Positions 1-64,000 of a stretch of 64,000 bases of DNA are shown here, in pieces. How positions within the stretch are numbered: position 1 is the first letter of the stretch; the number at the start of each line of letters is the position of its first letter. The notes under the pieces were generated by a model that made no database searches, was not told the origin of the DNA, and saw only the letters and a list, made by a program, of their open reading frames with translations. The translations under genes were made by a program, and so were the position numbers. The stretch covers positions 1 through 64,000 of the IMG/VR virus record IMGVR_UViG_3300042453_002354; one strand, written 5' to 3'. Source of the stretch: a virus.

Positions 1-220
1 AAAGAAAATTTACTATATGAAATATCTGTGTATGATCTATGCCATAAGACATCGCCTTTGCGAATATTGATTTTGCGGTTTGTAGTACAATGGCCTGTCG
101 AGTAAAACTTCTGCTTGAATTGAAATTAGTTAATATGGGATCTGTGACCACGCTATGCGGCGAAACTTCTTCTCGATTTACCGAATTATAATAATCAAAA
201 AGAATTTTAGTAATATTCAT
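1..220 (-). CDS. Hypothetical protein, 3' end outside window
   Basis: An open frame of 73 codons starts with ATG at 220 on the minus strand and runs off the left edge without a stop. The visible N-terminus begins MNITKILFDYYNSVNREEVS and shows no motif I recognise. Its start lies 14 bases inside the 3' end of the upstream lipoprotein-like gene, an overlap typical of tightly packed phage operons, and this is the main reason to accept it as coding. Function unknown. Confidence 0.6.
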   Translation of the reverse strand, partial: MNITKILFDYYNSVNREEVSPHSVVTDPILTNFNSSRSFTRQAIVLQTAKSIFAKAMSYGIDHTQIFHIVNFL

Positions 221-428
221 CAACATCGAAGTCCGGATCTGTTTTACATTCCGATAGATATCTCCAATTAGGTCCAACGCAAGGATCTTCTTCTGGAAAG
301 AATGCCCCTTTAAAATCGGCACAACCACTAAAGAGAAAACAAACTACTATTATGCCGATTAAAAAGAATAAAAACTTTCTATTCAAATCTATGATTTTAA
401 TTATTCTATCTACATCGTCGTCGTTCAT
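207..428 (-). CDS. Small putative lipoprotein / membrane protein
   Basis: A 73-residue protein. A charged N-terminus is followed by a hydrophobic stretch (about residues 18-35) ending in FSGC, which resembles a signal peptidase II lipobox although position -3 is F rather than the usual L. The mature part is short, acidic and has two more Cys. The start ATG overlaps the upstream stop (ATGA) and is preceded by a GGAGG ribosome site, so it is probably translationally coupled. Inference: an envelope-anchored lipoprotein; a plain single-pass membrane protein is the alternative. Confidence 0.7.
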   Translation of the reverse strand: MNDDDVDRIIKIIDLNRKFLFFLIGIIVVCFLFSGCADFKGAFFPEEDPCVGPNWRYLSECKTDPDFDVDEYY

Positions 429-640
429 ATTCTACCCTCCGGACACCATCCCTTTAAAAAATCAAAAATAGGTCTACCAACAAATTCACAATCGCTCATT
501 TTTACCCATTTGCCATGCTGATCGCCGTGCGGTTTAATCACCCTTAGCATTTTCAAGGATGATTTAACACGCAAAACTGAGTACAATTCACCCCTACATC
601 TAATTATATCACGAATTTTTATTTCCTCTGAGCCATTCAT
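425..640 (-). CDS. Hypothetical protein (71 aa)
   Basis: Small mixed alpha/beta protein overlapping the 3' end of the RNA ligase gene by 32 bases and ending in an ATGA overlap with the lipoprotein-like gene. The short beta-rich N-terminal half (IRDIIRCRGELYSVLRVKSS) could be a small barrel, but I recognise no family. It lies in a co-directional operon of ligase, this gene and the lipoprotein. Confidence 0.65.
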   Translation of the reverse strand: MNGSEEIKIRDIIRCRGELYSVLRVKSSLKMLRVIKPHGDQHGKWVKMSDCEFVGRPIFDFLKGWCPEGRI

Positions 641-1634
641 TTGATATCACCTTAAAAGAGGTATAGTTACGTACATCACCAAAAGACTTAAACACAAGAC
701 CTTCTCTTGGTACATCTGCCAATTCAGATCTGCCATCTGCCCAGTTTATTAAAATGTCCAGAGACTCAAAATCTTCCAAACTTACATTACTAAACGTTGG
801 TACATGATGTAATCTTGCATCGAGTCCTATCAAACTTAAAAAGTCCATTCTCTCTTGAGAAGAAAGATATCTCTGGTTTCTTATATCAAATACATCAAAT
901 ATCTTGAGAGTAGGCTTTTTCAATTTATATGAATTCGATTGTATTCCTGGTCCTATTAATTCTCCCTGTAAGGCGACAGAGGTGTCTTTCAATCTGTGAT
1001 TAAGTTCCAATTCTTCAGCAACACAATCCCATGCACTTTCTTTACCTAGTTTCTTCTCAAAGTTTCTACTACAAGCACCAAATCTACCTTCATGATGAAA
1101 GAACGTTGCACTAGTACCATCTAATTTTTCACTCACCTCAAATTTCAAATCGTGTGGTAGTGACTGTAGATGAGAAAACATGTTTTGTATTCTTTCTTGA
1201 TCTGTTTTTCTTATGAAATGCGGAAACTCGTCAAGTATATCCGCATTTATGAATTTCAATTCTGGTTCGTACTTTGTTATTCCTAATTGTTCTGTGACAT
1301 CAGCACCTTCTGCCGTTGATACATCCACAAATCCTTGAAGCGGAAATACCAAACCTTGTGATATTTGATTTCTAATAGTAATCGTTTTTACTCTATCACC
1401 ACCAGGCCCTCTCAATTTACCCTTTGATGTCTTTTCATCCCACAAATTTGCACGTTTCAGTAGATCAACTGGAACGACAGAATCAATCTCCAAATAAACA
1501 ACTCTATCACCAACATTAAATTGATCTTTTCTAACTACACACGACCATCCATCGACCCTAGCTACGACTATATTATCGGCATCAGGAATCGAATTGATGT
1601 CTGCTATTTTTCTAACAGAAGCTAATTTTCTCAT
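609..1634 (-). CDS. RNA ligase, DRB0094/Rnl5-like
   Basis: Predicted ATP-dependent RNA ligase that seals 3'-OH/5'-phosphate breaks. Residues 1-60 (RKLASVRKI...VGDRVVYLEIDS) match the N-terminal OB-type domain of the Deinococcus DRB0094 family. All nucleotidyltransferase motifs are visible: motif I SEKLDG with adenylated Lys170, motif III LQGEL (Glu225), IIIa FDVFD (about 246-250), motif IV EGLVF (Glu311) and motif V SFKV (Lys328). Length 341 aa is normal for the family. T4-like phages use RNA ligases to repair tRNA cut by host defence nucleases; whether this one does so is inference. It heads a run of small unknown genes. Confidence 0.92.
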   Translation of the reverse strand: MRKLASVRKIADINSIPDADNIVVARVDGWSCVVRKDQFNVGDRVVYLEIDSVVPVDLLKRANLWDEKTSKGKLRGPGGDRVKTITIRNQISQGLVFPLQGFVDVSTAEGADVTEQLGITKYEPELKFINADILDEFPHFIRKTDQERIQNMFSHLQSLPHDLKFEVSEKLDGTSATFFHHEGRFGACSRNFEKKLGKESAWDCVAEELELNHRLKDTSVALQGELIGPGIQSNSYKLKKPTLKIFDVFDIRNQRYLSSQERMDFLSLIGLDARLHHVPTFSNVSLEDFESLDILINWADGRSELADVPREGLVFKSFGDVRNYTSFKVISNEWLRGNKNS

Positions 1635-1642
1635 TATATGCC

Positions 1643-1954
1643 TTACAGAAATATTTCCACAAATGTTGAGCCTAGTTGATATTTTAGCACACCATCATTT
1701 TCTAGTAAAGCGGGTTTCAGTGCCAAATCATAATCTTTTGTCAATAAATTTAAAATAGTTTCTACAGTCGATGAGTCTTTAAGGAAAAATCCCACAGTCA
1801 CACTAGGAGAACCATCAAAATAAAGAGTCAATCTAAAATCTCCAGGTTTGGTCGAGCAAGTTATTCCATTTACCTTAGCTTGTCTCCAAGAAATGGATAA
1901 TGGATCATTTTTATCTCTTGTCACAACGTTCAACAATACATTTTCAGCACTCAT
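1643..1954 (-). CDS. Hypothetical protein (103 aa)
   Basis: Begins MSAENVLLNV behind an AGGATG ribosome site. Predicted largely beta-structured, with no membrane segment, no Cys cluster and no motif I recognise. It lies between the zinc-ribbon gene and the RNA ligase, all on the minus strand with short gaps, so it is probably co-transcribed with them. Function unknown. Confidence 0.7.
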   Translation of the reverse strand: MSAENVLLNVVTRDKNDPLSISWRQAKVNGITCSTKPGDFRLTLYFDGSPSVTVGFFLKDSSTVETILNLLTKDYDLALKPALLENDGVLKYQLGSTFVEIFL

Positions 1955-1972
1955 TTACATCCTTTGTTAAGT

Positions 1973-2170
1973 TTAATCAGTTTTCTTTTTATAGTCCGTT
2001 TCATAAAAGCCTTTACCCTTAAATTGGGGTTTGCTAGGTAATGGAAACACTCGTACTAGAGTATCCGTAGCCATACAATCGGCACAATAAGTTGGTTTAT
2101 CTTCCTCACTAAATTCTACATTCTCAAATGTATGATCGCATCTTTGACATTTATATTCAACTATGGGCAT
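1973..2170 (-). CDS. FmdB-type zinc-ribbon protein
   Basis: A 65-residue protein starting MPIVEYKCQRCDHTFE, with two Cys pairs (CQRC and CADC) spaced as in the FmdB/CxxC regulatory zinc-ribbon family (typical start MPxYEYxCxxCxxxFE). The start at 2170 is preferred over an in-frame ATG ten codons upstream because GGAGAAG lies 6 bases before it and the family begins at this Met. A second zinc ribbon of this type occurs at 20063-20317. Binding partner unknown; such proteins are small regulatory or chaperone-like metal ribbons. Confidence 0.85.
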   Translation of the reverse strand: MPIVEYKCQRCDHTFENVEFSEEDKPTYCADCMATDTLVRVFPLPSKPQFKGKGFYETDYKKKTD

Positions 2171-2181
2171 ATGTTCTTCTC

Positions 2182-2901
2182 CTATCTTGATACAACCCAT
2201 TTACTGTTTACATCATTAAAATCTCTTCTCATCTTCACAACAACAGGTTGATTTAACAATTCATAGTGTTCATCTAATACCGATGCATTTACAAACTTTA
2301 CACCAAATTTTTTCTTAGTCTGTAAGTCATACTGTTTAGTGTGTATGTGACCAAAAACATGCAATTTCAGATTGTCTAACTTTTTAACTGCATTCAAAAG
2401 TTCTACATCACCACACGCTTCGCCATTTAAATTCTTATCTAAGATGTTAAAACAGGGACCGTGAGTAATTAATACATCGGTGTTTGTTGGTATCTGATCC
2501 CAATATGCAAAAAGTTTACCTCTTGGTATGTTAAATGCCCAATCAAAAAAATATGGTGTGTATGGCGAACCAAACACGTTCAAGTCATACGATGAAATAT
2601 AATGAGATTGATGATGCAGATATGTAATATTGGGAAACTTTTTTAAAATTTGATAACAACTGGTGGCATTATAATGAAACTTCTCAAAACACCAATCGTG
2701 ATTCCCTGCTATGAATATTTTATGCTGGTGTTCAAATTTATCGAACCAAGACAAAAAAGAATAAAGACTATTAATCTCGCCAACGTTGGTGATGTCGCCA
2801 GAATGTATAAGAATATCACCAGTTGGCACTGTCTTTAATTGTGTGTGCTTAGTGTGAGTATCACTAATGCATACTATTTTTATTTCAGTATACTTTTTCA
2901 T
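2182..2901 (-). CDS. Calcineurin-like metallophosphoesterase
   Basis: A 239-residue protein with the complete dimetal phosphoesterase signature: SDTH near residue 13, SGDI near 35, GNHD near 66, LITHG (about 143-147) and GHIH near 184. The arrangement and length resemble the MPPED/class III cyclic-nucleotide phosphodiesterase-like branch found in many phages. Likely a soluble phosphodiesterase; substrate unknown (nucleotide, cyclic nucleotide or nucleic-acid end). GAGGAATT precedes the ATG. It closes an operon of unknown genes starting at the 4199-4227 promoter. Confidence 0.88.
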   Translation of the reverse strand: MKKYTEIKIVCISDTHTKHTQLKTVPTGDILIHSGDITNVGEINSLYSFLSWFDKFEHQHKIFIAGNHDWCFEKFHYNATSCYQILKKFPNITYLHHQSHYISSYDLNVFGSPYTPYFFDWAFNIPRGKLFAYWDQIPTNTDVLITHGPCFNILDKNLNGEACGDVELLNAVKKLDNLKLHVFGHIHTKQYDLQTKKKFGVKFVNASVLDEHYELLNQPVVVKMRRDFNDVNSKWVVSR

Positions 2902-2957
2902 TTCAATTCCTCTACTATAACTATAATTATAGTATCACGAGTGATCAACAAAAACAA

Positions 2958-3212
2958 CTAAAATTCTAATTTTTCAAAATATTTGGCCCTGAGCCATTCG
3001 GCAGTTTCTTTTACTAGAGATTTCAAGTCATTGCAAATTATTTGATGAACAGAACCATCTTTTTGTTCTACTAATGCATCCCACTTTGTCGTATTGGATT
3101 CGGTAAAGTTGCCAATTCTAACTTTGCATTTTAAACTACTCGTAAATGCATGTAAACTATTGAGATCGTATAAGTATTCTGATTTGTTTATTATTGTGGT
3201 ATTTGATGCCAT
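2958..3212 (-). CDS. Hypothetical protein (84 aa)
   Basis: Starts MASNTTIINKSEYLYDL with GGATTGAT upstream. Small soluble alpha/beta protein, no recognised domain. One base separates it from the next upstream gene. Part of the 2958-4071 run of four unknown genes served by a promoter at 4199-4227. Confidence 0.65.
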   Translation of the reverse strand: MASNTTIINKSEYLYDLNSLHAFTSSLKCKVRIGNFTESNTTKWDALVEQKDGSVHQIICNDLKSLVKETAEWLRAKYFEKLEF

Positions 3213-3213
3213 A

Positions 3214-3504
3214 TCAATCCATTGTTATTACAATTTCTACAATTTCAAATATGTTTCTGATAATTTTTATTTCACCATTTTCATTTTGCCATTTTCTATC
3301 GAGTGGCGGAATTATATTATATCCCGCCAGATCTTCTATGCTGTGAAAATGAGAACTTCTATCACATATTTTTTCTGCTAAGGAATGATTTTCAGTAACA
3401 AAGTATATCGGATTGTCTTCATCAATTTCTAATTCTATACAATCGTTTTTGCCAGGTCTAATTTTTAGATATTGATTGTTCTCCTTCTTCCTAATCAAAT
3501 ACAT
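3214..3504 (-). CDS. Hypothetical protein (96 aa)
   Basis: Starts MYLIRKKENNQYLKIRPG after AGGAAC. The pattern of an initial beta-hairpin, acidic middle and C-terminal beta strand suggests a compact soluble fold, but no family is recognised. Probably in the operon transcribed from 4199-4227. Confidence 0.65.
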   Translation of the reverse strand: MYLIRKKENNQYLKIRPGKNDCIELEIDEDNPIYFVTENHSLAEKICDRSSHFHSIEDLAGYNIIPPLDRKWQNENGEIKIIRNIFEIVEIVITMD

Positions 3505-3512
3505 ATTTGTTC

Positions 3513-3830
3513 CTAATCATGAAACAGTTTCCAAGCAAATTTATACCAGAGATTTTTAATCTTACCAAAATTCATCAATTGATCTTCTATAAGTATTTTC
3601 TTCATTTGATATGTGGACATTTCATTGTCATTATAATCATCACTTATACGCTTTCTGTATATTAAATTCCAATTACTAGTACTATGATTCTCGCACTCTT
3701 CTTGTGCATATTTTTCTACGGTTAGAAGTCCATGTCTATACTGTATTATAAACATGTCGTTCAACTGATTTTTTGCACACCACTGCGTTAAATCAAAATG
3801 ACTATGCACCTTTACTATGTTGGTCAACAT
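3513..3830 (-). CDS. Hypothetical protein (105 aa)
   Basis: Starts MLTNIVKVHSHFDLTQWC. Two Cys, many aromatic residues and a basic C-terminus; no known motif. The start lies 29 bases inside the 3' end of the upstream gene, indicating coupled translation. Function unknown; candidate early gene by position. Confidence 0.65.
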   Translation of the reverse strand: MLTNIVKVHSHFDLTQWCAKNQLNDMFIIQYRHGLLTVEKYAQEECENHSTSNWNLIYRKRISDDYNDNEMSTYQMKKILIEDQLMNFGKIKNLWYKFAWKLFHD

Positions 3831-4071
3831 TTATGAAATACTCCAATTTATATAAAACGTCTCTGATGTTATCGCTTTCCGAAAAGAAACAAACTCCATC
3901 AACACCATTCTTATTTCGATAATAGACCTTTATTTTCCATTCATCGGGTGTACTTGTTTTTGCTTTCGGATTGGTTACGGAAGATACTGCGATATTCGAT
4001 TCTGGAAATCTTTGCACTAAAAATTGTGCGATGTTTTCACACAACGAATGCAATTCATAATTAGCTGTCAT
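3802..4071 (-). CDS. Hypothetical protein, first gene behind structured leader
   Basis: 89 aa from the chosen start MTANYELHSLCENIAQFL. An in-frame ATG eight codons upstream exists, but GAGGAG sits 6-7 bases before the ATG at 4071, favouring the shorter form. It is the first gene downstream of the 4199-4227 promoter, whose transcript would carry about 120 nt of leader including the pseudoknot-capable element at 4100-4160. No recognised domain. Confidence 0.7.
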   Translation of the reverse strand: MTANYELHSLCENIAQFLVQRFPESNIAVSSVTNPKAKTSTPDEWKIKVYYRNKNGVDGVCFFSESDNIRDVLYKLEYFINVDQHSKGA

Positions 4072-4099
4072 ATTATTCTCCTCTTTCATTACCACTAAA

Positions 4100-4160
4100 A
4101 GTCAGTGACAAACTTACAAAACGGTATCACAAACTGACTCAGAAAAATTAGTGATACCGT
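4100..4160 (-). ncRNA. Structured leader with H-type pseudoknot potential
   Basis: Two interleaved perfect inverted repeats are visible. Stem 1 pairs 4100-4106 with 4133-4139 (7 bp, AGTCAGT/ACTGACT). Stem 2 pairs 4121-4130 with 4151-4160 (10 bp, ACGGTATCAC/GTGATACCGT). The order S1-S2-S1'-S2' is pseudoknot topology with connecting loops of 14, 2 and 11 nt. It lies in the predicted leader of the 3802-4071 gene. Alternatives: two mutually exclusive hairpins (a switch), or operator repeats in DNA. Confidence 0.5.
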
Positions 4161-4198
4161 AAACCAAAACAGACATTGTATCATACAATCTAATATAC

Positions 4199-4227
4199 AT
4201 TCTATAATACTTCTCACGACCAGTCAA
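4199..4227 (-). promoter_or_regulatory. Sigma70-type promoter TTGACT-N17-TAGAAT
   Basis: On the minus strand the -35 hexamer TTGACT (4222-4227) and -10 TAGAAT (4199-4204) are exactly 17 bases apart. Predicted start is near 4192, about 120 nt before the ATG at 4071. It lies downstream of the Hsp20 gene and would drive the 2182-4071 operon. Confidence 0.6.
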
Positions 4228-4244
4228 CTCAAAAATTACAACAA

Positions 4245-4568
4245 TCAATCAAACGAACTTTTTATATCTATTTTCTTCACATGTTCCAAATTCTCCTTTT
4301 CTCTAAATTTTACGACAAGCAATCCATCTTTTAGTACAGCCGATTCTACCTCAGCTTCAACCACAGATGATATTTTATAAGTATACTTAAAAGGGCTAAC
4401 AAATTCATTAGATTTGTCCGAAGAAATGCTTAAAATTCTAGTTAGTTCATTATATTCTATATTTACATCTTCAGTTGAATGCCCTGCTAAGTTCAAATTA
4501 ACGGTATAGTTTTTTGGTGAATGTCCTATGAAAGATGATCCTCCCAAAAGTTCCGAAAGAATTGACAT
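4245..4568 (-). CDS. hsp20: Small heat shock protein Hsp20
   Basis: Alpha-crystallin-type ATP-independent holdase chaperone, 107 aa from the chosen start MSILSELLGGSSF, which has AGGAG just upstream; the longer in-frame start at 4592 lacks one. The beta-sandwich core reads YTVNLNLAGHSTEDVNIEYN and continues to LKDGLLVVKF, the family's characteristic A-x-x-x-[DN]-G-[LV]-L box. Small Hsp20 genes are common in marine T4-like phages, where they are thought to help folding of virion or replication proteins (established as frequent, role inferred). Confidence 0.88.
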   Translation of the reverse strand: MSILSELLGGSSFIGHSPKNYTVNLNLAGHSTEDVNIEYNELTRILSISSDKSNEFVSPFKYTYKISSVVEAEVESAVLKDGLLVVKFREKENLEHVKKIDIKSSFD

Positions 4569-4624
4569 AGTTTTTCTCCTATTAAAAAACAAATGTTATA
4601 CACAATCTCTTTCTAAACATCAGA

Positions 4625-4882
4625 TCAAGATTCTTCAAGATGCTTTCTCAAAATTTTTTCCCATTGGTCTGCGTCCATTCGCATACCTAATCTATTTTCT
4701 AATCTGGCCTCACGAATTTCATCCGTAATTAATTCTCTAGTATTGGCGTTGAGATTATTCCAATTTCTTAATATATCTTCAACAACGATACTAACAATAT
4801 AAGTTTTTCTGCCCAATGCATATCTAAATGCAGAAAGTAGAGAATTGCAAGTCACAACACACTCAGCTTCGTCTTTATGCAC
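4625..4882 (-). CDS. Conserved phage protein with GTG start
   Basis: An 85-residue protein starting at GTG (4882), chosen because GGAGAG lies immediately upstream and it overlaps the preceding gene by 8 bases. It contains the pattern FRYALGRKTYIVS...ILRNWNNLN...TRELITDEI, which I recognise from small phage proteins of unknown function (ALGRxTY, then NW..L). Predicted all-alpha and soluble. No function assigned. Confidence 0.72.
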   Translation of the reverse strand: MHKDEAECVVTCNSLLSAFRYALGRKTYIVSIVVEDILRNWNNLNANTRELITDEIREARLENRLGMRMDADQWEKILRKHLEES

Positions 4883-5171
4883 TTTTCTCTCCGATTAGTT
4901 TATCAACCTGTCTTTGTATTAACTGTACGTCACCATCTTGTCTTATTACACGCTCCGTCATCTCTGGTGATACATAAATGCTTATTTCATTCTTCTTATA
5001 TCTATAGTGTATCACAGGCGGACCAACAAGTCTAACACTAACTATTAGTCCATCCTTTTCCATATACAAGGAATGATCTTTGATATCAAAGTTCCAACCT
5101 CTAAGTTTTCTAAAAATCAAATATACATCGCCCCTATTTGTGGCTAGATATTTGGATAAACTTAAACTCAT
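4875..5171 (-). CDS. Hypothetical protein (98 aa)
   Basis: Starts MSLSLSKYLATNRGDVY, in ATGA overlap with the upstream gene's stop. Alternating hydrophobic/polar strands in the middle (LIVSVRLVGPPVIHYRY) suggest a beta-rich fold. No recognised family. Co-transcribed with its neighbours by spacing. Confidence 0.66.
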   Translation of the reverse strand: MSLSLSKYLATNRGDVYLIFRKLRGWNFDIKDHSLYMEKDGLIVSVRLVGPPVIHYRYKKNEISIYVSPEMTERVIRQDGDVQLIQRQVDKLIGEKSA

Positions 5172-5692
5172 TCCGCATTCTCCGCTTTTGTGTTTTTATT
5201 TCTTATCTTTGATATTTCTTTCCATATGTTTTTTTGTCTGGCAATTTCGGCGGACCAGTATTCGACTCCATTTGCAATTTGAGTTTCTATTGGATCGGTT
5301 ATTGGTCCATAAATGTGAACGCCCCATCCACCAAATTGATCGAACGAAGGTCTTTTAAATTTTGCACTAGCATCATCTTGCTCTTGCTTTCTTGTCGTCT
5401 GTAATCGATCTGCAACGCAAGCCGTAACCCATTCTTCTAATGATTCTCTGTCGTCAAAGTATAACATATCACTGTCCACATCGACATACACCTTTGACAT
5501 TTCTAGAAAAACGGGGACTGGTATTTTTAAACGAACCTTCTGAGTCTCGATATCAAGAGACAAAAGATTTTCTATGTTAGTTTCTAAGTAAAGATTATTG
5601 TCGTCGAAAAATTCTCGGTAAAAGTGAAAATCTAAATGTTTCTCCGACTCATCTTCCTTTGGATAATGTTTAAGTGTTATTTTAGTACTCAT
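5168..5692 (-). CDS. Hypothetical protein (174 aa)
   Basis: First gene of a three-gene overlapping set (5168-5692, 4875-5171, 4625-4882). Acidic N-terminal half, with FDQFGGWGVHIYGPITDPIE near residues 116-135 and a Lys/Asn-rich C-terminus. No known domain. Upstream lies an AT-rich 60-base divergent region shared with the plus-strand gene at 5755. Confidence 0.68.
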   Translation of the reverse strand: MSTKITLKHYPKEDESEKHLDFHFYREFFDDNNLYLETNIENLLSLDIETQKVRLKIPVPVFLEMSKVYVDVDSDMLYFDDRESLEEWVTACVADRLQTTRKQEQDDASAKFKRPSFDQFGGWGVHIYGPITDPIETQIANGVEYWSAEIARQKNIWKEISKIRNKNTKAENAE

Positions 5693-5710
5693 ATATGCTA
5701 AAAAACTCTC

Positions 5711-5720
5711 AATAAATACT
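5711..5720 (+). promoter_or_regulatory. T4-type late promoter-like motif
   Basis: AATAAATACT followed by CAT matches the T4 late consensus TATAAATACTC at all but the first position. It is correctly placed to start transcription near 5726, about 29 bases before the ATG of the lone plus-strand gene at 5755. Confidence 0.45.
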
Positions 5721-5754
5721 CATATAGAAAACATTATATATCATTCTAATTAAA

Positions 5755-6096
5755 ATGACAATAAAAAATAGACTATTAAAATTAATATCAGAAGATAAAA
5801 ATAAATTGTCCAAACTTCTCTTTGAGAAGGGATTTAATAGAAGCACATCTAATGATATTGAAAATATGAAATTGTTTGCTAGAAAGCAAGATGGATATCA
5901 TTCTATCATAATTTTTCAAAAAAGTGAACCGAATTTAAAGGAATTTGATCAAGTATTTTTTTGTTTATATAATCACAAAATTGGAGAAAAAATAGGCTCT
6001 TGGAACTCGGATACGGGTAAAAGTTCCGATCCAGAAGCTGCTATAATTTGCGAATGGCTGATGCCATTACCAAATACATTTAAGGTTAGAGATTAA
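5755..6096 (+). CDS. Isolated plus-strand hypothetical protein (113 aa)
   Basis: Starts MTIKNRLLKLISEDKNKLSK with no evident ribosome site, and is the only plus-strand gene in the first 10 kb. Lys-rich, with a helical N-terminus and beta-rich C-terminal half. No recognised domain. A late-promoter-like motif lies just upstream. It converges with the 6093-6404 gene, overlapping by 4 bases. Confidence 0.62.
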   Translation: MTIKNRLLKLISEDKNKLSKLLFEKGFNRSTSNDIENMKLFARKQDGYHSIIIFQKSEPNLKEFDQVFFCLYNHKIGEKIGSWNSDTGKSSDPEAAIICEWLMPLPNTFKVRD

Positions 6097-6404
6097 TTAT
6101 TTAAAACTGTAGGAATCATAGATCCGGAAACATACTGTGCATCATTACATAGCACTGTTATTGATTTTTTAATTTGATCGAGGCAACGGAAAAAGTTTTC
6201 GTGATCGTTCTTTTGTGACCAACGTTCTAGCTCAGATAATAATCGCTTTTGATTATTAACAATATTTTCATAGAGATGAAGTCTTTCTGAAAGTCCGTTC
6301 TGACCTTCAAGTTCAGAAATAATTTTACAGTCAAAGATTGCAGATTCTAAATCTTGCAAATTACTTTTTAGGTTGTTCAAAACCTCTGTCAACTGTTGTT
6401 TCAT
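6093..6404 (-). CDS. Predicted coiled-coil hypothetical protein (103 aa)
   Basis: Almost entirely helical with heptad-like spacing of Leu/Ile across residues 1-65 (KQQLTEVLNNLKSNLQDLES), so probably an oligomeric coiled coil. Start at 6404 is supported by AAGAGGTG 6 bases upstream and by a near-consensus promoter at 6437-6465. No family recognised. Confidence 0.68.
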   Translation of the reverse strand: MKQQLTEVLNNLKSNLQDLESAIFDCKIISELEGQNGLSERLHLYENIVNNQKRLLSELERWSQKNDHENFFRCLDQIKKSITVLCNDAQYVSGSMIPTVLNN

Positions 6405-6525
6405 TCAAAGCACCTCTTTTTATTAAATCTTCTGAAAATATAGAAAATAACACTATAATTGTCAATACAAATAAAACAGCAACTACATCAACCAAAAAAA
6501 CTTTGGTATCACTCGATAATTTCAT
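6361..6525 (-). CDS. Possible small single-pass membrane protein (54 aa)
   Basis: Open frame from ATG 6525 (AGG 7 bases upstream) to TAA 6361: a polar N-terminus, one strongly hydrophobic segment (residues 9-30, FLVDVVAVLFVLTIIVLFSI) and a charged tail. It overlaps the coiled-coil gene by 44 bases. The hydrophobic run could be an accident of T-rich promoter DNA (a promoter lies inside it), so this is only tentative. If real, it would be a small inner-membrane protein of holin-like size. Confidence 0.4.
   Translation of the reverse strand: MKLSSDTKVFLVDVVAVLFVLTIIVLFSIFSEDLIKRGALNETTVDRGFEQPKK
6437..6465 (-). promoter_or_regulatory. Sigma70-type promoter TTGACA-N17-TATATT
   Basis: Minus-strand -35 TTGACA at 6460-6465 and -10 TATATT at 6437-6442 with exact 17-base spacing. 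Predicted start near 6430 gives a 26-nt leader for the ATG at 6404. Confidence 0.6.
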
Positions 6526-6593
6526 TTCACAGCCTAATTTTAGAAGACTCGACTATTTCTTAGCTTTATAGTGCCACTATGACACTGTAGTAT

Positions 6594-6602
6594 ATATTTA
6601 TC
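6594..6602 (-). promoter_or_regulatory. Weak late promoter-like motif GATAAATAT
   Basis: Minus-strand GATAAATAT, one base from the T4-type TATAAATA core, about 70 bases before the small membrane ORF (6525). Low confidence because the region is very AT-rich. Confidence 0.25.
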
Positions 6603-6606
6603 ACTA

Positions 6607-7149
6607 TTAATTTTTGACATTTTGTTCAGATTCTTTTAGAGCCTTCTCAAACTCTTTCTTACCCTTCTTTGTGCTCAAAAACTGATGCAATTCTTCAGGT
6701 GAAGCAAATTTGTGCTTGGTCTGTAGTTTGCTAAGTGCAACATCTTCATTGTGTCTTGAAATTGCATCTTCAAACGATTTCTTGGACTCTTTGACCGACT
6801 TCTTTAATTGTTTTAGTGTCTTTTTCTCTATCTTTGGAATGACAGGGCCGTTTTCTTTGATTTTGATATCTTCATATGGAGCAATTTGCATACGATATAT
6901 CTCTAGTTTGGCACACTCAAGTGCACCCATTATTTCATTCCAATCGGAATAACCAACACCATAAAAATCTACATGTTCTTTAGCAAATTCAATATAACCA
7001 AGTATGAGTTTGGTAATAGTATAATTTAATCTACCGGCCAGTAATCCATCACCCGTCTCGCCAAAATGAACTATATCTACCAATTTTTCTATTAATTCGT
7101 CTATATACGTATCTAAAAGTCTTCTTTCTTCGATTTTAATGTACGGCAT
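6607..7149 (-). CDS. DUF6899-like conserved phage protein
   Basis: 180 aa. The N-terminal 105 residues carry the pattern MPYIK.EER..LD...DELIEKL, then GRLNYTITKLI, then GALECAKLEIYRMQIAPYEDIKIKENG, which I recognise as a conserved protein family of phages and phage-like genomes (DUF6899-type). The C-terminal 75 residues are a Lys/Glu-rich helical extension not usual for the family. Function unknown. It forms a two-gene unit with the DUF1937 gene upstream. Confidence 0.8.
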   Translation of the reverse strand: MPYIKIEERRLLDTYIDELIEKLVDIVHFGETGDGLLAGRLNYTITKLILGYIEFAKEHVDFYGVGYSDWNEIMGALECAKLEIYRMQIAPYEDIKIKENGPVIPKIEKKTLKQLKKSVKESKKSFEDAISRHNEDVALSKLQTKHKFASPEELHQFLSTKKGKKEFEKALKESEQNVKN

Positions 7150-7150
7150 T

Positions 7151-7540
7151 CTATTGTTCTCCTTTCAGCATATTGGCAAGTTCGCCGTTTTCCACCTGTT
7201 CCCAATCTACATAATAAATTGGCAACCCAAGACCTTGTGCATATTTAATTTCTTCTCTTACGCCTACTGATTTTTCCCAACCTTCTAATTTGAGTACTAT
7301 CACACTATCAGATCTTTCGACAAATGCTTTATCAAAGTGTTCCCAAAATGAAAAAATATGCGGTAGTTCATAATCTTCCCAAGGTGCATTATATGATATG
7401 GGAGAAAAAACAAAAACGTTTTGCTTTAAGAGTTCAACCGCAACATCGGTAACTTTTTTGAATCTTTCTTTCATTACAGCTTTATCGGCGTGTGTGTATG
7501 GACACGCTAAGTAATGCAGTTTATACGTGACTTTATTCAT
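7151..7540 (-). CDS. DUF1937 nucleoside 2-deoxyribosyltransferase-like protein
   Basis: 129 aa. The sequence YLACPYTHADKAVMKERF near the N-terminus, FSPISYNAP (about 45-53), a DKAFVERSDSVIVLKLEGWEKS segment, and VREEIKYAQGLGLPI match the DUF1937 branch of the nucleoside 2-deoxyribosyltransferase fold. This suggests base exchange or hydrolysis on deoxynucleosides or their phosphates, but the exact reaction is not known. Start at 7540 follows GAGAGG. A strong promoter lies at 7577-7605. Confidence 0.82.
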   Translation of the reverse strand: MNKVTYKLHYLACPYTHADKAVMKERFKKVTDVAVELLKQNVFVFSPISYNAPWEDYELPHIFSFWEHFDKAFVERSDSVIVLKLEGWEKSVGVREEIKYAQGLGLPIYYVDWEQVENGELANMLKGEQ

Positions 7541-7581
7541 ATATTCAACCCTCTCTTCTTTGTAGAGCGTATGTTGAATAT
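7541..7581. repeat. 9-bp inverted repeat before DUF1937 gene
   Basis: Perfect 9-base arms ATATTCAAC (7541-7549) and GTTGAATAT (7573-7581) with a 23-base centre. One arm touches the start codon of the 7151-7540 gene, the other covers the -10 box of its promoter. A second 6-bp inverted repeat (7583-7588/7597-7602) fills the promoter spacer. Confidence 0.5.
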
Positions 7582-7605
7582 AACACGATCACAATGTCGT
7601 GTCAA
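7577..7605 (-). promoter_or_regulatory. Sigma70-type promoter TTGACA-N17-TATATT with spacer palindrome
   Basis: -35 TTGACA (7600-7605) and -10 TATATT (7577-7582), exact 17-base spacing, minus strand. The spacer contains an inverted repeat ACACGA/TCGTGT, a plausible operator. Predicted start near 7570, 30 bases before the DUF1937 ATG. Confidence 0.65.
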
Positions 7606-7611
7606 TTATAA

Positions 7612-8967
7612 TTAAACAGTGTCCTTGTATCGCTCAAATGGATCTTCGTGTTCAATTTTTTGCCAGAATCCATCTCTTGCCACTTCAAGATCTATCGTGT
7701 ATGCTGTGAATGATATGTGGTGCTTTAATGATGTTATTAAATAATTGCCATAATAATATCTATTATACTTTTCGGGTCTGTTCGAGTCAACGTCTCCGGC
7801 CTCTTCAGGAAGCTCTATTTTGATGACCTCACCAACATTTCGCCTAGGATCGCCTGGTATACTCATAGCGAATCTCGTGTAAAACATTTGAGCCAATTTG
7901 GCAGTTCTACTCAGCGCATATGATTCCAAATTTAATGAATGTTCTTCTGGATTATAGGATTCTATTCCCAAATTTGTGCTTATTAATTTTCTATGTGCCA
8001 TCACAGAATCGGCAAGATGACTATTTTCCGATATAACCCTTTCTGGTTCCAGTTTGTTGAAACTATCCCAATCACGATTTATTTTGAAATCGTATTTGTT
8101 AAATTTTCTTAAAACCGAATCGACCGTTATCAATTCTTGACCATAAAATCCCATATCAAGGAATCTCATCGTGTCGTACCAACCTACCCAGTCTATAAAC
8201 TCAATTCGTTTAATATCCTTTTCAACTTCTTTACTATAGTTTTCAGGATTTCTCATATTAGCAATTCTTCTGACATACGTTTCAGTATGTTCCTGCAATA
8301 ATAGAGAATCCAAACTAACATATCTAAAATCTGTTTTAGTTTCAAAAAATAGATAAGGTGGCATATGACCTTTGCCATTCGTTGAACCGCTTGGTATTGA
8401 TCTGGCCGCAAAAAGGTTTATCAATTCATATGGACTTTTATTACCGATACAAAAGTTATGCTCGCCTGATGTTTCTTCTACTATTAGTTTCTTTCTAGAT
8501 TGCTCTGGTTTTGTGGTATCGGTGATGTAGTTATTAAATACATCTTTGACCATATCAGAATATTTTACGTGCTTCCACCCCTTGAACACTTTATTTTTAT
8601 ATGCATTACAACTCTCTCTAGAAAGTAAGTGAAACGTGTATTGTTGTGCTTTAGTTTGAAGTATTGTTCTTCCTGTGACTTTGTAAACGTCAAATTCTAG
8701 TATGATAGGGTCAAGTTCTTCTGATGGTTTCTCAGGATTTCTCTTTGTAAATATCACACGCAAAACTTCTTCACCAATAAATGGAAAAAGAGTACACAGA
8801 TCCATAGTATCCGTCACACTCAATTCTCCTGTCATTGGTGTACCGAAAATGTCCTCATAGATCATTAAATTGCCACGCAATGCAGAGATATCATAATCTC
8901 GTCCGTTGTATGCAATTAGACGCATTTCTTTTAGTACGTAATCTTTTACGTTTACATTATTTTCCAT
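7612..8967 (-). CDS. Baseplate hub protein, gp27-like
   Basis: A 451-residue protein directly downstream of gp53-like and gp48-like genes. Beta-rich composition, the early segment EDIFGTPMTGELSVTDT, the middle LLSRESCNAYKNKV and the late HHISFTAYTIDLEVARDGFW fit phage hub proteins of the gp27 type, which form the trimeric ring holding the cell-puncturing device. T4 gp27 is 391 aa. Assignment rests on gene order and overall pattern; a different hub or wedge protein is the alternative. Co-transcribed with 8971-10823. Confidence 0.65.
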   Translation of the reverse strand: MENNVNVKDYVLKEMRLIAYNGRDYDISALRGNLMIYEDIFGTPMTGELSVTDTMDLCTLFPFIGEEVLRVIFTKRNPEKPSEELDPIILEFDVYKVTGRTILQTKAQQYTFHLLSRESCNAYKNKVFKGWKHVKYSDMVKDVFNNYITDTTKPEQSRKKLIVEETSGEHNFCIGNKSPYELINLFAARSIPSGSTNGKGHMPPYLFFETKTDFRYVSLDSLLLQEHTETYVRRIANMRNPENYSKEVEKDIKRIEFIDWVGWYDTMRFLDMGFYGQELITVDSVLRKFNKYDFKINRDWDSFNKLEPERVISENSHLADSVMAHRKLISTNLGIESYNPEEHSLNLESYALSRTAKLAQMFYTRFAMSIPGDPRRNVGEVIKIELPEEAGDVDSNRPEKYNRYYYGNYLITSLKHHISFTAYTIDLEVARDGFWQKIEHEDPFERYKDTV

Positions 8968-8970
8968 AAT

Positions 8971-9777
8971 TTATTTGAAGATTTTAATCAAATCGTTTAT
9001 CAATGTGTTTGCTTCTGTTTTATCGATCACCCTTCTTCTACGTTTTATATCATTTTGTAATATTTCCCATTCATAAAAGCTGTATTTTGTTCTGTTTGAT
9101 TCGGAAAGATTTAACCAGGTAGCATAATCAACTTGAAATACGGCAGGAACTTTTTCAACACTAATTGAATTAGTCTTTTCATTATACACACCTACTTCCT
9201 CAAATACTTGCCAATAAGAATGTATATCGGTTAAAATATCAGCACTTTCCAATTGAGATGCTGATGAAGGAAAAGGTTGAGAAAACGCCGATTCTATCGT
9301 AAACCTTTTATTTGCCAAATCAACAGAAATAATTCTGCGGTATTCATCTCTAAATGGATGTTTTATCGTTTGGTTTATTTCTATCGGAGTAGTTTTTTGT
9401 ATCTGATAATTAACTATTGTTGAACTGACAGAGGTGTTTATCCACACGTTATTAAGTAGTCCTAATTTTTGAAATATTCTACTAGGATCTGAACTGTTAT
9501 ATTTTTGCTCAAGGTATGAATTGAATTCATTAGTATTCATTGGCCAATCGTGTATTGGATCTATCATATCATTGGCATAAAAGAATAACCATTCATTCTC
9601 AGAATCGCCATAATATTGATCGGACAAAATATCAGGTCTGGAATTTTCAGGAATTCTAACATCATTATATCCAGTAATATTTTGTTTTAGCTTTTCTTGC
9701 AAAACGGCTCTACGAAATATATCCGTAACTACTAAACCATCATATTCTATTGTCGGAAAATATTTAAAATGTTTCAT
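8971..9777 (-). CDS. gp53: Baseplate wedge subunit, gp53-like
   Basis: 268 aa beginning MKHFKYFPTIEYDG; residues 20-110 contain the gp53 hallmark in which a flexible segment is followed by RPDILSDQYYGDSENEWLFFYANDMIDPIHDWP (compare T4 gp53 with YGNPQLYWVLLMCND). gp53 joins the wedges at the baseplate inner ring. It is longer than T4 gp53 (196 aa), with extra beta-rich sequence and a basic C-terminus. Start overlaps the upstream gp48-like stop. Confidence 0.8.
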   Translation of the reverse strand: MKHFKYFPTIEYDGLVVTDIFRRAVLQEKLKQNITGYNDVRIPENSRPDILSDQYYGDSENEWLFFYANDMIDPIHDWPMNTNEFNSYLEQKYNSSDPSRIFQKLGLLNNVWINTSVSSTIVNYQIQKTTPIEINQTIKHPFRDEYRRIISVDLANKRFTIESAFSQPFPSSASQLESADILTDIHSYWQVFEEVGVYNEKTNSISVEKVPAVFQVDYATWLNLSESNRTKYSFYEWEILQNDIKRRRRVIDKTEANTLINDLIKIFK

Positions 9778-10823
9778 TAGTAATTCTGCCTTATATGGTC
9801 TTTTGTTAGCATGAAAATTTCTTGGAATTCTATGCTCAAGTCAACTTGAACAGGTGCACCTGTTCCTATAAAAAATGAGGCCTGACCTGGACCATATCTT
9901 GCGGTCAAGTTTGTTATAACACAAGGACCAAAGTTAAACATAAATGCATTACTTTTGCCTGTGCTATAAAATCTTAAAATCATTTCGTCAGGATATTCAA
10001 ATGTCGTTCCTAGTGCAACTCCTTCGCCTCCTACTCCTGAATGTGATGCTTCTTTTAATCGTTTTATTAAATTATGTATTGCTCCACTTTCTTCGGGAGA
10101 TCTTGCAAAAAGTTGCCATTCTATTGAAATTGTTCTAAAATCGTGCGATTGATATAATAGTGCTTTGTGTGGATTTACTATTGATCTACTACCCCTTTGT
10201 CTAACATTACCAAATACAGTGGCATCAATTGCTCTTATACCAGAGGCAATATTAGAAGCACCTTGCGAGGCGTTTGATGAAATTTGTCCAAGTCCTCCCA
10301 TTATTTCTGTAGCCGCACCTGCCATCCCACCTAGCGCATCATCTTGCCACCTTGCACTATATCTAGCTTGAATATCCGGCGGCATATAAAGTGCTATCGT
10401 ATCAGTAAGCTCAGGTCTATTAGAATTGCCTATTATATCAATTTCAATTCTCGATGAATTTTTTGTTCCATTAGAACCTTCATTATCTAATAAATCGAAA
10501 GGAAAAACAAATTTTTGTACATCACCCTTTCTCGGCAAGTTTGATGATTTGAAAATATCAAAACCTAAGCCTATTGTTAGTAGGTTTTCGCCGGCGGTAA
10601 TCATCTCTCTAAATGCAGTTAGTCCTGATTCTGTGTTGGATGCTATCCAAGTAAAGGCGGACTCTAGATTGGTGAGGTTCAGTTTATCAAATTCAGCCTG
10701 TGGTATAACAGATCTTATTTGTGAGAATACTGCATCCTGCATTGCAGATTCTGAACCATTTGCCCTAGCTCTGGCAACAAGATCCGCAATTTGTTGTTGT
10801 GTGCTTTGTGTGTTATCTGGCAT
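9777..10823 (-). CDS. gp48: Baseplate tail tube cap, gp48-like
   Basis: 348 aa. After a helical N-terminal 90 residues, the tube-like part contains SRIEIDIIGNSN...TIALYMPPDIQARYSARW, the gp48 signature in which a membrane-protein-like 'ALYMPP' strand precedes an alpha-helical loop rich in Gly/Ala. The C-terminal half has SIEWQLFARSPEE and ends in a long strand FQEIFMLTKDHI. gp48 caps the baseplate hub and, with gp54, starts tail tube assembly. The gene diverges from gp4 at about 10830. Confidence 0.82.
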   Translation of the reverse strand: MPDNTQSTQQQIADLVARARANGSESAMQDAVFSQIRSVIPQAEFDKLNLTNLESAFTWIASNTESGLTAFREMITAGENLLTIGLGFDIFKSSNLPRKGDVQKFVFPFDLLDNEGSNGTKNSSRIEIDIIGNSNRPELTDTIALYMPPDIQARYSARWQDDALGGMAGAATEIMGGLGQISSNASQGASNIASGIRAIDATVFGNVRQRGSRSIVNPHKALLYQSHDFRTISIEWQLFARSPEESGAIHNLIKRLKEASHSGVGGEGVALGTTFEYPDEMILRFYSTGKSNAFMFNFGPCVITNLTARYGPGQASFFIGTGAPVQVDLSIEFQEIFMLTKDHIRQNY

Positions 10824-10840
10824 ATAATCTAAATATGTTT

Positions 10841-11272
10841 ATGAAATACTATCAAGGACAATTTAATCCCAGAAATAAGCAAAAATACGTTGGTAACGTA
10901 AATGCCATATATTATAGATCCTCTCTAGAACTTAGAGTATTTATATGGTGTGATAGAAATTCTTCCATAACAAAATGGACATCGGAAGAAGTTGTCATAC
11001 CCTATAAATGTCCGATAGATAATAATATGCATAGATATTTTGTAGATTTATTGATTGAATTTAAAAATAACGAAAAAATGTTAGTGGAAATAAAACCAGA
11101 AAGATTTACAAAACCTCCAAAAAAAGGAAAAAGTGATAAAAGATATTTAAAGGAAACTATCGAATATGCAAGAAATATGGCAAAATGGGAACAAGCATCA
11201 GACTTTGCAAAGAAAAATAATATAGAGTTTGCGGTATGGACGGAAAAGACGATCAAACAACTGGGATTATAG
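10841..11272 (+). CDS. gp4: Head completion protein gp4
   Basis: 143 aa starting MKYYQGQFNPRNKQKYVGN. The pattern IYYRSSLELRVFIWCDRN, ITKWTSEEVVIPY, HRYFVDLLIEF and LVEIKP is that of T4 gp4/gp50, a nuclease-fold (PD-(D/E)xK-like, D...ExK) protein that completes packaged heads before tail joining. An ATG two codons upstream is possible. It is the first gene of a plus-strand baseplate/tail operon; length is close to T4 gp4 (150 aa). Confidence 0.88.
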   Translation: MKYYQGQFNPRNKQKYVGNVNAIYYRSSLELRVFIWCDRNSSITKWTSEEVVIPYKCPIDNNMHRYFVDLLIEFKNNEKMLVEIKPERFTKPPKKGKSDKRYLKETIEYARNMAKWEQASDFAKKNNIEFAVWTEKTIKQLGL

Positions 11273-11838
11273 AAGATTATAGTGACATATTACAAAAACT
11301 AGAAGAAGTTTGGGATATGTATTCAAACAAAACCAAACGACACGAAACGAATAAACTGAAAGAATTAAATTGGTTTGAGGAGATGTATAATGAACCAATA
11401 AAATATGACAACGTAAAAGTTGTATTTTATGGCGAATTATATCTGTTCAATTATATGGCAGAAACTACACAAGAATATGACAGACAACCATTGGTCATAA
11501 GTATCTTTCCAAAAGATAGAGAAGGATTTCACGGCATAAATTTACATTATGTTGCACCAAGACTAAGGGCGTCCTATTTGTATAATTTCATAAAAAATGA
11601 AATGGAAAACAGAACAAGTATTAGAACTAGTCCACCTACCGTGAAAAGAATTAAAAGATGGGATATGATGAGAACATACAAACACTGCATAAAGCACTAT
11701 AAATATGAAAGAGTTCGTGGTAGTCTTAAACAATTACCAAAAGAATACTGGCCGTTTGTACCGTTTTTGCCTTTTGAAAAGTTCATAAACGTGGCAAAAA
11801 CAAAGGTATGGCTAGAAGGTTCAAAGAAACAAGAGTAA
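11236..11838 (+). CDS. Conserved T4-like structural-region protein
   Basis: 200 aa, start overlapping the gp4 stop by 37 bases (an internal ATG at 11314 is an alternative). The central pattern GELYLFNY, then YDRQPLVISIFP and GINLHYVAPRLRASYLYNFI is characteristic of a conserved family found beside gp4 or baseplate genes in many T4-like phages; the role is not established to my knowledge. The C-terminus is basic with HCIKHYKYERVRG and a YWPFVPFLPFEKF motif. Confidence 0.75.
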   Translation: MDGKDDQTTGIIEDYSDILQKLEEVWDMYSNKTKRHETNKLKELNWFEEMYNEPIKYDNVKVVFYGELYLFNYMAETTQEYDRQPLVISIFPKDREGFHGINLHYVAPRLRASYLYNFIKNEMENRTSIRTSPPTVKRIKRWDMMRTYKHCIKHYKYERVRGSLKQLPKEYWPFVPFLPFEKFINVAKTKVWLEGSKKQE

Positions 11839-11841
11839 CAA

Positions 11842-12648
11842 ATGTCATTAAGAACGCCAAGTCTAACAAATTTTTTAGGTGCAGTCGGAAAAGGTTTTCA
11901 AAGACCTTGGAGATACTATGTACTATTTGATCTTCCGTATGGACTCACGAAAGATCAGGGTTCTTTGAGAGAAGTTTCAAATTTAGTACCAGCATTAGCA
12001 TCAAAAGTTGAATTGCCAGGTAGGGAGATAGAGACAGTAGAATGGAAACATCAAGGCAAGTTGAGAAATATGGCGGTTTATGCCAAATGGCCTTCTATAC
12101 AAATTACATTCTTATGTGATGAGGAGATGAAGATTAAAAAAATGCTAGATGCGTGGCAAAATTTTGTCATAGATCCAAATAGCTATTATGTAAATTATTA
12201 CGATGAATATGGAAGACAAGGATGTACAGTCGCAAGTTTAGATTCGGCTGGCTTACCAACTTACTGCGTAAGAATAAATGAATTTTGGCCTAGAAGAGTT
12301 GATCCAATAGTATTAACTAGTGATGGTGGTCAATCTGTAGCAACTGTAGAAGCAGAATTTGTTATGAAAGATTGGCACAATTCGGATAGTATAGGATTAC
12401 AACCAAATTCTAGTGCCGCTGACGATATATTTTCAAAATTAAGAATAGATCCAAAGTCTTATATAGATTCTCTATTACAAAATGTCACAGATCCTAACGA
12501 TAGAAATAGTATTTTGAGTTTAAATGACACTCTAAATAAAAGGCTAACTTCGGACTTTAATCACTTAAAAGGTTTTGTCTTTGATCCTCTTGCGTCTCTA
12601 TATTCAGTGACACAATTAATAGCAGGAAAAAAATTGTCACAAATTTAA
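11842..12648 (+). CDS. gp54: Tail tube fold protein, gp54-like tube initiator
   Basis: 268 aa. An N-terminal part with FQRPWRYYVLF, VELPGREIETVEWKHQGKLRNMAVYAKW and ITFLCDEEMKIKKMLDAWQNFV is typical of the gp19/gp48/gp54 tube fold, and CVRINEFWPRRVDP gives the paired strand seen at the end of that fold. Placement just before gp26 and away from the sheath and main tube genes favours gp54 (baseplate-tail tube initiator) over gp19. T4 gp54 is 320 aa. Confidence 0.65.
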   Translation: MSLRTPSLTNFLGAVGKGFQRPWRYYVLFDLPYGLTKDQGSLREVSNLVPALASKVELPGREIETVEWKHQGKLRNMAVYAKWPSIQITFLCDEEMKIKKMLDAWQNFVIDPNSYYVNYYDEYGRQGCTVASLDSAGLPTYCVRINEFWPRRVDPIVLTSDGGQSVATVEAEFVMKDWHNSDSIGLQPNSSAADDIFSKLRIDPKSYIDSLLQNVTDPNDRNSILSLNDTLNKRLTSDFNHLKGFVFDPLASLYSVTQLIAGKKLSQI

Positions 12649-12674
12649 TTAAAATTATTTGAATGGAGAATACA

Positions 12675-13406
12675 ATGTTTAAACAATTACAATTGCCAGT
12701 ACATGAAATAGAATTGCCCGTCACAAAACAAAAAGTAAGAATAAGACCGTTTACGGTGAAAGAAAACAAAATATTATTGATGGCACTAGAGACAGAAAGT
12801 GTCGATCAAATGATTATTGCCACCAAACAAATAGTATCAAATTGTATAGTGCATCCAGAATTGGATGTAGACAAGATGGCATTCTATGATTTGGAATTCA
12901 TTCTATTAAACATAAGAGCCGCATCAGTATCGGAAATTTTGACCCTAAATCTATCGCCAACAGACAGACCAGATTGTGATGAATGCAAAAAGTCAAAATC
13001 GATAGAAGTCAATTTAAACTCAGTAAAAGTTTTTATACCGGAAAATTATAATAAAAAAATAAAACTAGATTGTGGACTAACAGTTTGCATGAAAGACCCC
13101 ACATATGAAACCATCTCAAAGTTCAAAGAACTAAACTCGCCGGATGTTGAATCGGTTTTTAATTTTGTTTCCGAGTGTATAAAAACTATATCAGATGAAG
13201 AAACAATCTATGATCTAGATGCGATGGAAGTATCAAAAGAAGAAGTATTAAAATTCATAGAGTCTTTACCGATAAAAGATTTTAATAAAATAGAAAAATT
13301 CTTTGAAGATTTACCAAGACTTGAGCACGTTGTATCTTGGGAGTGTTCTTCCTGTCAAACAAAAAGAAACTATGAAATGCGAGGTATAGAATCTTTTTTA
13401 GAATAA
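12675..13406 (+). CDS. gp26: Baseplate hub assembly protein gp26-like
   Basis: 243 aa from MFKQLQLPVHEIELPVTKQ. The 12675 ATG is chosen over an ATG four codons earlier because GGAG is well spaced only for the later one. It matches gp26-type proteins: IELPVTKQKVRIRPFTVKENKILLMA, then a CDEC...C-C zinc-like pair pattern (CDEC near 107 and CSSC near 228), and DLPRLEHVVSWEC. Acts in assembly of the central hub. Its stop overlaps the next gene as TAATG. Confidence 0.82.
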   Translation: MFKQLQLPVHEIELPVTKQKVRIRPFTVKENKILLMALETESVDQMIIATKQIVSNCIVHPELDVDKMAFYDLEFILLNIRAASVSEILTLNLSPTDRPDCDECKKSKSIEVNLNSVKVFIPENYNKKIKLDCGLTVCMKDPTYETISKFKELNSPDVESVFNFVSECIKTISDEETIYDLDAMEVSKEEVLKFIESLPIKDFNKIEKFFEDLPRLEHVVSWECSSCQTKRNYEMRGIESFLE

Positions 13407-13585
13407 TGCTGGGCCATGAATCCTTGTTTGCTCATTACCAAAACAACTTTTCTATGATCCAGCATCATAAATACTCATTAAGAGAAATCGAAGAAATGAT
13501 TCCCTTAGAAAGAGAAATCTACATTGCATTATTAAATGATTGGATAGAACAAGAAAATGAAAGAATAAAGAAAGCTATGAAATAA
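13406..13585 (+). CDS. gp51-like hub assembly catalyst (59 aa)
   Basis: Short gene whose ATG overlaps the gp26 stop (TAATG). Sequence includes HHKYSLREIEEMIPLEREIYIALL, the YSxxExEEMxPxExExYxxLL pattern of the small helical proteins encoded right after gp26 in marine T4-like phages (annotated as baseplate hub assembly catalyst) and reminiscent of tail-assembly chaperone C-terminal extensions. The same region could be reached by frameshifting from gp26 but here an independent start exists. Confidence 0.78.
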   Translation: MLGHESLFAHYQNNFSMIQHHKYSLREIEEMIPLEREIYIALLNDWIEQENERIKKAMK

Positions 13586-13591
13586 AATTCT

Positions 13592-13987
13592 ATGAAAGAT
13601 AAAGCCACTAAAACAAAAAATAAAGGTTTGGTTGCATCCGCAATAGAAAGACAAGGACTTCAACCGAATAAACCACACAACAAAGAAATAGTGGCATTAG
13701 GAGGTGCACCTAGATTCGAGGAGGATGTTGAAGATAAAAAGGACACAAAAATTAATGAAAGCTCTGTAGAAATTAGTGATACGTGGAGAAATAGAAGAAG
13801 AATGGCATATTTTTCTTTATTTTCTATTATGCTTGTAACTTATTGGGCACTTTTTGTGGTACCTGAATCCAGATTAAAAATTTTAGGTGAAGTTATAACT
13901 TGGTTTTATTTTGTTATGGCATCTGTGGTAGGTGGATACGTAGGATTCTCTGCATTTGAGAAAAAATGGAATTCAAAGAATAAGTAA
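13592..13987 (+). CDS. Two-pass membrane protein in tail operon
   Basis: 131 aa: a charged, Lys-rich cytoplasmic-looking N-terminal 70 residues followed by two hydrophobic segments (about 72-90 and 100-118) and a basic tail. No recognised family. It sits between the gp51-like and tail lysozyme genes, 7 bases from each. Could be a membrane protein that assists tail or hub assembly, or a holin-like protein; neither is shown. Confidence 0.72.
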   Translation: MKDKATKTKNKGLVASAIERQGLQPNKPHNKEIVALGGAPRFEEDVEDKKDTKINESSVEISDTWRNRRRMAYFSLFSIMLVTYWALFVVPESRLKILGEVITWFYFVMASVVGGYVGFSAFEKKWNSKNK

Positions 13988-13994
13988 GGCACAG

Positions 13995-16163
13995 ATGGAA
14001 GGTTCTTTATCACCGATAATCTACAAAGCACAAAGCCACGATGGTCCCAAAACCATAGAACTAAAAAGATCTGGCAAAAATAAATGGACTGTAGAAGGAG
14101 ATGAGAATCCCGAAACTTCCACATCAACAGTATTGCCCCATTTGATGTCAGAAAGAAATCAAGCTAAAAATAATAATTTAAAATCTCAAAAAAATCCGTA
14201 TGGTCAATTAACCTTAGCGGGTATGGGAGACGCACTAAAGTCCATTTCGCCTGCATTTGCACTAGGACTTGCATCCTTTGGACCAAATACTCAAAAATTA
14301 ATGGCATTGGCGGCCGCCGGATACGGAGTATATAAGGAGGCAAAACAAGGTTCAATCGAAAGGAGAGAAAAGTACAGAGATTGGATGACAGAAAATCAAA
14401 GTGACGTAAATCTACAAAGAATGAATCCTCCTGTATTTGCCGATGTTAGTGCAGCAGGTGCATATGCAAATCAAACTAATGAGGACATTGGAAAACAAGT
14501 TGTAAAACAATTAGAAATCTCTAACAATCTACAAAGAGAATATTTGGATTTTCTTTATGATCAAAGAGAAACTGGTACAAAACCAGAAGGTTCCGCATTT
14601 AAAGAAAAAATTAAAAATAAAGAAGATCAAACTGATAAAATTCAAGAACAAAGTCAATCATTTTTTGGTAAAATAAAAGATTTTATATTTGGAATGGGTT
14701 CAGCAACTGCGGCATTAGCTTTATTTCCAAAATCTATTAAAAAAATCATTTCAGCTATAACATCAATAGTTGGTGGTTTGGCCGGTGGAAAGGTCGCAAA
14801 ATCAATCGCAAAGGTGGCTACAAAGGCCGCTAAATCGGTAAGTAGTGTCGCAAAGGTTGCAACAAATGCTATCACAAAAGGTATAGCAAAAACTGGTGCT
14901 GGAAAAATTATATCAAAGTCTGCAAAATCTGCGTTTGAAAAAATAGCACCAAAAGTTATTGGTAAAAATGTTGGTAAATCTGCATTGAAAAAAATACCAA
15001 TAGCGGGCGCCATAGCCGGCGGACTGTTTGCAATACAAAGAGCCTTTGAGGGCGACTGGACTGGAGCCGGAATGGAAATAGCATCCGGTGCGGCCAGCAC
15101 CATACCTGGTCTTGGAACCGCAGCATCTGTAGGAATAGATCTTGCATTGGCCGCAAGGGATTTATCACAAGAAGACGATGGTATTAGTGTGTCATCCGAA
15201 TCTGCTACGAACGTAATGCCTGCACCACAACCGGCCCCCGTACCAAGATCTAATGTAATGAATCGTCGTAGTAGTATCAGAACATCAGGCGGTGTTGCCG
15301 GTATGATACCTCCTGCACCGATACCGGCACCAAAGACAAAAGGCAAACTTGAGCCTGAGATGCAAGCAATGCTAACTAGTGTTGCCGAAAAACACGGAAT
15401 AGATCCTGCGGCCTTTATTGCAATGGCAGGACACGAATCTGGATTTAATCCTAGTGCAGTCAGTCCAACTGGTGCTATGGGACTGTTTCAATTTACAAAA
15501 GGAACTGGAAGACAGTATGCGGAGAAATTAGGATTCAGTGGTGATTTAAATCAAATAAGAATGGACCCTATGAAAAATGCGGAAATGGCGGCCGCATTAT
15601 ATAAAGATAATTTGAAATCTATGCAAGCTGTAATGAAGGAAAGCGGATTTACAGACGAAGCAACGGCCGCATATCTTGCACATAACTTAGGTGCAGGAGG
15701 AGCTAAGTCATTATTGAGACAATATGGAGCAAATCCGAATGCGCCTCTGCAATTGACTAGAGATATGGCCTTAAATCCTGCTAATTTTAGAGGAGTAGCA
15801 ACACCTGCACAGGCACTTCAAAGATTATCTAACGTTGCAGGCAGTTCTTCCGCCGAGGCTTATAGACAAAAATATCAAATTGGTCAAATGAGTGTGTCAC
15901 CATCTGTTCAAAATATGTCCGTTGAACCATCGGTACCCTCTATGTCACGGGCACTTGCGAGCAATTCTGCACAGAATGCAGGATTACAAACCTCCATGAA
16001 TGCAAGAACCGCACAATCGTCGCCAGTTATTATGAATAATATGTCGAGTGTAGGAGGAAATGGTGGTGCTTCGACACCACCAAGAGGTAATATTAAACCA
16101 AGACCAGAAGAGCCATATTTTTATGAATTGCAGAAAAAGGCATTATTAAGTTCCGTTTCCTAA
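13995..16163 (+). CDS. Tail-associated lysozyme / hub protein with SLT domain
   Basis: 722 aa from the ATG at 13995 (AAGG upstream); an earlier in-frame ATG at 13956 lies within the previous gene and lacks a site. The N-terminal part (1-240) is mixed; residues about 245-345 are Lys/Ala/Gly-rich and alternately hydrophobic; residues about 455-600 form a lytic transglycosylase domain (EKHGIDPAAFIAMAGHESGFNP with catalytic Glu, then GAMGLFQFTKGTGRQYA). The C-terminus is Ser/Asn-rich. Likely the peptidoglycan-cutting part of the baseplate hub, playing the role gp5 plays in T4. Confidence 0.82.
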   Translation: MEGSLSPIIYKAQSHDGPKTIELKRSGKNKWTVEGDENPETSTSTVLPHLMSERNQAKNNNLKSQKNPYGQLTLAGMGDALKSISPAFALGLASFGPNTQKLMALAAAGYGVYKEAKQGSIERREKYRDWMTENQSDVNLQRMNPPVFADVSAAGAYANQTNEDIGKQVVKQLEISNNLQREYLDFLYDQRETGTKPEGSAFKEKIKNKEDQTDKIQEQSQSFFGKIKDFIFGMGSATAALALFPKSIKKIISAITSIVGGLAGGKVAKSIAKVATKAAKSVSSVAKVATNAITKGIAKTGAGKIISKSAKSAFEKIAPKVIGKNVGKSALKKIPIAGAIAGGLFAIQRAFEGDWTGAGMEIASGAASTIPGLGTAASVGIDLALAARDLSQEDDGISVSSESATNVMPAPQPAPVPRSNVMNRRSSIRTSGGVAGMIPPAPIPAPKTKGKLEPEMQAMLTSVAEKHGIDPAAFIAMAGHESGFNPSAVSPTGAMGLFQFTKGTGRQYAEKLGFSGDLNQIRMDPMKNAEMAAALYKDNLKSMQAVMKESGFTDEATAAYLAHNLGAGGAKSLLRQYGANPNAPLQLTRDMALNPANFRGVATPAQALQRLSNVAGSSSAEAYRQKYQIGQMSVSPSVQNMSVEPSVPSMSRALASNSAQNAGLQTSMNARTAQSSPVIMNNMSSVGGNGGASTPPRGNIKPRPEEPYFYELQKKALLSSVS

Positions 16164-16543
16164 AAGGTGGAATCAATATCTCTGACACAACTCATTGTTT
16201 TTGATATGTTATTGAAGTTTCCTGATATGTGTAGTTTGTACATATACATACCATCAATCTTTTTTAGAAATTCAACACTACAGTATACTCGTGAATTGCA
16301 ACATACAGACAAAGAACTATTCGTTCTTCTAATTCCCTTCTCGCTAGATTCATATTTGCCCCATACCCTGTGCGATGTATAGTTTTGTTTGAATTCTGGA
16401 TTACCAAACTCAAACAACTTTTGATCGTTTGGTTCAGTCTTTTTAGGTGACGAGAAGATTACAAGGACCAGAACAGTTAAGGCAATTGAAACAAAGACAG
16501 GAAACGAAAATACAAAGTACCAAAACAAACGATCTTTTTTCAT
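16160..16543 (-). CDS. Membrane-anchored hypothetical protein (127 aa)
   Basis: Start at 16543 (MKKDRLFWYFVFSF) is chosen because GGAG lies 8 bases before it. One N-terminal hydrophobic segment (residues about 6-30) then a hydrophilic, presumably periplasmic domain with five Cys, including adjacent VCC and SCVRD, that could form disulfides. It converges with the tail lysozyme gene, overlapping by 4 bases, and lies after the gp32 terminator. Function unknown. Confidence 0.65.
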   Translation of the reverse strand: MKKDRLFWYFVFSFPVFVSIALTVLVLVIFSSPKKTEPNDQKLFEFGNPEFKQNYTSHRVWGKYESSEKGIRRTNSSLSVCCNSRVYCSVEFLKKIDGMYMYKLHISGNFNNISKTMSCVRDIDSTF

Positions 16544-16563
16544 TTTTTTCTCCATCATATTAA

Positions 16564-16586
16564 TGTGGGTGGTAACACCACCCACA
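16564..16586 (-). terminator. Stem-loop after gp32
   Basis: Perfect 10-bp GC-rich stem TGTGGGTGGT/ACCACCCACA with a 3-base loop, 12 bases after the gp32 stop on the minus strand. No long T-run follows, so termination could be partial; it may also stabilise the gp32 message. Confidence 0.65.
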
Positions 16587-16597
16587 CATCAGTATAG

Positions 16598-17530
16598 TTA
16601 AACGCCGTCAACTTTACTCATCAATTGATTCAGAAATTCAAATTCATCACTTTCATCAGTCGTGGAAGCAAATGGACTTGGCGAATCATCCTCATCTTCT
16701 TCAGTAAATGCAGGCGCTACGGGTTTATTTGGTATGACAGCATTTTCCGGTGCTCTCTTACCATCAGAACCAGTCACTCTCAAGAATCTTGCTTCAAGTT
16801 CCTCATAGGTCTTGAATTGATCTGGAGCAACGATAGCTTGTAAACTATGACATCTAGACCATAATTCATCATAGTCTGAATCTGAACCATTGTCAATAAC
16901 TTCCGAAGGTTCATCCCATTCACAAGTATCAAAATTAGCATAACCAGAAACCTTTCTTATGTCAAGAACAAAGTTTCTACCAGTCCAAAAGTCAAATGGA
17001 TCTGTTGGCTTTTTTGGTTTTAGTCCAGTTTGCGGCGGTAAGATTAGTGAGCTAACCTTCTCGAATATCTTAATTCCGTACTTGAAGAGAAACACCTGTC
17101 CATTGTTCTCAGGTTTCGCAGGGTCGTTGATTACGAGAACATTAGATACATAGTGTAGTCTTCGCTTACGTTCTCTTACAGTTCGTCGTTCTGGCGAATT
17201 GTCATCAGAAGTGGCATTCCACAACTTTCCATTAGATTCAGCTACAGGATCTTTCCCACCCAAGGTAGTTAAAGATCTTTCGATATACCAGCCGCCTGGA
17301 CCTTTAAATGCGTGATCCCAATACTTAACGAATGGAGCATTTTCACCCTTTGGTGCTGGCAGAAATCGAATAATCGCTGAACCATTTCCAGCCTTATCTA
17401 GTGTTGCCTTCCAATACTTATTATCTTCAGTTGAATTATCTTTGCCCTTAGAAAGATCTTCTAATTGCTTCTGCAAAGATTCTAAATTAGATTTATGACT
17501 TGATCTAAGATCAGATATTGATTTTGCCAT
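16598..17530 (-). CDS. gp32: Single-stranded DNA-binding protein gp32
   Basis: 310 aa. Start at 17530 (MAKSISDLRSSHKSN) has AGAGGA upstream; the longer frame to 17623 overlaps gp59. N-terminal basic tail for cooperative binding; OB core with GSAIIRFLPAPKG, HAFKGPGGWYIERSL, NVLVINDPAKPENNGQVFLFKYG and NFVLDIRKVSGY; C-terminal acidic tail (EEDEDDSP, DESDEFEF) for binding other replication proteins. The zinc ligands of T4 gp32 (Cys77/87/90) are absent, as in cyanophage relatives. Gene order gp33-gp59-gp32 is as in T4. Confidence 0.93.
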   Translation of the reverse strand: MAKSISDLRSSHKSNLESLQKQLEDLSKGKDNSTEDNKYWKATLDKAGNGSAIIRFLPAPKGENAPFVKYWDHAFKGPGGWYIERSLTTLGGKDPVAESNGKLWNATSDDNSPERRTVRERKRRLHYVSNVLVINDPAKPENNGQVFLFKYGIKIFEKVSSLILPPQTGLKPKKPTDPFDFWTGRNFVLDIRKVSGYANFDTCEWDEPSEVIDNGSDSDYDELWSRCHSLQAIVAPDQFKTYEELEARFLRVTGSDGKRAPENAVIPNKPVAPAFTEEDEDDSPSPFASTTDESDEFEFLNQLMSKVDGV

Positions 17531-17534
17531 TTTA

Positions 17535-18146
17535 TTATCCTCTTTTATTATTATTAAACTTATCCACAGAACACATATTAATGATGACATCTTTATACAT
17601 TGATTGCTTTTTGATGTCAACAAATTTTTCGTACTTTGTCCAGATTTTTAAAGATTCACACAAAACTATATCATCGTAGTATTTTGACCAAATTTGAAAA
17701 ATATTCAAAAGTTTGTGTAGAATTATTAAAGTTTCTAATTTAATCTCACCCTTTCTGGTCATTCTATAAACCACAGGCAATTCTTCCGACTTTGGCGATA
17801 ACATACTGTTGAAATCACCAGCCTGTATTATATTATGCATATCATTCTTAAAGTTGTATGACAATGCAGACAGATCTTTTATCTTATTGTGATAATTTTC
17901 TTCACTACCACTTTCAAGTAAATTGTTTAACCATATGTTTGGATTTTTTATTAGATTTGATATGCATAACCATTTGTATGATTCTATGTCGTATCTTTTC
18001 ATTAATGCAAAACAGGTCAATTCATTATTTTTCATGTAAGTCTTAGAGACTTTACAATTGCCAGAATATTTAAAATAATCGTACTTCGTGGTGAAATGTT
18101 TCTGTAAAGCTCTAAACATTACATAATAATTTTCAACTTTGCTCAT
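17535..18146 (-). CDS. gp59: Helicase loader gp59
   Basis: 203 aa, all-helical; matches T4 gp59 in length (217 aa) and in patterns such as KYDYFKYSG near the N-terminus, LCISNLIKNPNIWL, LSALSYNFKNDMHNII and a C-terminal LETLIILHKLLNIF. gp59 loads gp41 helicase onto gp32-covered forks. Lies 4 bases before gp32 and abuts gp33, conserving T4 order. Confidence 0.85.
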   Translation of the reverse strand: MSKVENYYVMFRALQKHFTTKYDYFKYSGNCKVSKTYMKNNELTCFALMKRYDIESYKWLCISNLIKNPNIWLNNLLESGSEENYHNKIKDLSALSYNFKNDMHNIIQAGDFNSMLSPKSEELPVVYRMTRKGEIKLETLIILHKLLNIFQIWSKYYDDIVLCESLKIWTKYEKFVDIKKQSMYKDVIINMCSVDKFNNNKRG

Positions 18147-18421
18147 CAGAATAATTTTTTTGAACTTTTTTTGGTTTTGGTTCTAATTAGATTTAATTGA
18201 ATGGCTTCTTGTTTTAGCGAGAAGCTAATATTTGGAGTGATTAGTTTTTTGATCACAGCATGATCAACATCATATTCATTCGTAAATTCCATAATAGATT
18301 CAAGGTATGACAATCCCGTTTGAACCTTAGCTTCAATCATCATTGAAAACTTTTCTGGCGTTAATATTTTAACTTGATTTGTGGCTGTATCTAAACACTC
18401 CATTTGCTTTTTTCTCGCCAT
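18146..18421 (-). CDS. gp33: Late transcription co-activator gp33
   Basis: 91 aa from MARKKQMECLDT. The C-terminal part LSYLESIMEFTNEYDVDHAVIKKLI...LKQEAIQLNLIR aligns by eye with T4 gp33 (SYLEATTAFLEENSIPETQFAKFI...IQSEAIDENLLR). gp33 bridges RNA polymerase, late sigma gp55 and the gp45 clamp. An in-frame ATG at 18475 is rejected because it lies inside the promoter at 18447-18475. Shorter than T4 gp33 (112 aa). Confidence 0.85.
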   Translation of the reverse strand: MARKKQMECLDTATNQVKILTPEKFSMMIEAKVQTGLSYLESIMEFTNEYDVDHAVIKKLITPNISFSLKQEAIQLNLIRTKTKKSSKKLF

Positions 18422-18446
18422 CAGAATTTGTCCATAGTCAAATATT

Positions 18447-18475
18447 ATACTAAACCGTATCGAGAAAAAAGTCAA
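18447..18475 (-). promoter_or_regulatory. Sigma70-type promoter TTGACT-N17-TAGTAT
   Basis: -35 TTGACT (18470-18475), -10 TAGTAT (18447-18452), 17-base spacing on the minus strand, start near 18440 and 19 nt before the gp33 ATG. A TATAAT-like hexamer 3 bases further down is an alternative -10. Would express gp33, gp59 and gp32. Confidence 0.5.
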
Positions 18476-18502
18476 ATAAAATGTTGATTATTTTTTAATA
18501 TG

Positions 18503-18661
18503 TTACTTTTTGAACATATTTTTTGCTACCGTCTTATAATGCTCTTTGATCTTTGCTACGATCTTTTCAGCCATGACCTTCTTGAAAGATTCTTCGGCTT
18601 TTACGGCATCATTATTTTTGACGGACTTTAATAATTCTTTTAGGGCATCTTTACTCGACAT
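18503..18661 (-). CDS. Prohead core protein, gp67-like (52 aa)
   Basis: A short gene from ATG 18661 to TAA 18503: MSSKDALKELLKSVKNNDAV followed by KAEESFKKVMAEKIVAKIKE. It resembles T4 gp67 (LIEAIKSNDLVAARKLFAEAMAARTIDLIKE) and the DALKELLDSI-type core proteins of cyanophages, small helical scaffolding-core components of the prohead. It lacks the acidic tail of T4 gp67. It lies 3 bases after the gp1-like gene, away from the head genes, which are not in this window. Confidence 0.7.
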   Translation of the reverse strand: MSSKDALKELLKSVKNNDAVKAEESFKKVMAEKIVAKIKEHYKTVAKNMFKK

Positions 18662-18663
18662 GT

Positions 18664-19236
18664 TTAGCTTCCTATAAATTGAGCATTTATGTTGTGGTAT
18701 ATATATTCAATCTTTTTATGTAAATCATCCACACTCGCATCATTATTTATAATGTGATTCCACTCGCCGAAATCAGACAAGGCCAGTTCGGACTCATTTT
18801 GTGCGCCAGGTAGAGGTGCATTATCTAGTTCTGGTCTATCTATTCTTATAGTAACTATTTTTGCATTACAATCTTCAAGTGACTTTTTGGTGTAATAATA
18901 TTCGTTTGGATATCTAAAATCTGTTATTACAACTTTATCGAGTCCTGAATTTTTGACTTCTTCGCAAACTTGTCTAACCCAAATATGCGGATCTCTATTT
19001 CTTTGCTCTCTGCCAAAATCTTGCAATATTTGTCTAGGTGTAAGATTGTATCTTGTATCAACCACGGATTTAAGTTCTGTGCTCAACTGTTCCCAAGACA
19101 TATTGTACAATTTGCCAACGTGATACCTAAGTGCATCGGCAAATGCAAATCTCTTAAATCCATGCTTCTCTATCAAGTGTAATGCAGCAGTATCTTTGCC
19201 ACGATACATTCTGTGACCAAACATAATCACCAACAT
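18664..19236 (-). CDS. gp1: Deoxynucleoside monophosphate kinase, gp1-like
   Basis: 190 aa from MLVIMFGHRMYRGKDT; GGAG 7 bases upstream fixes the start at 19236 rather than 19278. P-loop kinase: GHRMYRGKDT (an unusual GX5GKD spacing), FADALRYHVGKLY, TPRQILQDFGREQR-like lid, and TDFRYPNEYYY. Expected to phosphorylate dNMPs to dNDPs for phage DNA synthesis, as T4 gp1 does. Shorter than T4 gp1 (241 aa). Confidence 0.82.
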   Translation of the reverse strand: MLVIMFGHRMYRGKDTAALHLIEKHGFKRFAFADALRYHVGKLYNMSWEQLSTELKSVVDTRYNLTPRQILQDFGREQRNRDPHIWVRQVCEEVKNSGLDKVVITDFRYPNEYYYTKKSLEDCNAKIVTIRIDRPELDNAPLPGAQNESELALSDFGEWNHIINNDASVDDLHKKIEYIYHNINAQFIGS

Positions 19237-19267
19237 AATAAACTCCAATATAATAAATGATAGGTGA

Positions 19268-20062
19268 TTATAATACACCTAGTCGCATTTTTGCAAGTAA
19301 ATATTTCTTTACAAAACCAGATCTTACGATATCATCTATTGTAAATTTTACACAACCAAACTCTTCCATATCATGTACAATAGATATCAGTTCATGAATA
19401 CCAGTTTCCATCTTTTTATGCATTTGCAAATCATTTTGTGCGGTGTCACCACACAATATTAATCTTGTGTTTTTACCAACTCGTGTCAACAAAGAATCTA
19501 TTTCATGAAATGTACAGTTTTGCGCTTCATCTAATATTATGATTGCATCGTCTATGTTTAAACCTCTTATGTAAGAAGTTGACATAAACTCATAATATCC
19601 CTTTGTTTTCAGTATATCGTAAGTATCCGCTCTTAGTGTCATATGTTTAAAAATATCTCTATATGGCATTTCATACAGAGCCATTTTTTCTGCTAATGAA
19701 CCAGGAAGAAATCCCTGATCTCTGGTAGTAACAGCACTTCTGACGATATAAATTTTGCTCACAGTTCCAGCTTTTAATTCTTTTAGTGCAAAATAAATTG
19801 CTAAAAAAGTTTTACCAGATCCCGCCGCACCAAATAATAACAAATTTTTCTCATTTGACCAATGATCAAATGCTAATTTTTGGTTTTCTGTTATTGGCTC
19901 TATGGACTTTAAATCGTACATGCGCCTCAATAATTTTTTTTGTCGTCGTCTCTTATCTTCTATTTTAATTGATCTATCTTCAATTTCAGCATTTTCAATA
20001 TTTTCAAATTCGGATAAATCAATATCTTCTAGGTTGTAGTTTAGGTAGTTGTCGTTTTTCAT
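19268..20062 (-). CDS. phoH: PhoH-like ATPase
   Basis: 264 aa. Walker A GAAGSGKT at residues 78-85, followed by FLAIYFAL, GFLPGSLAEKM, and Walker B AIIILDEAQN near 163-172, then LTRVGKNTRLILCGDTAQND: the full PhoH helicase-like ATPase signature. It has an acidic N-terminal 30-residue extension. phoH is among the most common genes of marine phages; its function in infection is not settled and a phosphate-stress role is only inferred. Starts right after the FmdB-type gene stop. Confidence 0.93.
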   Translation of the reverse strand: MKNDNYLNYNLEDIDLSEFENIENAEIEDRSIKIEDKRRRQKKLLRRMYDLKSIEPITENQKLAFDHWSNEKNLLLFGAAGSGKTFLAIYFALKELKAGTVSKIYIVRSAVTTRDQGFLPGSLAEKMALYEMPYRDIFKHMTLRADTYDILKTKGYYEFMSTSYIRGLNIDDAIIILDEAQNCTFHEIDSLLTRVGKNTRLILCGDTAQNDLQMHKKMETGIHELISIVHDMEEFGCVKFTIDDIVRSGFVKKYLLAKMRLGVL

Positions 20063-20317
20063 TTATACTTGAATGTTTGCCTTTGGACCTAGCCTCTTCT
20101 TCATTTCCTGCATTCTTTCAGTAAATGCTCCATGAGGCTTTTTTACACCGATACGAATTGGATCTGCTATTAGTGGCGAACCCACGATAAGCAGTATTGA
20201 TTGTTCTGTGTTGCATTGAGGACAAGGAGACAAAGTAGGTAAATTGCGGTCATCGATTTTTAAAACCTCCTCGAAAGTGTGTAGACATTGCTGACATTGA
20301 TAATCGTATGTTGGCAT
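20063..20317 (-). CDS. FmdB-type zinc-ribbon protein
   Basis: 84 aa starting MPTYDYQCQQCLHTFEEV, with CQQC and CPQC pairs as in FmdB-family ribbons. The 20317 start (GGAG about 10 bases upstream) is preferred to an ATG five codons earlier. C-terminal tail KKPHGAFTERMQEMKKRLGP is conserved in phage homologues and may be the interaction site. Second member of the family in this window (see 1973-2170). Likely small metal-binding regulator; target unknown. Confidence 0.87.
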   Translation of the reverse strand: MPTYDYQCQQCLHTFEEVLKIDDRNLPTLSPCPQCNTEQSILLIVGSPLIADPIRIGVKKPHGAFTERMQEMKKRLGPKANIQV

Positions 20318-20422
20318 ACAATCTATCTCCATTTATTTATTAAAATTCGAGACTTTCATTTCAACTTTTTTTCTTAATAATATTAAATACTATTTTTGTA
20401 AACTTAATTTAACTATAACACA

Positions 20423-21088
20423 CTATTGATTTCTAATCAAGTGTAGTTGTTGTTTATATAAATTTATTTGTTCTTGTGATGGCGTATAATACTTAGGTTC
20501 GCAAAGATTCCATACCAAACCACCGTGATTATGCTTTAACAATTCCGGATCAAGTTTATGTTGAAAATAGTGTTGCAATTCGTGTCTATAGACCATTGCT
20601 ATATCATAGTTTTCAACAAGAAATATGGTTTCTGTTTCTGGTTCATATAATCCCACAACAGACAAGAATCCTATATTTCCGATTCTTATTGGACTAAAAT
20701 TCATGTAGTTTTGTTCACTGAAAAATACATTAGGTGAACCATGTGGAAGAACAAAGCATCTAGGTGGCGTTGTCACACTATCTGGTAGTGTTTTATTGTA
20801 TTCTGATACAAATGCTAAATTAGAACAAGATTTAGCTTTATTGAATTGCTGTACTTCATCTATATACTCAGCACAAGGTCTAACTTCTGACCATTTTGTT
20901 TTATTGAATATTTCATGTATAACCGGATTTCTTTTTATGACATCCGTTGCAATTCCAGAATTCGGTAAAGGTTCGCTTAAATCAACCAATAATGAAAAGC
21001 AGTAAAACGTAAAATGAAAGGTCAGTAAAAACAAAGACAAATGAAAAACAAATTTAGAAACCGACCTTAAACTATTTTTCTTCGACAT
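20423..21088 (-). CDS. Membrane-anchored putative zinc metallopeptidase
   Basis: 221 aa. One N-terminal hydrophobic segment (residues about 13-36) and a large, probably periplasmic domain. Residues 169-173 read HELQH, a match to the HExxH zinc-protease motif, inside MVYRHELQHYFQHKL with a hydrophobic residue pattern typical of the active-site helix. A candidate third ligand lies in KHNHGG (185-190) or Glu197. Cys pairs at 72, 88, 111 and 196 could be disulfide bonded. AGGATT precedes the ATG. I know no named family; function as a peptidase is inference. Confidence 0.7.
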   Translation of the reverse strand: MSKKNSLRSVSKFVFHLSLFLLTFHFTFYCFSLLVDLSEPLPNSGIATDVIKRNPVIHEIFNKTKWSEVRPCAEYIDEVQQFNKAKSCSNLAFVSEYNKTLPDSVTTPPRCFVLPHGSPNVFFSEQNYMNFSPIRIGNIGFLSVVGLYEPETETIFLVENYDIAMVYRHELQHYFQHKLDPELLKHNHGGLVWNLCEPKYYTPSQEQINLYKQQLHLIRNQ

Positions 21089-21094
21089 AAAATC

Positions 21095-21523
21095 CTAAAA
21101 AAAGGTATCAGGAAAAACTGATTGTAATTCCTTTTTCGTTAACCCCAAGTCAAGATTTTTGTCTTTTACACTGATCAATATTGTTGCATCTCTAGTATTC
21201 AATTTTCCCAAAATTTTTAAAAAATTCATTTCTCTTTGAACTTTGGTCATATGAGTATTAGCAGACAGAAAATTCTTGTACTCTTTATATATAGTCGAAA
21301 GATTGGCAGGTGCTTCTTCGTGTGGCCAAGATTTTATAGAACCTTCTGGCACACCTACAGCTAGATCGTGCTTAACGATTGGATTGCCATCAAATTGAAG
21401 TCTAAGCAACGTTCTTAGTGCAAGCGTGTCGTGTTCTTTGAGTAATTTCTTTTTGTCTGCCTTTTTGGTTTCTGTCTTTACCGCATCTATCACATCACCC
21501 ACAGTTCTTATTTTAGAAGTCAT
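21095..21523 (-). CDS. Conserved T4-like phage protein (DUF6433-like)
   Basis: 142 aa, GGAGG before the ATG at 21523, overlapping the Rnh stop by 11 bases. Helical; LRTLLRLQFDGNPIVKHDLAVGVPEG and TKVQREMNFLKILGKLNTRDATILISVKD resemble a conserved protein of cyanophage-type T4-like genomes that often neighbours rnh (I believe DUF6433; not verified). Function unknown; location suggests replication or recombination accessory role. Confidence 0.72.
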   Translation of the reverse strand: MTSKIRTVGDVIDAVKTETKKADKKKLLKEHDTLALRTLLRLQFDGNPIVKHDLAVGVPEGSIKSWPHEEAPANLSTIYKEYKNFLSANTHMTKVQREMNFLKILGKLNTRDATILISVKDKNLDLGLTKKELQSVFPDTFF

Positions 21524-22361
21524 TGATATCCTCCAATAACAAATTTAATTGATTCTCGACAAAATATGGAAATAATTTATTCCTACTAGGTATTATGTAT
21601 GACGAATAATTTTGTCTAACTTTATCCTTTATGTCTTCTGGTATTTTTGTAAGATCAATTATTTGTTCATTTCTTTTAAAGTTTCTAAACATTATATCAT
21701 CACAAAATGTTTTAGGATCAGACTTGAGCCAAGTTGCAAGTTTTTCTTTGCGAATTGGTTTCTGATTTTTATCTGAAACAAATGTGTCGTCGGCTGATAA
21801 GAAGTTTGGTACACCATCACCCCTATCACCCTGTAGTATGTGTTCCTTTAAAAATTCCAAAGGATTTGGATGATTCAAGAACCTATTCATAAATGGTGAA
21901 TATTGTCTGATGTTATCAAACCTCTGCAATTGCACAAAATCTTTATCAGCGGAAACTATCATCACACTTTCACCAGAACGAGATTTATCTATTGATAGTG
22001 TGGCGATAATATCATCAGCTTCGGCCTTTTCGACACGTATTACTTTGTACGGAAAGGTTTCCGAGACTTCGTTTCTTATCTTGTTTAGACAATTAAAAAT
22101 TAAATTCCAATCAAATTCGGAATCGTCTCTCCACTTCTTTCTTTGTGCTTTGTAGTATGGAAAAAAATCTTTGCGCCAATAATTTTTATCATCGGCAGCT
22201 AAAACAATTTCTCTGTATTCTGGAAACTTTTTCTTTAGATGTAGTATGTTTGATAGTACTATGTGTCTTACTAAATTCTCATTTATTTCTTTTGTCTTGT
22301 CACTCTTTAATTGTGCCATCAACGATGAGATGATGATCTGATTAAAATCTATAATTAGCAT
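21513..22361 (-). CDS. rnh: RNase H / 5'-3' exonuclease (T4 Rnh, FEN-type)
   Basis: 282 aa (T4 Rnh 305). Flap-nuclease acidic residues are in place: LIIDFNQII at the N-terminus, LAADDKNYWRKDFFPYYKAQRKK near 55-75, EKAEADDIIA near 112-121, VSADKDFVQLQ near 135-145, and GDRGDGVPN near 175-183. It removes lagging-strand primers together with gp32. GGAG precedes the ATG. Confidence 0.92.
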   Translation of the reverse strand: MLIIDFNQIIISSLMAQLKSDKTKEINENLVRHIVLSNILHLKKKFPEYREIVLAADDKNYWRKDFFPYYKAQRKKWRDDSEFDWNLIFNCLNKIRNEVSETFPYKVIRVEKAEADDIIATLSIDKSRSGESVMIVSADKDFVQLQRFDNIRQYSPFMNRFLNHPNPLEFLKEHILQGDRGDGVPNFLSADDTFVSDKNQKPIRKEKLATWLKSDPKTFCDDIMFRNFKRNEQIIDLTKIPEDIKDKVRQNYSSYIIPSRNKLFPYFVENQLNLLLEDINDF

Positions 22362-22386
22362 TTTTATCTCCGAATTATGGAGATTC

Positions 22387-22656
22387 CTATTTTTCTAATG
22401 TTTTGTGCCAATCCTCGAATGTATCTTCGGCGCAACGAATGGCAAATGCTTCTACATTGTTGTTCCACTCATCCGTTACACGAAAAATACAATATCTCCA
22501 AGCCGATACCCAAATGTGCATTCTCTCTTTCTTTAGCTTGGATTTAACCTTTGATTCGATATGATTGACGTGAATTAAGTCTTGCACTACAAAACCTAAT
22601 ATTAAGCCTACTACGAATGCAACGGTTATCGATATTGTCCAAAAATTTAAATCCAT
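22387..22656 (-). CDS. Small membrane protein (89 aa)
   Basis: N-terminal hydrophobic segment (residues 6-26, WTISITVAFVVGLILGFVV) then a basic, helical cytoplasmic-looking domain with Trp-rich sequence WVSAWRYCIF and EDWHKTLEK. No known family. A candidate promoter (22683-22711) lies just upstream. Confidence 0.65.
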   Translation of the reverse strand: MDLNFWTISITVAFVVGLILGFVVQDLIHVNHIESKVKSKLKKERMHIWVSAWRYCIFRVTDEWNNNVEAFAIRCAEDTFEDWHKTLEK

Positions 22657-22682
22657 AGGAAAACTCTATTTAATACTATTAT

Positions 22683-22711
22683 ATATTAACACGACTCTAA
22701 AGCATAATCAA
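22683..22711 (-). promoter_or_regulatory. Possible sigma70-type promoter TTGATT-N17-TAATAT
   Basis: -35 TTGATT (22706-22711) and -10 TAATAT (22683-22688), 17-base spacing, overlapping the end of the exonuclease gene and about 20 bases before the small membrane protein start. Only moderate match. Confidence 0.3.
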
Positions 22712-23945
22712 ACTTTTTTGCAAAATTTTCATACAATTCTATTAAACTATTAATATGACTAGAACTTTCTTTGGATTTTAATTCCAACGCTTTTTTATAT
22801 TGTTCTTGCAAAGTCCAATGTGTGATGTTTACATCATTCTTATCTATGACAAATTGTTTATTGAAGTATCTGTTTGAAACATATTTGCTTAATATGGATT
22901 CATTACCACGCCTCATCATAGAACGCATATAAAGTTTTTTGGCATAATCACTTGCCATTTCTAAACCTTGAAGTTTATTTTCGTGTATCGCCTTTCTAAC
23001 AATTTCTATTTCAGAATATGGCATCAAATAAATGTGATTTTCTACATCACACACTTGTCTATCAAAAAATGTTTCAACATTATAATAAGATTGCTCTTCA
23101 CTATGAACGAAATTTATGGCTGCAACAATTTCATTATTATTTGTATATCTACGTAATGGAATAAAAGATGACAAATCTTTTTTAAACCAATGTACGGCAC
23201 TTCTGCCCAAAGATTTGTAATCGACAGAAAGATCCAACCACAAAGAATAACTTCTATTTTCAGATATCTTTACAACTGGTGTTTCTATCAATTTACCATC
23301 CTTAAACGTGGCAATATATGTTGCAGGTAATTCTTCTTTAGAAAACTTGACATTTTCATACGTATTAAAATTTACAGTAAGTTTCGCATCTTCCTCGAAG
23401 AAGTTTAATAAATTTATTGTGTGTTCTACATCGGAAAGTGAGTTGTGAAAAGATTGATCATCACAATTTAACCATTCTTTCACTAAAGTAGACAATTTAA
23501 AATTTGAAGGTATTCTATCTGGACGCAAAACACAGTACTTTTTTGCTAAGTGTATTGTATCGGCAAATGCTAAGTTTCGTCCAAAATAAGGATTGAATCC
23601 GTTTCTTATTAATGACGTTCTGAGAAAATGCAAATCAAACTTTGCAATATTGTGTCCAACCATAACTACTTGTTTTTGACTATTTTCTATTATATTAATC
23701 AAAAACGAATGTATTTTAGACATAGCTTGAAATTCATCGTCAAGTTTTCCCTGAAGATGATCTGATATATTAATCTTTGTTGTGTTTATGGCATCTACTG
23801 ATGGTAATTGTCCAGGACTCAATTCGATATCACCAAGCAATTCTTCTCGTCTTCCATCATCGTGTAGACAAACAAATGCGTAATTTAAAATTTGACCGCA
23901 AGGAAATAAATCAGTAGTTTCTAAATCAAAAACAATTTTGGTCAT
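22686..23945 (-). CDS. DEDDh 3'-5' exonuclease, ExoI/DnaQ-like
   Basis: 419 aa. N-terminal 180 residues carry the exonuclease motifs: VFDLETTDLFPCGQILNYAF (D and E of motif I), VGHNIAKFDLHFLR (motif II), and FHNSLSDVEHTINLL (motif III, H-x4-5-D). PCGQI and the long C-terminal helical region resemble exonuclease I (SbcB) more than the polymerase proofreading subunit. Probably trims single-stranded DNA in recombination. It follows the RuvC-like gene in the same operon. Confidence 0.85.
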   Translation of the reverse strand: MTKIVFDLETTDLFPCGQILNYAFVCLHDDGRREELLGDIELSPGQLPSVDAINTTKINISDHLQGKLDDEFQAMSKIHSFLINIIENSQKQVVMVGHNIAKFDLHFLRTSLIRNGFNPYFGRNLAFADTIHLAKKYCVLRPDRIPSNFKLSTLVKEWLNCDDQSFHNSLSDVEHTINLLNFFEEDAKLTVNFNTYENVKFSKEELPATYIATFKDGKLIETPVVKISENRSYSLWLDLSVDYKSLGRSAVHWFKKDLSSFIPLRRYTNNNEIVAAINFVHSEEQSYYNVETFFDRQVCDVENHIYLMPYSEIEIVRKAIHENKLQGLEMASDYAKKLYMRSMMRRGNESILSKYVSNRYFNKQFVIDKNDVNITHWTLQEQYKKALELKSKESSSHINSLIELYENFAKKFDYALESC

Positions 23946-23950
23946 ATAAT

Positions 23951-24325
23951 TTACTCAATTGGTTCTATTGGTGTAGTAGGAGTAAGTCCAAAATACGCAT
24001 TTAAATAATCTGCCAGTGCAGTCTTTACTGCTATATTACTTGGATCATTAATTGCATTAGAAATACCCGTAGCAAAACTATTTTTAAATTCGCTATTACC
24101 GCCTCCCGAAAAAATAGAAGAAAATGAAGAACCACTCAACAACATTGAAACAAAGTTACCAACATTATCTGTCAATAACTTTGCAACATATTGCTCAACG
24201 ATTTCTTGAAATAAATTTATTTGTGCAAGTTCTTGTGCAATTTTTTGATAATTTTCTTGATTGCTTAGTTTGCTATCTACGGAAGGAGAATCTACATCCA
24301 ATCCATATTTTGATGCTTTTGTCAT
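23951..24325 (-). CDS. Hypothetical protein (124 aa)
   Basis: Starts MTKASKYGLDVDSPSVD with AGGAATG upstream. Helical middle, a Ser/Gly-rich turn (SGSSFSSIFSGGGNSEF) and a Pro-rich tail. No recognised domain. Located between the RuvC-like and ExoI-like nuclease genes. Function unknown. Confidence 0.65.
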   Translation of the reverse strand: MTKASKYGLDVDSPSVDSKLSNQENYQKIAQELAQINLFQEIVEQYVAKLLTDNVGNFVSMLLSGSSFSSIFSGGGNSEFKNSFATGISNAINDPSNIAVKTALADYLNAYFGLTPTTPIEPIE

Positions 24326-24334
24326 TTGACATTC

Positions 24335-24889
24335 CTAATTAAAAAGTCCATATTTGCAAATAAAGTATGAATCCACAACATCCGAACACGGACTCTTATC
24401 CGAAGTTTTACAACTCAAAATATCGCACAAATTGAGATTTGTGTCAAGAACAAAATGTTCATACATTAGTGCTTTATTGGCATTACCTTTACCCGTTGCA
24501 AATTTTTTGATTACCGTTGGTGGCAATATATTGCAAGAATATCCAGCAGAAAACAGTCTCCATTTTAGTATTCCGCCATTTTCGCCTATATTGTAAACTT
24601 GACCGGTGGAGCCAAAAGAATATCCTTCCAAATTGATTGACTGTGGTGAATACTTTTCGACTATTGAGAGAATATAGTCAGATATGTTGCCATATCGCTC
24701 CATATCTAAATGCCAGTCAGCATAGTATGCACCTTGAAACATCTTATGTTCAAACAGTGATTTTTTATGTGATGTGTAGTAATGAAATATGCAGTTTTTC
24801 CAATTCCACTTTTTGCCTATGTGTACAGTTATAGCGGGACACGTAATAGATAAATCTATGCCAATCGTTACATACTTATTCTTCTTCAT
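24335..24889 (-). CDS. RuvC-like Holliday junction resolvase
   Basis: 184 aa with RNase H fold motifs: TIGIDLSITCPAI (Asp12), SINLEGYSFGSTGQVYNIGENGG (Glu near 95), LPPTVIKKFATGKGNANKALMYE, and C-terminal SDVVDSYFICKYG (two Asp). This pattern is that of bacterial RuvC-like endonucleases common in marine T4-like phages, where they seem to replace T4 endonuclease VII (gp49). Its start overlaps the zinc-protein gene by 14 bases. Confidence 0.87.
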   Translation of the reverse strand: MKKNKYVTIGIDLSITCPAITVHIGKKWNWKNCIFHYYTSHKKSLFEHKMFQGAYYADWHLDMERYGNISDYILSIVEKYSPQSINLEGYSFGSTGQVYNIGENGGILKWRLFSAGYSCNILPPTVIKKFATGKGNANKALMYEHFVLDTNLNLCDILSCKTSDKSPCSDVVDSYFICKYGLFN

Positions 24890-25304
24890 TCAAAGGTTCT
24901 TTCACCAAGTTTTCGCAAATCTTACAGAGATTCGATTTATTATATTTAAAAACATTATTTGGATATTTTTGTGTTTTACACTTATCACAACAAGTAGAGG
25001 ACAAACTTGCTCTCCAGTTTGCCATATAGTTTATCCTCCTCTTATCGTCAATGCTCGCCTTGTTCCAGTGTTGAACCTCATATGCAGTTCTATGACAAAA
25101 TTCACATACTGAATTCAGTAAAATTTCTTCATCAGTCATAGATTGAAAACTCATCGTTTTTCTCCAAGAAGCTCTTTCATTTATTTTCAACTTTTCTTCG
25201 TCGGTTGAATGTGACCAAGATGTTATTTCATTTATTGTTCTATAACAACCCAAACAAATTCCACGCTTTAAGTTACAAGATTTTGTACAAGGCGAACATA
25301 TCAT
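24876..25304 (-). CDS. Tandem DUF1289-like zinc protein
   Basis: 142 aa built from three Cys-rich parts. Residues 3-40: SPCTKSCNLKRGICLGCYRTINEITSW, a clear DUF1289 motif (C-x3-C...C-x2-C-x-R-T-x2-E-x3-W). Residues about 68-95: a second copy CEFCHRTAYEVQHWNKAS with its first pair lost. C-terminus: CCDKCKTQ...LCKICENL, a zinc ribbon. DUF1289 proteins are small proteobacterial proteins of unknown function, so a proteobacterial host origin is plausible. AGGAAG precedes the ATG. Confidence 0.82.
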   Translation of the reverse strand: MICSPCTKSCNLKRGICLGCYRTINEITSWSHSTDEEKLKINERASWRKTMSFQSMTDEEILLNSVCEFCHRTAYEVQHWNKASIDDKRRINYMANWRASLSSTCCDKCKTQKYPNNVFKYNKSNLCKICENLVKEPLNEEE

Positions 25305-25312
25305 ATCACTTC

Positions 25313-27229
25313 CTATGAAATTTCACAATTATTTCCCACGCAAGCAAATTCCTGTGAAGAGGTTGTCGTATCAATTTTTTCGTACTCAGAAAGTTTACTA
25401 CTCCAATTTACATTTTTAGGCATCTTCTTAGACAATTCCTCATATTCTTCTGCTGTGCATTCCTGAAAAGGTGCTTGCTTATACACGTGATCACTATAAG
25501 GTAAAAACGAAATTCCGCATATCTGACTAAAGTTTTTATAAACCCAAGATGATACCTCAATCCATTCATTTTCCTTTACCGATATAGTAACCGATGGATT
25601 ATGTTCGCACCAGTTTTCATAATATGTTTGCCATAGACTAAGATGATCTATAGCATTTAAATCTTCCTTTGTCAAACATTTCTCTGGAGATTTAATTGGA
25701 AAGGAAAATACAGTAACGTGATCTGGTCTCATCACACACGCTTCGTGTGGAAATCCCATATCCTTCATCATTTGACACAATGGATCTTTATTGTCGGCCC
25801 TAACCGTTCTGATATAATATTCAGAGTGTCTTGGGTGTATACCAGATGCACTATTAACCAGAGCGGAAACTGTGCCAGATGGTTTAATACAAGTTGTGGC
25901 AACAGATGCATTAATGCCAAGTTTTTCTGCCAAATTATGATTAATCTCTATGCAATAATTTCTCATATCCTTCAAGAAGTCTTTTAGATCTTCCGTGGCG
26001 TGTGCAGTAAAGTTATTGTCTAATATACCAGTCAACGAAACGCCAAGTAGTCTTTCCTCTTCACAATTCAATTTCCACTTTTTGGAAATATATTTGAAGT
26101 CGGTTAGCGTTGATTGAATAGTTCCTAGTATTGTTGCTATTTTTACTTTTCTTTGTAAGTCTTCTTTACTGTCTGTAGATCTAATAACAACTTCAGACAA
26201 ATTGCAAAATTGATTAGATCTCAACAATATTTCACCACAAGGATTTGTTCCAAAATTATGATTAGATTCTCTTCGTCCAAACTTGTCTGCTTGTTTTTGT
26301 GCGGACATTCTATTAAATATTCCACGTTCTCCGGACTTACTATCGTACAAAGATTTCCATTCATCCATAAAAATACCTACATCTGGCATTTCGGTATATG
26401 CGGCCGAATTATTCGCAAGTGCTCTCTGAGGATTTTCTATCCACCATTGTCCGTTCTTGGCGTGTCTCATCCTGTCATCAGATAGATTAGACAGTGATAT
26501 TAGGGCAGATCTTCTAACACCACCTACAACGACAATTTCGGCAATCTTACAAACGATATCGTGACATTCTATGGATTGAAGTTTGCGACCTCTCGCTTGC
26601 TTGAATATTCTAATTAAAAATTTAAACAATTCAACTAATGGTTCTGGACCAGATGCTCTACCACCAAAGGTTTTTAATGGTGCTCCCGCAGGTCTTACCT
26701 TAGAAACATCCCATCTCGCAATTTGTCCTGTGTAAAGCATTGCAATTAATTCTTTCAATGCTTTCGCCCATCCAATCTTACTATCAGCTACAACTATCGT
26801 AGTATCGGTTTCGTATAACTCTTCTGGAACTTCTGGCAGTTTACTCACAAATTGTCTTTCAACGGAAAAACCTACGCCAGTTCCATTCATTAGAACATAT
26901 AGAATTTCATCAAATGCTCTAGGTGTATCGATTGCAATAAAGGAGCAATTGTATCCGGCAACATGACATCTCTCCAATGCAGGCCCTGCTGTCATCAAAG
27001 CTCTCATCGAGGGCATTACTTCCAAATTTAATACTGCTTCTTCTAGTTCTTTCCTTTCTTCAAATGAGAATGAAAATGCAAAATTTTCTTTTAGATGTTT
27101 ATCGAAGAAGTCAAAGTATCTCTTGACCGTTTCTTCCCATGTTTCCCTTCGATTCTTATCTGGCAACCACCTTGAATATCGACTCAAATGAATGTAAGTC
27201 TGGTAGTCCGTAGGAAGAGACTTCGACAT
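25313..27229 (-). CDS. nrdJ: Class II (B12-dependent) ribonucleoside-triphosphate reductase
   Basis: 638 aa, single polypeptide, start at 27229 after GGGGG. Radical-enzyme cysteines correspond to Lactobacillus leichmannii RTPR: CHVAGYNCSF (Cys95), GTNPCGEILLRSNQFCNLSEVV (thiyl-radical Cys and partner), and the C-terminal reducing pair CVGNNCEIS. RPAGAPLKTFGGRASGPEPL and VVGGVRRSAL are also family hallmarks. It needs adenosylcobalamin and makes dNTPs directly, so it needs no small subunit; none was found. Smaller than the 739-aa Lactobacillus enzyme. Next to thyX and primase. Confidence 0.93.
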   Translation of the reverse strand: MSKSLPTDYQTYIHLSRYSRWLPDKNRRETWEETVKRYFDFFDKHLKENFAFSFSFEERKELEEAVLNLEVMPSMRALMTAGPALERCHVAGYNCSFIAIDTPRAFDEILYVLMNGTGVGFSVERQFVSKLPEVPEELYETDTTIVVADSKIGWAKALKELIAMLYTGQIARWDVSKVRPAGAPLKTFGGRASGPEPLVELFKFLIRIFKQARGRKLQSIECHDIVCKIAEIVVVGGVRRSALISLSNLSDDRMRHAKNGQWWIENPQRALANNSAAYTEMPDVGIFMDEWKSLYDSKSGERGIFNRMSAQKQADKFGRRESNHNFGTNPCGEILLRSNQFCNLSEVVIRSTDSKEDLQRKVKIATILGTIQSTLTDFKYISKKWKLNCEEERLLGVSLTGILDNNFTAHATEDLKDFLKDMRNYCIEINHNLAEKLGINASVATTCIKPSGTVSALVNSASGIHPRHSEYYIRTVRADNKDPLCQMMKDMGFPHEACVMRPDHVTVFSFPIKSPEKCLTKEDLNAIDHLSLWQTYYENWCEHNPSVTISVKENEWIEVSSWVYKNFSQICGISFLPYSDHVYKQAPFQECTAEEYEELSKKMPKNVNWSSKLSEYEKIDTTTSSQEFACVGNNCEIS

Positions 27230-27262
27230 AATAACCCCCAAGTATAAAAAAAAAGAATTGTA

Positions 27263-27532
27263 TTATTTTTCCATCTTTGCAAGACGATCATAATAATCAG
27301 GAAGTTCTTTGAGATGTGCTAATGCAACTTTTGCAATCTTATGAAAATCGTGTGAACCTGGAATAACATCGGTTTCGGAACTATCGTCGTGTTCTTGTTC
27401 GACTTCCATTCCCTTTCTTAATTGCTCTAAATCTATATCATTCCAATTGACGTTTAGCTCGTCGCCAACTTTCTTTGCGAATTCTTTACTAATAGATTTC
27501 TTTTCTGTGATGAATGAGGAAAATGATTTCAT
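27263..27532 (-). CDS. DUF5661-like conserved protein (89 aa)
   Basis: Starts MKSFSSFITEKKSISKEFA. The pattern VNWNDIDLEQLRKGMEVEQEHD...FHKIAKVALAHLKELPDYYDRLAKME fits the DUF5661 family (WxxxDxEQxxxGxxVExEH then KIAxxHLxExPDYYxxLxxME), found widely in phage virion regions, often as a C-terminal part of larger proteins. Chosen start is the second Met of the open frame; the first is an alternative. A late-promoter motif lies just upstream. Confidence 0.75.
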   Translation of the reverse strand: MKSFSSFITEKKSISKEFAKKVGDELNVNWNDIDLEQLRKGMEVEQEHDDSSETDVIPGSHDFHKIAKVALAHLKELPDYYDRLAKMEK

Positions 27533-27559
27533 AATTAACACACTAAAAAACAATGTGAT

Positions 27560-27568
27560 GTATTTATA
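27560..27568 (-). promoter_or_regulatory. Late promoter motif TATAAATAC
   Basis: Perfect T4-type late -10 core TATAAATA on the minus strand, about 28 bases before the DUF5661-like start. No TTGACA-like -35, as expected for late promoters. Confidence 0.6.
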
Positions 27569-27571
27569 GAA

Positions 27572-28471
27572 CTAACCTAAAACTAATTTATTAATTTTTG
27601 AAATAAATTCAGAAAATTCTCTTTTATTTTCAAATAATGATTTAGTCAAAGTTTCTATTTTTTCCGAAGAGAGAGTATCATGTTTCAGTACATCACGCAA
27701 TACAATTTTTAGTGCTTCTATATCTTTTTTATGTAATTGCATAGAGTGTAAAGTATATTCATCAAATGATTCTACAGTAACAGGAACTATAGGTTTAATT
27801 AATTCTAGTAATGCTTCAGCATAAACTCTTATTTCATATTGTGCATGATCGTCTAATCTTAGTCTCAAGAAATGCAAAAGATTATGTAAATCTACGGATG
27901 CGTACATTTCGGTATATTGAGACAATGGCAGATTAATTCTAGCCAGTTCTCTTCTCATTCCAGTACCGAGTAGTTTTTCATACTGATTGCGAATAGTTTT
28001 TTGTTCATTCTCAAACACTTCTTTCCAAGACCAAGAATCTGCCATTTCTTCTGGAGTAAAACAATCCCACCAATCATTAGGATTCTTAATGTTCAAAGTA
28101 GTTATCTGATCATTCGTACCACCTTGTTTATTGTTTGGATTTTGAAAGGTACAATGCTCTTCTTGCGGTACATAAAATTCGTCTGGCATCTCAGAGTATC
28201 TACCAGATATCTGATTAAAGGACCAAGTTCTGTGACGAACCCACTGATTAGAGACAAAAATTGGCAATTTTACGTGGAAGGTGAATGTTACCATTTCAAA
28301 TGGACTTGTGTGCTTGTTCCTCCACAGATATCGAATTAAGTTTTTATCATCTTGTACGCTCTTTGTACCCTTAGCATATGAAACTCTAGCAGATCTTGCG
28401 ATAGTATTATCATCGCCCATATGATCGACTAATCTGACAAATCCTTTATCAAGCACTTTGATTTCTGTCAT
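27572..28471 (-). CDS. thyX: FAD-dependent thymidylate synthase ThyX
   Basis: 299 aa. The ThyX signature RHR-x7-S is present as RHRTWSFNQISGRYS (residues 79-93); RHRTS-type FAD/dUMP residues also include HTSPFEMVTF (about 54-63) and LPLSQYTEMYASVDLHNLLHFLRLR downstream. Makes dTMP from dUMP without needing a separate dihydrofolate reductase. GAGGTAAT before the ATG. It precedes nrdJ in the operon, and dUTPase lies at 55765-56250. Confidence 0.95.
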   Translation of the reverse strand: MTEIKVLDKGFVRLVDHMGDDNTIARSARVSYAKGTKSVQDDKNLIRYLWRNKHTSPFEMVTFTFHVKLPIFVSNQWVRHRTWSFNQISGRYSEMPDEFYVPQEEHCTFQNPNNKQGGTNDQITTLNIKNPNDWWDCFTPEEMADSWSWKEVFENEQKTIRNQYEKLLGTGMRRELARINLPLSQYTEMYASVDLHNLLHFLRLRLDDHAQYEIRVYAEALLELIKPIVPVTVESFDEYTLHSMQLHKKDIEALKIVLRDVLKHDTLSSEKIETLTKSLFENKREFSEFISKINKLVLG

Positions 28472-28477
28472 ATTACC

Positions 28478-29464
28478 TCAAACTTTTTTCCATCTAGTAA
28501 ATTCTAGTCGTGCTCTAACACCCGAAAATGTATTATCTTCTATCATTCTTTCGATGTCAACGCCCGTATTTGCAACATCATTAAAATCTTTACCTAGTAT
28601 ATTATTTGGCCATATAAAAACACGAAAACCATTATCAATTGCTTCTTCGATCAGTTTAACAATTTCTCGACTTCTAGGTTCATTGTCCCAACAAAAAACC
28701 GTATTCTCTATATTAAGTTGTGGTAGTATCTTCTTCGCTCTCTTTAAATCGGAAGATGCAACGGCTAAACCATTCTTCAGAAACAAAGAATCAATTGGAC
28801 CTTCAACAATTTTTGTGGTAATATTTCTATTCCATTGATCGAGTCCAAAAATCATAGACTCTACTTCTGGATGCTTTACGGTTTCGTATCTTAAATTTTC
28901 TTTAGGATCTATGCTTCTGCCTTGTGCGCCAACTAGATTACCTTCTATGTCATAGAAAGGTAACAACAACTTTGTAGATTCAGAAACTTTTGAATATTTT
29001 TCGCCAAATTGTTCAACGCACCACCGTCTAAAGTTAGGACAAGAATATACCCTCTTTATCGCTGTAAGTTTTAATCCACGAGCTAATGCGTATCTTGTAA
29101 CGTCATCTTTACTATCGTATAGAGTTTTTAAATTTATATCTTTATATTTGGTTTCAACCTTTTCCTTCTTCGGTTGAATCGATTTTATCGGAGAATCATT
29201 CAATCGCTCAAGTGAATATTGAGAATATAATGTAGGGTTTAATTGCTGTAAAACTTGACTGAAGAATCCACTATATGAACAGTTGTGACATTTATATGCT
29301 ATACCTTTATCGACTTCATAAAAGTAACCTCTGGCTTTTAATTTGTTTTTTTGAGAATCGCCGCAGAGAGGACATCTACAATTATATACGTGATTACCCT
29401 TATCCGAGAATCTACTCAGAGAGGTTGATAGAATCATCAAATACTTTTGATCTAGATAAAACAT
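28478..29464 (-). CDS. gp61: DNA primase gp61
   Basis: 328 aa (T4 342). N-terminal zinc domain CRCPLCGDSQ...YKCHNCSYSG (residues about 25-55), then the TOPRIM core KIVEGPIDSLFLKNGLAVASSD (about 215-236) with the acidic residue pair and the following CWDNEPRSREIV. It makes pentaribonucleotide primers with gp41. No clear ribosome site. Adjacent to thyX. Confidence 0.9.
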   Translation of the reverse strand: MFYLDQKYLMILSTSLSRFSDKGNHVYNCRCPLCGDSQKNKLKARGYFYEVDKGIAYKCHNCSYSGFFSQVLQQLNPTLYSQYSLERLNDSPIKSIQPKKEKVETKYKDINLKTLYDSKDDVTRYALARGLKLTAIKRVYSCPNFRRWCVEQFGEKYSKVSESTKLLLPFYDIEGNLVGAQGRSIDPKENLRYETVKHPEVESMIFGLDQWNRNITTKIVEGPIDSLFLKNGLAVASSDLKRAKKILPQLNIENTVFCWDNEPRSREIVKLIEEAIDNGFRVFIWPNNILGKDFNDVANTGVDIERMIEDNTFSGVRARLEFTRWKKV

Positions 29465-29472
29465 TATAATTA

Positions 29473-29793
29473 TTATTTTTCATAATATTCTTTATACAGA
29501 ATAACAGTTTTTCTGTATTCACGCAATACATTTTCTATCTTTTGTATGTTTACAGATAAATTCTTATAGTCATCGCCGGTCAATCCTATTAGTACTGGTA
29601 TTTCTCCTTTGGATTCCATAAGACGAAAAACTTCTTCTACGTTGTCTTTATGTACAACAATAAATTTAACAGAGTCTAGTTTTAACTCATCTGGTAGAGT
29701 TAGATTTAATTTTGGTTTATTGTGTGGCAATTTATTTGAATGTGCGGAACAACCACAAAATAAAATGATTAAAATTAGAATTAATCTTCGCAT
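29473..29793 (-). CDS. Putative outer-membrane spanin subunit (Rz1-like lipoprotein)
   Basis: 106 aa. Signal sequence MRRLILILIILFCGC ends in a lipobox-like CGC, with lipid attachment expected at Cys13 or Cys15. The mature protein is short, polar and partly helical. Its start lies 13 bases inside the 3' end of the i-spanin-like gene, an arrangement typical of Rz/Rz1-type pairs. Would join inner and outer membranes to finish lysis of a Gram-negative host. Length is somewhat long for an o-spanin. Confidence 0.6.
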   Translation of the reverse strand: MRRLILILIILFCGCSAHSNKLPHNKPKLNLTLPDELKLDSVKFIVVHKDNVEEVFRLMESKGEIPVLIGLTGDDYKNLSVNIQKIENVLREYRKTVILYKEYYEK

Positions 29794-30209
29794 AATTCAC
29801 CTTTAACTAATTTCTCAAAACATTTTAATTTCTTTTCGGTCGCTTCGTTTATTCGCTTCTCCACCATAGGTGTTTTACGTTTTGCAAGCTCTTCTAAACT
29901 CTTTTTCTTTTGATTCTCTCTGTAGATAGTCTTACGCAATTCTTCTAAGTTGGACACGCTTCTTTGTCTTTCTACTTCCAATCTTTTCATACTTTTTGTA
30001 ACGTTCTCATAATCTTGTCGAACATTATTCAGTGCTTCGTTCAAGGTTCTAATTTCTATTGCTTGTTGTTCGGTTTTATCTCTTAGACTTTTGATAGTCC
30101 AATCTGTATACTTGTACCAACCAAAAAGAGACAGTGAAACTAAGCCGTAAGCAAAGACTTTACTTCTAACAAACTTAAATAGTGCGGCATATAACAAAGC
30201 GGGGTCCAT
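29781..30209 (-). CDS. Putative inner-membrane spanin subunit (Rz-like)
   Basis: 142 aa: N-terminal membrane anchor (VFAYGLVSLSLFGWYKYTDW, about 18-37), a long coiled coil (about 40-105, ESIEIRTLNEALNN-type heptads), then TPMVEKRINEATEKKLKCFEKL, which resembles the HPxLVExxxNxAxxxxFxCFExx end found in many phage Rz-like proteins. Partner is the overlapping lipoprotein gene. The endolysin gene is 25 kb away at 55274. Confidence 0.7.
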   Translation of the reverse strand: MDPALLYAALFKFVRSKVFAYGLVSLSLFGWYKYTDWTIKSLRDKTEQQAIEIRTLNEALNNVRQDYENVTKSMKRLEVERQRSVSNLEELRKTIYRENQKKKSLEELAKRKTPMVEKRINEATEKKLKCFEKLVKGELCED

Positions 30210-30210
30210 A

Positions 30211-30603
30211 TTATCCTCTTTTCAGGAACCATTTTCCATCATTAATTCTTTTGTATTCGGGTCTTATTTCTTTCAGTATGTATACTGTAGCATCAATTTG
30301 TTCTTTGATCAAGTTATTATCATCATTAATAATGGCTCTCATTTTCTTCTGATAAGTTCTATTTGGATATCCCAGAAAATATGACAATTCTTGCAATGGA
30401 TCTATAGAATCGGTTAGCCAAATTTGACCATAGACATTATCTATGCCAATTTCTGTATAACCAGCATCTAGTCCTATGTCCCATAAGGTACCGTGAATAT
30501 AACTTTCGTGTTCCCAAGTCAATAGTTCAAATCCTGGAAAAGGTTGATCTCTTAAATTAAAAGTATCAACCTTTAAGTTGTTATATATGAATATGGCCTG
30601 CAT
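30211..30603 (-). CDS. Gamma-glutamylcyclotransferase-like (AIG2) fold protein
   Basis: 130 aa. IFIYNNLKVDTFNL at the N-terminus, ESYIHGTLWDIG, then NVYGQIWLTDS and LSYFLGYPNRTYQKKMRAII resemble the GGCT/AIG2 arrangement (YGTLxxG, then xGxLYxL, then VxGEVYxL, then LDxYEGxxYxR). The catalytic Glu position is here within LTDSIDPLQ and seems not conserved, and the YGTL loop is altered (YNNL), so enzyme activity is doubtful. First gene of the spanin unit. Confidence 0.6.
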   Translation of the reverse strand: MQAIFIYNNLKVDTFNLRDQPFPGFELLTWEHESYIHGTLWDIGLDAGYTEIGIDNVYGQIWLTDSIDPLQELSYFLGYPNRTYQKKMRAIINDDNNLIKEQIDATVYILKEIRPEYKRINDGKWFLKRG

Positions 30604-30632
30604 AGTGGAGTGAATAAGTAAAACAAACTATA

Positions 30633-30642
30633 ATTATTTATG
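30633..30642 (-). promoter_or_regulatory. Late promoter-like motif CATAAATAAT
   Basis: Minus-strand CATAAATA, one base from TATAAATA, 30 bases before the GGCT-like gene that heads the spanin unit. Fits late expression of lysis genes. Confidence 0.35.
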
Positions 30643-30651
30643 CTAATCGCA

Positions 30652-30903
30652 TTAATTGATCATAGTAGAAGGCATTTCAACATTATCGTCCACCATATAC
30701 GATAATGAAATAATTATTAATCCCATTTTAAATATTTCTTGCTTGTCCGCAGATTCGGTCAGCATTTGTTTAACTTCATTTAATATTTCTATTTGCTTAG
30801 ACAACACGCTTAAATACCGATCACGCTCAAACTTGGTAAAAATATTATCTTTAGTTTCTAATATATTTTCTTGTAAGATTGAGATTACTTCTTTTGTGTT
30901 CAT
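30652..30903 (-). CDS. Hypothetical helical protein (83 aa)
   Basis: Starts MNTKEVISILQENILETKDN, in ATGA overlap with the upstream gene's stop. Predicted three helices, no membrane segment certain (MGLIIISLSYMV is mildly hydrophobic). No recognised family. Confidence 0.62.
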   Translation of the reverse strand: MNTKEVISILQENILETKDNIFTKFERDRYLSVLSKQIEILNEVKQMLTESADKQEIFKMGLIIISLSYMVDDNVEMPSTMIN

Positions 30904-31217
30904 TGTTCTAGAGTTTCCTGTCTCTTTCCAAAAATTATTGTCGAACAGCTCAGATTAGGAACGCCACCTTCCACACCGTGAAAAGTTGACATAAAGATTC
31001 CTGGCTCAAAAATTCTTTGTTTTATGGTATCGGAATAATCTTTTTGACCTCTCAGATCAACGGAAACTATTGATTCAAAGTTTAATTGGAATTTGGTGAT
31101 TATTTCGTTCTCTTCTTCTAAGATTTTGGTGATGACACCATAGAATGGATATATCTTTCCTTCTTCTAAATTTGCAACATCTTCGTATTTTAATGCGATA
31201 TCATCATTTTCACTCAT
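30900..31217 (-). CDS. Hypothetical protein (105 aa)
   Basis: Starts MSENDDIALKYEDVANLEEG after AGGAAT. Beta-rich, with PFYGVITKI, FQLNFESIVSVDLRG and FHGVEGG. Fold resembles no family I can name. Promoter candidate at 31262-31291. Confidence 0.64.
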   Translation of the reverse strand: MSENDDIALKYEDVANLEEGKIYPFYGVITKILEEENEIITKFQLNFESIVSVDLRGQKDYSDTIKQRIFEPGIFMSTFHGVEGGVPNLSCSTIIFGKRQETLEQ

Positions 31218-31261
31218 AAGATTCCTGTAGTTTCAGATTAATAAATGTAACTAATAATTGT

Positions 31262-31291
31262 ATTATAACAACATTTATTTGAAATTTGCAA
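31262..31291 (-). promoter_or_regulatory. Possible sigma70-type promoter TTGCAA-N18-TATAAT
   Basis: Consensus -10 TATAAT (31262-31267) and weaker -35 TTGCAA (31286-31291), 18-base spacing, minus strand; start near 31255 and 38 nt before the ATG at 31217. Confidence 0.45.
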
Positions 31292-31808
31292 ACTTTTTTT
31301 TCTTTCTTGAGACCATTTGTAGAGGAGGTGAATACATTTGAACACCACCACCGGCAACACTATTGACCGGAGCATCTTCTTTCTTCAATTCAGATTCAAG
31401 TGAATTTAATATTTCTTCTACATTATCGCAAGATTCAATTTCATCCAAAAAGTTTAAAAATTTTGACTCAACTACATTTTCTTTCAAATATGAATTGACA
31501 TTCTTTTCTTCTTTTAGTAGCCACAATGCGGCGGCAAATGTGGCAATACGACTCTTGCCGAATGGTAATTTTTCTATCATCTTTTTGATATTAAAAATGA
31601 CAACATCAAATAGTGTGTATGCATTTTCTTGTTCTGTTGTGGTGAACTTTTTTCTTGGAATTAAGTTTTTACCTTGATCGTCTATGATTCCAAGTTTGTA
31701 TGCTTTTGTTTTCTCGAACGGTGTTGTTAGTTTTTTTAAAAAGAAATACAAAAAACCAACATTAAAAACAAATGAAGACTCAGACAATATTACTTTATAA
31801 GTTTTCAT
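31275..31808 (-). CDS. Conserved marine-phage protein near fibre locus (177 aa)
   Basis: Central block AYKLGIIDDQGKNLIPRKKFTTTEQENAYTLFDVVIFNIKKMIEKLPFGKSRIATFAAALWLLKE is a pattern I associate with a conserved T4-like marine phage protein of unknown function that travels with the next gene upstream. C-terminal half is variable and ends in SRKKKKFANFK. Possibly involved in tail or fibre assembly, judged only from position. Confidence 0.75.
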   Translation of the reverse strand: MKTYKVILSESSFVFNVGFLYFFLKKLTTPFEKTKAYKLGIIDDQGKNLIPRKKFTTTEQENAYTLFDVVIFNIKKMIEKLPFGKSRIATFAAALWLLKEEKNVNSYLKENVVESKFLNFLDEIESCDNVEEILNSLESELKKEDAPVNSVAGGGVQMYSPPLQMVSRKKKKFANFK

Positions 31809-32197
31809 ATGTTTCTCAACTTTTCAACTATTGTAAAATCTATCATAATACGAGAAGAATCCACAGGAGATGTTCTAATATTATGTATATGCGTTGGCAT
31901 ATAGTTTAAATACAAAAGAAAAGTTTTTAATTGAGGCCAGTATTTTTCTGGCAACTTAAAGAAGAGCATTTTGGTTGCGGATTCGACATCAAAGTAATTA
32001 TAGAATGATATTAAATGATTTAACATCAATCTTTCTTTTATGTCTCCGGTTTTTTCGTACTTACAGATCAATCTATGAATATATCTAATTCTTCTTAGGT
32101 CTGAATGAAACTCTTTTAGATTCAAGCAAACTGGATTAGTATAACTCTTAGATGCAAAGAGTAAAAAATTACTATCTGTAAGTACGAAATATGTCAT
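31805..32197 (-). CDS. Conserved marine-phage protein (130 aa)
   Basis: Contains DLRRIRYIHRLICKYEKTGDIKERLMLNHLISFYNYFDVESATKMLFFKLPEKYWPQLKTFLLYLNYMP, a recognisable conserved helical family of T4-like phages (role unknown). ATGA-type overlap with 31275-31808 implies coupled translation of the pair. Lies just after the fibre locus. Confidence 0.75.
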   Translation of the reverse strand: MTYFVLTDSNFLLFASKSYTNPVCLNLKEFHSDLRRIRYIHRLICKYEKTGDIKERLMLNHLISFYNYFDVESATKMLFFKLPEKYWPQLKTFLLYLNYMPTHIHNIRTSPVDSSRIMIDFTIVEKLRNI

Positions 32198-32212
32198 AAA
32201 AATTAGATCAAT

Positions 32213-33436
32213 TTAACAGTTAAAATATCTCGACATACAAAAATCTGAAGGATATTCTGCATTTGTAATATTTAGTATATGAATTTTACCACCATAAACG
32301 TGGTACATTTTTCCATTAGGTGCAAATTTTAATGAATTTACTCTAGGATTTCCTGACGTTAATACATTAGTGGCAATCACTGGTGTTATTTCATTTGTTG
32401 ACACATTTAACTTATAATATCTGCTTGTATTTTTAGTCGAAAGGAAATAGATATGCCCATTTGGTATGAATGTCCCGTTGGCGAGAGTACCGGATATATT
32501 TATTTCCGCTGAAGAAATATTTGTAATAGAGTTATTGGAAACATCATATGAAATTAATTTTGCATCGTTTATTCCACTATTACTATTTGTTATTATATAA
32601 AGTTTATTCCCATAAGATGCCACGAGATTCAGAGTACGTGAAGACCAAAATGTTCCACCATTTCCCAAGTTTGCTGAATAGGAAAATGAATTATCGGAAG
32701 GATTTATAACCGATAAAAAATAGTGATACACATCGGAAACTTGATACAAATTATTATTGGCACTTAATAATATTCTATACGAGGCCCTAAGTCTTGGTAT
32801 AGAACCATATACATTTGGATTTGGAACTGGAACAGAAACATATGTTTCTTGATTTAAATCGACATCGTAAACATCAGAAGATCCCACTTCCACGCCGCTG
32901 GATTTACCCGAATAAATTTTATTATTTGGTCCCAGTACTGCATGAAATGCGTTGTATCCGGCGGACGATCCAAGTCCGGAAGTAGATGTGTTAATTAAAG
33001 TGTGTACGTTGTCCGTTGAGGGGTCGAGTCTTAAATATGGTCCTGAATTGGCCGGTACGGCGTAAATGTATCCGTTTGGATGTAGTACGCAACCCGAATA
33101 TCCAACCGACAAATTATCTCCTATAAATTCATGAGTGTCGTTGTTGGTATTAATTTTTAATATTTTTTTGTTTGCTGTTAGTGGAAAATAGTAAATGCAA
33201 TTATTTGGGGCTAAACACCCAAATACATGATCATTTCCATTACTGAATGACGTATTTAAATTTATACTACTATAACTATCTATTGTACTATTTTGCTGAA
33301 TCTGTAATCTCTGATCGATTGCAGTTTGCATCATGTTCCAATTAGTGGCATCTACACCACTCCAAGAAGGAAATGATGCAAATATAGGTTGTCCCGTGTT
33401 GTGTAGAATTTTTTTATAATTAAAAACATTTCTCAT
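32213..33436 (-). CDS. 7-repeat beta-propeller adhesin (NHL/kelch-like)
   Basis: 407 aa. After about 60 N-terminal residues (FPSWSGVDATNWNMMQTAIDQRLQIQQ) comes a repeat of about 45 residues with core xPNxxIYxxP: APNNCIYYFP, HPNGYIYAVP, GPNNKIYSGK, SANNNLYQVS, SYGNKLYIIT, IPNGHIYFLS and APNGKMYHVY, seven in all. This fits a 7-bladed propeller. It is last in the fibre gene row, so probably a receptor-binding or fibre-tip protein. It lacks the N-terminal module shared by its neighbours. Confidence 0.75.
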   Translation of the reverse strand: MRNVFNYKKILHNTGQPIFASFPSWSGVDATNWNMMQTAIDQRLQIQQNSTIDSYSSINLNTSFSNGNDHVFGCLAPNNCIYYFPLTANKKILKINTNNDTHEFIGDNLSVGYSGCVLHPNGYIYAVPANSGPYLRLDPSTDNVHTLINTSTSGLGSSAGYNAFHAVLGPNNKIYSGKSSGVEVGSSDVYDVDLNQETYVSVPVPNPNVYGSIPRLRASYRILLSANNNLYQVSDVYHYFLSVINPSDNSFSYSANLGNGGTFWSSRTLNLVASYGNKLYIITNSNSGINDAKLISYDVSNNSITNISSAEINISGTLANGTFIPNGHIYFLSTKNTSRYYKLNVSTNEITPVIATNVLTSGNPRVNSLKFAPNGKMYHVYGGKIHILNITNAEYPSDFCMSRYFNC

Positions 33437-33466
33437 AATGGTATTCCGAAAACAGTAAACAACGCA

Positions 33467-34234
33467 TTATGAGTAATTTGTAGTTGAAGAACCAAATACA
33501 TTCACAACACCCAAATTATCCACTACGATAACAAATGTTATTATGTCAAAATTATTAGTTGAAGTTGGTGCCGATCCGCCAGACCATTTTACACCACCAG
33601 AAACGGCAACGCCATTTACTCTACAAGCATCGCCGTAGGTATAGGTATTCACTCCATCCAAAATGAGTGTTATTCCAAGTATTCTAGAATTACCGGCTGG
33701 TACATTTGTAAATGACCATTCCGTAACAGATTCAGACAGTGCACCCAAGAAAACGGTAGCCGTGGAAGTGTCTATAGTCAAAACTCCTGACGATGGTGAA
33801 AGTGTTGTACTAAAACTATTCGCAACAATTTCTGAACTTGAGTTTGCCGCAGGTGCAACCATATAATCGCCAGTTGCATATGAAACATGTATTTCATCAT
33901 TCGATAATGGAGCACTAAGAAAAGTGATTGTAGATCCAGCTATTGTGTAACTATTGCCAGCACCAGGATCTTGTAATAGTCCATTGAGATAAACTTGTTC
34001 GCTGCCGGAAACTGGTATATTCGCTAATGTAAAAGTAACATTAGAACCATTCACTGAACCACTAGGAACTTCTCTAGTAATAAATGAATCATTTTCTAAA
34101 TCATTTACTCGATTTCTAAGATCAACACCATCTTCAATTTTAGTTAAAGCAATATTGGCATCAGACGCAATTTCTGTATTGGTTATAGAACCAGATCGTA
34201 TTTGTTTATTACCACGAATCTGTGTTTGCGACAT
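33467..34234 (-). CDS. Short fibre protein sharing fibre N-module
   Basis: 255 aa. Residues 1-32 are the shared module (SQTQIRGNKQIRSGSITNTEIA); residues about 50-125 the shared beta-domain (REVPSGSVNGSNVTFTL...YLNGLLQDPGAGNSY...EIHVSYATG); residues 150-255 a distinct beta-rich domain (WSFTNVPAGNSRILGITLIL...GGVKWSGG) also seen in other phage fibres. AAGGAG upstream. Alternative tip in the adhesin cassette. Confidence 0.85.
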   Translation of the reverse strand: MSQTQIRGNKQIRSGSITNTEIASDANIALTKIEDGVDLRNRVNDLENDSFITREVPSGSVNGSNVTFTLANIPVSGSEQVYLNGLLQDPGAGNSYTIAGSTITFLSAPLSNDEIHVSYATGDYMVAPAANSSSEIVANSFSTTLSPSSGVLTIDTSTATVFLGALSESVTEWSFTNVPAGNSRILGITLILDGVNTYTYGDACRVNGVAVSGGVKWSGGSAPTSTNNFDIITFVIVVDNLGVVNVFGSSTTNYS

Positions 34235-34261
34235 TTTAGTTTTCTCCTTGTCTATTCAAAA

Positions 34262-35797
34262 TTATGAATTTAAATCAACTTCCGATTTGCCCGGACCATA
34301 TCTATTTCTGTTGGTGGCATCACCCAATTGTCCATGAGTATTTTCACCACCCAGAGCATATAATGTTCCATCAGTTTTGCTTGCTAATGTATGAAATCTA
34401 CCACCACCAACTTCACTCCAATCGGTATCTGTACCAATTTGAACTGGCGAATTTCTCTGTGTGCTAGTTCCGTCACCCAACATCCAATAATCATTATATC
34501 CCCATGCCCACAGTGTACCATCGGTCTTAATAGCAAAACTAGAATACTCAGAACAAAATACTTTGCTCCAATTTGTTGCAACGCCAACTTGAACGGGCGA
34601 ATTTCTTTGTGTCGTATCGCCAAGTCCTAGTGCTCCATTTCCTCCTTGTCCCCAAGCCCAAAGGGTACCATCGGTTTTTATGGCAAGAGTGTGAAGATAT
34701 CCGCACGCAATTTTGCTCCAATTTGTGGCACTTCCTACTTGAGTAGGAGAGGTTCTTGCTGTCGTATCACCAAGTCCTAGTGCACCAGTAGAATTGGCTC
34801 CTGAAGCCCATAGCGTACCATTACTTTTAAGTAAAATAACATGCGCCGCACCACCTTCAACGCTACTCCAATTAGTGTCGGAACCAATTTGAACCGGAGA
34901 ATTTCTTTGTATTGTTGTACCATCACCAATTCTACCATCGCCATTATACCCCCAACCCCATAAGGTTCCATCGCTCCTTATAGCATGTGAAGTCGCACTT
35001 CCTGATGCAATTTTACTCCAAGTTGTAACAACACCAATTTGAACCGGAGAATTTCTTTGTGTCGTATCTCCTAGTCCTAATTGACCATAATCATTTCTTC
35101 CCCAAGACCACAACGTTCCGTTGGTTTTTAATGCAATATAATAATCTTGCACTCTATTCGATGTGGCTCTCCATATATTGCCAACTATTTTACTCCAATT
35201 TGTATCACTACCTACTCTTCTAGGAGTGTATCTATCAACGGTGTCGCCAAGACCTAATTGTCCGTAATTATTAGCACCAATCGTTAAAAGTACGCCATCA
35301 GATCTAATCATAGCACTTGATTTATCCGCACTAGCAAATGTATTTTCTCCGGATAAAACAGAACCATAACTAAAACTTGAAACAACTGGACTCGATTCAG
35401 AATTAGGATCTGTTGTATAATTTTCAGTTTTATAAGATACGTGAATTTCATCGTTCGTTAATGGAGCACTAAGAAAAATGATCGTAGAGCCAGAAATTGT
35501 ATAGCTATTACCAGCGCCAGGATCTTGTAAAAGTCCATTCAAATAAACTTGTTCGCTACCAGAAACAGGAGTATTATCTAGCGTAAAAGTAACGTTAGAT
35601 CCGTTTATCAAACCACTAGGTATTTCTCTCGTCACAAAGGCTTCAGTTTCTAGTGTTGTAACTCTACCATCATATCCAGAAATAGTATTGCCATTTTCAA
35701 TCTTACTTAAAGCAATATTTGCGTTTGATGCAACTTCTGTATTGGTTATAGAACCAGATTGTATTTGTTTATTACCACGTAGCTGTGATTGTGCCAT
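34262..35797 (-). CDS. RCC1 propeller tail fibre protein, copy 1
   Basis: 511 aa: shared N-module (1-32), shared beta-domain (about 52-125), linker, then seven RCC1 repeats (about 150-500) with the pattern LW.WG.N..GQLG.GDTT.R.SPVQVG...W..I..G..H.LA. Seven repeats make a closed RCC1 propeller. In eukaryotes RCC1 acts on Ran; in phages the fold is expected to bind receptors. AAGGAA upstream. Closely related to the next two genes; repeat 2-6 DNA is near-identical in places. Confidence 0.9.
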   Translation of the reverse strand: MAQSQLRGNKQIQSGSITNTEVASNANIALSKIENGNTISGYDGRVTTLETEAFVTREIPSGLINGSNVTFTLDNTPVSGSEQVYLNGLLQDPGAGNSYTISGSTIIFLSAPLTNDEIHVSYKTENYTTDPNSESSPVVSSFSYGSVLSGENTFASADKSSAMIRSDGVLLTIGANNYGQLGLGDTVDRYTPRRVGSDTNWSKIVGNIWRATSNRVQDYYIALKTNGTLWSWGRNDYGQLGLGDTTQRNSPVQIGVVTTWSKIASGSATSHAIRSDGTLWGWGYNGDGRIGDGTTIQRNSPVQIGSDTNWSSVEGGAAHVILLKSNGTLWASGANSTGALGLGDTTARTSPTQVGSATNWSKIACGYLHTLAIKTDGTLWAWGQGGNGALGLGDTTQRNSPVQVGVATNWSKVFCSEYSSFAIKTDGTLWAWGYNDYWMLGDGTSTQRNSPVQIGTDTDWSEVGGGRFHTLASKTDGTLYALGGENTHGQLGDATNRNRYGPGKSEVDLNS

Positions 35798-35815
35798 TTG
35801 ATTTCCTTAAAAAAA

Positions 35816-37354
35816 TTAGGATTTGAGATCTATTTCAGATTTAGATAAACCATATCTAGCGGAAATTGTGCCTTCACACAATTCCCCATAATTATTTGCA
35901 CCCCAAGCATATAGTGTTCCATCCGTCTTACTTGCTAATGTATGAAATCTACCGCCACGAACTTCGCTCCAGTCGGTATCATCACTAATTAAAACTGGTG
36001 CATTTCTTTGTGTTGTTGTACCATCACCTAACATATAGCTATCATTATAACCCCACCCCCAAAGTTTTCCATTGGTCTTGATTGCAAAAGTGGTATACTC
36101 GGTAAGAAACAACTTACTCCAATCAGTATCGCTACCAATTTGAGTTGGCGTAGATATGTCTGTAGTATTGCCTTGTCCTAGATTACCGTGACCACCATAT
36201 CCCCAAGCCCAAAGAGTCCCGTTGCTTTTTCTTGCAACGCTATGATAAACCCCACCATAAACTTCCACCCAGTTTGTATCGGAACCTATTTGTATGGGAG
36301 ATTTTGTAGATACGCCAGTACCATTACCTAATTTATTATAGCTATTGTCGCCCCAAGCCCATAATGTTCCGTTCGTTTTGATTGCTAATCCGTGTGTGGA
36401 GCCTGCGCCAACTTTACTCCAATTACTATCGCTACCAATTTGAACAGGGGAATATCTATGTCCATCATCACCTAAACCAAGTCTACCTCCATTTGCGCCC
36501 CAAGACCAGAGCGTTCCATTACTTTTAATTCCTAATGCGTGTGCATCGCCTAGTGATATCATACTCCAAGTGTCGCTTCCTACTTGTACAGGAGAATATC
36601 TATTAGAAGCATCTCCTACTCCTAGTTGTCCGTAATCGTTTCTACCCCATGCCCAGAGTGTTCCATTTGACTTTATTGCAATATAAAAATCTCGGAATGC
36701 CGCCGATGCCCTTCTAGATTTATTGGCATGTATTTTAGTCCAATTTGTTTCACTACCTACTCTTCTGAGTGAATATCTATTAGTAGTGTCACCTTGTCCT
36801 AGTTGACCCTCCTGGTTATTTCCTACGGTGAAAAGAGCACCATCGGATCTAATTACTGCGGAACCCTCATCGGTGCCATCAAAAGCACGTTCACCAGAAA
36901 AGATTGTACCATAGTCAAGACTTCCGGCAGAACCACCACCGCCGCCACTTCCTGCACCAGCCGGTGCTACCATATAATCAGCACTAGCATAAGATACGTG
37001 AATTTCATCACCAGTCAAAGGTGCTGTATTAAATGTTATTGTTGTACCAACGATAGTATAGGTATCGGAGGCACCTGGATCTTGTAATAAACCATTAAGA
37101 AATACTTGTTCACTTCCAGTCACAATAGGATTTGCTAGTGTATAGACCCTATTCGATCCGTTAATTAAACCGCTAGGAATTTCTCTAGTTACGAAAGCAT
37201 TTGTTTCTAAATTGGAAATTCTTCCATTTAGTTCTGATAGTACAGAACCACTTTGAATTTTACTTAAAGCAATATTGGCATCAGACGCAATTTCTGTGTT
37301 GGTTATAGAACCAGATTGTATTTGTTTATTACCACGTAGCTGTGATTGTGCCAT
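35816..37354 (-). CDS. RCC1 propeller tail fibre protein, copy 2
   Basis: 512 aa with the same order: N-module, beta-domain (EIPSGLINGSNRVYTLANPIVTG...), a Gly-rich hinge (GAGSGGGGGSAGS, about 136-148), then seven RCC1 repeats. Repeat 3 is shortened (ANGGRLGLGDDGHR) and the last reads ELCEGTISAR. The most diverged of the three copies. Its first 60 coding bases and upstream leader are almost identical to copy 1, suggesting recent duplication or conversion. Confidence 0.9.
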   Translation of the reverse strand: MAQSQLRGNKQIQSGSITNTEIASDANIALSKIQSGSVLSELNGRISNLETNAFVTREIPSGLINGSNRVYTLANPIVTGSEQVFLNGLLQDPGASDTYTIVGTTITFNTAPLTGDEIHVSYASADYMVAPAGAGSGGGGGSAGSLDYGTIFSGERAFDGTDEGSAVIRSDGALFTVGNNQEGQLGQGDTTNRYSLRRVGSETNWTKIHANKSRRASAAFRDFYIAIKSNGTLWAWGRNDYGQLGVGDASNRYSPVQVGSDTWSMISLGDAHALGIKSNGTLWSWGANGGRLGLGDDGHRYSPVQIGSDSNWSKVGAGSTHGLAIKTNGTLWAWGDNSYNKLGNGTGVSTKSPIQIGSDTNWVEVYGGVYHSVARKSNGTLWAWGYGGHGNLGQGNTTDISTPTQIGSDTDWSKLFLTEYTTFAIKTNGKLWGWGYNDSYMLGDGTTTQRNAPVLISDDTDWSEVRGGRFHTLASKTDGTLYAWGANNYGELCEGTISARYGLSKSEIDLKS

Positions 37355-37373
37355 TTGATTTACCTTTTTTTAT

Positions 37374-38924
37374 TTAAATGTCTAAATCGACTTCTGCCTT
37401 AGCAGGACCATATTTTTGAACTGTAGTTCCGTGTCCTAATTGTCCGTAAGTATTTTCGCCCCAAGAATATAATGCACCATCAGTTTTACTAGCAAATGTA
37501 TGTGCAACTCCGATAAATATGTTATTCCAGTTAGTTGCTGTACCTATTTGAACTGGTGAAGTTCTATTTGTTGTTGTACCATCACCAAGATGATAATATG
37601 GGCTATTAATGCCAAAGCCCCATAATGTACCATCGGTTTTAATTGCCATTGTATGCCAGGTTCCGCATTTAACTTTACTCCAATTTGTAGCAACACCAAC
37701 TTGAACTGGCGAATTTCTTTGTGCTGTATCACCAAGTCCTAGTTGACCATATTCATTCCTACCCCAAGCCCATAGTGTTCCATCAGATTTGATGGCCAGT
37801 GAATATGCCCATCCGCAAGCGACTGCAACCCAGTTAGTTGCGCTACCAACTTGTATGGGTGAATTTCTGCTTGTAGTATTGCCAAGTCCTAGCTGACCAT
37901 ATGCGTTCCAACCCCAACTCCATAATGTTCCATCTGTTTTGATTGCGATATTATGATCAGCACCACAAGCAATTTTGCTCCAATTAGTACCACTACCAAT
38001 CTGTACTGGTGTTGTTCTAGTTGTATTTGTACCATCACCAATAGAACCAGATGTATTATTTCCCCAACTCCATAATGTTCCATCCGTTTTGATTGCTGAA
38101 ACAAAATTTGTACCCATACTTATAGTTGACCAATTAGTTGCAACACCAACTTGAACTGGCGAATTTCTTTGTGTTGTGTCGCCAAGTCCTAATTGATAGT
38201 AACCATTATACCCCCACCCCCATAGTGTACCATTTGATTTTATGGCTAAACAAGCATCCGCCAAACCTGGACCGCCATCTCGATAATGAGAGGCAAATAC
38301 CTTACTCCAATTTGAATCCGATCCCACTTGTCTAGGAGAATACCTTACGCTAGTATCGCCAAGTCCTAATGTGCCATAAGTATTTACGCCACACGAAAAA
38401 AGTTTGCCATCAGAACGTATCATAACAGACCAGTTCTGTGAAGCGGCGACAGCATTTTCGCCTGCTATTACTGTAGCATAATTAATATTAGAAGAAGCAG
38501 CAGGAGAACCGCCACCCTCAGCACTTGAAGAAGGCGTTACTGAATAACTACCCGTAGCATACGAAACGTGAATTTCATCTCCACTTAATGGAGCACTGAG
38601 AAATGTAATAGTAGATCCAGAAATTGTATAGCTATTACCAGCGCCAGGATCTTGTAATAGTCCGTTTATAAAAACTTGTTCGCTACCGGAAACGGGTGTA
38701 CTTGCTAATGTAAAAGTAACATTAGATCCGTTTATCAAACCACTAGGTATTTCTCTGGTAATAAATGAATCAGCTTCAAGATCGGAGACACGACCGTTAA
38801 GTCCCGATAGTACGGTGCCATTTTGCAATTTAGTTAAAGCAATGTTTGCATCAGACGCAATTTCGACATTGGTTATGGAACCAGATTGTATTTGTTTATT
38901 ACCACGAATCTGTGATTGTACCAT
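37374..38924 (-). CDS. RCC1 propeller tail fibre protein, copy 3
   Basis: 516 aa; N-module (VQSQIRGNKQIQSGSITNVEIA), beta-domain, short linker (SSSAEGGGSPAASS), seven RCC1 repeats from about residue 165 to 510. First of the three tandem genes in transcription order and directly behind a TATAAATA late promoter at 38965-38973. AGGAAA upstream. Structure and likely role as copy 1. Confidence 0.9.
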   Translation of the reverse strand: MVQSQIRGNKQIQSGSITNVEIASDANIALTKLQNGTVLSGLNGRVSDLEADSFITREIPSGLINGSNVTFTLASTPVSGSEQVFINGLLQDPGAGNSYTISGSTITFLSAPLSGDEIHVSYATGSYSVTPSSSAEGGGSPAASSNINYATVIAGENAVAASQNWSVMIRSDGKLFSCGVNTYGTLGLGDTSVRYSPRQVGSDSNWSKVFASHYRDGGPGLADACLAIKSNGTLWGWGYNGYYQLGLGDTTQRNSPVQVGVATNWSTISMGTNFVSAIKTDGTLWSWGNNTSGSIGDGTNTTRTTPVQIGSGTNWSKIACGADHNIAIKTDGTLWSWGWNAYGQLGLGNTTSRNSPIQVGSATNWVAVACGWAYSLAIKSDGTLWAWGRNEYGQLGLGDTAQRNSPVQVGVATNWSKVKCGTWHTMAIKTDGTLWGFGINSPYYHLGDGTTTNRTSPVQIGTATNWNNIFIGVAHTFASKTDGALYSWGENTYGQLGHGTTVQKYGPAKAEVDLDI

Positions 38925-38964
38925 TGTGGTTTCCTAAAAAAGTTAAAGTTCTAAATCAATCTAC

Positions 38965-38973
38965 ATATTTATA
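38965..38973 (-). promoter_or_regulatory. Late promoter motif TATAAATAT
   Basis: T4-type late core on the minus strand 41 bases before the first RCC1 fibre gene; would drive the 32213-38924 fibre block. Confidence 0.6.
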
Positions 38974-39012
38974 GAAAGATATTTATTTTTTCACGATTCC
39001 ACAATTCAATTA

Positions 39013-39666
39013 TTAATTGGCCAAATAAACGATATAAACTCGTTCAGTGGTCAAAGGTGCATAAGCAAATATAATTGTATTACCGGATTCATTAATCGAA
39101 TATGAAACTCCAGGTTCTTGTATAACGCCATCACTAACAACTAACAAAGAAGAAGCATAAGTTACGGCATACTGTAATGCAAATTGTGTTGTCGAACCAT
39201 CCGTTGTCAAAACTTGTTTTGTAAAAGTGCTAACCGAACTACCACCGCCAGCTCCACCAACAGAACCGCCAGGCGCTACTAGATAATTTCCGGTTGCATA
39301 AGATACGTGTATTTCATCACCAGTCAAAGGTGCTGTATTAAATGTTATTGTTGTACCGGCGATTATATAACTATCAGAAGCGCCAGGATCTTGTAAAAGT
39401 CCATTCAAATAAACTTGCTCACTTCCAGCAACTACGACATTTGCGAGTGTATAAACTCTATTAGATCCATTTACCAGTCCACTTGGAATTTCTCTAGTTA
39501 TAAAAGCATTGTTTTCTAAATCAGAAACTCTGCCATCAATTCCAGATAAAATGGTTCCGTTTTCAATTTTACTCAAAGAAATATTGGCATTGGACGCAAC
39601 TTCACTGTTGGTTATAGTGGTACTTTGAATTTGTTTATTACCACGAATTTGAGTTATTGATGACAT
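39013..39666 (-). CDS. Short fibre protein with two beta-domains
   Basis: 217 aa: shared N-module (SITQIRGNKQIQSTTITNSEVA), shared beta-domain (EIPSGLVNGSNRVYTLANVVVAG...YLNGLLQDPGASDSY), a Gly/Ser hinge, then a second, diverged copy of the same domain (LTTDGSTTQFALQYAVTYASSLLVVSDGVIQEPGVSY...AYAPLTTERVYIVYLAN). No propeller. Could be a linker or base protein for the fibre, or a minimal variant. GAGGAG upstream. Confidence 0.85.
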   Translation of the reverse strand: MSSITQIRGNKQIQSTTITNSEVASNANISLSKIENGTILSGIDGRVSDLENNAFITREIPSGLVNGSNRVYTLANVVVAGSEQVYLNGLLQDPGASDSYIIAGTTITFNTAPLTGDEIHVSYATGNYLVAPGGSVGGAGGGSSVSTFTKQVLTTDGSTTQFALQYAVTYASSLLVVSDGVIQEPGVSYSINESGNTIIFAYAPLTTERVYIVYLAN

Positions 39667-39732
39667 CCGAAATACTCCTCAAGCTATTTAATTTTGTTTG
39701 TTCTACGCTTAAACACATTCTCTCCTTGAGTT

Positions 39733-40851
39733 TTATGAGATATATGCGTTTAATTCATATCTATTATCATCCATTCCATAAACTTGAAAGTGTAGCACTT
39801 TTTTAATTTTATTTCCTGTTTTGTCATATAATGATAAGTGATATTTATTAGTTTTACCAGGCGAAGGCTTTTTAGGGCCTGTACTGACCTCGTTAAAATA
39901 TTCATCATCATTAACTTCAAATCCTTTTCGTTTCACAAAATCCAAAACTTCTTTAACAGCACCGGAGAACGAAGAGTGGTAAACAGAGTACCCACTAGCG
40001 GACTTTACTGCTGAGTTTTTTTTTTCTTGTGCTTCGTTTACTCCTTTATGTGCCGGTCTGCTCTTAGGAACATCTAGAGCACTTGCAATCGCTTCCGCTG
40101 AATTTGGTATATCAAGTAGTGCCAAATCTTCTACAAATTCCATACCAGGTTCATTTGGTGCTGGATGTATTGAAACTTGACCTGTTGGATATTGGCACCA
40201 AAGTCTGTATGATCTCTTTGGATTATTAGGATCGCTTCTATCTATATCGCACAAAACATCTACTCTTTTTGGTGGTATGGGATCGTTTCTGAACCCAACG
40301 GCAGAATTAGGTTCTGCATTTGCAACATCAAGACCAGATTGTGATACTGGTTCTGCATCGGCCATTTCTTCTTTATCTTCTGCTCTTTCACTCAATTGCT
40401 TTTCTTCTTTGGTCGCTTCATTGTATGTAGGAGATGGATGTCTTCGATCTATTATAGAATTGATATCGGCATTATCTATGATTTTGTGTCTTTTTGTTGG
40501 AAACTTTTTTTCATAAAATTTGCCTTCTTTCATTGCAGCTTTATCGGCTGCATCACCGTATTCATTTTCATCTCGCCAATCTTCACCTTCAGTCATATCC
40601 TGTTCTGGATGCTGTGCGGCAAACTTCTTATAGTCATCAGCATACGATTCGTCTTTTGCTGTATATTGCGAATCGACATAGTTAAAAAACTCTTTCTTCT
40701 TATCATCTGAACCAAGTTCATCTGGCGATGAGATATTAAATTTCTTCATGGCCGCATGAAATACTTTGTCATATTCTGACATTTCTTCATTCATTATCTT
40801 TGTTATTGTATCGACGTATGCCGATTCTAAATCTTTAAAGCCTTTCATCAT
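39733..40851 (-). CDS. Putative virion-associated protein (372 aa)
   Basis: Start at MMKGFKDLESAYVDTITKIM (GGAG upstream). N-terminal 60 residues (EMSEYDKVFHAAMKKFNISSPDELGSDDKKKEFFNYVDSQY) are a pattern repeated in proteins of T4-like marine phage structural regions; the middle is charged and disordered; residues about 195-245 (VDVLCDIDRSDPNNPKRSYRLWCQYP) and the C-terminal 80 (GAVKEVLDFVKRKGFEVNDDEYFNEVSTGPKKPSPGKTNKYHLSL) are separate small domains. Late-type promoter upstream. Virion location inferred. Confidence 0.78.
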   Translation of the reverse strand: MMKGFKDLESAYVDTITKIMNEEMSEYDKVFHAAMKKFNISSPDELGSDDKKKEFFNYVDSQYTAKDESYADDYKKFAAQHPEQDMTEGEDWRDENEYGDAADKAAMKEGKFYEKKFPTKRHKIIDNADINSIIDRRHPSPTYNEATKEEKQLSERAEDKEEMADAEPVSQSGLDVANAEPNSAVGFRNDPIPPKRVDVLCDIDRSDPNNPKRSYRLWCQYPTGQVSIHPAPNEPGMEFVEDLALLDIPNSAEAIASALDVPKSRPAHKGVNEAQEKKNSAVKSASGYSVYHSSFSGAVKEVLDFVKRKGFEVNDDEYFNEVSTGPKKPSPGKTNKYHLSLYDKTGNKIKKVLHFQVYGMDDNRYELNAYIS

Positions 40852-40880
40852 GGTACTCCATAGTAGAAAATATTTCTAAT

Positions 40881-40889
40881 CTATTTATG
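40881..40889 (-). promoter_or_regulatory. Late promoter-like motif CATAAATAG
   Basis: CATAAATA on the minus strand 30 bases before the 39733-40851 gene; immediately downstream of the 40900-40931 terminator. Confidence 0.4.
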
Positions 40890-40899
40890 CAAATAAAAA

Positions 40900-40931
40900 A
40901 AGTCACAAGAAGTTGTAGCCTCTTGTAACTT
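40900..40931 (-). terminator. Intrinsic terminator after 40959-41165 gene
   Basis: 11-bp stem (AAGTTACAAGA/TCTTGTGACTT, one mismatch) with a 10-base loop, followed by seven T on the minus strand; lies 28 bases after the gene's stop. Confidence 0.75.
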
Positions 40932-40958
40932 AAAAAATATATTATATTTTTACTATAA

Positions 40959-41165
40959 TTACTGAGATACCACGGCATCAGCACCTTCTGAGGGTGCAGG
41001 CCGCAATTCGGCTTGTACGGAATTTGCAACGAGAACAAGACCTTCAAGAACCTGAGCAAATTGCGATGCAAATGCACCAGGAACACGGTCATAGTTTGCC
41101 AAAAAATTGTGAATTTTAACAAGAACATCTAGTTGTTCTTCTTTTGAGAGTACTCTTGGTTCCAT
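40959..41165 (-). CDS. Isolated small protein in its own transcription unit (68 aa)
   Basis: Starts MEPRVLSKEEQLDVLVKIHN with GGAG upstream. Predicted helical (LSKEEQLDVLVKIHNFLANYD, FASQFAQVLEGLVLVANSVQAEL) with an acidic, Pro-rich tail. It has its own near-consensus promoter (41205-41233) and terminators on both sides, so it is a single-gene unit lying inside the late fibre region. Higher GC than neighbours. No recognised family. Confidence 0.78.
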   Translation of the reverse strand: MEPRVLSKEEQLDVLVKIHNFLANYDRVPGAFASQFAQVLEGLVLVANSVQAELRPAPSEGADAVVSQ

Positions 41166-41204
41166 TATTTTTCTCCATTAATATGTGAAAACATACACGC
41201 AATA

Positions 41205-41233
41205 ATTGTATTATTATACTAATAATAAGTCAA
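41205..41233 (-). promoter_or_regulatory. Sigma70-type promoter TTGACT-N17-TACAAT
   Basis: -35 TTGACT (41228-41233) and -10 TACAAT (41205-41210), exact 17-base spacing; start near 41198, 33 nt before the ATG at 41165. Confidence 0.65.
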
Positions 41234-41237
41234 TAAA

Positions 41238-41270
41238 AAAATAGACCCCACAAAATATGGGGTCTATTTT
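41238..41270 (-). terminator. Strong intrinsic terminator after long tail fibre gene
   Basis: Perfect 12-bp stem AAAATAGACCCC/GGGGTCTATTTT with a 9-base loop, followed by a T-run on the minus strand. It ends transcription from the fibre gene 41316-43358 just before the 41205-41233 promoter. Confidence 0.85.
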
Positions 41271-41276
41271 AATAAC

Positions 41277-41303
41277 CCGCCACAACCTTTACGGTTATGG
41301 CGG
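41277..41303 (-). terminator. Second stem-loop after tail fibre gene
   Basis: 11-bp stem (CCGCCACAACC/GGTTATGGCGG, one mismatch) with a 5-base loop, 13 bases after the fibre stop and directly before the strong terminator. Probably stabilises the 3' end or acts as the first of tandem terminators. Confidence 0.6.
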
Positions 41304-41315
41304 ATAATCATTTAA

Positions 41316-43358
41316 TTAGTCAACAACGTATGTTGCACGAAGAACATCACCAGACTGTGGTTGTGCACCAGATTCAAAGGTGATAACTGCACCAGATACG
41401 GTGTAGTCTGCACCAGCGCCAGGACGAAGAACAAGTCCGTTAAGCATAACTTGTAGCTTACCAGAAAGTGGTGTTGAAGCCAAGTTAAACGTTACGTTTG
41501 TTCCGTCAATTGTTCCCGATGGAGTTTCGTTGAAGATGAAGCTGCTTTCAGATACCTTTGCATTCAATTGTGTTTGAATTGCAGAAGTAACTCCCGAAAG
41601 ATATCCAAGTTCAGTCGAAGTAACCGAAGAAGCACTAGGTAGTCCATTTGCATCCGATACGAGAGCACGGCTAGCAGTCAAAAGACTTGCAGCGAATGCT
41701 GTACCAGCGGAATTCATATGGAGGAACGAATATGCACTTGCAGCCGAGAGGTTAGCATTACTACCACCACGTGACAATGCTAGTTGTGCTTCCGAAGACA
41801 TAACGCCTGTACCATCGTTCACAAGAACGTGACTTGCAGTTCCCGATGCGAGCTTGCTTCTAGCGATAGCGGCACTTGCCGAAACCTTAGAATCAACAAC
41901 TGCATCCGAAGCAAGTTTTGCTTCTGTTACGTTAGCATCTGCAATCTTAGCTGTAGTAACAGCACTGTCAGCAAGTTTTCCGGTAGTAACAGCACCATCG
42001 GCAAGTTTTCCGGTAGTAACATTACTATCAGCGATCTTAGCTGTAGTAACATTGCTATCAGCAATCTTAGCGGTTGTTACGTTAGAATCTGCGATCTTAG
42101 CTGTGGTAACAGCACTGTCAGCAAGTTCTGCGGTATTAACTGCACTATCGGCGAGCTTTGAGTTTGTTACAGCATTGTCTGCGATTTGTGCGCTATCAAC
42201 AGCACTATCGGCAATCTTTGCATTTGTAACAGCATCGTCGGCAATCTTAGCTGTGGTAACATTGCTATCAGCAATCTTAGCTGTCGTTACGTTAGAATCT
42301 GCAATCTTAGCTGTGGTAACAGCATCGGCTGCGAGCTTTGCGGTAGTAACGTTAAGATCGGTGATCTTCACAGTAGTAACAGCATCGTCTGCGAGCTTTC
42401 CGGTAGTAACATTAAGATCAGCAATCTTAGCGGTTGTTACGTTAGAGTCTGCAATCTTAGCGGTTGTTACGTTAGAATCTGCGATCTTAGCTGTGGTAAC
42501 AGCACTGTCAGCAATCTTGCTTGTGACAACTGCACTTGATGCAATCTTTGCTTCTGTTACGTTAGCATCAGCAATCTTTGATGTGATTACCGAATCGGCA
42601 GCGAGCTTTCCGGAAGCAATCGAAAGATTGACGAGCGAGAACGACAATTCGTTTGCGGCTGCAACGACATCAATTTCAGAGCTATCTGCAAGAGATTTGA
42701 ACTCGAAATTGCTTCCACTGAGCTGCTTGAATACGCCTTCTCCTGTACCTACGTTCGATGATGTCTGTGTACCAGCACCAGAGAACTGAGTAAATACGAG
42801 ATTGTCTGTACCAACTACAAGATTTGACTGACCAGTCAATACCCAAGAAGTATTAGGATTTACAGAACCTTCTTGTACGAATACAAGGTTTCCGCCTCTT
42901 ACTTCGGTACCAGGACTGTCATCGAAATCCGATGCACGACTCCAAGAACCAGAAGCAACAACGTAAACACCGTTATTTACTTGGTTTGTCTGATTCTTTA
43001 CAAGAACTCTATCATCAGCAACGAGCGATACGCCATCGACGGTAAGAAGTCCCGAAAGACTTGCAATGTTTGCGGTACTAGCAACACGAACTGCCTGCTT
43101 TACGCTAACACCAGCGGCAACATCTTGCAACTGTGAATAGGTAACTGCATCGTTCGGGTTAGAACCGGCACCAAGATTGGTTAGCTTAAAACCACCAGCA
43201 TCGTGGTTTGCTGTCCAAACCACTGAACCATCTTTCTTCAAGAAATTGCTACCATCTGCCAGCTTCGACGAAGCGATTGCGGCATCTGATGCAATCTCTG
43301 CATTTGTGATAGTACCAGACATAATCTGTGTATTACCACGGATTTTTAGTTGTGCCAT
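41316..43358 (-). CDS. Long tail fibre protein with decapeptide repeats
   Basis: 680 aa. N-module (MAQLKIRGNTQIMSGTITNA), then residues 45-200 with a domain frequent in phage fibres (WTANHDAGGFKLTNLGAG, VDGVSLVADDRVLVKNQTN, GVYVVASGSWSRASDFD). Residues 251-490 are 24 repeats of exactly ten residues, consensus K-[IL]-A-D-S-N-V-T-T-A, giving an elongated repeat shaft. Then about 100 mixed residues and a C-terminal copy of the shared beta-domain (GTIDGTNVTFNL...MLNGLVLRPGAGADY). AAGGAG upstream; tandem terminators downstream. Confidence 0.92.
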   Translation of the reverse strand: MAQLKIRGNTQIMSGTITNAEIASDAAIASSKLADGSNFLKKDGSVVWTANHDAGGFKLTNLGAGSNPNDAVTYSQLQDVAAGVSVKQAVRVASTANIASLSGLLTVDGVSLVADDRVLVKNQTNQVNNGVYVVASGSWSRASDFDDSPGTEVRGGNLVFVQEGSVNPNTSWVLTGQSNLVVGTDNLVFTQFSGAGTQTSSNVGTGEGVFKQLSGSNFEFKSLADSSEIDVVAAANELSFSLVNLSIASGKLAADSVITSKIADANVTEAKIASSAVVTSKIADSAVTTAKIADSNVTTAKIADSNVTTAKIADLNVTTGKLADDAVTTVKITDLNVTTAKLAADAVTTAKIADSNVTTAKIADSNVTTAKIADDAVTNAKIADSAVDSAQIADNAVTNSKLADSAVNTAELADSAVTTAKIADSNVTTAKIADSNVTTAKIADSNVTTGKLADGAVTTGKLADSAVTTAKIADANVTEAKLASDAVVDSKVSASAAIARSKLASGTASHVLVNDGTGVMSSEAQLALSRGGSNANLSAASAYSFLHMNSAGTAFAASLLTASRALVSDANGLPSASSVTSTELGYLSGVTSAIQTQLNAKVSESSFIFNETPSGTIDGTNVTFNLASTPLSGKLQVMLNGLVLRPGAGADYTVSGAVITFESGAQPQSGDVLRATYVVD
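41889..42608 (-). repeat. 24 tandem 30-bp coding repeats
   Basis: Encodes residues 251-490 of the tail fibre in 24 exact 30-bp steps without any length change. Many neighbouring units are near-identical in DNA (e.g. the units coding SNVTTAKIAD), so slippage or recombination could change copy number in tens of residues. This is not a CRISPR array: there are no spacers and the frame is kept. Confidence 0.9.
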
Positions 43359-43450
43359 ATATTTTTTCTCCTTATAAGGTTTGTATTTTCATAACATTGG
43401 CCAATATGCAATCGACACAAGGTATCGATCAAACATAATTTAAGATTACG

Positions 43451-43460
43451 TTTATTTATG
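43451..43460 (-). promoter_or_regulatory. Late promoter-like motif CATAAATAAA
   Basis: One base from TATAAATA on the minus strand, about 92 bases before the long tail fibre ATG. The leader also contains the AAGGAG ribosome site. Confidence 0.35.
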
Positions 43461-43466
43461 AAACTT

Positions 43467-43730
43467 TTATTTTCTAAAGTAGTCGATTATTAAAATATCT
43501 CCTGGCAATGGAGCATAGTTCATGACAAAGGTTTGATCATTAGGTATCACGTAGTCTAGAAACTCTCCTGGTCTCAACCTTAGACCATTTAAATATATTT
43601 GGCAATGATCATCATAGAATCTATATTTAGTAAAAAATATAGTGTTGGTTCCATCAATGTCACCAACAGGTTCCTCATTTTCTACGTGCCTCAAAGTGGC
43701 TGGCATTATCACTTGCGCTGCTGGCGACAT
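43467..43730 (-). CDS. Stand-alone fibre beta-domain protein (87 aa)
   Basis: Starts MSPAAQVIMPATLRHVENEE behind GGGAG, overlapping the nucleotidyltransferase gene by 56 bases. Residues 20-86 match the beta-domain of the fibre proteins (PVGDIDGTNTIFFTKYRFYDDHCQIYLNGLRLRPGEFLDYVIPNDQTFVMNYAPLPGDILIIDY), especially the C-terminal domain of the long fibre. A one-domain relative of the fibre family. Could attach to or cap fibres; role inferred. Confidence 0.8.
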   Translation of the reverse strand: MSPAAQVIMPATLRHVENEEPVGDIDGTNTIFFTKYRFYDDHCQIYLNGLRLRPGEFLDYVIPNDQTFVMNYAPLPGDILIIDYFRK

Positions 43731-44460
43731 CTATAGACTCCCTTTCAAAACTATTAGGTATCATTTCAGCATACGCATCGACCAGTTCGTCAGTACCAAC
43801 CTCTAGCGTATGTTTAGGTAAAAATCTATTATCTAATTTTTCTTCCTTTTTGTAAAATTCTAGGAATGATTGTAACACAAAATCTTCAGATTGCAAGTTT
43901 ATTTTTTTGCGTAATGTATTATACATTAATTTGGCCGCATCAGCTTTCAATCCAGACATTAAACCTTTACTGAATTCAGTAAAATTACCAGAGGATGCTA
44001 AAGATCTTAACTTTGAAGCACTCATTCCGGTAACATCATCTGCGTCAGGATCTCTTGCACCAGCACTTATGACTTTAACGGAGTCCGCATCAATAGACTT
44101 ACTTTTATCTGCAATATTTAGATAAGGTAAAATCATTGCTCTAAATGATTGTACTCTATCTTCACCGACAATTACAACAATTTCTTTGTATCCTTGATTG
44201 GCCAAATGCTGTAATGCTTGAAATGGCGTTTTTATGGATTCATCCTTTACAATAAATGGTGATATTTTTGGATAACCCAAGGAAATAAATTTAATCTTTT
44301 CGGCAAAACTCAAAGGATTCTTTTTTTTGTCTTGTGTGTGCGATACAAATAAAAATGGTCTAGCATCTATTTTCTTTGCCGTAGATAATACTTTATCAAG
44401 TAAAAGCTGGTGTCCCGATGTGGGTGGATTTAATCGACCAAATGTCATTACCGCTTTCAT
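43675..44460 (-). CDS. Cytidylyltransferase-like (HxGH) nucleotidyltransferase
   Basis: 261 aa. TFGRLNPPTSGHQLLLDKVL at the N-terminus is the nucleotidyltransferase motif (GRxNPxTxGHxxLL, as in NMN adenylyltransferase/NadM- or CoaD-type enzymes), followed by PFLFVSHTQDKKKNPLSFAEKIKF and later VVIVGEDRVQSFR and ISAGARDPDADDVTGMSASKLRSLA, the SxxxxR-type second motif. It therefore transfers NMP to a phosphate group; substrate unknown. Directly followed by the KxDG-motif gene upstream in a conserved-looking pair. Confidence 0.82.
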   Translation of the reverse strand: MKAVMTFGRLNPPTSGHQLLLDKVLSTAKKIDARPFLFVSHTQDKKKNPLSFAEKIKFISLGYPKISPFIVKDESIKTPFQALQHLANQGYKEIVVIVGEDRVQSFRAMILPYLNIADKSKSIDADSVKVISAGARDPDADDVTGMSASKLRSLASSGNFTEFSKGLMSGLKADAAKLMYNTLRKKINLQSEDFVLQSFLEFYKKEEKLDNRFLPKHTLEVGTDELVDAYAEMIPNSFERESIDVASSASDNASHFEARRK

Positions 44461-44461
44461 A

Positions 44462-45673
44462 TTAGCCCCAATTTTTAGCGACAGTAAAGTTAAGTTTAGA
44501 AAATTCCAATCTATCCACTAATTTCAATGCAGTATTATCATTGGAGACTGCAACGAATCCTTCGGGATCTGTCACCTTAAAACCATCTTCAGTTTGTATA
44601 AATGTTCCTACTGTTTTGGTTTTCTTTAGTTTGGCTATTAACATTAATTTACAATCAATTAATAGCTTTTGTATTTCATACAGTTTATATAAGTTTTCTC
44701 TTGACGACTCCACAAAATCTATTAAATTTTGCAATCTTGAAGTTCTATCAATTTTTGACTTTTCTGTTTTAAGTTTATCTATTTCTACCTGAAACTTTTG
44801 TTTTATGAAGTTTATCAGTCCATCTACATGTGACTTCACATCGCCAATCGTTGAACCAACTTTTACATTTGCATTAAAATACATGTGCATATATGGCAAC
44901 AATTCAGAAGATGATAATTTATTTAATAGATTTTTTGTTTGTGAATCCATTAAACTTCTAATAGACTTAATTTTTACTGCTATTTGTTTAGTTTCTTCTT
45001 TTGTAAATGTTGCGGTACCGGATACATCTTTAAAAAATGCATCAGTAACCCAAACATTAGGATTTGATTTCAGTTTAGATATGTCCACATCAAACGATGC
45101 ACTAGAATCGGCTATGGTTGATCCTGTATATTTTGTGTGAAAAACAATTCCTATTTTGGCTTTTTGTATTTTCTTTGCAAAATCACTATCAAGAGGTACG
45201 GCATATGTGATGGTATTTGGTCTAAATGTTAAACAATTTTCTCCTTCAATCTCTTGCATCGAAACACTATCATCCGTAAATAATAAATCGCCTTGCAATA
45301 TTTCATTAAAATTTAATTTACTCAAATGTTGTAGTGCTACTTTTAATTTTTCAGCTAAAGCACCTTCGTGATTTTTGTTTATGTCGGTAACAGTATAATT
45401 AATTTTTGGTCCTACTTTGTTGAAAACGCTTTTAGTTCCAACAAAAAACTTACCAGTTTCTGGATCTTTACCACAAACAATAGCAGGAGCACCGTCCCAC
45501 TTTGTGGTTACTTTGACACTTTTGTTCGATGAAGTTGCTAACATTTTAGCAACAGATGTTATGAATCTAATTGCAGTAGATAAACCTTGCACACCTTTGT
45601 CGAACATCTCATCTTCCAAATGCGTTAAATGCACATTTTTAGATTCTTGTAGAAAAATGTTAAAAGATTTCAT
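44462..45673 (-). CDS. DUF6267-like protein with ligase-type KxDG motif
   Basis: 403 aa, a family I recognise from marine T4-like phages by the KWDGAPAI signature. Residues 58-61 (KWDG) match motif I of covalent nucleotidyltransferases; 127-131 (QGDLL) fits motif III; 174-178 (IGIVF) motif IIIa; 370-374 (PEGFV) motif IV; Lys384 or Lys393 motif V. The long helical insert (about 225-350) lies between. Inference: an RNA ligase-, DNA ligase- or capping-enzyme-like fold. It ends 2 bases before the cytidylyltransferase-like gene. Confidence 0.8.
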   Translation of the reverse strand: MKSFNIFLQESKNVHLTHLEDEMFDKGVQGLSTAIRFITSVAKMLATSSNKSVKVTTKWDGAPAIVCGKDPETGKFFVGTKSVFNKVGPKINYTVTDINKNHEGALAEKLKVALQHLSKLNFNEILQGDLLFTDDSVSMQEIEGENCLTFRPNTITYAVPLDSDFAKKIQKAKIGIVFHTKYTGSTIADSSASFDVDISKLKSNPNVWVTDAFFKDVSGTATFTKEETKQIAVKIKSIRSLMDSQTKNLLNKLSSSELLPYMHMYFNANVKVGSTIGDVKSHVDGLINFIKQKFQVEIDKLKTEKSKIDRTSRLQNLIDFVESSRENLYKLYEIQKLLIDCKLMLIAKLKKTKTVGTFIQTEDGFKVTDPEGFVAVSNDNTALKLVDRLEFSKLNFTVAKNWG

Positions 45674-45693
45674 TTTTTATTATGAGTATTAAT

Positions 45694-46302
45694 TTATTCT
45701 TTATCTAATGAATCCATTTTATCATCGCTTTCATAAGTTTTAAACTTATTTTTCATTCGCCAAGCTCTAGCATAAAGAACTTGTTTTCCTTTTTCGGGTC
45801 CATATTGTTTAATGAATCTGGCTTTATTCTTTTTAATCCAAGTTTCGTAATCTTTCCCTGGTGGCGAAACTTCATCTAATGATTCTTCTTCAGCAATTTT
45901 TGAAACTGGCGTGTCGGACCACATCTTACAAGACCAATAATTGGCTTTCCATTTTGGGCCTGGATCTGAACAATTATGTCTTGCTCTATAACTAGCTCTT
46001 CTTTCTGGATCATCTCTCTTAATTTCCATATTAGGATCGCCAAAATTAACTTTGACTACATTACCCTTGTCATTTTTGACATATACTGAAAACTTTTTAG
46101 GGCCGCCTGGTGTACGAAATGGTTTATTAAGTGTAACTTTTTTACCTTCGTGTTCAGATTCTTCGTGCATATCTTCACAATCATCTTCTTTCATACAAGA
46201 ACCTTTTTCATATGGTTTCTTGCCTGGCGTTGGTTTATAACCGTCCCAACATCTTTCGCTTAGTTCTTTTGATTCTTTTAGTATTTTGGATAATGTTTTC
46301 AT
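45694..46302 (-). CDS. Conserved marine T4-like phage protein, putative virion part
   Basis: 202 aa. Signature segments ERCWDGYKPTPGKKPYEKGSC, LNKPFRTPGGPKKFSVYVKN, KVNFGDPNMEIKRDDPERRASYRARHNCSDPGPKWKANYWSCKMW and DYETWIKKNKARFIKQYGPEKGKQVLYARAW occur together in a widespread family of marine phages; it is sometimes a domain of head-region proteins. The Cys-rich RARHNC...WSCKMW part may bind metal. A perfect late-promoter core lies upstream. Function not known. Confidence 0.82.
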   Translation of the reverse strand: MKTLSKILKESKELSERCWDGYKPTPGKKPYEKGSCMKEDDCEDMHEESEHEGKKVTLNKPFRTPGGPKKFSVYVKNDKGNVVKVNFGDPNMEIKRDDPERRASYRARHNCSDPGPKWKANYWSCKMWSDTPVSKIAEEESLDEVSPPGKDYETWIKKNKARFIKQYGPEKGKQVLYARAWRMKNKFKTYESDDKMDSLDKE

Positions 46303-46370
46303 TTTAAATCTCTATGATATTCGGAATAGAAATGGATAATAATCTAAATAGATACACACAATGTTTCTTT

Positions 46371-46379
46371 GTATTTATA
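46371..46379 (-). promoter_or_regulatory. Late promoter motif TATAAATAC
   Basis: Exact TATAAATA core on the minus strand, about 69 bases before the 45694-46302 gene. It sits in the intergenic space between this gene and the divergent plus-strand gene at 46402. Confidence 0.6.
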
Positions 46380-46401
46380 TTCCGTTACAAATAGACAAAA
46401 A

Positions 46402-46794
46402 ATGTACAACGACCTAGAAAAACTATTAGAAAAACTGATAGAACAAAACGAAAGAACTCAAGAACAAATTGATCATATCGTCAATTCTACGTTTCAATAC
46501 AAAAATGATATAACAACTATTGCCATAAAATTGGATGTACTCAGAGAAGATTGGCAAAAAATTTCAAAAATAATTCACGGCGATGGATTAATAGATCCAC
46601 TTTCATCAAGAATGCGAATAATTGAAATTAAATTAAAAGAAATGGAAGAACAAGTTGAGAACTTGGAAATCGAGAGTAGAAAAAATCTAGAAGCCGAAAG
46701 AACTAAATTTCAAAAAATACTAGTAGCGATAATAGGAGGAGTATTCACAATTATATCCTCCTTATTTGCTTGGCATATTGATTTAAAAAAATAA
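46402..46794 (+). CDS. Coiled-coil protein with C-terminal membrane anchor (130 aa)
   Basis: Lone plus-strand gene. Start at MYNDLEKLLEKLIEQNERTQ is preferred; the longer frame to 46369 runs through the divergent promoter region. Two coiled-coil stretches (1-45, 80-112) and a C-terminal hydrophobic segment (about 107-126, ILVAIIGGVFTIISSLFAW). The layout resembles XhlA-like haemolysin/holin-accessory proteins, but identity is not shown. Converges with the GMPR-like gene at 46795. Confidence 0.68.
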   Translation: MYNDLEKLLEKLIEQNERTQEQIDHIVNSTFQYKNDITTIAIKLDVLREDWQKISKIIHGDGLIDPLSSRMRIIEIKLKEMEEQVENLEIESRKNLEAERTKFQKILVAIIGGVFTIISSLFAWHIDLKK

Positions 46795-47787
46795 TCATTT
46801 TCTGACGCTAGATTCGGACTGATATGTTGGCGTAACTTCAACAAATTCCGCCTTTCTTTGCAATTCGGATATTGTTCTGGCACCACCATAAGTTAAGGCC
46901 GATCTCAATCCTCCTAGCAATTCATCTATAAGTTGTTGTGCACTTTTCTCGACCGGAGCCCAAAAGTGTTCACCCTCTGCTACCGTACCTTTCTTTAATC
47001 CACCTCTAGCTTCATCTTGAAAATCTTTTGATGCTTGTCCTCTGTATTTTGCATATATCTGAAAGTCTGTGTTTCTTTTTTGTGCGGCACTTTCGTAAGT
47101 TAGTGCAAATAGCTTTCCTATCATTACGGTAGAAGCACCAGCGGCCAACGCAAGCACAATATCTCTTGAATTTCTTATACCACCATCGGCAATAATTGGT
47201 ACTTTAAATCTGCTTGCAATTTCACTGCAATCTTGTATTGCGCTAAATTGACTAACACCAAACCCCGTGGTCGATCTTGTAGTACAGGCAGCTCCAGGTC
47301 CAATACCAACCTTTATCGCATCAGCACCAGACGAAATTAAATCATGGGTGCCCATAGCTGTACAAACATTTCCAGCTATAATTTTAACATGAGGATATTT
47401 TGATTTAATAAACTCAATTTCTTGCATCATAGATTTTGAATGTCCGTGTGCAATGTCAAACGTTATTACACTGGCACCGACACCTATAAAATCTTCTAAG
47501 TAATCGTTATTCAATCCAGTTGAAATGGAACAATTAGAGTATTTCTTAATCCACAATCTTTGTTGTTCTATATCTGTAAATCTATGAAATATGGGAAATC
47601 CACCGTTCGACAAAAGCACATCAGCTAATTGATCGCAAATGACAGTATCCATATTAGCTGCCAATAATGGCATACCAATTTTAGTATCCTTAACAAGCCA
47701 AGTTGATAGATCTGGTTCAGTTCTGCTACTTATATTACTATATTGCGGAACTAGTGCTACGTCATCAAAAGTTAAAACTCTTCTCAT
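46795..47787 (-). CDS. IMPDH/GMPR family enzyme, probably GMP reductase
   Basis: 330 aa from MRRVLTFDDVALVPQYS (CAGGAG upstream; the frame extends to 47829). TIM barrel with RTEPDLSTWL, PLLAANMDTV, IIAGNVCTAMG, KVGIGPGAACTTRSTTGFG (catalytic Cys168), PIIADGGIRNSRDIVLALAAGAS and LGGLRSALTYGGARTI. No CBS domain pair, and the length is that of GMP reductase (IMPDH is about 480), so GMP to IMP conversion is favoured; IMPDH activity is the alternative. Unusual in a T4-like replication cluster. Confidence 0.82.
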   Translation of the reverse strand: MRRVLTFDDVALVPQYSNISSRTEPDLSTWLVKDTKIGMPLLAANMDTVICDQLADVLLSNGGFPIFHRFTDIEQQRLWIKKYSNCSISTGLNNDYLEDFIGVGASVITFDIAHGHSKSMMQEIEFIKSKYPHVKIIAGNVCTAMGTHDLISSGADAIKVGIGPGAACTTRSTTGFGVSQFSAIQDCSEIASRFKVPIIADGGIRNSRDIVLALAAGASTVMIGKLFALTYESAAQKRNTDFQIYAKYRGQASKDFQDEARGGLKKGTVAEGEHFWAPVEKSAQQLIDELLGGLRSALTYGGARTISELQRKAEFVEVTPTYQSESSVRK

Positions 47788-47789
47788 AA

Positions 47790-48347
47790 CTACTCCTGTG
47801 TTGATAATTGATCTCCCCACGAATCCCATCCAGATTCAGTTTGTCTAGCAAAAAGTTCTATTCTAGGTAAATCACCAACTAATTCTACTATATGTTTTCT
47901 TATTATATCAGGCTTTTTGCTATGAGATTCTATTGGCGATAAAACAACTTGTTTGATTGATGCAGACTTTCTTTTGATCTTGCCACGTAAACCTAGTAGA
48001 CACAATTCGGCATTGCTTCTGGTCCAGTTTCCCATACCCATAAAAATTGTATCTTGAGATTTTTTGTTCGTCTTGACCCAAGTGAATGCACAAGTTTTAT
48101 ATGTAAATCCCCAAGATTTAATTACATTTAATCCTTCTTGTAGCTTAGGATATGTAACCCACATAAAAAGAATGCAATCATCAGCACATATCTCAGATAT
48201 TGGTAGTTCTTCTATTGATTTGTCATTCATTAAATTATATTTACATCCTGCACCTCTGTTCCCTGCTAATGCTTTATCTTTATACATCCAAGGAGGATCT
48301 GCATAAATTATATTATACTTCTTATTAGGGAAGGGTATCATAATCAA
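47790..48347 (-). CDS. MT-A70 family adenine methyltransferase
   Basis: 185 aa. YADPPWMYKDK (residues about 16-26) carries the DPPW catalytic motif of MT-A70 N6-adenine methyltransferases; LFMWVTYPKLQEGLNVIKSWGF, FTWVKTNKK, GMGNWTRSNAELCLLGLRG and SKKPDIIRKHIVELVG follow in family order, the last with the SxKPxxxR SAM-site pattern. Likely modifies phage DNA (protection) or RNA; target unknown. Overlaps gp41 by 4 bases. Confidence 0.88.
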   Translation of the reverse strand: MIMIPFPNKKYNIIYADPPWMYKDKALAGNRGAGCKYNLMNDKSIEELPISEICADDCILFMWVTYPKLQEGLNVIKSWGFTYKTCAFTWVKTNKKSQDTIFMGMGNWTRSNAELCLLGLRGKIKRKSASIKQVVLSPIESHSKKPDIIRKHIVELVGDLPRIELFARQTESGWDSWGDQLSTQE

Positions 48348-49729
48348 AATTTGAATCCAGAAAATTTAGAAGGTGCATCTTTAACTGGAAGATTTGAATT
48401 ATCAAAATCTCTTACGTTCTGTATTATATCATTTTGTGCAGATTCTTCAAGCTCATAAAATCTCATTTTAGGTCTGTCAATTCCTAATAGTATTTTTCTA
48501 TCTTTGGCAGCTTCGTTGTATCTATTTTTTAGTTGCTTGATCATTATTTGATTCTGCTTTTCCAATTCATCCGTAGAAATAAGAGCAAGCATTAAATCTG
48601 CGGTTGCTGGTACGCCAAAACTTTCTGAAGTGTTTTCTAATCCTACATCGGATGCATTGTAACCGCTTCTGTTTAACTGTGTTGCGGTCCATACTGGTAC
48701 CTTGTGTATAACGCTCAGACCACGAACCTCTTCTGCAATATACTTCACGTAAGTGTACATATTAGAAACACTATTAGATGACTTCAATCTGGCACTTACC
48801 ATGATGTTTAAGTAATCCAGAATAATGACATCTGGCTTGAAATTCTTCTTGAGAGATAATTCATTCAGAGTATTTGCCACATGAAACACACTAGCGGTAG
48901 ATGTTGGATATTCTTCTACTATAAGTTTGCCAGTAGTCTTTGATATGATTGAATTTAAAGACTTGAGAAATGCTGGTTTTGGTATGTTCTTTAAATCTTG
49001 TATCGGTATGTTGAGAAGATTTGCATCAAATCGTTCTGATGTCTTCTCTTTTGACATTTCAAATGTAGCATAAAAAACATTATACCCTTGCATAAAATAT
49101 GAGCAAGCAAGGTGAGACAAGAACGTAGATTTTCCTATTCCTGTACCGGCGACCACGATATTCAAGGTCTTCTTTGGTACACCACCATTAGTAATTTTAT
49201 TCAGTATATTAATATCAAATGGCAACTGTTCTTCTTTTGTGTGATAGTAACTAAATCTATCCTCATAATCTTCTGCATACGAATGACCAACAGAGGTATT
49301 AAAAGAAACGGCCAATGCCTCTTTCATCATATCGGGCAATACACCTACACTTCTTTTTTTATCTCTACCGTCAATTATTTCTATGCCACTTCTGAAGGCA
49401 TTTATTATAGCTTTATCTTTACAAAACTTTTCTGTCTGACCAAGAAACCATTCTTGGTTTGGTTTATCGTATTCTTTTAATTCTTTTATAGTATCTTGAA
49501 TGTTTTGATAAAGTTCAGAAGAAACTTGTTTATCGGCGGAACATATTGATATTGCTTCTATGGTAGGCAGTGCATTATGTTTTGCTATAAAATCATAGAT
49601 GCAAGAAAAAACGATCTTGTCAGATGGCGAATCAAAGTATTCTTCCTTGAGAAAGGGAAATACTTTTCTGCAATAATCTTCATCGTGTATCATGCCCTTC
49701 AATATAAGGGACTCTATTTTGTCTGACAT
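48344..49729 (-). CDS. gp41: Replicative helicase gp41 (DnaB-type)
   Basis: 461 aa (T4 475). N-terminal domain (1-150), then RecA-type core: VAGTGIGKSTFLSHLA (Walker A near 186-193), NVFYATFEMSKEKTSERF, PDVIILDYLNIM (Walker B), VPVWTATQLNRSGY (H4/DnaB4), SFGVPATADLMLAL. Hexameric 5'-3' helicase, partner of gp61 and gp59. Sits behind uvsX, as in T4. Confidence 0.94.
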   Translation of the reverse strand: MSDKIESLILKGMIHDEDYCRKVFPFLKEEYFDSPSDKIVFSCIYDFIAKHNALPTIEAISICSADKQVSSELYQNIQDTIKELKEYDKPNQEWFLGQTEKFCKDKAIINAFRSGIEIIDGRDKKRSVGVLPDMMKEALAVSFNTSVGHSYAEDYEDRFSYYHTKEEQLPFDINILNKITNGGVPKKTLNIVVAGTGIGKSTFLSHLACSYFMQGYNVFYATFEMSKEKTSERFDANLLNIPIQDLKNIPKPAFLKSLNSIISKTTGKLIVEEYPTSTASVFHVANTLNELSLKKNFKPDVIILDYLNIMVSARLKSSNSVSNMYTYVKYIAEEVRGLSVIHKVPVWTATQLNRSGYNASDVGLENTSESFGVPATADLMLALISTDELEKQNQIMIKQLKNRYNEAAKDRKILLGIDRPKMRFYELEESAQNDIIQNVRDFDNSNLPVKDAPSKFSGFKF

Positions 49730-49992
49730 TGATTTCCTATAATTTGAAATAACTGAGATGCAATTTCATTAATCATTAACATCATAGACTGTTCTTGCTG
49801 TTCTGTCAAATCCTCTTTCAATAGATGCATCAAGTGAGTTGGAACTCCTGCTATTTCATAAGAAAACTTTCCTTTTCCATTTACCTCATTAAAGTTATCA
49901 AAAACAATAAACATGCCAGACCAATATCCTTCCATTACAAAAACTTTTATACCTCTGGCTTTGTGTTCAACTATTTGGTATTTTTTGATCAT
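49714..49992 (-). CDS. Hypothetical protein between UvsX and gp41 (92 aa)
   Basis: Start at 49992 (MIKKYQIVEHKARGIKVFV), with GAAGAAGG 6 bases upstream; an in-frame GTG five codons earlier is rejected. Beta-rich N-terminus (YQIVEHKARGIKVFVMEG) and helical C-terminus (LTEQQEQSMMLMINEIASQLF). Overlaps gp41 by 16 bases. No family recognised; position suggests replication accessory. Confidence 0.68.
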   Translation of the reverse strand: MIKKYQIVEHKARGIKVFVMEGYWSGMFIVFDNFNEVNGKGKFSYEIAGVPTHLMHLLKEDLTEQQEQSMMLMINEIASQLFQIIGNQCQTK

Positions 49993-49993
49993 A

Positions 49994-51070
49994 TTAACCT
50001 TCTTCACCGTTTAAAATATCTTCTACGAAAATATCTGTAGATACGCCACCATATAACATGGTATTCTTAACATAAGTATTGATCTTATGCAATACTTCTT
50101 CCGTAAAGAAGTGTTTAGGATTTTCTCTGATTTCCTTTTCAAATACACTCTTACCGCCAGGCACTTGTATTCTAGTGGATACCTTTGTAAAAATCTCAGC
50201 TTCTAATGCAATGTCAATTAATCCATAATATCTGTCAAGCCCACTCTGAAAGTTTAACAACACTTGAGCTACAGATCCTTCTTTAGTCAATCGAGATTTC
50301 ATGGCAGTGCATTTGATCAAAACGCCTACCAAGTTTCCATCTTTATCCTTCTCTTTGCTTTTGGATAGCATTATGATGTTATTTGCTGCATATTTCAATC
50401 CGCCACCGCCGCCAATAGATTTTTTAGGACCATACATTTGACCAACATTTTCATATACATGATTGGTCATAATCATAGGTATGCCAGCTTTGCTAAGTTT
50501 TAGTGTGAGCACACGAAATGCCGCTCTAATTTCAGATTGTCTGGTCATATCTTTCTTGTCACTTCCACTTTCCGTGTCTGCAACTTCTTTGTTTGTAGAT
50601 AACATACCAAGACTATCTAAACATATCATCATCTTACGATTTTCATTTTTCGCCTTCTTCTTTTCTTCAAGATAGTTATCAACTAACCTCAAACACTGTG
50701 ACTTAAATTGCTGTATCGTTTCTACGGGAACCATCAAAACTCTTTTTGCATCTATGTTCCGATTCACTAATAATTCTTTTGTGATCGCACCTTCACTTTC
50801 AAACACAACGACGACCGCATTTGAATCAGTATCAAGAAAATGTTTGACAATAGAAAGCATAAAGTAAGTTTTACCAGTAGCTTCTTCACCAGCTAATGCG
50901 CTGATTTTGTTTGAAGGAAATCCACCAAAAATATCACCAGAAAATAATGCGTTTAATGCATAACTGCCAGTATCAATAAATTGAGGTATGTCCGCATAGG
51001 TGCCTTCTTCTGCAACACTTGCGTATTCATTATCAAGTGATTTTATTATTTCTTTGAATATGTCACTCAT
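49994..51070 (-). CDS. uvsX: UvsX recombinase (RecA-like)
   Basis: 358 aa (T4 391). Walker A ALAGEEATGKTYFMLS (near 45-52), VVVFESEGAITKELLVNR, MICLDSLGMLST (Walker B), TRQSEIRAAFRVLTLKLSKAGIPMIMTNHVYENVGQMYGPKKSIGGGGGLKYAANNI (L2 loop and GGGG signature). Catalyses strand invasion for recombination-dependent replication. Acidic C-terminus (EDILNGEEG). Confidence 0.95.
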   Translation of the reverse strand: MSDIFKEIIKSLDNEYASVAEEGTYADIPQFIDTGSYALNALFSGDIFGGFPSNKISALAGEEATGKTYFMLSIVKHFLDTDSNAVVVVFESEGAITKELLVNRNIDAKRVLMVPVETIQQFKSQCLRLVDNYLEEKKKAKNENRKMMICLDSLGMLSTNKEVADTESGSDKKDMTRQSEIRAAFRVLTLKLSKAGIPMIMTNHVYENVGQMYGPKKSIGGGGGLKYAANNIIMLSKSKEKDKDGNLVGVLIKCTAMKSRLTKEGSVAQVLLNFQSGLDRYYGLIDIALEAEIFTKVSTRIQVPGGKSVFEKEIRENPKHFFTEEVLHKINTYVKNTMLYGGVSTDIFVEDILNGEEG

Positions 51071-51079
51071 ATTAGTATC

Positions 51080-52171
51080 CTAAAATAAACTCTTCTTATT
51101 TTCTAATGACCAACCAATGCAGTTTGCAATATCTTCTATGGGTTTTCTGAACATCTTATCAAATTGTGTGTCATAGTCAATATATTTGTGAAGATTAAAT
51201 TCAATAGGTAATTGATCTATAAAGCCAATAACATCTTCTCCTATTGGATTAGGCGTTTTAAGATAGACATATCTGATCTTTTCCTTCTCTTCAATCTTTT
51301 GATATTTGGCAGACAGATCTAATTTTTTTATGTAATGATTATATAATAAAGATGCTCTAGTGTTTATCGGACAAGATTTTGCATATATGGTTTTACTATC
51401 AGAATACTTGTCTAATCCATTGACAGTCTTCGGAAAGGCAATGTCATTTACTTGAGCATCATTGTAGATTTTTTTAAAGTTTTTTACGAAATCTTGTAAA
51501 GTTTTTTGATCTTCTTGCAGAAGTATTCTAAGTGCTTCGTACAAATATTCTTTAACAAACGATGGTGTAGAACTTTTAACAACATCTAAACCTGTAGCTT
51601 TAACTTCCGGTTCTTGATAACGAACACCTTCAACATCAATAGCGTTGACAACATATCTTTTCTTGGCAACCCAGATACCACGATCTGCCAAAGTCTCTCT
51701 TTTCATTTCCATTCTAGGCAGAAAACCATTTGTATAGTCATACAAATTCTTGAATGATTGCTCTATCTTTTTCTGCAAACCTTGCTCACAAAATGCATCA
51801 AGAAAATCTATGACCTTCTGCACAGGAAGTTCTTTACCTGCTAGAGTTTTTAAAACAACTTGTTCTAGATTTAGATATACAGAATCGGTATCAGAGGCTA
51901 TAACAAAGTCTTGATTCTCTGTGCCTAGAAGTTTGTTTAAATATTGATTTAAATCTTGCTGAATCCACTTGATTGCTAATTGACCGGATAGTGTAACGGC
52001 TTCGGCTTGGCGCACATCGAAATATCTGAAATAGACATTACCTAATGCGCCGTAAGCCGAATTCAACATTACCTTTCTGCCGTTCTGAGTGTTAGAATAC
52101 TTAGACACTAATTTTTCAAGTGTTTTTTTCTTTTCTAGCAACTCTTCGGTTGATAACTGAGAAAGATCCAT
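51080..52171 (-). CDS. gp43C: DNA polymerase gp43, C-terminal part (split)
   Basis: 363 aa. Begins MDLSQLSTEELLEKK, a helical segment of the fingers, then motif B RKVMLNSAYGALGN, motif C IASDTDSVYLN (about 96-106), and the thumb (VAKKRYVVNAI, YDTQFDKMFRKPI and a clamp-binding-like C-end NKKSLF). The palm Asp pair DTDS is complete, but motif A lies in the other part (52960-54423). Weak ribosome site. Must associate with gp43N; together 850 aa against 898 in T4. Confidence 0.93.
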   Translation of the reverse strand: MDLSQLSTEELLEKKKTLEKLVSKYSNTQNGRKVMLNSAYGALGNVYFRYFDVRQAEAVTLSGQLAIKWIQQDLNQYLNKLLGTENQDFVIASDTDSVYLNLEQVVLKTLAGKELPVQKVIDFLDAFCEQGLQKKIEQSFKNLYDYTNGFLPRMEMKRETLADRGIWVAKKRYVVNAIDVEGVRYQEPEVKATGLDVVKSSTPSFVKEYLYEALRILLQEDQKTLQDFVKNFKKIYNDAQVNDIAFPKTVNGLDKYSDSKTIYAKSCPINTRASLLYNHYIKKLDLSAKYQKIEEKEKIRYVYLKTPNPIGEDVIGFIDQLPIEFNLHKYIDYDTQFDKMFRKPIEDIANCIGWSLENKKSLF

Positions 52172-52176
52172 GAATA

Positions 52177-52488
52177 TTACTTAAATAGTTTGCTAAAGAA
52201 TCCTTTCTTGGTTGGTTCGGGCAAATCTTCCAATATTTTAGTAGGTAATTCTACCTTCTCGGGTACTCTAACAACTTTAGATAATTTGTCAACCTTGAAT
52301 AGTAGTTTATCATCACAAGTTCCTGCAAGTGAATAAGTGGCCTCTGACAGATCTATTTCTCCAGACTCGGATGATGTGGCAGCAGATAGCAAAAATTTTG
52401 ATAGTTCTTTTCTGGGATCTTCAGACATTCCAAATACTACCATTTCACTTAAAGAAATTTGTACTAATGCATAAAATTGATCACTCAT
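52177..52488 (-). CDS. Hypothetical protein inserted in gp43, gene 2 (103 aa)
   Basis: Start at 52488 (MSDQFYALVQISLSEMVVFG) chosen because AAGGAG is 7-8 bases from it; an ATG two codons earlier is too close. Acidic, mixed alpha/beta, with ATYSLAGTCDDKLLFKVDK in the middle and a basic end KKGFFSKLFK that resembles short interaction tails. Only 5 bases before the gp43C ATG. No endonuclease motif (no GIY-YIG, HNH or LAGLIDADG). Function unknown. Confidence 0.75.
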   Translation of the reverse strand: MSDQFYALVQISLSEMVVFGMSEDPRKELSKFLLSAATSSESGEIDLSEATYSLAGTCDDKLLFKVDKLSKVVRVPEKVELPTKILEDLPEPTKKGFFSKLFK

Positions 52489-52499
52489 TTTCATTCTCC

Positions 52500-52910
52500 T
52501 TACTTTTTAGTTTTTGATTTTGGCTTAGCGACTTCTGATTTTTGATTTGGTGTTGACTTTTTCTTCGCCGGTGCCACATCAGCTTCTTTCTTTTTTGATT
52601 TTGATACGACTGGTACTACTGGTTCCAATACAATCTTTTTTGACGCTTTGCCGGACTTAACTGGTTTTGCTGCACGTTCTTCTAAGACTCCGACTACAGA
52701 AAAGACAGCCACTTCACCACGAGCACCCCAAAGAACATATTCAAATTGATTTTTATGCCAAACAAAATTCTTACCTTTACTATTGCTTATAATTTTGTTC
52801 AGGAATAGATCACCTATAGCCTGTTCGGATTTTCCTAGATTAAAAATTTCATCTATTGACACAAATAGGAAATCTTTAAAATTTTTCGTTTTAGCCTTTT
52901 GTTTTACCAT
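52500..52910 (-). CDS. Hypothetical protein inserted in gp43, gene 1 (136 aa)
   Basis: Start MVKQKAKTKNFKDFLFVSID after GGAG, behind its own promoter at 52942-52970. Residues 1-80 form a small domain (FLFVSIDEIFNLGKSEQAIGDLFL...HKNQFEYVLWGARGEVAVFSVVGV); residues 85-136 are Lys/Ala/Pro-rich (KSKKKEADVAPAKKKSTPNQ), a disordered, DNA- or RNA-binding type tail. No homing endonuclease signature. Lies in the gap of the split polymerase gene. Confidence 0.78.
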   Translation of the reverse strand: MVKQKAKTKNFKDFLFVSIDEIFNLGKSEQAIGDLFLNKIISNSKGKNFVWHKNQFEYVLWGARGEVAVFSVVGVLEERAAKPVKSGKASKKIVLEPVVPVVSKSKKKEADVAPAKKKSTPNQKSEVAKPKSKTKK

Positions 52911-52941
52911 GATATCTCCTATAAAAAATTCAACAGTTCAA

Positions 52942-52970
52942 ATCATATTACAAAAATAACTAATCGTCAA
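52942..52970 (-). promoter_or_regulatory. Sigma70-type promoter TTGACG-N17-TATGAT at polymerase split
   Basis: -35 TTGACG (52965-52970) overlaps the last codons of gp43N, -10 TATGAT lies at 52942-52947, exact 17-base spacing. Predicted start near 52935, 25 nt before the inserted gene at 52910. Would express the two inserted genes and gp43C separately from gp43N. Confidence 0.65.
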
Positions 52971-54423
52971 GACCTCTGCGTCTTAATTCTTGTTTAATTT
53001 TTTGTAACTCATTCTTACACTCAATCATTTGGCTTTTGTATTTTTTTCTTTCTGTGTATAATCTTTCTATTATTGCGGGAAGAAATCCTTGACCCTTTCT
53101 GGAAAAGAAATGACCGTTTGCAGTAAACGCCAGATTGTCTTTCTTCAGTGAAGACAAATCGACCGAACGAGAAAGTAGGTCTTCTATCTTCACATCAATC
53201 TTATGACTAGTCAATAGCTTCTCTGGTGATATGTTGTATTGAACGATTAACATCGGATATAGACTGTTTACGTCAAACGAGGATATCCATTTGTGCATAC
53301 CTATGATTGGTTCCTTTACGGCGGCACCTTCATATTGTGCCTCTTTATCTCCGTCCTGTTTTGGCGGAATAATCATTTTCATTTTTTTGATATGATTAAA
53401 AATTATGATATCCCAAAGTCTAACCTGCTTGAAAACATCCATAAAGTTTACAAGACTATCATAAGCAATGGTCATAATCATTTCCATTAACTTGAGCTTT
53501 TCTTCTAACTTCATTACAAGTCGAACGTCATGAATGTTATAATCTATAAATTTTTGAAAGTTTGTCGTATATAATGTTTTTAGATTACCATCAAAAGTAA
53601 TCTTTGCTTCTCCAAGTTCTTCTTTTGCAACGGTGTCGAGTTTATAGTTCTCTGGTTTGGCGTTGTGAAACTTTTTATAAATTTCTATGTAATCTAATGT
53701 CACTATACCCAAAAAATCATAAGCAGTATAAGTTTTATTTTGTATTGTCATTGTTCTAGTTTTTATCTCATTCCAAGGTGAGATATTTTTAGCATAATCC
53801 TTTTCAATCAACCTATTCATTCTTCCGACGAGATATGGTATATCAAAAAAGGTTATATTGTAACCAGAAATTATATCGGGCGATTCTGTTCTAACGTGTT
53901 CAACAAACGAGCATAATAGTTGAGTTTCCGTTGAACATTTTCTGTATTCTACATTTGATTCGGATGGTGTGTAATCGCCTAGACCAAAAACTACAAACTT
54001 TTTACCAACACCACAGGTTATTGCTATCACCTTTTGGTCAAAAACTTCCATACTAGGAAATCCACTTTCACAAGTAGTTTCTATGTCAAAGTATAGTACT
54101 TTGATTCTATTGAGATCGTAATCTATTCCATTTTCGTACATATCAGAGATGCAAGCATAATCATATTGCTGTAAACCCCAAACTTCATAGTTGTCTACAT
54201 CGCCGTAGTTGTTTACGTAATCTCTTGCTTCTGATATGCTATCAAATTTTATTCTGTCTAACCACTTCTTGCCATCATAGCTCATATATCTCGTACTCTT
54301 CTTAGAAGGTAAGAAAAGACTAGGCTTATATGGAATTTTTTGTTGTACACGACGACCGTGATCGTATCCCGTATACAATACACTATTTCCTCGAACGGAA
54401 AAGTGTGTATAAAATTTTGACAT
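52960..54423 (-). CDS. gp43N: DNA polymerase gp43, N-terminal part (split)
   Basis: 487 aa. Family B polymerase with full proofreading domain: LYFDIETTCESGFPSM (Exo I), SGYNITFFDIPYLVGR (Exo II) and YNIHDVRLVMKLE (Exo III). Motif A SSFDVNSLYPMLIVQYN (about 393-410) is present; motifs B and C are not. It ends ERKKYKSQMIECKNELQKIK...RRRGLDD in the first fingers helix. GGGATAAC precedes the ATG. The polymerase is completed by 51080-52171. Confidence 0.94.
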   Translation of the reverse strand: MSKFYTHFSVRGNSVLYTGYDHGRRVQQKIPYKPSLFLPSKKSTRYMSYDGKKWLDRIKFDSISEARDYVNNYGDVDNYEVWGLQQYDYACISDMYENGIDYDLNRIKVLYFDIETTCESGFPSMEVFDQKVIAITCGVGKKFVVFGLGDYTPSESNVEYRKCSTETQLLCSFVEHVRTESPDIISGYNITFFDIPYLVGRMNRLIEKDYAKNISPWNEIKTRTMTIQNKTYTAYDFLGIVTLDYIEIYKKFHNAKPENYKLDTVAKEELGEAKITFDGNLKTLYTTNFQKFIDYNIHDVRLVMKLEEKLKLMEMIMTIAYDSLVNFMDVFKQVRLWDIIIFNHIKKMKMIIPPKQDGDKEAQYEGAAVKEPIIGMHKWISSFDVNSLYPMLIVQYNISPEKLLTSHKIDVKIEDLLSRSVDLSSLKKDNLAFTANGHFFSRKGQGFLPAIIERLYTERKKYKSQMIECKNELQKIKQELRRRGLDD

Positions 54424-54424
54424 G

Positions 54425-54718
54425 TTATCCCGTAATCAGTGATGATGGTGTTATGAGACCAGTAGACATTTGCCTATATTGTGCGGCAATCTCTTCTGCT
54501 GGTTCATAATCATACATAACGAACTTTTTGTCAATCTTTATTTCAGCTTCGGGATTAGTTGCTATTAGTGGAACAATTAGTAAATCTGGACCTTTTGGCG
54601 TGTGTCGCATTGCCAGTATTAGTGGAAATCTTATATTAATGTGAGTTTCGGATTGTGAAACTAATTCCGCAACCACATCTTCACCTGTACTCAATCTAAA
54701 ACATCTCGATGTGCTCAT
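54425..54718 (-). CDS. Sm/Lsm-like conserved phage protein (97 aa)
   Basis: Small beta-barrel type sequence: CFRLSTGEDVVAELVSQSETHINIRFPLILAMRHTPKG...IVPLIATNPEAEIKIDKKFVMYDYEPAEEIAAQYRQMSTGLITP. The start (x-L-x-T-G-E-D-V-V-A-x-L) resembles Sm-like (Lsm) domains as annotated in marine phages; a six-ring RNA binder is possible but unproven. Immediately upstream of gp43N. Confidence 0.75.
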   Translation of the reverse strand: MSTSRCFRLSTGEDVVAELVSQSETHINIRFPLILAMRHTPKGPDLLIVPLIATNPEAEIKIDKKFVMYDYEPAEEIAAQYRQMSTGLITPSSLITG

Positions 54719-55284
54719 AATGTATCCTTTGGTTTATACGCAAGGGTAAAATTGTTTGGTTCGACTTCTACGCTCTCAAAGGCAAATGTTCTATGCCCTC
54801 TCATTTTGGAGTAGAAATCTCCTATTTTATTGGCTCTCCAATCGCCAACGACAACTTCTTTATTTAATCCTGGCCAAGCGGCACTATTCGTCCCTATCAA
54901 TACCGCCTTTGATTCTGCTTCTTTATAAAGAACTGAATCCTGATCAAATCTTTTGCCAAAACTTTTTAGAAATCCTTTCAGTTTGCCATTATCATCTTTA
55001 TCGGAAATTACCAAAAAACTATTTTCAATTACCTTTTGTGCTTGTGGAGTACCAGCATCTTCTATATAATGACCCTCAACATTTATGAAACCAAATCCAG
55101 CAGACCTTATCAAAGATTTTAATTGTTTGTTTCTGTTTAAATTTTCTTCTCTTGAATACCCCTTTCGGAAAGCGGTCAACATACCTATAGTTTTTTCTTT
55201 GGTGTGTTGAAAGATTCTAGATAAAGACGATTCGTGTAATGCATATTCTTTAAATTCTAGAATGTCTGATTGTTTATTCTTCAT
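54715..55284 (-). CDS. Conserved phage protein of unknown function (189 aa)
   Basis: Contains AFRKGYSREENLNRNKQLKSLIRSAGFGFINVEGHYIEDAGTPQ, SFLVISDKDDNGKLKGFLKSFGKRFDQDSVLYKEAESKAVLIGTN and GHRTFAFESVE, a pattern I associate with a T4-like marine phage family without known role. Overlaps the lysozyme gene by 11 bases and the Lsm-like gene by 4. Confidence 0.75.
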   Translation of the reverse strand: MKNKQSDILEFKEYALHESSLSRIFQHTKEKTIGMLTAFRKGYSREENLNRNKQLKSLIRSAGFGFINVEGHYIEDAGTPQAQKVIENSFLVISDKDDNGKLKGFLKSFGKRFDQDSVLYKEAESKAVLIGTNSAAWPGLNKEVVVGDWRANKIGDFYSKMRGHRTFAFESVEVEPNNFTLAYKPKDTL

Positions 55285-55762
55285 GAGAACCGTCCTCCGA
55301 TTGCAATTCGTACAGACCAGACAAAAACATTTCTTTTTCTTTTTGCCTACGCCTAATTAAACCTTTTACTACTTTACCCTTCGCAAGTCTCCATTTGTCA
55401 AATTCTTCGGCACTCTCTTCATACTTACCTTGATTTAATAATTTTAATAATTGTGAATTCTTGAAATTACCTTGACCGACATTGTATACAAAAGAAACCA
55501 AAGAGTCAAACATTTTTTGATTAATGTCTACCTTAACTCTGTTATTAATACATTGTTCAAATTCAAATAAATCTTCCAATAATGCATCTTCGGCTTGTTT
55601 TTTATTCCAAACCATGCCAAGTCTAATCGGAGATCCTTTATATCTTGTAGTACCATAACCAATTGTCGGAACACCAGCAGAACAAAGATATGCGTGTAAT
55701 CGCAATCCTTCGAGAGTTTTGATTAAATCAAGACCAGACGTTGAAATGCTTCTCTTTGCCAT
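55274..55762 (-). CDS. Endolysin, GH24 (T4/P22-type) lysozyme
   Basis: 162 aa. Catalytic segment LEGLRLHAYLCSAGVPTIGYGTT (Glu18, Cys27-type position, Thr33) and later FNVKVDINQKMFDSLVSFVYNVG-type helices with NKKQAEDALLEDL are those of GH24 muramidases (E-x8-[DC]-x5-T). No N-terminal signal, so it needs a holin to reach the wall; none is clearly identified. Between dUTPase and gp43. Confidence 0.92.
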   Translation of the reverse strand: MAKRSISTSGLDLIKTLEGLRLHAYLCSAGVPTIGYGTTRYKGSPIRLGMVWNKKQAEDALLEDLFEFEQCINNRVKVDINQKMFDSLVSFVYNVGQGNFKNSQLLKLLNQGKYEESAEEFDKWRLAKGKVVKGLIRRRQKEKEMFLSGLYELQSEDGSHEE

Positions 55763-55764
55763 GA

Positions 55765-56250
55765 TTATTTACCCGTTGAGCCAAATCCACCCGTTCTAGT
55801 GGTATTGGATGGTTGTATTAATGTTTCGACTATGCTGTATTCATAATTCTTCACTAGCTCGCCCTGTGCGATTCTCTGACCGTGTGAAACTACTATATCG
55901 GACTTGCTATGATTAATCATTGCAACCTTTAGTTCGTTGACATAATCAGCATCAATAACACCCTCACAGTTTACTAGAGTCAATCCGGACAATGCTAATC
56001 CGGATCTTGGATGTAACCTAACGGAATGTGCATTAGGTATATCGAGAATAATTCCGGTTGGTATTAAAGCAATATCGCCCGGCTCTATGGAAACAAACCC
56101 ATGTGTAAGTTCGATTTCTTGACCATTTAACAATGGTTTAGAACCTTCACTCAAATATGCCGCTATGTCAAAACAAGCAGATCCCTCTGTCGCAAACTTA
56201 GGAATTTTTGAGTCTGCGAAAATAGGATAAACACATAATTTTATTTCCAT
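55765..56250 (-). CDS. dut: dUTPase
   Basis: 161 aa, trimeric type. Motif 1 GSACFDIAAYL, motif 2 HPRSGLALSGL, motif 3 CEGVIDADYVNELKVAMIN, motif 4 HGQRIAQGEL and motif 5 RTGGFGSTGK at the end are all present. Hydrolyses dUTP to dUMP, the ThyX substrate. Its ATG overlaps the regA stop as TAATG. Confidence 0.95.
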   Translation of the reverse strand: MEIKLCVYPIFADSKIPKFATEGSACFDIAAYLSEGSKPLLNGQEIELTHGFVSIEPGDIALIPTGIILDIPNAHSVRLHPRSGLALSGLTLVNCEGVIDADYVNELKVAMINHSKSDIVVSHGQRIAQGELVKNYEYSIVETLIQPSNTTRTGGFGSTGK

Positions 56251-56657
56251 TACTTTTTTTGCCCTATATTATATTTTGCAACCAATCTCCATTCACTCTT
56301 TTCTGAATGTGGTATGATTTTTATTTGCTTGATCGATATGCTATTATTTTGCAATACCGATTCGTTCAGTATTTCTACTAAACCCCAAGTCTGCAAAGCC
56401 AACGCTATGGCATTTCTTCTGGCTATATCTTCTTCTGAAATATTTGCTGTTTTACCATCAAGCAAAAATAGTTCTTTAAAATGGCAAATGTAATATTTAC
56501 CCCTTTTGTGTAGTATGTGACAACTTTGATATAAAGTTTTATTTTGCTTTGACGCTACACCAATTCTAGTTAAAGTCTCTCTTATTTTTAGAAAATCTTC
56601 TTTATTCTTTAGTTGGACTTCAACAAACTTCTTTACGATATCATCATTATTATTCAT
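56250..56657 (-). CDS. regA: RegA translational repressor
   Basis: 135 aa (T4 122). KNKEDFLKIRETLTRIGVASKQNKTLYQSCHILHKRGKYYICHFKELFLLDGKTANISEEDIARRNAIALALQTWGLVEI matches T4 RegA almost motif for motif. Binds early mRNA start regions to repress translation, including gp44, gp45 and its own message in T4. Placed between gp62 and dUTPase, in T4 order 45-44-62-regA-43. Confidence 0.95.
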   Translation of the reverse strand: MNNNDDIVKKFVEVQLKNKEDFLKIRETLTRIGVASKQNKTLYQSCHILHKRGKYYICHFKELFLLDGKTANISEEDIARRNAIALALQTWGLVEILNESVLQNNSISIKQIKIIPHSEKSEWRLVAKYNIGQKK

Positions 56658-56667
56658 GGCAACTCCA

Positions 56668-57051
56668 TTATTTTATACCATTGCAAATGACCTTTATTTT
56701 ATTTATATCTTCTTCACTCAACACTTCTAAATGTATCAGAGCTTCTCTTGTACTGCAATTAAAATATAGCTTTATATGATCAACATTTTCTATTTTTATT
56801 TTCTTACCCCAAGAACACTTCCTTTTCTTTGCTCTTATGGACTCTCGAAGATAATCATACTGCATCTTTTTCGATAAATGCCAGTTACGATTCATTTCCT
56901 GAGCATATAAGATTGTATCTATATTTGAAGATAGGAATCTGTTAATAAGATAAGGATTGTAATCCTGTTCAGGATATTCACCAGTTTCAATTAAGTCTTT
57001 TTTGTTTTCTTGTATAGAGTTTAAAAAATCAAATACACAGTTATTGCTCAT
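56668..57051 (-). CDS. gp62: Clamp loader small subunit gp62
   Basis: 127 aa (T4 187), a shorter form common in marine T4-like phages. VFDFLNSIQENKKDLIE, YLINRFLSSNIDTILYAQEMNRNWHLSKKMQYDYLRESIRAKKRKCSWGKK align with T4 ([21 protein letters not shown]...FNYLMAAVPRGKRYGKWAK). Bridges four gp44 subunits. Two bases upstream of gp44's stop. Confidence 0.85.
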   Translation of the reverse strand: MSNNCVFDFLNSIQENKKDLIETGEYPEQDYNPYLINRFLSSNIDTILYAQEMNRNWHLSKKMQYDYLRESIRAKKRKCSWGKKIKIENVDHIKLYFNCSTREALIHLEVLSEEDINKIKVICNGIK

Positions 57052-57052
57052 A

Positions 57053-57988
57053 TTAATTCCAAATAAGATTTACCATCAATTCAGTCAAACAGGCCAACAA
57101 GCATATTTCTGGATCTACAGAGAAGTTTGCCTTATATTGGTAGTCGGCTAAACATATAACAGACTGAGGAACTGATTGCTTTGCTATGTGTTCACCTATG
57201 CTATCATAGATTTTTCTATATAGAGCTTGCTGGTCTGCATCAGAATTGTTCACTACCCACTCCCTTACCTGTGTGAAGTTCTTATCCTTCATCGACTTAA
57301 AGAGAGAGGTCAAATTGGCATCTCTAAACTGTCTTAGTACACCTTCATTTATTTCTTTGTTATTTGAAGCAAATTTTTGCAATTCATTAATGGTCTTTCT
57401 GAAATCTGGAAAGAAGTTGAGTATAACTTGTCCGACAACTTCTGGTTTAAATGTAACCTTTTCTGAGTTGAGTATGAAAGATATTCTCCTATAAACGTCT
57501 TTAATTACCTGTTCTTTGTCGGATTTTTGTATGGAAAACTCTACAGTCGAACATCTAGAATGAATAGCATCTATAATTCTATTTTTGTAATTACAAGTGA
57601 GTATGAAAGAACAATTTATTGCAAAGTCTTCCATAAAACCTCTCATAGCAGCTTGAGCATCTGGCGTCAAATGATCTGCCTCGTCTAATATTAGAACCTT
57701 TCTAGATCCATCTAGGGATTTGGCGGAAGCATAGGTTTTCATCTTAGTTCTAAGAACATCTATACCTCTCTCATCTGAACTGTTTAATAACATATAAGAA
57801 CAGTCCAATTCATTACACATTGCTTTTGCGATTGTGGTTTTGCCCATACCTGGACCACCGCAAAGCAATAAGTTGGGAATTTGACCTTTGTTTACTATTT
57901 CTTGAAATGTAGATTTAATGTGTGATGGTAAAATACAATCAGCTACTATATTAGGTCGATATTTTTCTACCCAAAGAAAATGTTCCAT
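57053..57988 (-). CDS. gp44: Clamp loader ATPase gp44
   Basis: 311 aa (T4 319). WVEKYRPNIVADCILP, Walker A LLCGGPGMGKTTIAKA (near 41-48), Walker B KVLILDEADHLTPDAQ, Arg-finger region AIHSRCSTVEF (SRC). AAA+ motor which loads the gp45 clamp. AT-rich 70-base gap upstream. Confidence 0.95.
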   Translation of the reverse strand: MEHFLWVEKYRPNIVADCILPSHIKSTFQEIVNKGQIPNLLLCGGPGMGKTTIAKAMCNELDCSYMLLNSSDERGIDVLRTKMKTYASAKSLDGSRKVLILDEADHLTPDAQAAMRGFMEDFAINCSFILTCNYKNRIIDAIHSRCSTVEFSIQKSDKEQVIKDVYRRISFILNSEKVTFKPEVVGQVILNFFPDFRKTINELQKFASNNKEINEGVLRQFRDANLTSLFKSMKDKNFTQVREWVVNNSDADQQALYRKIYDSIGEHIAKQSVPQSVICLADYQYKANFSVDPEICLLACLTELMVNLIWN

Positions 57989-58056
57989 AATTTCACCTTA
58001 TAATAATATAAACTAAAGAAATAGTAACAGATAAAAAGAATAAACACAAATAATCT

Positions 58057-59322
58057 TTATCTGCCTTCACCTACTTTATGTAAGTATTTTTCTTTCGCTT
58101 CTTCAAAAGACTTCATTGTAATAAGATCATCATAAAAACACAAGTCATCTCTAATTCTTTGTGTTTCTATTAAATTTTTAATTCGCTTTGCTGCATACTT
58201 TTCTTTCCACAAATTACAAAAATATTGTTCTGATGTATCAAACTTTTTTACTAGTTCTTTTTGTGTAATTTCTTTTCTCAAAAACTCATTAGTGTTTTCA
58301 TATAATGGTGAAAAATAAATACCTCTAACGTGTTCTGTAAGAATCTTTTCTTTTGGCACCTTTAATTTGCTGTACACAAAATTTAATGAACGAAATTTAG
58401 AATCTCTCTTCAACTTTTGCCCATTTTCTTTGGCAGCAAGAGAGTATTCCCAATACATTCTTGGATAATTTAATGCTAACCAATCCATTAGCTTCTTTCT
58501 AATATGCGAAGTTGGTTCCCAAGGAGTTTGGCCTTTTGTACCTCCCACATTTTTCCAATGTTTTAGATTATCATATTGCGAAAATGTTCCATAAAGACTA
58601 GTAGTAGTCATTCCCACAAGTAAATCATTATATTTTTCTAACCAGTCGTTTTGCACCTTGTCTGATAACGTCAGCAATGAAATTAGTTTATTTCCTAGAT
58701 AATTGTAACCTAGCGGTTGAGTTGCTACTATTGTTGATCCTATTCCAAGATGATTAATCATTCCATTTGAAACCTTTTCATGTTTAGACCATCCTATAAT
58801 CCGGTCTCGGGGAGTAAGATCCATAAAATCAGATGCTACGCAAAAAAAACCAAGATACTTATCTGTAATTCGATCTCTAACAAAATATCTAAGACTTCTT
58901 CCTATAACACCATTATAGGTTTGAGTAGAAATAAAATTTCTTATTGTGTTCCACTCTTGAACCAACTCACTATTATCACACAATTGGACATAAGGTTCCA
59001 AAGATAAGAAATCATTCGTGCTTTTAGGAATCCAAATATTGTTTTTTAATTTTAGTATTTCTGGCATTTGCGTTTGACAATCTAGTGTAACGCAAGTTTC
59101 TCCAAACAAGTTTTTTGTAATTTTTTTGACGGGAAACTTTCTTTTTATCTCATGCCATTTTTTGTACAGTGTATACTCTTGTACTGTCATCGTGGATAAA
59201 TAGTCCAATTCCTGTATCGTCATTTCTCGCAAAATATGATCTTCGATCTTCTCATACTTACTGAAATCTTCGGAATTGAACCATTCATTATACTGTTCGT
59301 CTAGTAAAATTTCGGTTGACAT
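58057..59322 (-). CDS. DUF4338 (DruA-like) protein
   Basis: 421 aa from ATG 59322 (an in-frame TTG lies 2 codons earlier). Core GRSLRYFVRDRITDKYLGFFCVASDFMDLTPRDRIIGWS, GMINHLGIGSTIVATQPLGYNYLGNKLISLL and TTTSLYGTFSQYDNLKHWKNVGGT is the DUF4338 domain found in DruA of the Druantia anti-phage system and in many marine phages. Its biochemical role is not known to me. It is placed between gp45 and gp44, so likely co-expressed with the sliding clamp. No other Druantia gene is present. Confidence 0.87.
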   Translation of the reverse strand: MSTEILLDEQYNEWFNSEDFSKYEKIEDHILREMTIQELDYLSTMTVQEYTLYKKWHEIKRKFPVKKITKNLFGETCVTLDCQTQMPEILKLKNNIWIPKSTNDFLSLEPYVQLCDNSELVQEWNTIRNFISTQTYNGVIGRSLRYFVRDRITDKYLGFFCVASDFMDLTPRDRIIGWSKHEKVSNGMINHLGIGSTIVATQPLGYNYLGNKLISLLTLSDKVQNDWLEKYNDLLVGMTTTSLYGTFSQYDNLKHWKNVGGTKGQTPWEPTSHIRKKLMDWLALNYPRMYWEYSLAAKENGQKLKRDSKFRSLNFVYSKLKVPKEKILTEHVRGIYFSPLYENTNEFLRKEITQKELVKKFDTSEQYFCNLWKEKYAAKRIKNLIETQRIRDDLCFYDDLITMKSFEEAKEKYLHKVGEGR

Positions 59323-59341
59323 ACACAATATTAAAATTAAA

Positions 59342-60034
59342 TTATTTGCTTATTTCATTATCAGAATCTGGTGCAATCCAATACTGAACATTGTGTCTGT
59401 TATTTTTAAAGTTTACCACACTTTCGCCGACATTTACAGTATAATCTCCTGACAGTATTTTGAATTTGTCTACAGACAAGAATGCAGAAAAGTTACCAGC
59501 AATCTGATCATCCAAATACAAAACATGTTTATCCGACAAATCATTCTTCTTATCATACGCTTGTAGTGTTACGTGTTCCGAGTCTACGGTTATCAAAACA
59601 TCGGTAAGTTTAAGTACCGAACTCTTTTTTAGAAAGTCTTGTAAATCTTGGTCTTTCAACAGAAATTGAATATCATACTCAAGATTTTGACTCGTATTCT
59701 TTATATATTTTTCTACCTTTTCAAAGTCATTTCTCTGTGAGATGATGAGAGGATCGGCAAATCTATAATCAGTTCTACTTTTATTTGCTATAATCTTTAC
59801 GCTGTTTTCATTGAATTCAAATGTAGGATTTTCAAAGAATGAAACCAGAGAAAGAAATCTACTTAGATCATAGATACCAAAATCTACTGGAAAATTGTCT
59901 TCAACTTCAGCAAATCCAATTATACTTTTATCGTGTGATGATGTCCATATTTGATTACCGGACTTGATAAAAATTGAGTTGTTTATTGTGCTGAGATTCT
60001 TTAGCAAAGAAATTGTATGTGGGCTTATCTTCAT
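59342..60034 (-). CDS. gp45: Sliding clamp gp45
   Basis: 230 aa (T4 228), start MKISPHTISLLKNLSTINNS at 60034 with AGGATA upstream. Patterns SIFIKSGNQIWTSSHDKSIIGFAEVEDNFPVDFGIYDLSRFLSLVSFFENP and TVNVGESVVNFKNNRHNVQYWIAPD match the family. Trimeric clamp for the polymerase and mobile enhancer of late transcription via gp33. The frame extends to 60073, but that end overlaps a terminator. Confidence 0.93.
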   Translation of the reverse strand: MKISPHTISLLKNLSTINNSIFIKSGNQIWTSSHDKSIIGFAEVEDNFPVDFGIYDLSRFLSLVSFFENPTFEFNENSVKIIANKSRTDYRFADPLIISQRNDFEKVEKYIKNTSQNLEYDIQFLLKDQDLQDFLKKSSVLKLTDVLITVDSEHVTLQAYDKKNDLSDKHVLYLDDQIAGNFSAFLSVDKFKILSGDYTVNVGESVVNFKNNRHNVQYWIAPDSDNEISK

Positions 60035-60050
60035 AATATATCCTAAAAAA

Positions 60051-60074
60051 TGTGCGGTGAAAATACACCGCACA
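60051..60074 (-). terminator. Intrinsic terminator before gp45
   Basis: Perfect 9-bp stem TGTGCGGTG/CACCGCACA with a 6-base loop and a T6 run on the minus strand, between the DNA-binding gene (stop 60098) and the gp45 ATG (60034). Confidence 0.85.
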
Positions 60075-60097
60075 GCATTATACTATACTCTTATTTT

Positions 60098-60361
60098 TTA
60101 ACCTAGAGTTTTTGTCTTGCCGTTGCTAAAAACGACAACATTAGGATTGTTTCTGAATTCTCTAGCCAGTCGATAATTATAAACAACTTCCTTGGTCTTC
60201 TTATACCTAGTCTTGTTTGTAAAAATCCTATAACCATCCTCACGCAATTCAAATATACGGGCAGACAGATTTTGTATCCCCCAACTTCTTGCCCTGCGAC
60301 GAGTAAGCGGTCTTCCTGTTTTCAAAAAATTCAAAATTGTATCAACTTGTGTCTTACGCAT
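60098..60361 (-). CDS. Helix-turn-helix DNA-binding protein (87 aa)
   Basis: Start MRKTQVDTILNFLKTGRPLT at 60361 (GGAGA upstream). DTILNFLKTGRPLTRRRARSWGIQNLSARIFELREDGYRI is a winged-helix type motif found in small phage transcription regulators (compare the LxTGxxITxxEAxxxxGxxRLAxRIxELRxxGxxI family). Very basic (RRRAR). It has its own promoter candidate at 60400-60428 and a terminator just after, so possibly a monocistronic early regulator. Confidence 0.83.
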   Translation of the reverse strand: MRKTQVDTILNFLKTGRPLTRRRARSWGIQNLSARIFELREDGYRIFTNKTRYKKTKEVVYNYRLAREFRNNPNVVVFSNGKTKTLG

Positions 60362-60399
60362 AATGTTCTCCATAAAAAAACATGTTAATTGTTTAAATT

Positions 60400-60428
60400 A
60401 TAATATTCTCATCAAATTTAGTTAGCAA
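60400..60428 (-). promoter_or_regulatory. Possible sigma70-type promoter TTGCTA-N17-TATTAT
   Basis: -10 TATTAT (60400-60405), -35 TTGCTA (60423-60428), 17-base spacing. The 24 bases around its start (60388-60411) share 20 positions with those around the next promoter (60669-60692). Confidence 0.45.
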
Positions 60429-60612
60429 CGTTGCTCACCAAAAGTCGTTCTCTTTGCATTGCCGTTATTCCATGTCTTCCAAACTTACGCACAGGTATAC
60501 CGTGTACAGGTTTAGACCTAACCACAGGTCGCTCTGAAGCGACAGCAATATTATTGGTTGTAATGATTCCTGTAAATACAATACATCCAATTAAAACTCT
60601 AAAAAGTTTCAT
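60418..60612 (-). CDS. Small exported protein (64 aa)
   Basis: Sec-type signal peptide MKLFRVLIGCIVFTGIITTN with a cleavage site near AVA-S (residues 23-26), leaving a mature peptide of about 38 residues that is basic and Pro/Gly/Arg-rich (RPVVRSKPVHGIPVRKFGRHG). AAGGAG upstream, promoter at 60678-60706. Likely periplasmic. Role unknown; candidates include an envelope-modifying or superinfection-exclusion peptide. Confidence 0.75.
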   Translation of the reverse strand: MKLFRVLIGCIVFTGIITTNNIAVASERPVVRSKPVHGIPVRKFGRHGITAMQRERLLVSNVAN

Positions 60613-60677
60613 ATTTTTATCTCCTTAAATCACCTACTAAAAATTTATTTTTTAAAATACACATTATAGTTGTTTAG

Positions 60678-60706
60678 ATAATAATATACTCACAAAAAAT
60701 TGTCAA
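60678..60706 (-). promoter_or_regulatory. Sigma70-type promoter TTGACA-N17-TATTAT
   Basis: Perfect -35 TTGACA (60701-60706) and -10 TATTAT (60678-60683), exact spacing, start near 60671, 58 nt before the exported-protein ATG. It overlaps the end of the ClpP-like gene by 4 bases. Confidence 0.65.
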
Positions 60707-61392
60707 ATATTTTTTTTCTTTCTCCCCCTCTTCTTGGGTTCTTCAATTGTGTTTTCGGATAAAATTAATTCCATTTGAATACAAGGAACCAAGACTGGAT
60801 ATCCTACTTGATCGATCAATCCATGTTCTCTGGCTTGTTGAGAATCCAAATATATGTCGGCGTGTTTGTGATCTGCGAAAACCTTTTTAAAGTATCCAGG
60901 CGATTTATTACATTTAACGTCTAGTAAATCAAAAATTAAATTGGTTAATCTTTCACACTCTTTGAAATCTGCTCTAATTTCTTCCATCTTGCCGAATGAA
61001 AAGGAGGCTATATCGTGTAACATTATTGTACAAAATTTTGTGGCGAATCTATATCCATTAGTACCGCCCAAAGCTAATAGTAAAGCACCGCAAGACATAG
61101 CCTTTCCTAAAGCTATTGTAACTACTGGCTTTTGTGCTGAATCTATTACATCTAACATAGCCAGTAATGAGTAAGCATCACCACCGAAACTATCGATATA
61201 GATTGGTATGTAAGGAACTTGATTATTCAAATTGAAATCATCGAAAAGTTCCCTAAAAGAAGATACTGAGCCTTCGTTAAAGTCATTAATATGAATACCT
61301 TTCTGTAATTTCTCAGAAAGTCCTATTTCAACTTTATTCGTTGGCGGCGGACTAAAATTATCACTTTCTTGCATTTTTTTTATTTTTATCAT
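60703..61392 (-). CDS. ClpP-like serine protease
   Basis: 229 aa. IDSFGGDAYSLLAMLDVI (residues 67-84), AIALGKAMSCGALLLALG-type nucleophile segment (Ser100) and FCTIMLHDIA (His126) with a late HADIYLDSQQAREHGLID give the Ser-His-Asp triad of the ClpP family. The oxyanion loop is altered (MSCGA instead of ASMGA). Residues 1-40 are extended, and the C-terminus KKRGRKKKNI is basic. Such genes occur in marine phages; partner ATPase is probably the host ClpX/ClpA, or it may process virion proteins (inference). Confidence 0.87.
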   Translation of the reverse strand: MIKIKKMQESDNFSPPPTNKVEIGLSEKLQKGIHINDFNEGSVSSFRELFDDFNLNNQVPYIPIYIDSFGGDAYSLLAMLDVIDSAQKPVVTIALGKAMSCGALLLALGGTNGYRFATKFCTIMLHDIASFSFGKMEEIRADFKECERLTNLIFDLLDVKCNKSPGYFKKVFADHKHADIYLDSQQAREHGLIDQVGYPVLVPCIQMELILSENTIEEPKKRGRKKKNI

Positions 61393-61394
61393 TT

Positions 61395-63104
61395 TTAAGG
61401 CTCCGTCTTGCTGAATCCTTTGTCTACTCTATATTTAACCGTTTTATCAAATTTGTCAACTATGGATTCTTTGTGGCTTATGACAAATATATTAGTATCA
61501 TCAAATATTTCTTCTTTAAATATGGACAAAACATTTTCAGTTGCAGCAGTATCCAAATAAGAATCAAAAACTTCATCCATAATTAGAAGATTTGTATTGA
61601 CTGAATTTTTGGCTTTGGCTATACAACGCCAAGTGAACAATAGTGCCAAATCAAGTCTTTGTCTTTCACCTTCGGAAAAATTTTCATAACTAAAAAAATC
61701 ACGTCCTTTGGATTTTATTTGTTCTTCAAAATTTTCGTCTAATTTGAAATTAACATAAAATGACATTGAGTTTAAAAACATATTTACATATTGATTAATA
61801 TATGGAACATATTGTTCTATGATTTTAGACTTCACGCCATTGTCTTTTAGTATTAAACTGGAATATTCAATTAATTGTTGCTCATAAAGATGAGATTCTT
61901 TTTGTGATAATAAAGATTTCAATTCACAATTTAAATTGTTTAGTTCATTCAATTGTTCTTGTAGTTCTGTATCCGAACGATTCATTTCGTTTATTTCTTC
62001 TTTGTATCTTTTAATATTGGTTTTATGAAACGAAACGGCTGTATTTTTTTCTCGTATTTCAAAATCAATCTTTTGTATATCGGATTGAACATCTAATATG
62101 GAAGTTTTTTCCATTATCAGCTTTTCTATCATAGCTTCGGTTTGTGATAATCCAATCTCAACCTCTTCTAAAGCTGAAGTTTTCTTATGTACCTCACATA
62201 TTTTTGTATCTTCTGCTATTGATTGCTTGCAGGTAGGACAAGTTTCATTTTGACTGTAAAACTCTATCTCTCTACTCAATCTGGACTTATTATTCATCAG
62301 TTTTGATTTAATATCATTACACTTGAATAATTGTGATTCTATTGGTTTTAGTGTTTTAATACCCATCTCTGACTTTTTAGTTTCCAATTCACTTATATAA
62401 GATGAAATGGACTCTAAAGATCTTTTTTCAGTTTCAATCATTTCATTTATTTGTTCTATCTTTTCAGTCTTCCTTTGTCTCAAAGTATTGACATACTTGG
62501 ATGCCATATCAATTTTTTGATTGGTGTGGGAGATACTACTATCAAGATCGTGTAGTTTAACTTTAAGCAAGGAAACTTTTTCTCTGAGTAAAGAATTCAT
62601 TACAGAAAATATTTGTATATCCAATAAATCTTCTATAATGTTACGACGATCTGAGGGTTTTAATTGCATAAAAGGTGTAAAGTTGGCCGCACCCAACATC
62701 ACTACCTGTAAAAAGGTTCTGTAATTGATTTTTAATATTTGATTTTCTAGTACGGATTGATAATCAACATTACTGGAATCTTGATTGAGTAAAATGCCAT
62801 TTTCTGTTATTTCAAATATATTTGGTTTAATGCCTCTAGTGATTTTATATTTCTTACCGTTAGTTTCAAACTCAACGAATACTACACAATCGCCTTCATT
62901 TACAGCATTAACCAATTTTGGCTTATTGATATTCCTAAAAGGTTTGTTGAAGAGACAAAATGTGAGTGCATCTAGTAGTGTAGATTTACCGGAGCCTGAA
63001 GGTCCGAATAAGATTGTGGTTTTATGCTGATCTAAAGCAATCTCAATTCCTGAGTTTCCCGTACTTAATAGATTTTTCCAAAATATTTTGGTAAACCTTA
63101 TCAC
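61395..63104 (-). CDS. gp46: Recombination nuclease subunit gp46 (Rad50/SbcC-like)
   Basis: 569 aa (T4 560). Walker A TILFGPSGSGKSTLLDALTF (near 31-45), long coiled coil, zinc hook NETCPTCKQSI (about 282-292), and C-terminal signature FSEGERQRLDLALLFTWR and Walker B LLIMDEVFDSYLD. ATP-driven partner of gp47; needed for recombination-dependent replication and host DNA degradation in T4. Overlaps gp47's stop by 4 bases. Confidence 0.95.
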   Translation of the reverse strand: MIRFTKIFWKNLLSTGNSGIEIALDQHKTTILFGPSGSGKSTLLDALTFCLFNKPFRNINKPKLVNAVNEGDCVVFVEFETNGKKYKITRGIKPNIFEITENGILLNQDSSNVDYQSVLENQILKINYRTFLQVVMLGAANFTPFMQLKPSDRRNIIEDLLDIQIFSVMNSLLREKVSLLKVKLHDLDSSISHTNQKIDMASKYVNTLRQRKTEKIEQINEMIETEKRSLESISSYISELETKKSEMGIKTLKPIESQLFKCNDIKSKLMNNKSRLSREIEFYSQNETCPTCKQSIAEDTKICEVHKKTSALEEVEIGLSQTEAMIEKLIMEKTSILDVQSDIQKIDFEIREKNTAVSFHKTNIKRYKEEINEMNRSDTELQEQLNELNNLNCELKSLLSQKESHLYEQQLIEYSSLILKDNGVKSKIIEQYVPYINQYVNMFLNSMSFYVNFKLDENFEEQIKSKGRDFFSYENFSEGERQRLDLALLFTWRCIAKAKNSVNTNLLIMDEVFDSYLDTAATENVLSIFKEEIFDDTNIFVISHKESIVDKFDKTVKYRVDKGFSKTEP

Positions 63105-64000
63105 GTTCCCTCTTGCATCTTTAAATTAATGGCTTCATGATACAACTTGCTCATGAAGTCGATTATATCACCCTCATTAGAGAGTTGCAAATTTTTTATG
63201 TAGTCCACTAAAATAGATTTTGTATCTTTGCCAACATCGACAGACACATCTTCATTTTTTTTCTGAAAAACAAGATCTACTATAGAAACGTCAGCCGGAG
63301 ATTTATTGTATAAGTTATCTAAAAACTTATCAAGGAAATAAGGATTTGTTTTATTTTTAATAATAATTTTTACATACTTGTTCGTAAAAGAATTATAGTC
63401 AATATTAGATAGATCATTCATTGACATATGTTCATCGTCATATTCAAATTTGATAAACATACTTTTTGGATTCTCGAAGAATTGCAAAGAGCGATCATTA
63501 AAATCGAAAATATGATAACCTCTAGGATCTCCAAAATCGGACCAAGTCATGCCATATGGAGAACCTACGTATGTTATATTACCTTTAGTAGATCTATGGT
63601 GATAATGGCCGGACAATACTATTCTAAACTTTTTCAAAACTTCTTCACTCAGTCCGTGTGTGCTTTGATGTCCCTTGAACATATCGAAACCCATAAGTTC
63701 AAAATGTCCAAAACAAATATCAGATCTAGCCTCATCCAATTCTTTTATAAATTGTTGTTCTTGTCCAGATGGAATCCAAGGACACAGAAAAACTTTATAT
63801 CCATCATTTTCCCAAAGGTGTGGTTTGTCGTAGACGAATATATTTGGATATGAATCCAATAATTGCATACTATTCACATCATTTGTATTCTTGTAATACA
63901 CATCGTGATTACCTACTATTACGTGTAGATTGATTTTATTTTCACACAGAATATCAAAGAAGTTTTGCCGCCAATCTGATAGAGTTTTAAAGTTGATGTA
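63101..64000 (-). CDS. gp47: Recombination nuclease subunit gp47 (Mre11/SbcD-like), 5' end outside window
   Basis: Coding continues to the right edge: the frame upstream of the first internal GTG (63901) reads WRQNFFDILCEN, then VIVGNHDVYYKN, the Mre11 motif with metal-binding His/Asp. Further motifs: GHFELMGF near 63700, SGHYHHRS (GHxH) and YVGSPYGMTW. The window holds about 300 residues; the N-terminal portion lies beyond it. Partner of gp46. Confidence 0.93.
   Translation of the reverse strand, partial: YINFKTLSDWRQNFFDILCENKINLHVIVGNHDVYYKNTNDVNSMQLLDSYPNIFVYDKPHLWENDGYKVFLCPWIPSGQEQQFIKELDEARSDICFGHFELMGFDMFKGHQSTHGLSEEVLKKFRIVLSGHYHHRSTKGNITYVGSPYGMTWSDFGDPRGYHIFDFNDRSLQFFENPKSMFIKFEYDDEHMSMNDLSNIDYNSFTNKYVKIIIKNKTNPYFLDKFLDNLYNKSPADVSIVDLVFQKKNEDVSVDVGKDTKSILVDYIKNLQLSNEGDIIDFMSKLYHEAINLKMQEGT

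Follow-up and report, generated by a model that had tools for sequence, protein, structure and literature searches.

The DUF6267 gene and its neighbours

The DNA analysed here, referred to as the window, is a stretch of 64,000 nucleotides from a virus record of 156,877 bases. The source is a T4-like phage, which carries genes for Gp23 (PF07068, E 1e-126) and a gp21-type prohead protease (PF03420, E 2.5e-40) as well as RecA- and DnaB-type genes where UvsX and gp41 would be expected. The window contains a real gene of the DUF6267 family, the product of which matches the whole family model (Table 1). Relatives of this gene were found in 468 of 50,697 phage records, mostly from cyanophages, and no paper naming the family was found in the literature searched.

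Table 1. Features of the DUF6267 locus and related genes (window positions unless stated otherwise; a slash in a peptide marks the predicted gp21 cut site).
Feature	Position	Strand	Remarks
Canonical RNA ligase, Rnl5-like, N-terminal OB domain	609-1634	-	PF21189 and PF09414
Tagged 89-aa DUF5661 protein	27263-27532	-	MKSFSSFITE/K; own TATAAATA 29 bp upstream
HxGH-superfamily nucleotidyltransferase (PHROG "cytidyltransferase", NMNAT-like), untagged here	43675-44460	-	phrog_3041 E 5.7e-50, phrog_395 E 1.7e-43, phrog_455 E 2.3e-21
DUF6267 ORF	44462-45673	-	403 aa; PF19782 E 3.5e-119, whole model
K384 codon (ALKLVDR)	44522-44524	-	motif V; kept 58/58
E371 codon (PEGFV)	44561-44563	-	motif IV; kept 58/58
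Helical insert, residues about 225-350	44624-45001	-	between motifs IIIa and IV; model DSSP and alignment
D129 codon (QGDLLF)	45287-45289	-	acidic residue, motif III-like; kept 58/58
K58 codon	45500-45502	-	motif I KxDG; proposed nucleotide-accepting lysine; kept 58/58
Predicted T4-type capsid-targeting sequence, codons 1-10	45644-45673	-	MKSFNIFLQE; predicted gp21 cut after E10
202-aa ORF just upstream of DUF6267	45694-46302	-	tag-like N-terminus MKTLSKILKE/S; weak DUF5754
TATAAATA, T4 late-promoter-type box	46372-46379	-	70 bp before 202-aa ORF, first of run 46302-43675
P-loop kinase of this phage	150653-151333 of phage record	+	possible tag MKSFQEFFISE if second ATG is the start

The run of genes that includes DUF6267 is preceded by a copy of TATAAATA, which we take to be the T4 late promoter element and which would drive the DUF6267 operon late. 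With 7 present against 9.4 expected, the window has no more of these boxes than chance would give; only their placement exceeds chance, as 4 of the 7 lie at most 80 bp upstream of the start of an ORF on the same strand (P = 0.0003, for a distance of 80 bp picked after the sites had been seen). Also on the minus strand of the window are an IMP dehydrogenase/GMP reductase-like gene with an overlapping MT-A70 methyltransferase gene (46795-48347), beside the DnaB-type helicase gene, and the gene for a probable tail-fibre protein of 680 aa with many VTTAKIADSN-type repeats (41316-43358).

The first-pass annotation had placed an HxGH-type nucleotidyltransferase gene 2 bases from DUF6267. The two genes do adjoin, but a single base (44461) lies between them, and the motif of the window protein reads TxGH (NPPTSGH); HxGH is found in the S-SZBM1 protein. 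The neighbour matches the NadD model TIGR00482 weakly (E 3.1e-4; 20.8 bits, below the cut-off of 112.45) and the PDB profile of MJ0541, presumably an NMN adenylyltransferase, at E 0.078. In the set of 201 DUF6267 ORFs, 134 are accompanied by an HxGH ORF, in all cases on the same strand and in 65 within 150 bases; for 25 of the 67 DUF6267 ORFs without one, by hand count, the sequence continues downstream for at least 3 kb. The PHROG family phrog_455 spans both proteins, and a 591-aa protein of S-PM2, named for its cytidyltransferase domain, shows a 40% match to DUF6267 (BFVD A0A0M6VVW4). The pairing of the two genes, which had also been proposed, thus finds support in their adjacency and in the fused form. 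Evidence for fusion comes from phrog_455 and A0A0M6VVW4; none of the 201 DUF6267 ORFs is fused.

Of 200 loci, 32 encode a P-loop kinase (GGPGSGK-type motif) either less than 3 kb away or as part of the HxGH protein, including two kinase-HxGH fusions (L183 and L068). In a scan of nine such kinase proteins, the matches were to AAA_33, Zeta_toxin or adenylate kinase models; AAA_33 includes polynucleotide kinases, and a PDB search gave no decisive match. At one further locus (L086, 5534-8671, plus strand), a 1046-aa multi-enzyme protein was observed in which the HxGH domain is combined with RimK-like ATP-grasp and Zn-protease domains.

Conserved motifs and predicted fold

From the letters of the gene it had been proposed that KWDGAPAI represents motif I (KxDG) of covalent nucleotidyltransferases, with the lysine at position 58, and that GDLLF, IGIVF, PEGFV and a late lysine follow in the order of motifs III, IIIa, IV and V. 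All of these were found in the predicted protein and in that order, with K58, D129, E371 and K384 at the key positions. Across an alignment of 58 DUF6267 sequences, which covers the short forms from cyanophages as well as two cyanophage members that have diverged strongly, K58, D60, G61, D129, E371, G372 and K384 are identical in every sequence, even though identity to the short form drops to 28-38% among members of the set. The residue at the motif III position is D rather than E. H15, H18, K81, Q127, N153, Y157, H179, T180, Y182, N267 and K342 are invariant in the same alignment, and we take H15 and H18 not to be part of the ligase motifs. Some relatives were retrieved in two collection scans by peptide patterns that contain KWDGAP, which biases this part of the set towards that motif; K58 is also kept in the relatives retrieved without KWDGAP, i.e., those from the first scan, the short forms and the two most diverged members, which were found with the Pfam model. 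Alignments A1, A2 and A4 consist of selected representatives (36, 76 and 56, respectively) and not of every fetched copy, and one protein with an unknown residue was dropped from one step.

Structure prediction, which the first-pass annotation had suggested as a check, was carried out with AlphaFold2 for the window protein together with 75 relatives (pLDDT 89.3, pTM 0.86) and for L195, a relative of only 307 aa (aligned with 55 other rows; pLDDT 91.3), which was modelled to get rid of the helical insert; this insert is largely absent from the short cyanophage forms in the alignment. Both models show a nucleotidyltransferase fold, and ligases head the VIA-align matches listed. For the window protein, the first 13 rows listed are all Naegleria gruberi RNA ligase (best Z 9.1, 183 residues aligned, 3.8 Å), and REL1, T4 Rnl1, T4 Rnl2, Trl1, an archaeal RNA ligase and DNA ligases are among the further matches listed, together with some rows that cover the helical insert alone (Rad50, topoisomerase). 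With L195 the insert-only rows are gone and all 50 of the 50 matches listed are polynucleotide ligases, led by the Naegleria enzyme (Z 8.4, 175 residues, 3.7 Å) and T4 Rnl1 (Z 8.3). In the VIA-align comparison, DUF6267 residue 398 is paired with residue 339 of the Naegleria enzyme; counted back from these range ends without gaps, E371 would correspond to about residue 312 and K384 to about residue 325 of the Naegleria enzyme, and E312 and K326 of this enzyme are mutated in entries within the same VIA listing.

Other comparisons gave no significant match. With Foldseek, neither model had a PDB match below E 0.001 (best E for the short form, 0.032), and the top rows for the long form were Smc, condensin, cohesin and carbonic anhydrase. 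A PDB profile search with the DUF6267 family returned unrelated or coiled-coil-type matches of the kind expected by chance (best E 0.012), and no RNA ligase model was among the Pfam matches of the DUF6267 protein up to E 1. When DUF6267 was compared with the Rnl5-like ligase of the same phage by hhalign, KWDG was paired with KLDG and QGDLL with QGELI at a level that is not significant (E 0.013, probability 3%); the full comparison scored 26.7, a level also reached by 1 of 30 column-shuffled controls (27.0), and cutting out the helical insert worsened the score. No OB fold or other nucleic-acid-binding domain was identified in DUF6267, nor is one evident in the list of elements of the model.

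Since Foldseek and the sequence profiles were not significant, the fold claim is based on the two models and their uniform matches. VIA Z values of 8-9 lie at the edge of the range that unrelated models reach, and the weight of the comparison lies in the uniformity of the rows. On these predicted structures, we consider a nucleotidyltransferase fold in DUF6267 to be well supported. DUF6267 does not match the Pfam profile for RNA ligases (PF09414) and is therefore not filed as one of them, although it likely shares their first reaction step. The fold had originally been proposed to be that of ligases or capping enzymes; the ligase half of this proposal is supported, with RNA ligases fitting better, and the capping half is not favoured. 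Guanylyltransferases appeared as weak Foldseek rows for the short form and were absent among its 50 VIA matches listed.

Predicted capsid-targeting sequence and virion proteomes

The capsid-targeting N-terminus predicted for the DUF6267 protein is a feature that lies beyond the first-pass annotation. The window protein starts MKSFNIFLQE/S, the same layout as in the T4 internal proteins IPII and IPIII, which start MKTYQEFIAE/A. According to PMC9026906, IPIII needs no more than its first 10 residues to be packaged, with residues 4 and 7 weighing most in targeting and residues 8 and 10 in cutting. All four determinant positions are satisfied in the window protein (F4, F7, L8 and E10), and the tag falls within the part of the model with the lowest confidence (residues 1-13).

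By one regular expression, the tag was found in 77 of 118 DUF6267 representatives (80% identity; 4 of 122 were dropped as cut at the 5' end), including most of the copies that are not from cyanophages. Under a rule common to all groups, it was found in 106 of 194 DUF6267 ORFs and 61 of 133 HxGH ORFs, compared to 183 of 1593 other ORFs, which probably include further head cargo, and 332 of 7965 shuffled N-termini. The HxxH motif follows the cut site after 3-4 residues in 66 of 101 tagged proteins and follows the start methionine after 3-5 residues in 52 of 88 untagged ones; untagged proteins thus mostly start where tagged ones would be cut, with MAKN or MSKN in place of E/SKN. We regard packaging of the window protein in the head as likely.

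Published virion proteomes bear on the partner protein. The HxGH proteins of three cyanophages were detected in virions by mass spectrometry, namely S-SZBM1_140 (PMC9146016, Table 1), S-CREM2 ORF154 (PMC10665884, Table 3) and S-SCSM1 ORF91 (PMC9602691 and record labels), and the authors of two of the three left carry-over from cells possible. All three proteins are tagged (MRFRQFIIE/A, MKNFSSFLTE/A and MKSFLQFLKE/A, respectively). The DUF6267 copies of these three phages have no tag, and the DUF6267 protein is listed in none of the three proteomes (0/3); in S-CREM2 and S-SCSM1, moreover, the DUF6267 and HxGH genes are not neighbours. The absence of untagged DUF6267 from the virion lists fits the idea of a functional tag, through which tagged DUF6267 would itself be packaged; none of the virion proteomes found came from a phage whose DUF6267 is tagged. 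The accessible parts of the three papers mention neither the tag nor DUF6267, and among the titles and abstract starts found for capsid targeting in marine phages or cyanophages, or together with RNA ligase and ejection, none dealt with this idea.

The distribution of tags between adjacent genes is suggestive. Among 25 adjacent representatives, the tag is on the HxGH protein only in 15, on DUF6267 only in 6, on both in 1 and on neither in 3, and a recount, in which 191 rows were cut to 111, gave 15, 7, 1 and 2. Use of this pattern of one tag per pair as proof of co-packaging was rejected; the Fisher test gave P 0.003, but the association is not significant on the tree (3 changes; 2-3 independent pairs).

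The tag also offers an easy N-terminal signature by which injected proteins of T4-like phages can be sought. The small DUF5661 protein in Table 1 is another probable head cargo. Elsewhere in the phage record, a tagged 169-aa protein (MVLRFNQFISE/T...VVYRG...WVSTS; L265 4735-5244, plus strand, record positions 148735-149244) has no Pfam match, and its VYRG and STS stretches look ADP-ribosyltransferase-like, comparable to the injected Alt of T4. A tagged J-domain protein (MKNFKNFLIE/I; PF00226, E 2.5e-8; L265 5360-6358, minus strand, 149360-150358 of the record) is possibly an injected co-chaperone. Between the Gp23 and gp21 genes lies the gene for an acidic protein starting MSSKLNKLIQE/A (L203 5472-6884, minus strand, record positions 69472-70884), which, judged by its sequence and location, is a probable scaffold, and the N-terminal region of Gp23 holds LNE/A sites in line with the expected gp21 cut.

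Possible roles and known systems

We hold with about even confidence that DUF6267 belongs to the polynucleotide-ligase superfamily as a divergent covalent nucleotidyltransferase, closest in fold to RNA ligases, which is packaged by its tag, injected and acts early on nucleic-acid ends. The protein would be made late, the 10-residue tag would load the new protein into the prohead core, and gp21 would cut it after E10, leaving the enzyme in the head. It would then be delivered into the bacterium along with the DNA of the phage and act at once. K58 would take up NMP, most likely AMP from ATP, and the AMP would be passed to a 5'-phosphate end, resulting in sealing or in an adenylated end; the targets could be, e.g., cut tRNA or nicked phage DNA. 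The HxGH (NMNAT-like) nucleotidyltransferase and the P-loop kinase, which is close by in some relatives and encoded elsewhere in this phage, could serve as partners. We infer the Lys-NMP chemistry, the substrate and the co-operation with these partners. Counting against this reading is the canonical RNA ligase already present in the phage, which brings the number of its ligase-fold proteins to two, that of DUF6267 being predicted. As the phage has this Rnl5-like ligase, and a search of it for the ATP-dependent DNA ligase family found none, DUF6267 may be a version that works before phage genes are expressed or may serve a special substrate.

A wider form of this reading, which is tentative and in our judgement rather unlikely, is that marine T4-like phages ship a head-borne end-repair kit made up of DUF6267, a polynucleotide-kinase-like P-loop kinase and the HxGH protein. 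Each member would be tagged or ride on a tagged partner, and the kit would mend RNA or DNA breaks inflicted by the host before phage genes are expressed. Removal of the tag would free the stretch just before the invariant HxxH, and the prohead protease may in this way switch the enzyme on.

The same fold and chemistry could also belong to an enzyme that acts late in the cytoplasm, with a tag-like N-terminus that is unused or with packaging that is incidental. Such an enzyme would agree with the lack of untagged DUF6267 in the three virion proteomes, with the distance between the two genes in S-CREM2 and S-SCSM1 and with the background rate of the loose tag pattern on other ORFs. However, the tag occurs on most non-cyanophage copies, it is present or absent as a unit that ends at the cut site, and the tagged HxGH partner is reported from virions in 3 of 3 cases. 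We regard this alternative as unlikely. Quite unlikely, in our view, is a role in NAD metabolism, in which the HxGH protein would be an NMN adenylyltransferase, the kinase would make NMN, NAD+ would be rebuilt after a host defence that depletes NAD, and DUF6267 would use NAD+ or an NAD intermediate as donor. The kinase matches AAA_33 and Zeta_toxin and no nicotinamide riboside kinase model, and no NMN-binding domain was identified in DUF6267, as opposed to the weak NadD and MJ0541 matches of the HxGH protein, the resemblance of the kinase-HxGH fusions to NadR and the invariant H15 and H18 outside the ligase motifs, all of which would suit such a pathway. A head-internal or assembly protein that has kept the ligase fold without catalysis could explain the tag-like N-terminus and the linkage to a gene with a product reported from virions of other phages. 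A pseudoenzyme would not need the seven motif residues that are invariant despite 28-38% identity, and this explanation appears very improbable.

For the covalent nucleotidyltransferase that we prefer, the closest known counterpart is Naegleria gruberi RNA ligase (Rnl5 type; 5COT, 6VT1), which is the best structural match listed for both models and is like DUF6267 in its nucleotidyltransferase domain and order of motifs. The best rows align only residues 140-339 of the Naegleria chain, at about 11% identity, and leave unmatched the N-terminal part, which is presumably the OB domain; unlike this enzyme, DUF6267 has the helical insert, an invariant HxxH near the N-terminus and D at motif III. 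T4 RNA ligases 1 and 2 have the same domain (VIA Z 7.5 and 7.5 with the window protein, 8.3 and 7.0 with the short form), with no profile similarity to DUF6267 found. Both T4 enzymes are made after infection and are not known to carry a capsid tag.

Delivery has its parallel in T4 IPII, IPIII and Alt, which carry a short N-terminal propeptide, are cut by gp21 and are ejected with the DNA (PMC9026906, PMC9958956). The scheme is shared with DUF6267, for which it is predicted, whereas the mature parts are unrelated, the internal proteins being small and basic and Alt being an ADP-ribosyltransferase. The virion NMNAT-like cytidylyltransferases of S-SZBM1, S-CREM2 and S-SCSM1, in turn, represent the family of the DUF6267 partner and are tagged in all three phages; the virion papers (PMC9146016, PMC10665884 and PMC9602691) treat this NMNAT-like protein on its own, and two of the papers do so with reference to NAD.

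Follow-up and report, generated by a model that had tools for sequence, protein, structure and literature searches.

The closest described relatives of the locus treated here are T4-like phages whose DNA polymerase gene (gene 43) is divided in two. The halves of the Aeromonas phage 25 enzyme, 43A and 43B, co-purify and possess polymerase activity, as stated in a passage of PMC2988022 that cites Petrov 2010, and a split gene 43 has also been reported in phage ZZ1 (PMC4177764). Split gp43 is thus known in kind, and what is new in the present case is the content of the gap between the halves together with a truncated C-terminal tail.

The window, i.e. the whole stretch of DNA that was analysed, comprises bases 1-64000 (64 kb) of the 156,877-base IMG/VR record of a T4-like aquatic phage. 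On its minus strand, genes follow each other in the transcriptional order 97-aa gene (PHROG 527), gp43N, ORF A, ORF B, gp43C, uvsX and gp41-type helicase, while regA, gp62, gp44 and gp45 are located upstream of the gp43 locus (Table 1). In our judgement this is probably a naturally split, two-chain T4-type DNA polymerase, with an inter-cistronic gap that serves as a recurrent cargo site. The broader pattern of split tips and cargo is a more interesting result than the single locus, and no account of repeated splitting at the polymerase tip, with cargo placed in the break, was found in the literature searched.

Table 1. Features of the gp43 locus, in coordinates of the window
Feature	Position	Strand	Remarks
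uvsX	49994-51070	-	after gp43C, followed by gp41-type helicase
gp43C	51080..52171	-	363 aa; second fingers helix, motif B, motif C, thumb; end ...NKKSLF*
Palm motif C (SDTDSVY)	51875..51895	-	in gp43C, from sequence
Fingers motif B (RKVMLNSAYGALGN)	52037..52078	-	in gp43C, from sequence
Gap (insert) separating the gp43 halves	52172..52959	-	788 nt
ORF B	52177..52488	-	103 aa (105 aa from earlier ATG, 52494); strong Shine-Dalgarno (AAGGAG); C-terminus KKGFFSKLFK
ORF A	52500..52910	-	136 aa; C-terminal third lysine-rich; strong Shine-Dalgarno (AGGAG)
Sigma-70-like hexamers TTGACG-N17-TATGAT	52942..52970	-	overlapping gp43N stop; chance level
gp43N	52960..54423	-	487 aa; N-terminal domain, 3'-5' exonuclease, palm motif A, first fingers helix; end ...QELRRRGLDD*
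Palm motif A (SFDVNSLYP)	53254..53280	-	in gp43N, from sequence

Position of the break in the polymerase

The two halves of gp43 match the T4-type DNA polymerase family PHROG 262 in columns that do not overlap, gp43N in columns 6-496 (E 2e-147) and gp43C in columns 498-847 (E 3e-134), and they also match the Pfam families exo1 and DNA_pol_B. Exonuclease and polymerase domains, motifs A, B (KVMLNSAYGALGN) and C, and synteny with uvsX and gp41 characterize the pair as a T4-type family B polymerase. A preceding annotation of this DNA from its letters alone (hereafter the sequence-only reading) had given ORF coordinates exactly as we find them, and had correctly assigned motif A to gp43N and motifs B and C to gp43C; all catalytic motifs are retained across the two polypeptides. 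Two half-length polymerase families in PHROGs (2062 and 1918) match as well, which indicates that split forms are already among the members of that collection.

When aligned to solved gp43, gp43N reaches RB69 residue 505, and the alignment of gp43C begins at T4 residue 540 / RB69 residue 553, with some 15-25 more residues upstream. According to these alignments the polymerase is interrupted between RB69 residues ~510 and ~537, within the loop that forms the tip of the fingers hairpin. Two ORFs are present, and they are separated between the fingers helices at the position where 44RR, AM101 and ACG-2014f are likewise divided; the junction RRRGLDD / MDLSQLSTEELL, which the earlier annotation had located between the two helices, is exact by sequence. 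The number of residues between the fingers anchors has a median of 68 in split genes, compared with mostly 44-61 in unsplit marine-type genes and 84-103 in unsplit Straboviridae, and is compatible with an extra helix in the split genes that could form an inter-chain contact.

Splicing, assembly error and decay

Two polypeptides need not mean two chains if the polymerase were restored by splicing, either of RNA (a group I intron with internal ORFs) or of protein (a split intein). A group I intron in gene 43 has in fact been reported for Aeromonas phage 25, and phage JSE is described as having a putative one (PMC2993671). In the window, however, Rfam yielded no match at E<=1 across the 10 kb around the gene (48000-58000), coding sequence fills almost the entire gap, and in the 18 related loci searched tRNAs were the only hits, with no group I intron reaching the gathering score. 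Likewise, gp43N stops at the tip and gp43C starts there, both ends lie within fingers helices, and no intein sequence or other added domain follows the former or precedes the latter. No PHROG match, and hence no homing endonuclease or remnant of one, was obtained from six-frame translations of the 788-nt gap, and neither HNH (PF01844) nor GIY-YIG (PF01541) was matched with Pfam in the whole 156.9-kb record. The view that the insert is almost entirely coding, leaves no place for a group I intron and carries no intein or homing endonuclease motif is therefore borne out, and we regard a spliced polymerase as very improbable.

The sequence-only reading had further supposed that the inserted genes possess their own promoter. 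The hexamers exist at 52970-52942, but 3.9 kb contain 19 sites of this type where shuffled sequences have 15.1 +/- 4.7, and at such a chance-level count the hexamers do not speak for a promoter. Co-transcription of the two halves with ORF A and ORF B may be assumed.

Split core genes are sometimes explained by sequencing errors, as reported for the first assembly of phage ZZ1 (PMC4177764), and the present locus could in principle be a chimera or a polymerase pseudogene. This is extremely unlikely, as four further IMG/VR contigs, which belong to four metagenome numbers and have 96.6-99.98% nucleotide identity, show the identical layout free of internal stops; the search for relatives with the same insert that had been recommended as a check has thus succeeded. 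In comparison with the three more diverged contigs of this lineage, synonymous differences number 36-37 in gp43C, 4-9 in ORF A and 5 in ORF B, and nonsynonymous ones 0, 0-1 and 1, respectively; the dN/dS of gp43N is about 0.05 within the lineage. Judged by these substitutions, gp43N, ORF A, ORF B and gp43C are real genes under purifying selection, which is strong in both gp43 halves. Repetition of the layout and selection on all four genes argue against assembly error and decay alike.

Since the halves of the phage 25 enzyme are reported to co-purify and to be active, we consider by analogy that the present polymerase most likely works as an assembly of two chains. gp43N and gp43C would be translated separately and then assembled into one working enzyme, which would be permitted by a cut that falls in the exposed loop of the fingers hairpin.

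The same break in other phages and the content of the gap

Scans of IMG/VR with gp43C queries, followed by a frame test, provided 257 gp43 loci (67 split, 161 unsplit, 29 undetermined), and all 67 split genes break at the fingers tip. The ratio of 67 to 257 is not a prevalence, because split genes served as seeds in two of the scans and the 67 include near-duplicates; a less biased scan contained two split loci among 80 (L075 and L088). In a tree of 79 rows, built without the fingers-tip columns by a quick search with SH-aLRT support only, nine changes between the split and the whole state are required, at least six of them forced by well-supported branches, and a single origin for all splits outside Straboviridae is rejected (p 9e-39). 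These results indicate that the split state is recurrent or transferred, and on the evidence of the tree a split at the fingers tip has been acquired repeatedly, at several separate places of the polymerase phylogeny. The sequence-only reading had pointed to Aeromonas phages as precedent and to an insert unlike theirs; both statements are sound, but the precedents extend more widely, to Acinetobacter phages, Makaravirus, ACG-2014f cyanophages and a large uncultured clade (in the following referred to as the L088 clade).

Whether the window lineage acquired its split independently is a question of origin that leaves the two-chain interpretation unaffected. Descent of this lineage and the L088 clade from one ancestor that was already split is possible, though on balance unlikely: a tree that joins the two is not rejected (p-AU 0.198), and their fingers-tip ends are alike (..RRGL / MDLxxLsxxELL..). 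The best tree, however, keeps them apart and attaches the window as a long branch beside unsplit rows, and the alike tips may represent an old T4-type fingers helix that was kept on both sides.

The content of the gap differs strongly among the split loci. The gap is empty in L075 and its relatives, where stop and start overlap, and Aeromonas AS-yj likewise has overlapping gp43 halves; in L161 it consists of 163 nt with one tRNA-Leu. Gaps elsewhere in the L088 clade measure 0.4-4.5 kb and mostly contain one to eight tRNAs, with a SpoU methylase in most of them and DUF5856, a phosphoesterase and others in addition. Homing endonucleases (HNH or GIY-YIG) occupy the gap in AM101 and in L014, L019, L146/L147, L192, L195, L198, L209 and L236. 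The gap gene of the cyanophages ME01 and ACG-2014f belongs to a cyanophage family (PHROG 3571/703) whose homologues in other cyanophages are located outside gp43, e.g. at mazG in S-RIM8, which suggests that the cargo is at least partly drawn from the general phage gene pool. A leaderless -10-like element was seen upstream of gp43C in 16 of 33 L088-clade loci, by a loose pattern with no chance control.

Some close phage pairs differ in the split, so that its spread by homing has now become testable. For example, the split L198, with an HNH gene in the gap, and the unsplit L101 are sisters on the tree. In windows of 40 residues their identity is mostly 75-100%, but the windows that surround the break (residues ~401-520) have only 60, 41 and 35%. 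This single pair fits an import of the L198 tip and its HNH gene by homing and co-conversion, although two other windows at 54-57% mean that a conversion tract is not the unique reading.

Taken together, the fingers tip would represent a tolerated break that T4-like phages acquire repeatedly, and its spread by gene conversion is probably aided by homing endonucleases that act on this site or reside in it. A homing endonuclease may formerly have been present in the window lineage as well. Once the gene consists of two cistrons, cargo could dock in the gap and be lost from it again; in the window lineage this cargo would be A and B, two small genes that are conserved and oriented like the halves. 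The tip emerges as a recurrent tolerated break, and the gap as a place where orphan genes, tRNA islands and homing endonucleases settle.

The inserted genes and comparison with known systems

ORF A and ORF B have no homologues outside the lineage in Pfam, PHROGs, PDB sequences or their own genome, tblastn on 50,697 phage records and the IMG/VR scans recovered the same lineage only, and none of the other split gp43 loci carries a homologue. A scan of the genome_contigs collection with gp43C found no relative. We infer that the two ORFs are lineage-specific cargo. A foreign origin was considered on the basis of composition, but GC and GC3 of both ORFs deviate by no more than 0.7 sd from those of the other ORFs and thus give no sign of recent transfer. 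Kinship with the cyanophage gap ORFs was not borne out: ME01 and ACG-2014f share PHROG 3571/703, to which the window has no match. Conservation such as that of ORF A and ORF B is not needed for mere cargo.

RB69 gp43 binds the sliding clamp via its LExFF-type tail. Such a tail terminates 217 of the 222 gp43 ends checked, the exceptions being the four contigs of the present lineage and L019; gp43C lacks it and ends in NKKSLF in all four lineage contigs. Its absence here, set against its presence nearly everywhere else, implies that something may compensate. gp43C also lacks a Shine-Dalgarno sequence and starts 5 nt past the stop of ORF B, which suggests translational coupling, and it is probably by coupling to ORF B that gp43C is translated. 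The lineage offers a natural two-chain family B polymerase whose clamp-type tail is unusually truncated and which could serve to probe the tail dependence of processivity.

These features bear on the proposal of the sequence-only reading that the inserted genes might be subunits of the polymerase. In such a case ORF B might provide the clamp contact in trans, or A and B together might join the fingers helices. Both genes are under purifying selection, both are placed between the halves with good ribosome-binding sites, gp43C seems to be coupled to B, and B ends in KKGFFSKLFK where all four contigs have the NKKSLF tail in gp43C. Against this, some polymerases with the same break have unrelated cargo or, as in Aeromonas AS-yj and the L075 group, no insert at all, the other split loci lack homologues of A and B, three further ORFs of the window also conform to the loose tail pattern, and single-sequence AlphaFold models of A and B have a very low confidence (pLDDT 43-44), so that no fold can be argued. 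We found no positive evidence for the proposal and consider accessory subunits improbable. Even somewhat more doubtful is a version in which recruited cargo, namely ORF B through its KKGFFSKLFK end and perhaps A, supplies a clamp or inter-half contact in trans and makes a three- or four-chain polymerase. The preferred interpretation accordingly is that of a two-chain enzyme with cargo between its genes.

Among known systems, the Aeromonas phages 25, 44RR2.8t and Riv-10 resemble the window in that gp43 is encoded by two tandem cistrons (43A/43B), and the same tip was confirmed for 44RR. They differ in the spacer, as 43 and 43B of 44RR are 49 nt apart with untranslated sequence between them and phage 25 has a seg-type homing endonuclease, while the window has two small ORFs and no endonuclease; sequence identity with the window is under 40%. 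The Acinetobacter phages ZZ1 and AM101 (Lazarusvirus) have the same break, and the gap of AM101 also contains several small ORFs, but it measures 2.9 kb and holds five other small ORFs plus a reverse-oriented MobE HNH endonuclease. A further case is the split nrdA of phage Aeh1, where inserted mobE divides a core enzyme into two working polypeptides (PMC2988022); the enzyme is another one and the insert is a homing endonuclease. The uncultured L088 clade of IMG/VR shares both the break and the presence of cargo, yet its gap of 0.15-4.5 kb carries up to eight tRNAs, SpoU methylase, phosphoesterase and DUF5856, and its polymerases keep the LExFF clamp-type tail. The portions of the PMC cyanophage-genome literature covered by our search make no mention of a split gp43 in T4-like cyanophages. 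ACG-2014f (Atlauavirus) and ME01/S-H34 (Makaravirus) are the nearest cultured relatives of the arrangement: they possess the same break, small hypothetical genes in the gap (one of 81 aa in ME01, two in ACG-2014f) and the order gp43-uvsX-gp41, and they differ from the window in that their gap gene (PHROG 3571/703) is unrelated to ORF A and ORF B.

The two ends of gp43C

In the window lineage, gp43C stops four residues short of a complete LExFF clamp-type tail, which was present in 217 of the 222 gp43 ends checked. Elsewhere in the window, an endolysin gene is located inside the replication cluster, where it adjoins dUTPase and regA.

At several split loci (see table), extended -10 look-alikes of the TGTGATACTATAC / TGGTATACTAT type, recognised with a loose pattern, occur a few bases 5' of the gp43C ATG, positioned as though gp43C might be expressed from a leaderless transcript. 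In cyanophage ACG-2014f, the annotated gp43C start (LGNQYFR) seems too late; the frame stays open 5' of it, reading GYLIGGDSEEK..., and this stretch is homologous to the ATG-started N-terminus MGYLIGG of L075, a split gp43 with nothing in the gap. ACG-2014f has no ATG at the matching position.

Features at split gp43 loci and in the window
Feature	Locus	Coordinates
gp43C C-terminal end	window	51080-51100
Endolysin gene	window	55274-55762
gp43C start	L012 (ACG-2014f)	3900-4124
Split gp43 with HNH homing endonuclease in the gap	L198	4313-5017
Degraded HNH gene and second fingers-region copy	L236	1-1500
gp43 split in the palm	L016 (Pectobacterium phage POP12)	2441-6265
tRNA island	L088, L114, L115, L118, L120, L127, L128, L143, L151, L154, L156, L158, L164, L169, L170, L172	
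-10 look-alike directly upstream of gp43C	L154, L156, L157, L158, L163-L165, L119-L121, L128	

tRNA genes in the gap

In an uncultured T4-like clade, the gp43 halves are separated by an island of up to eight tRNAs, usually together with a SpoU methylase; at L161 a single tRNA-Leu(UAA) and nothing else lies between them.

Homing endonucleases and possible recombination

In POP12 the break is found at another site, directly after motif A, and the interrupting gene carries an HNH-like pattern. The gap of L236 contains a degraded HNH gene, after which comes a second fingers-region copy of the unsplit type; the locus would be either an intermediate of recombination or chimeric through assembly. The split gp43 of L198 harbours an HNH homing endonuclease in its gap, and pairwise comparison with its close unsplit relative L101 revealed differences clustered in the ~120 residues flanking the break, a divergence pattern that, judged from the sequences, resembles a co-conversion tract.
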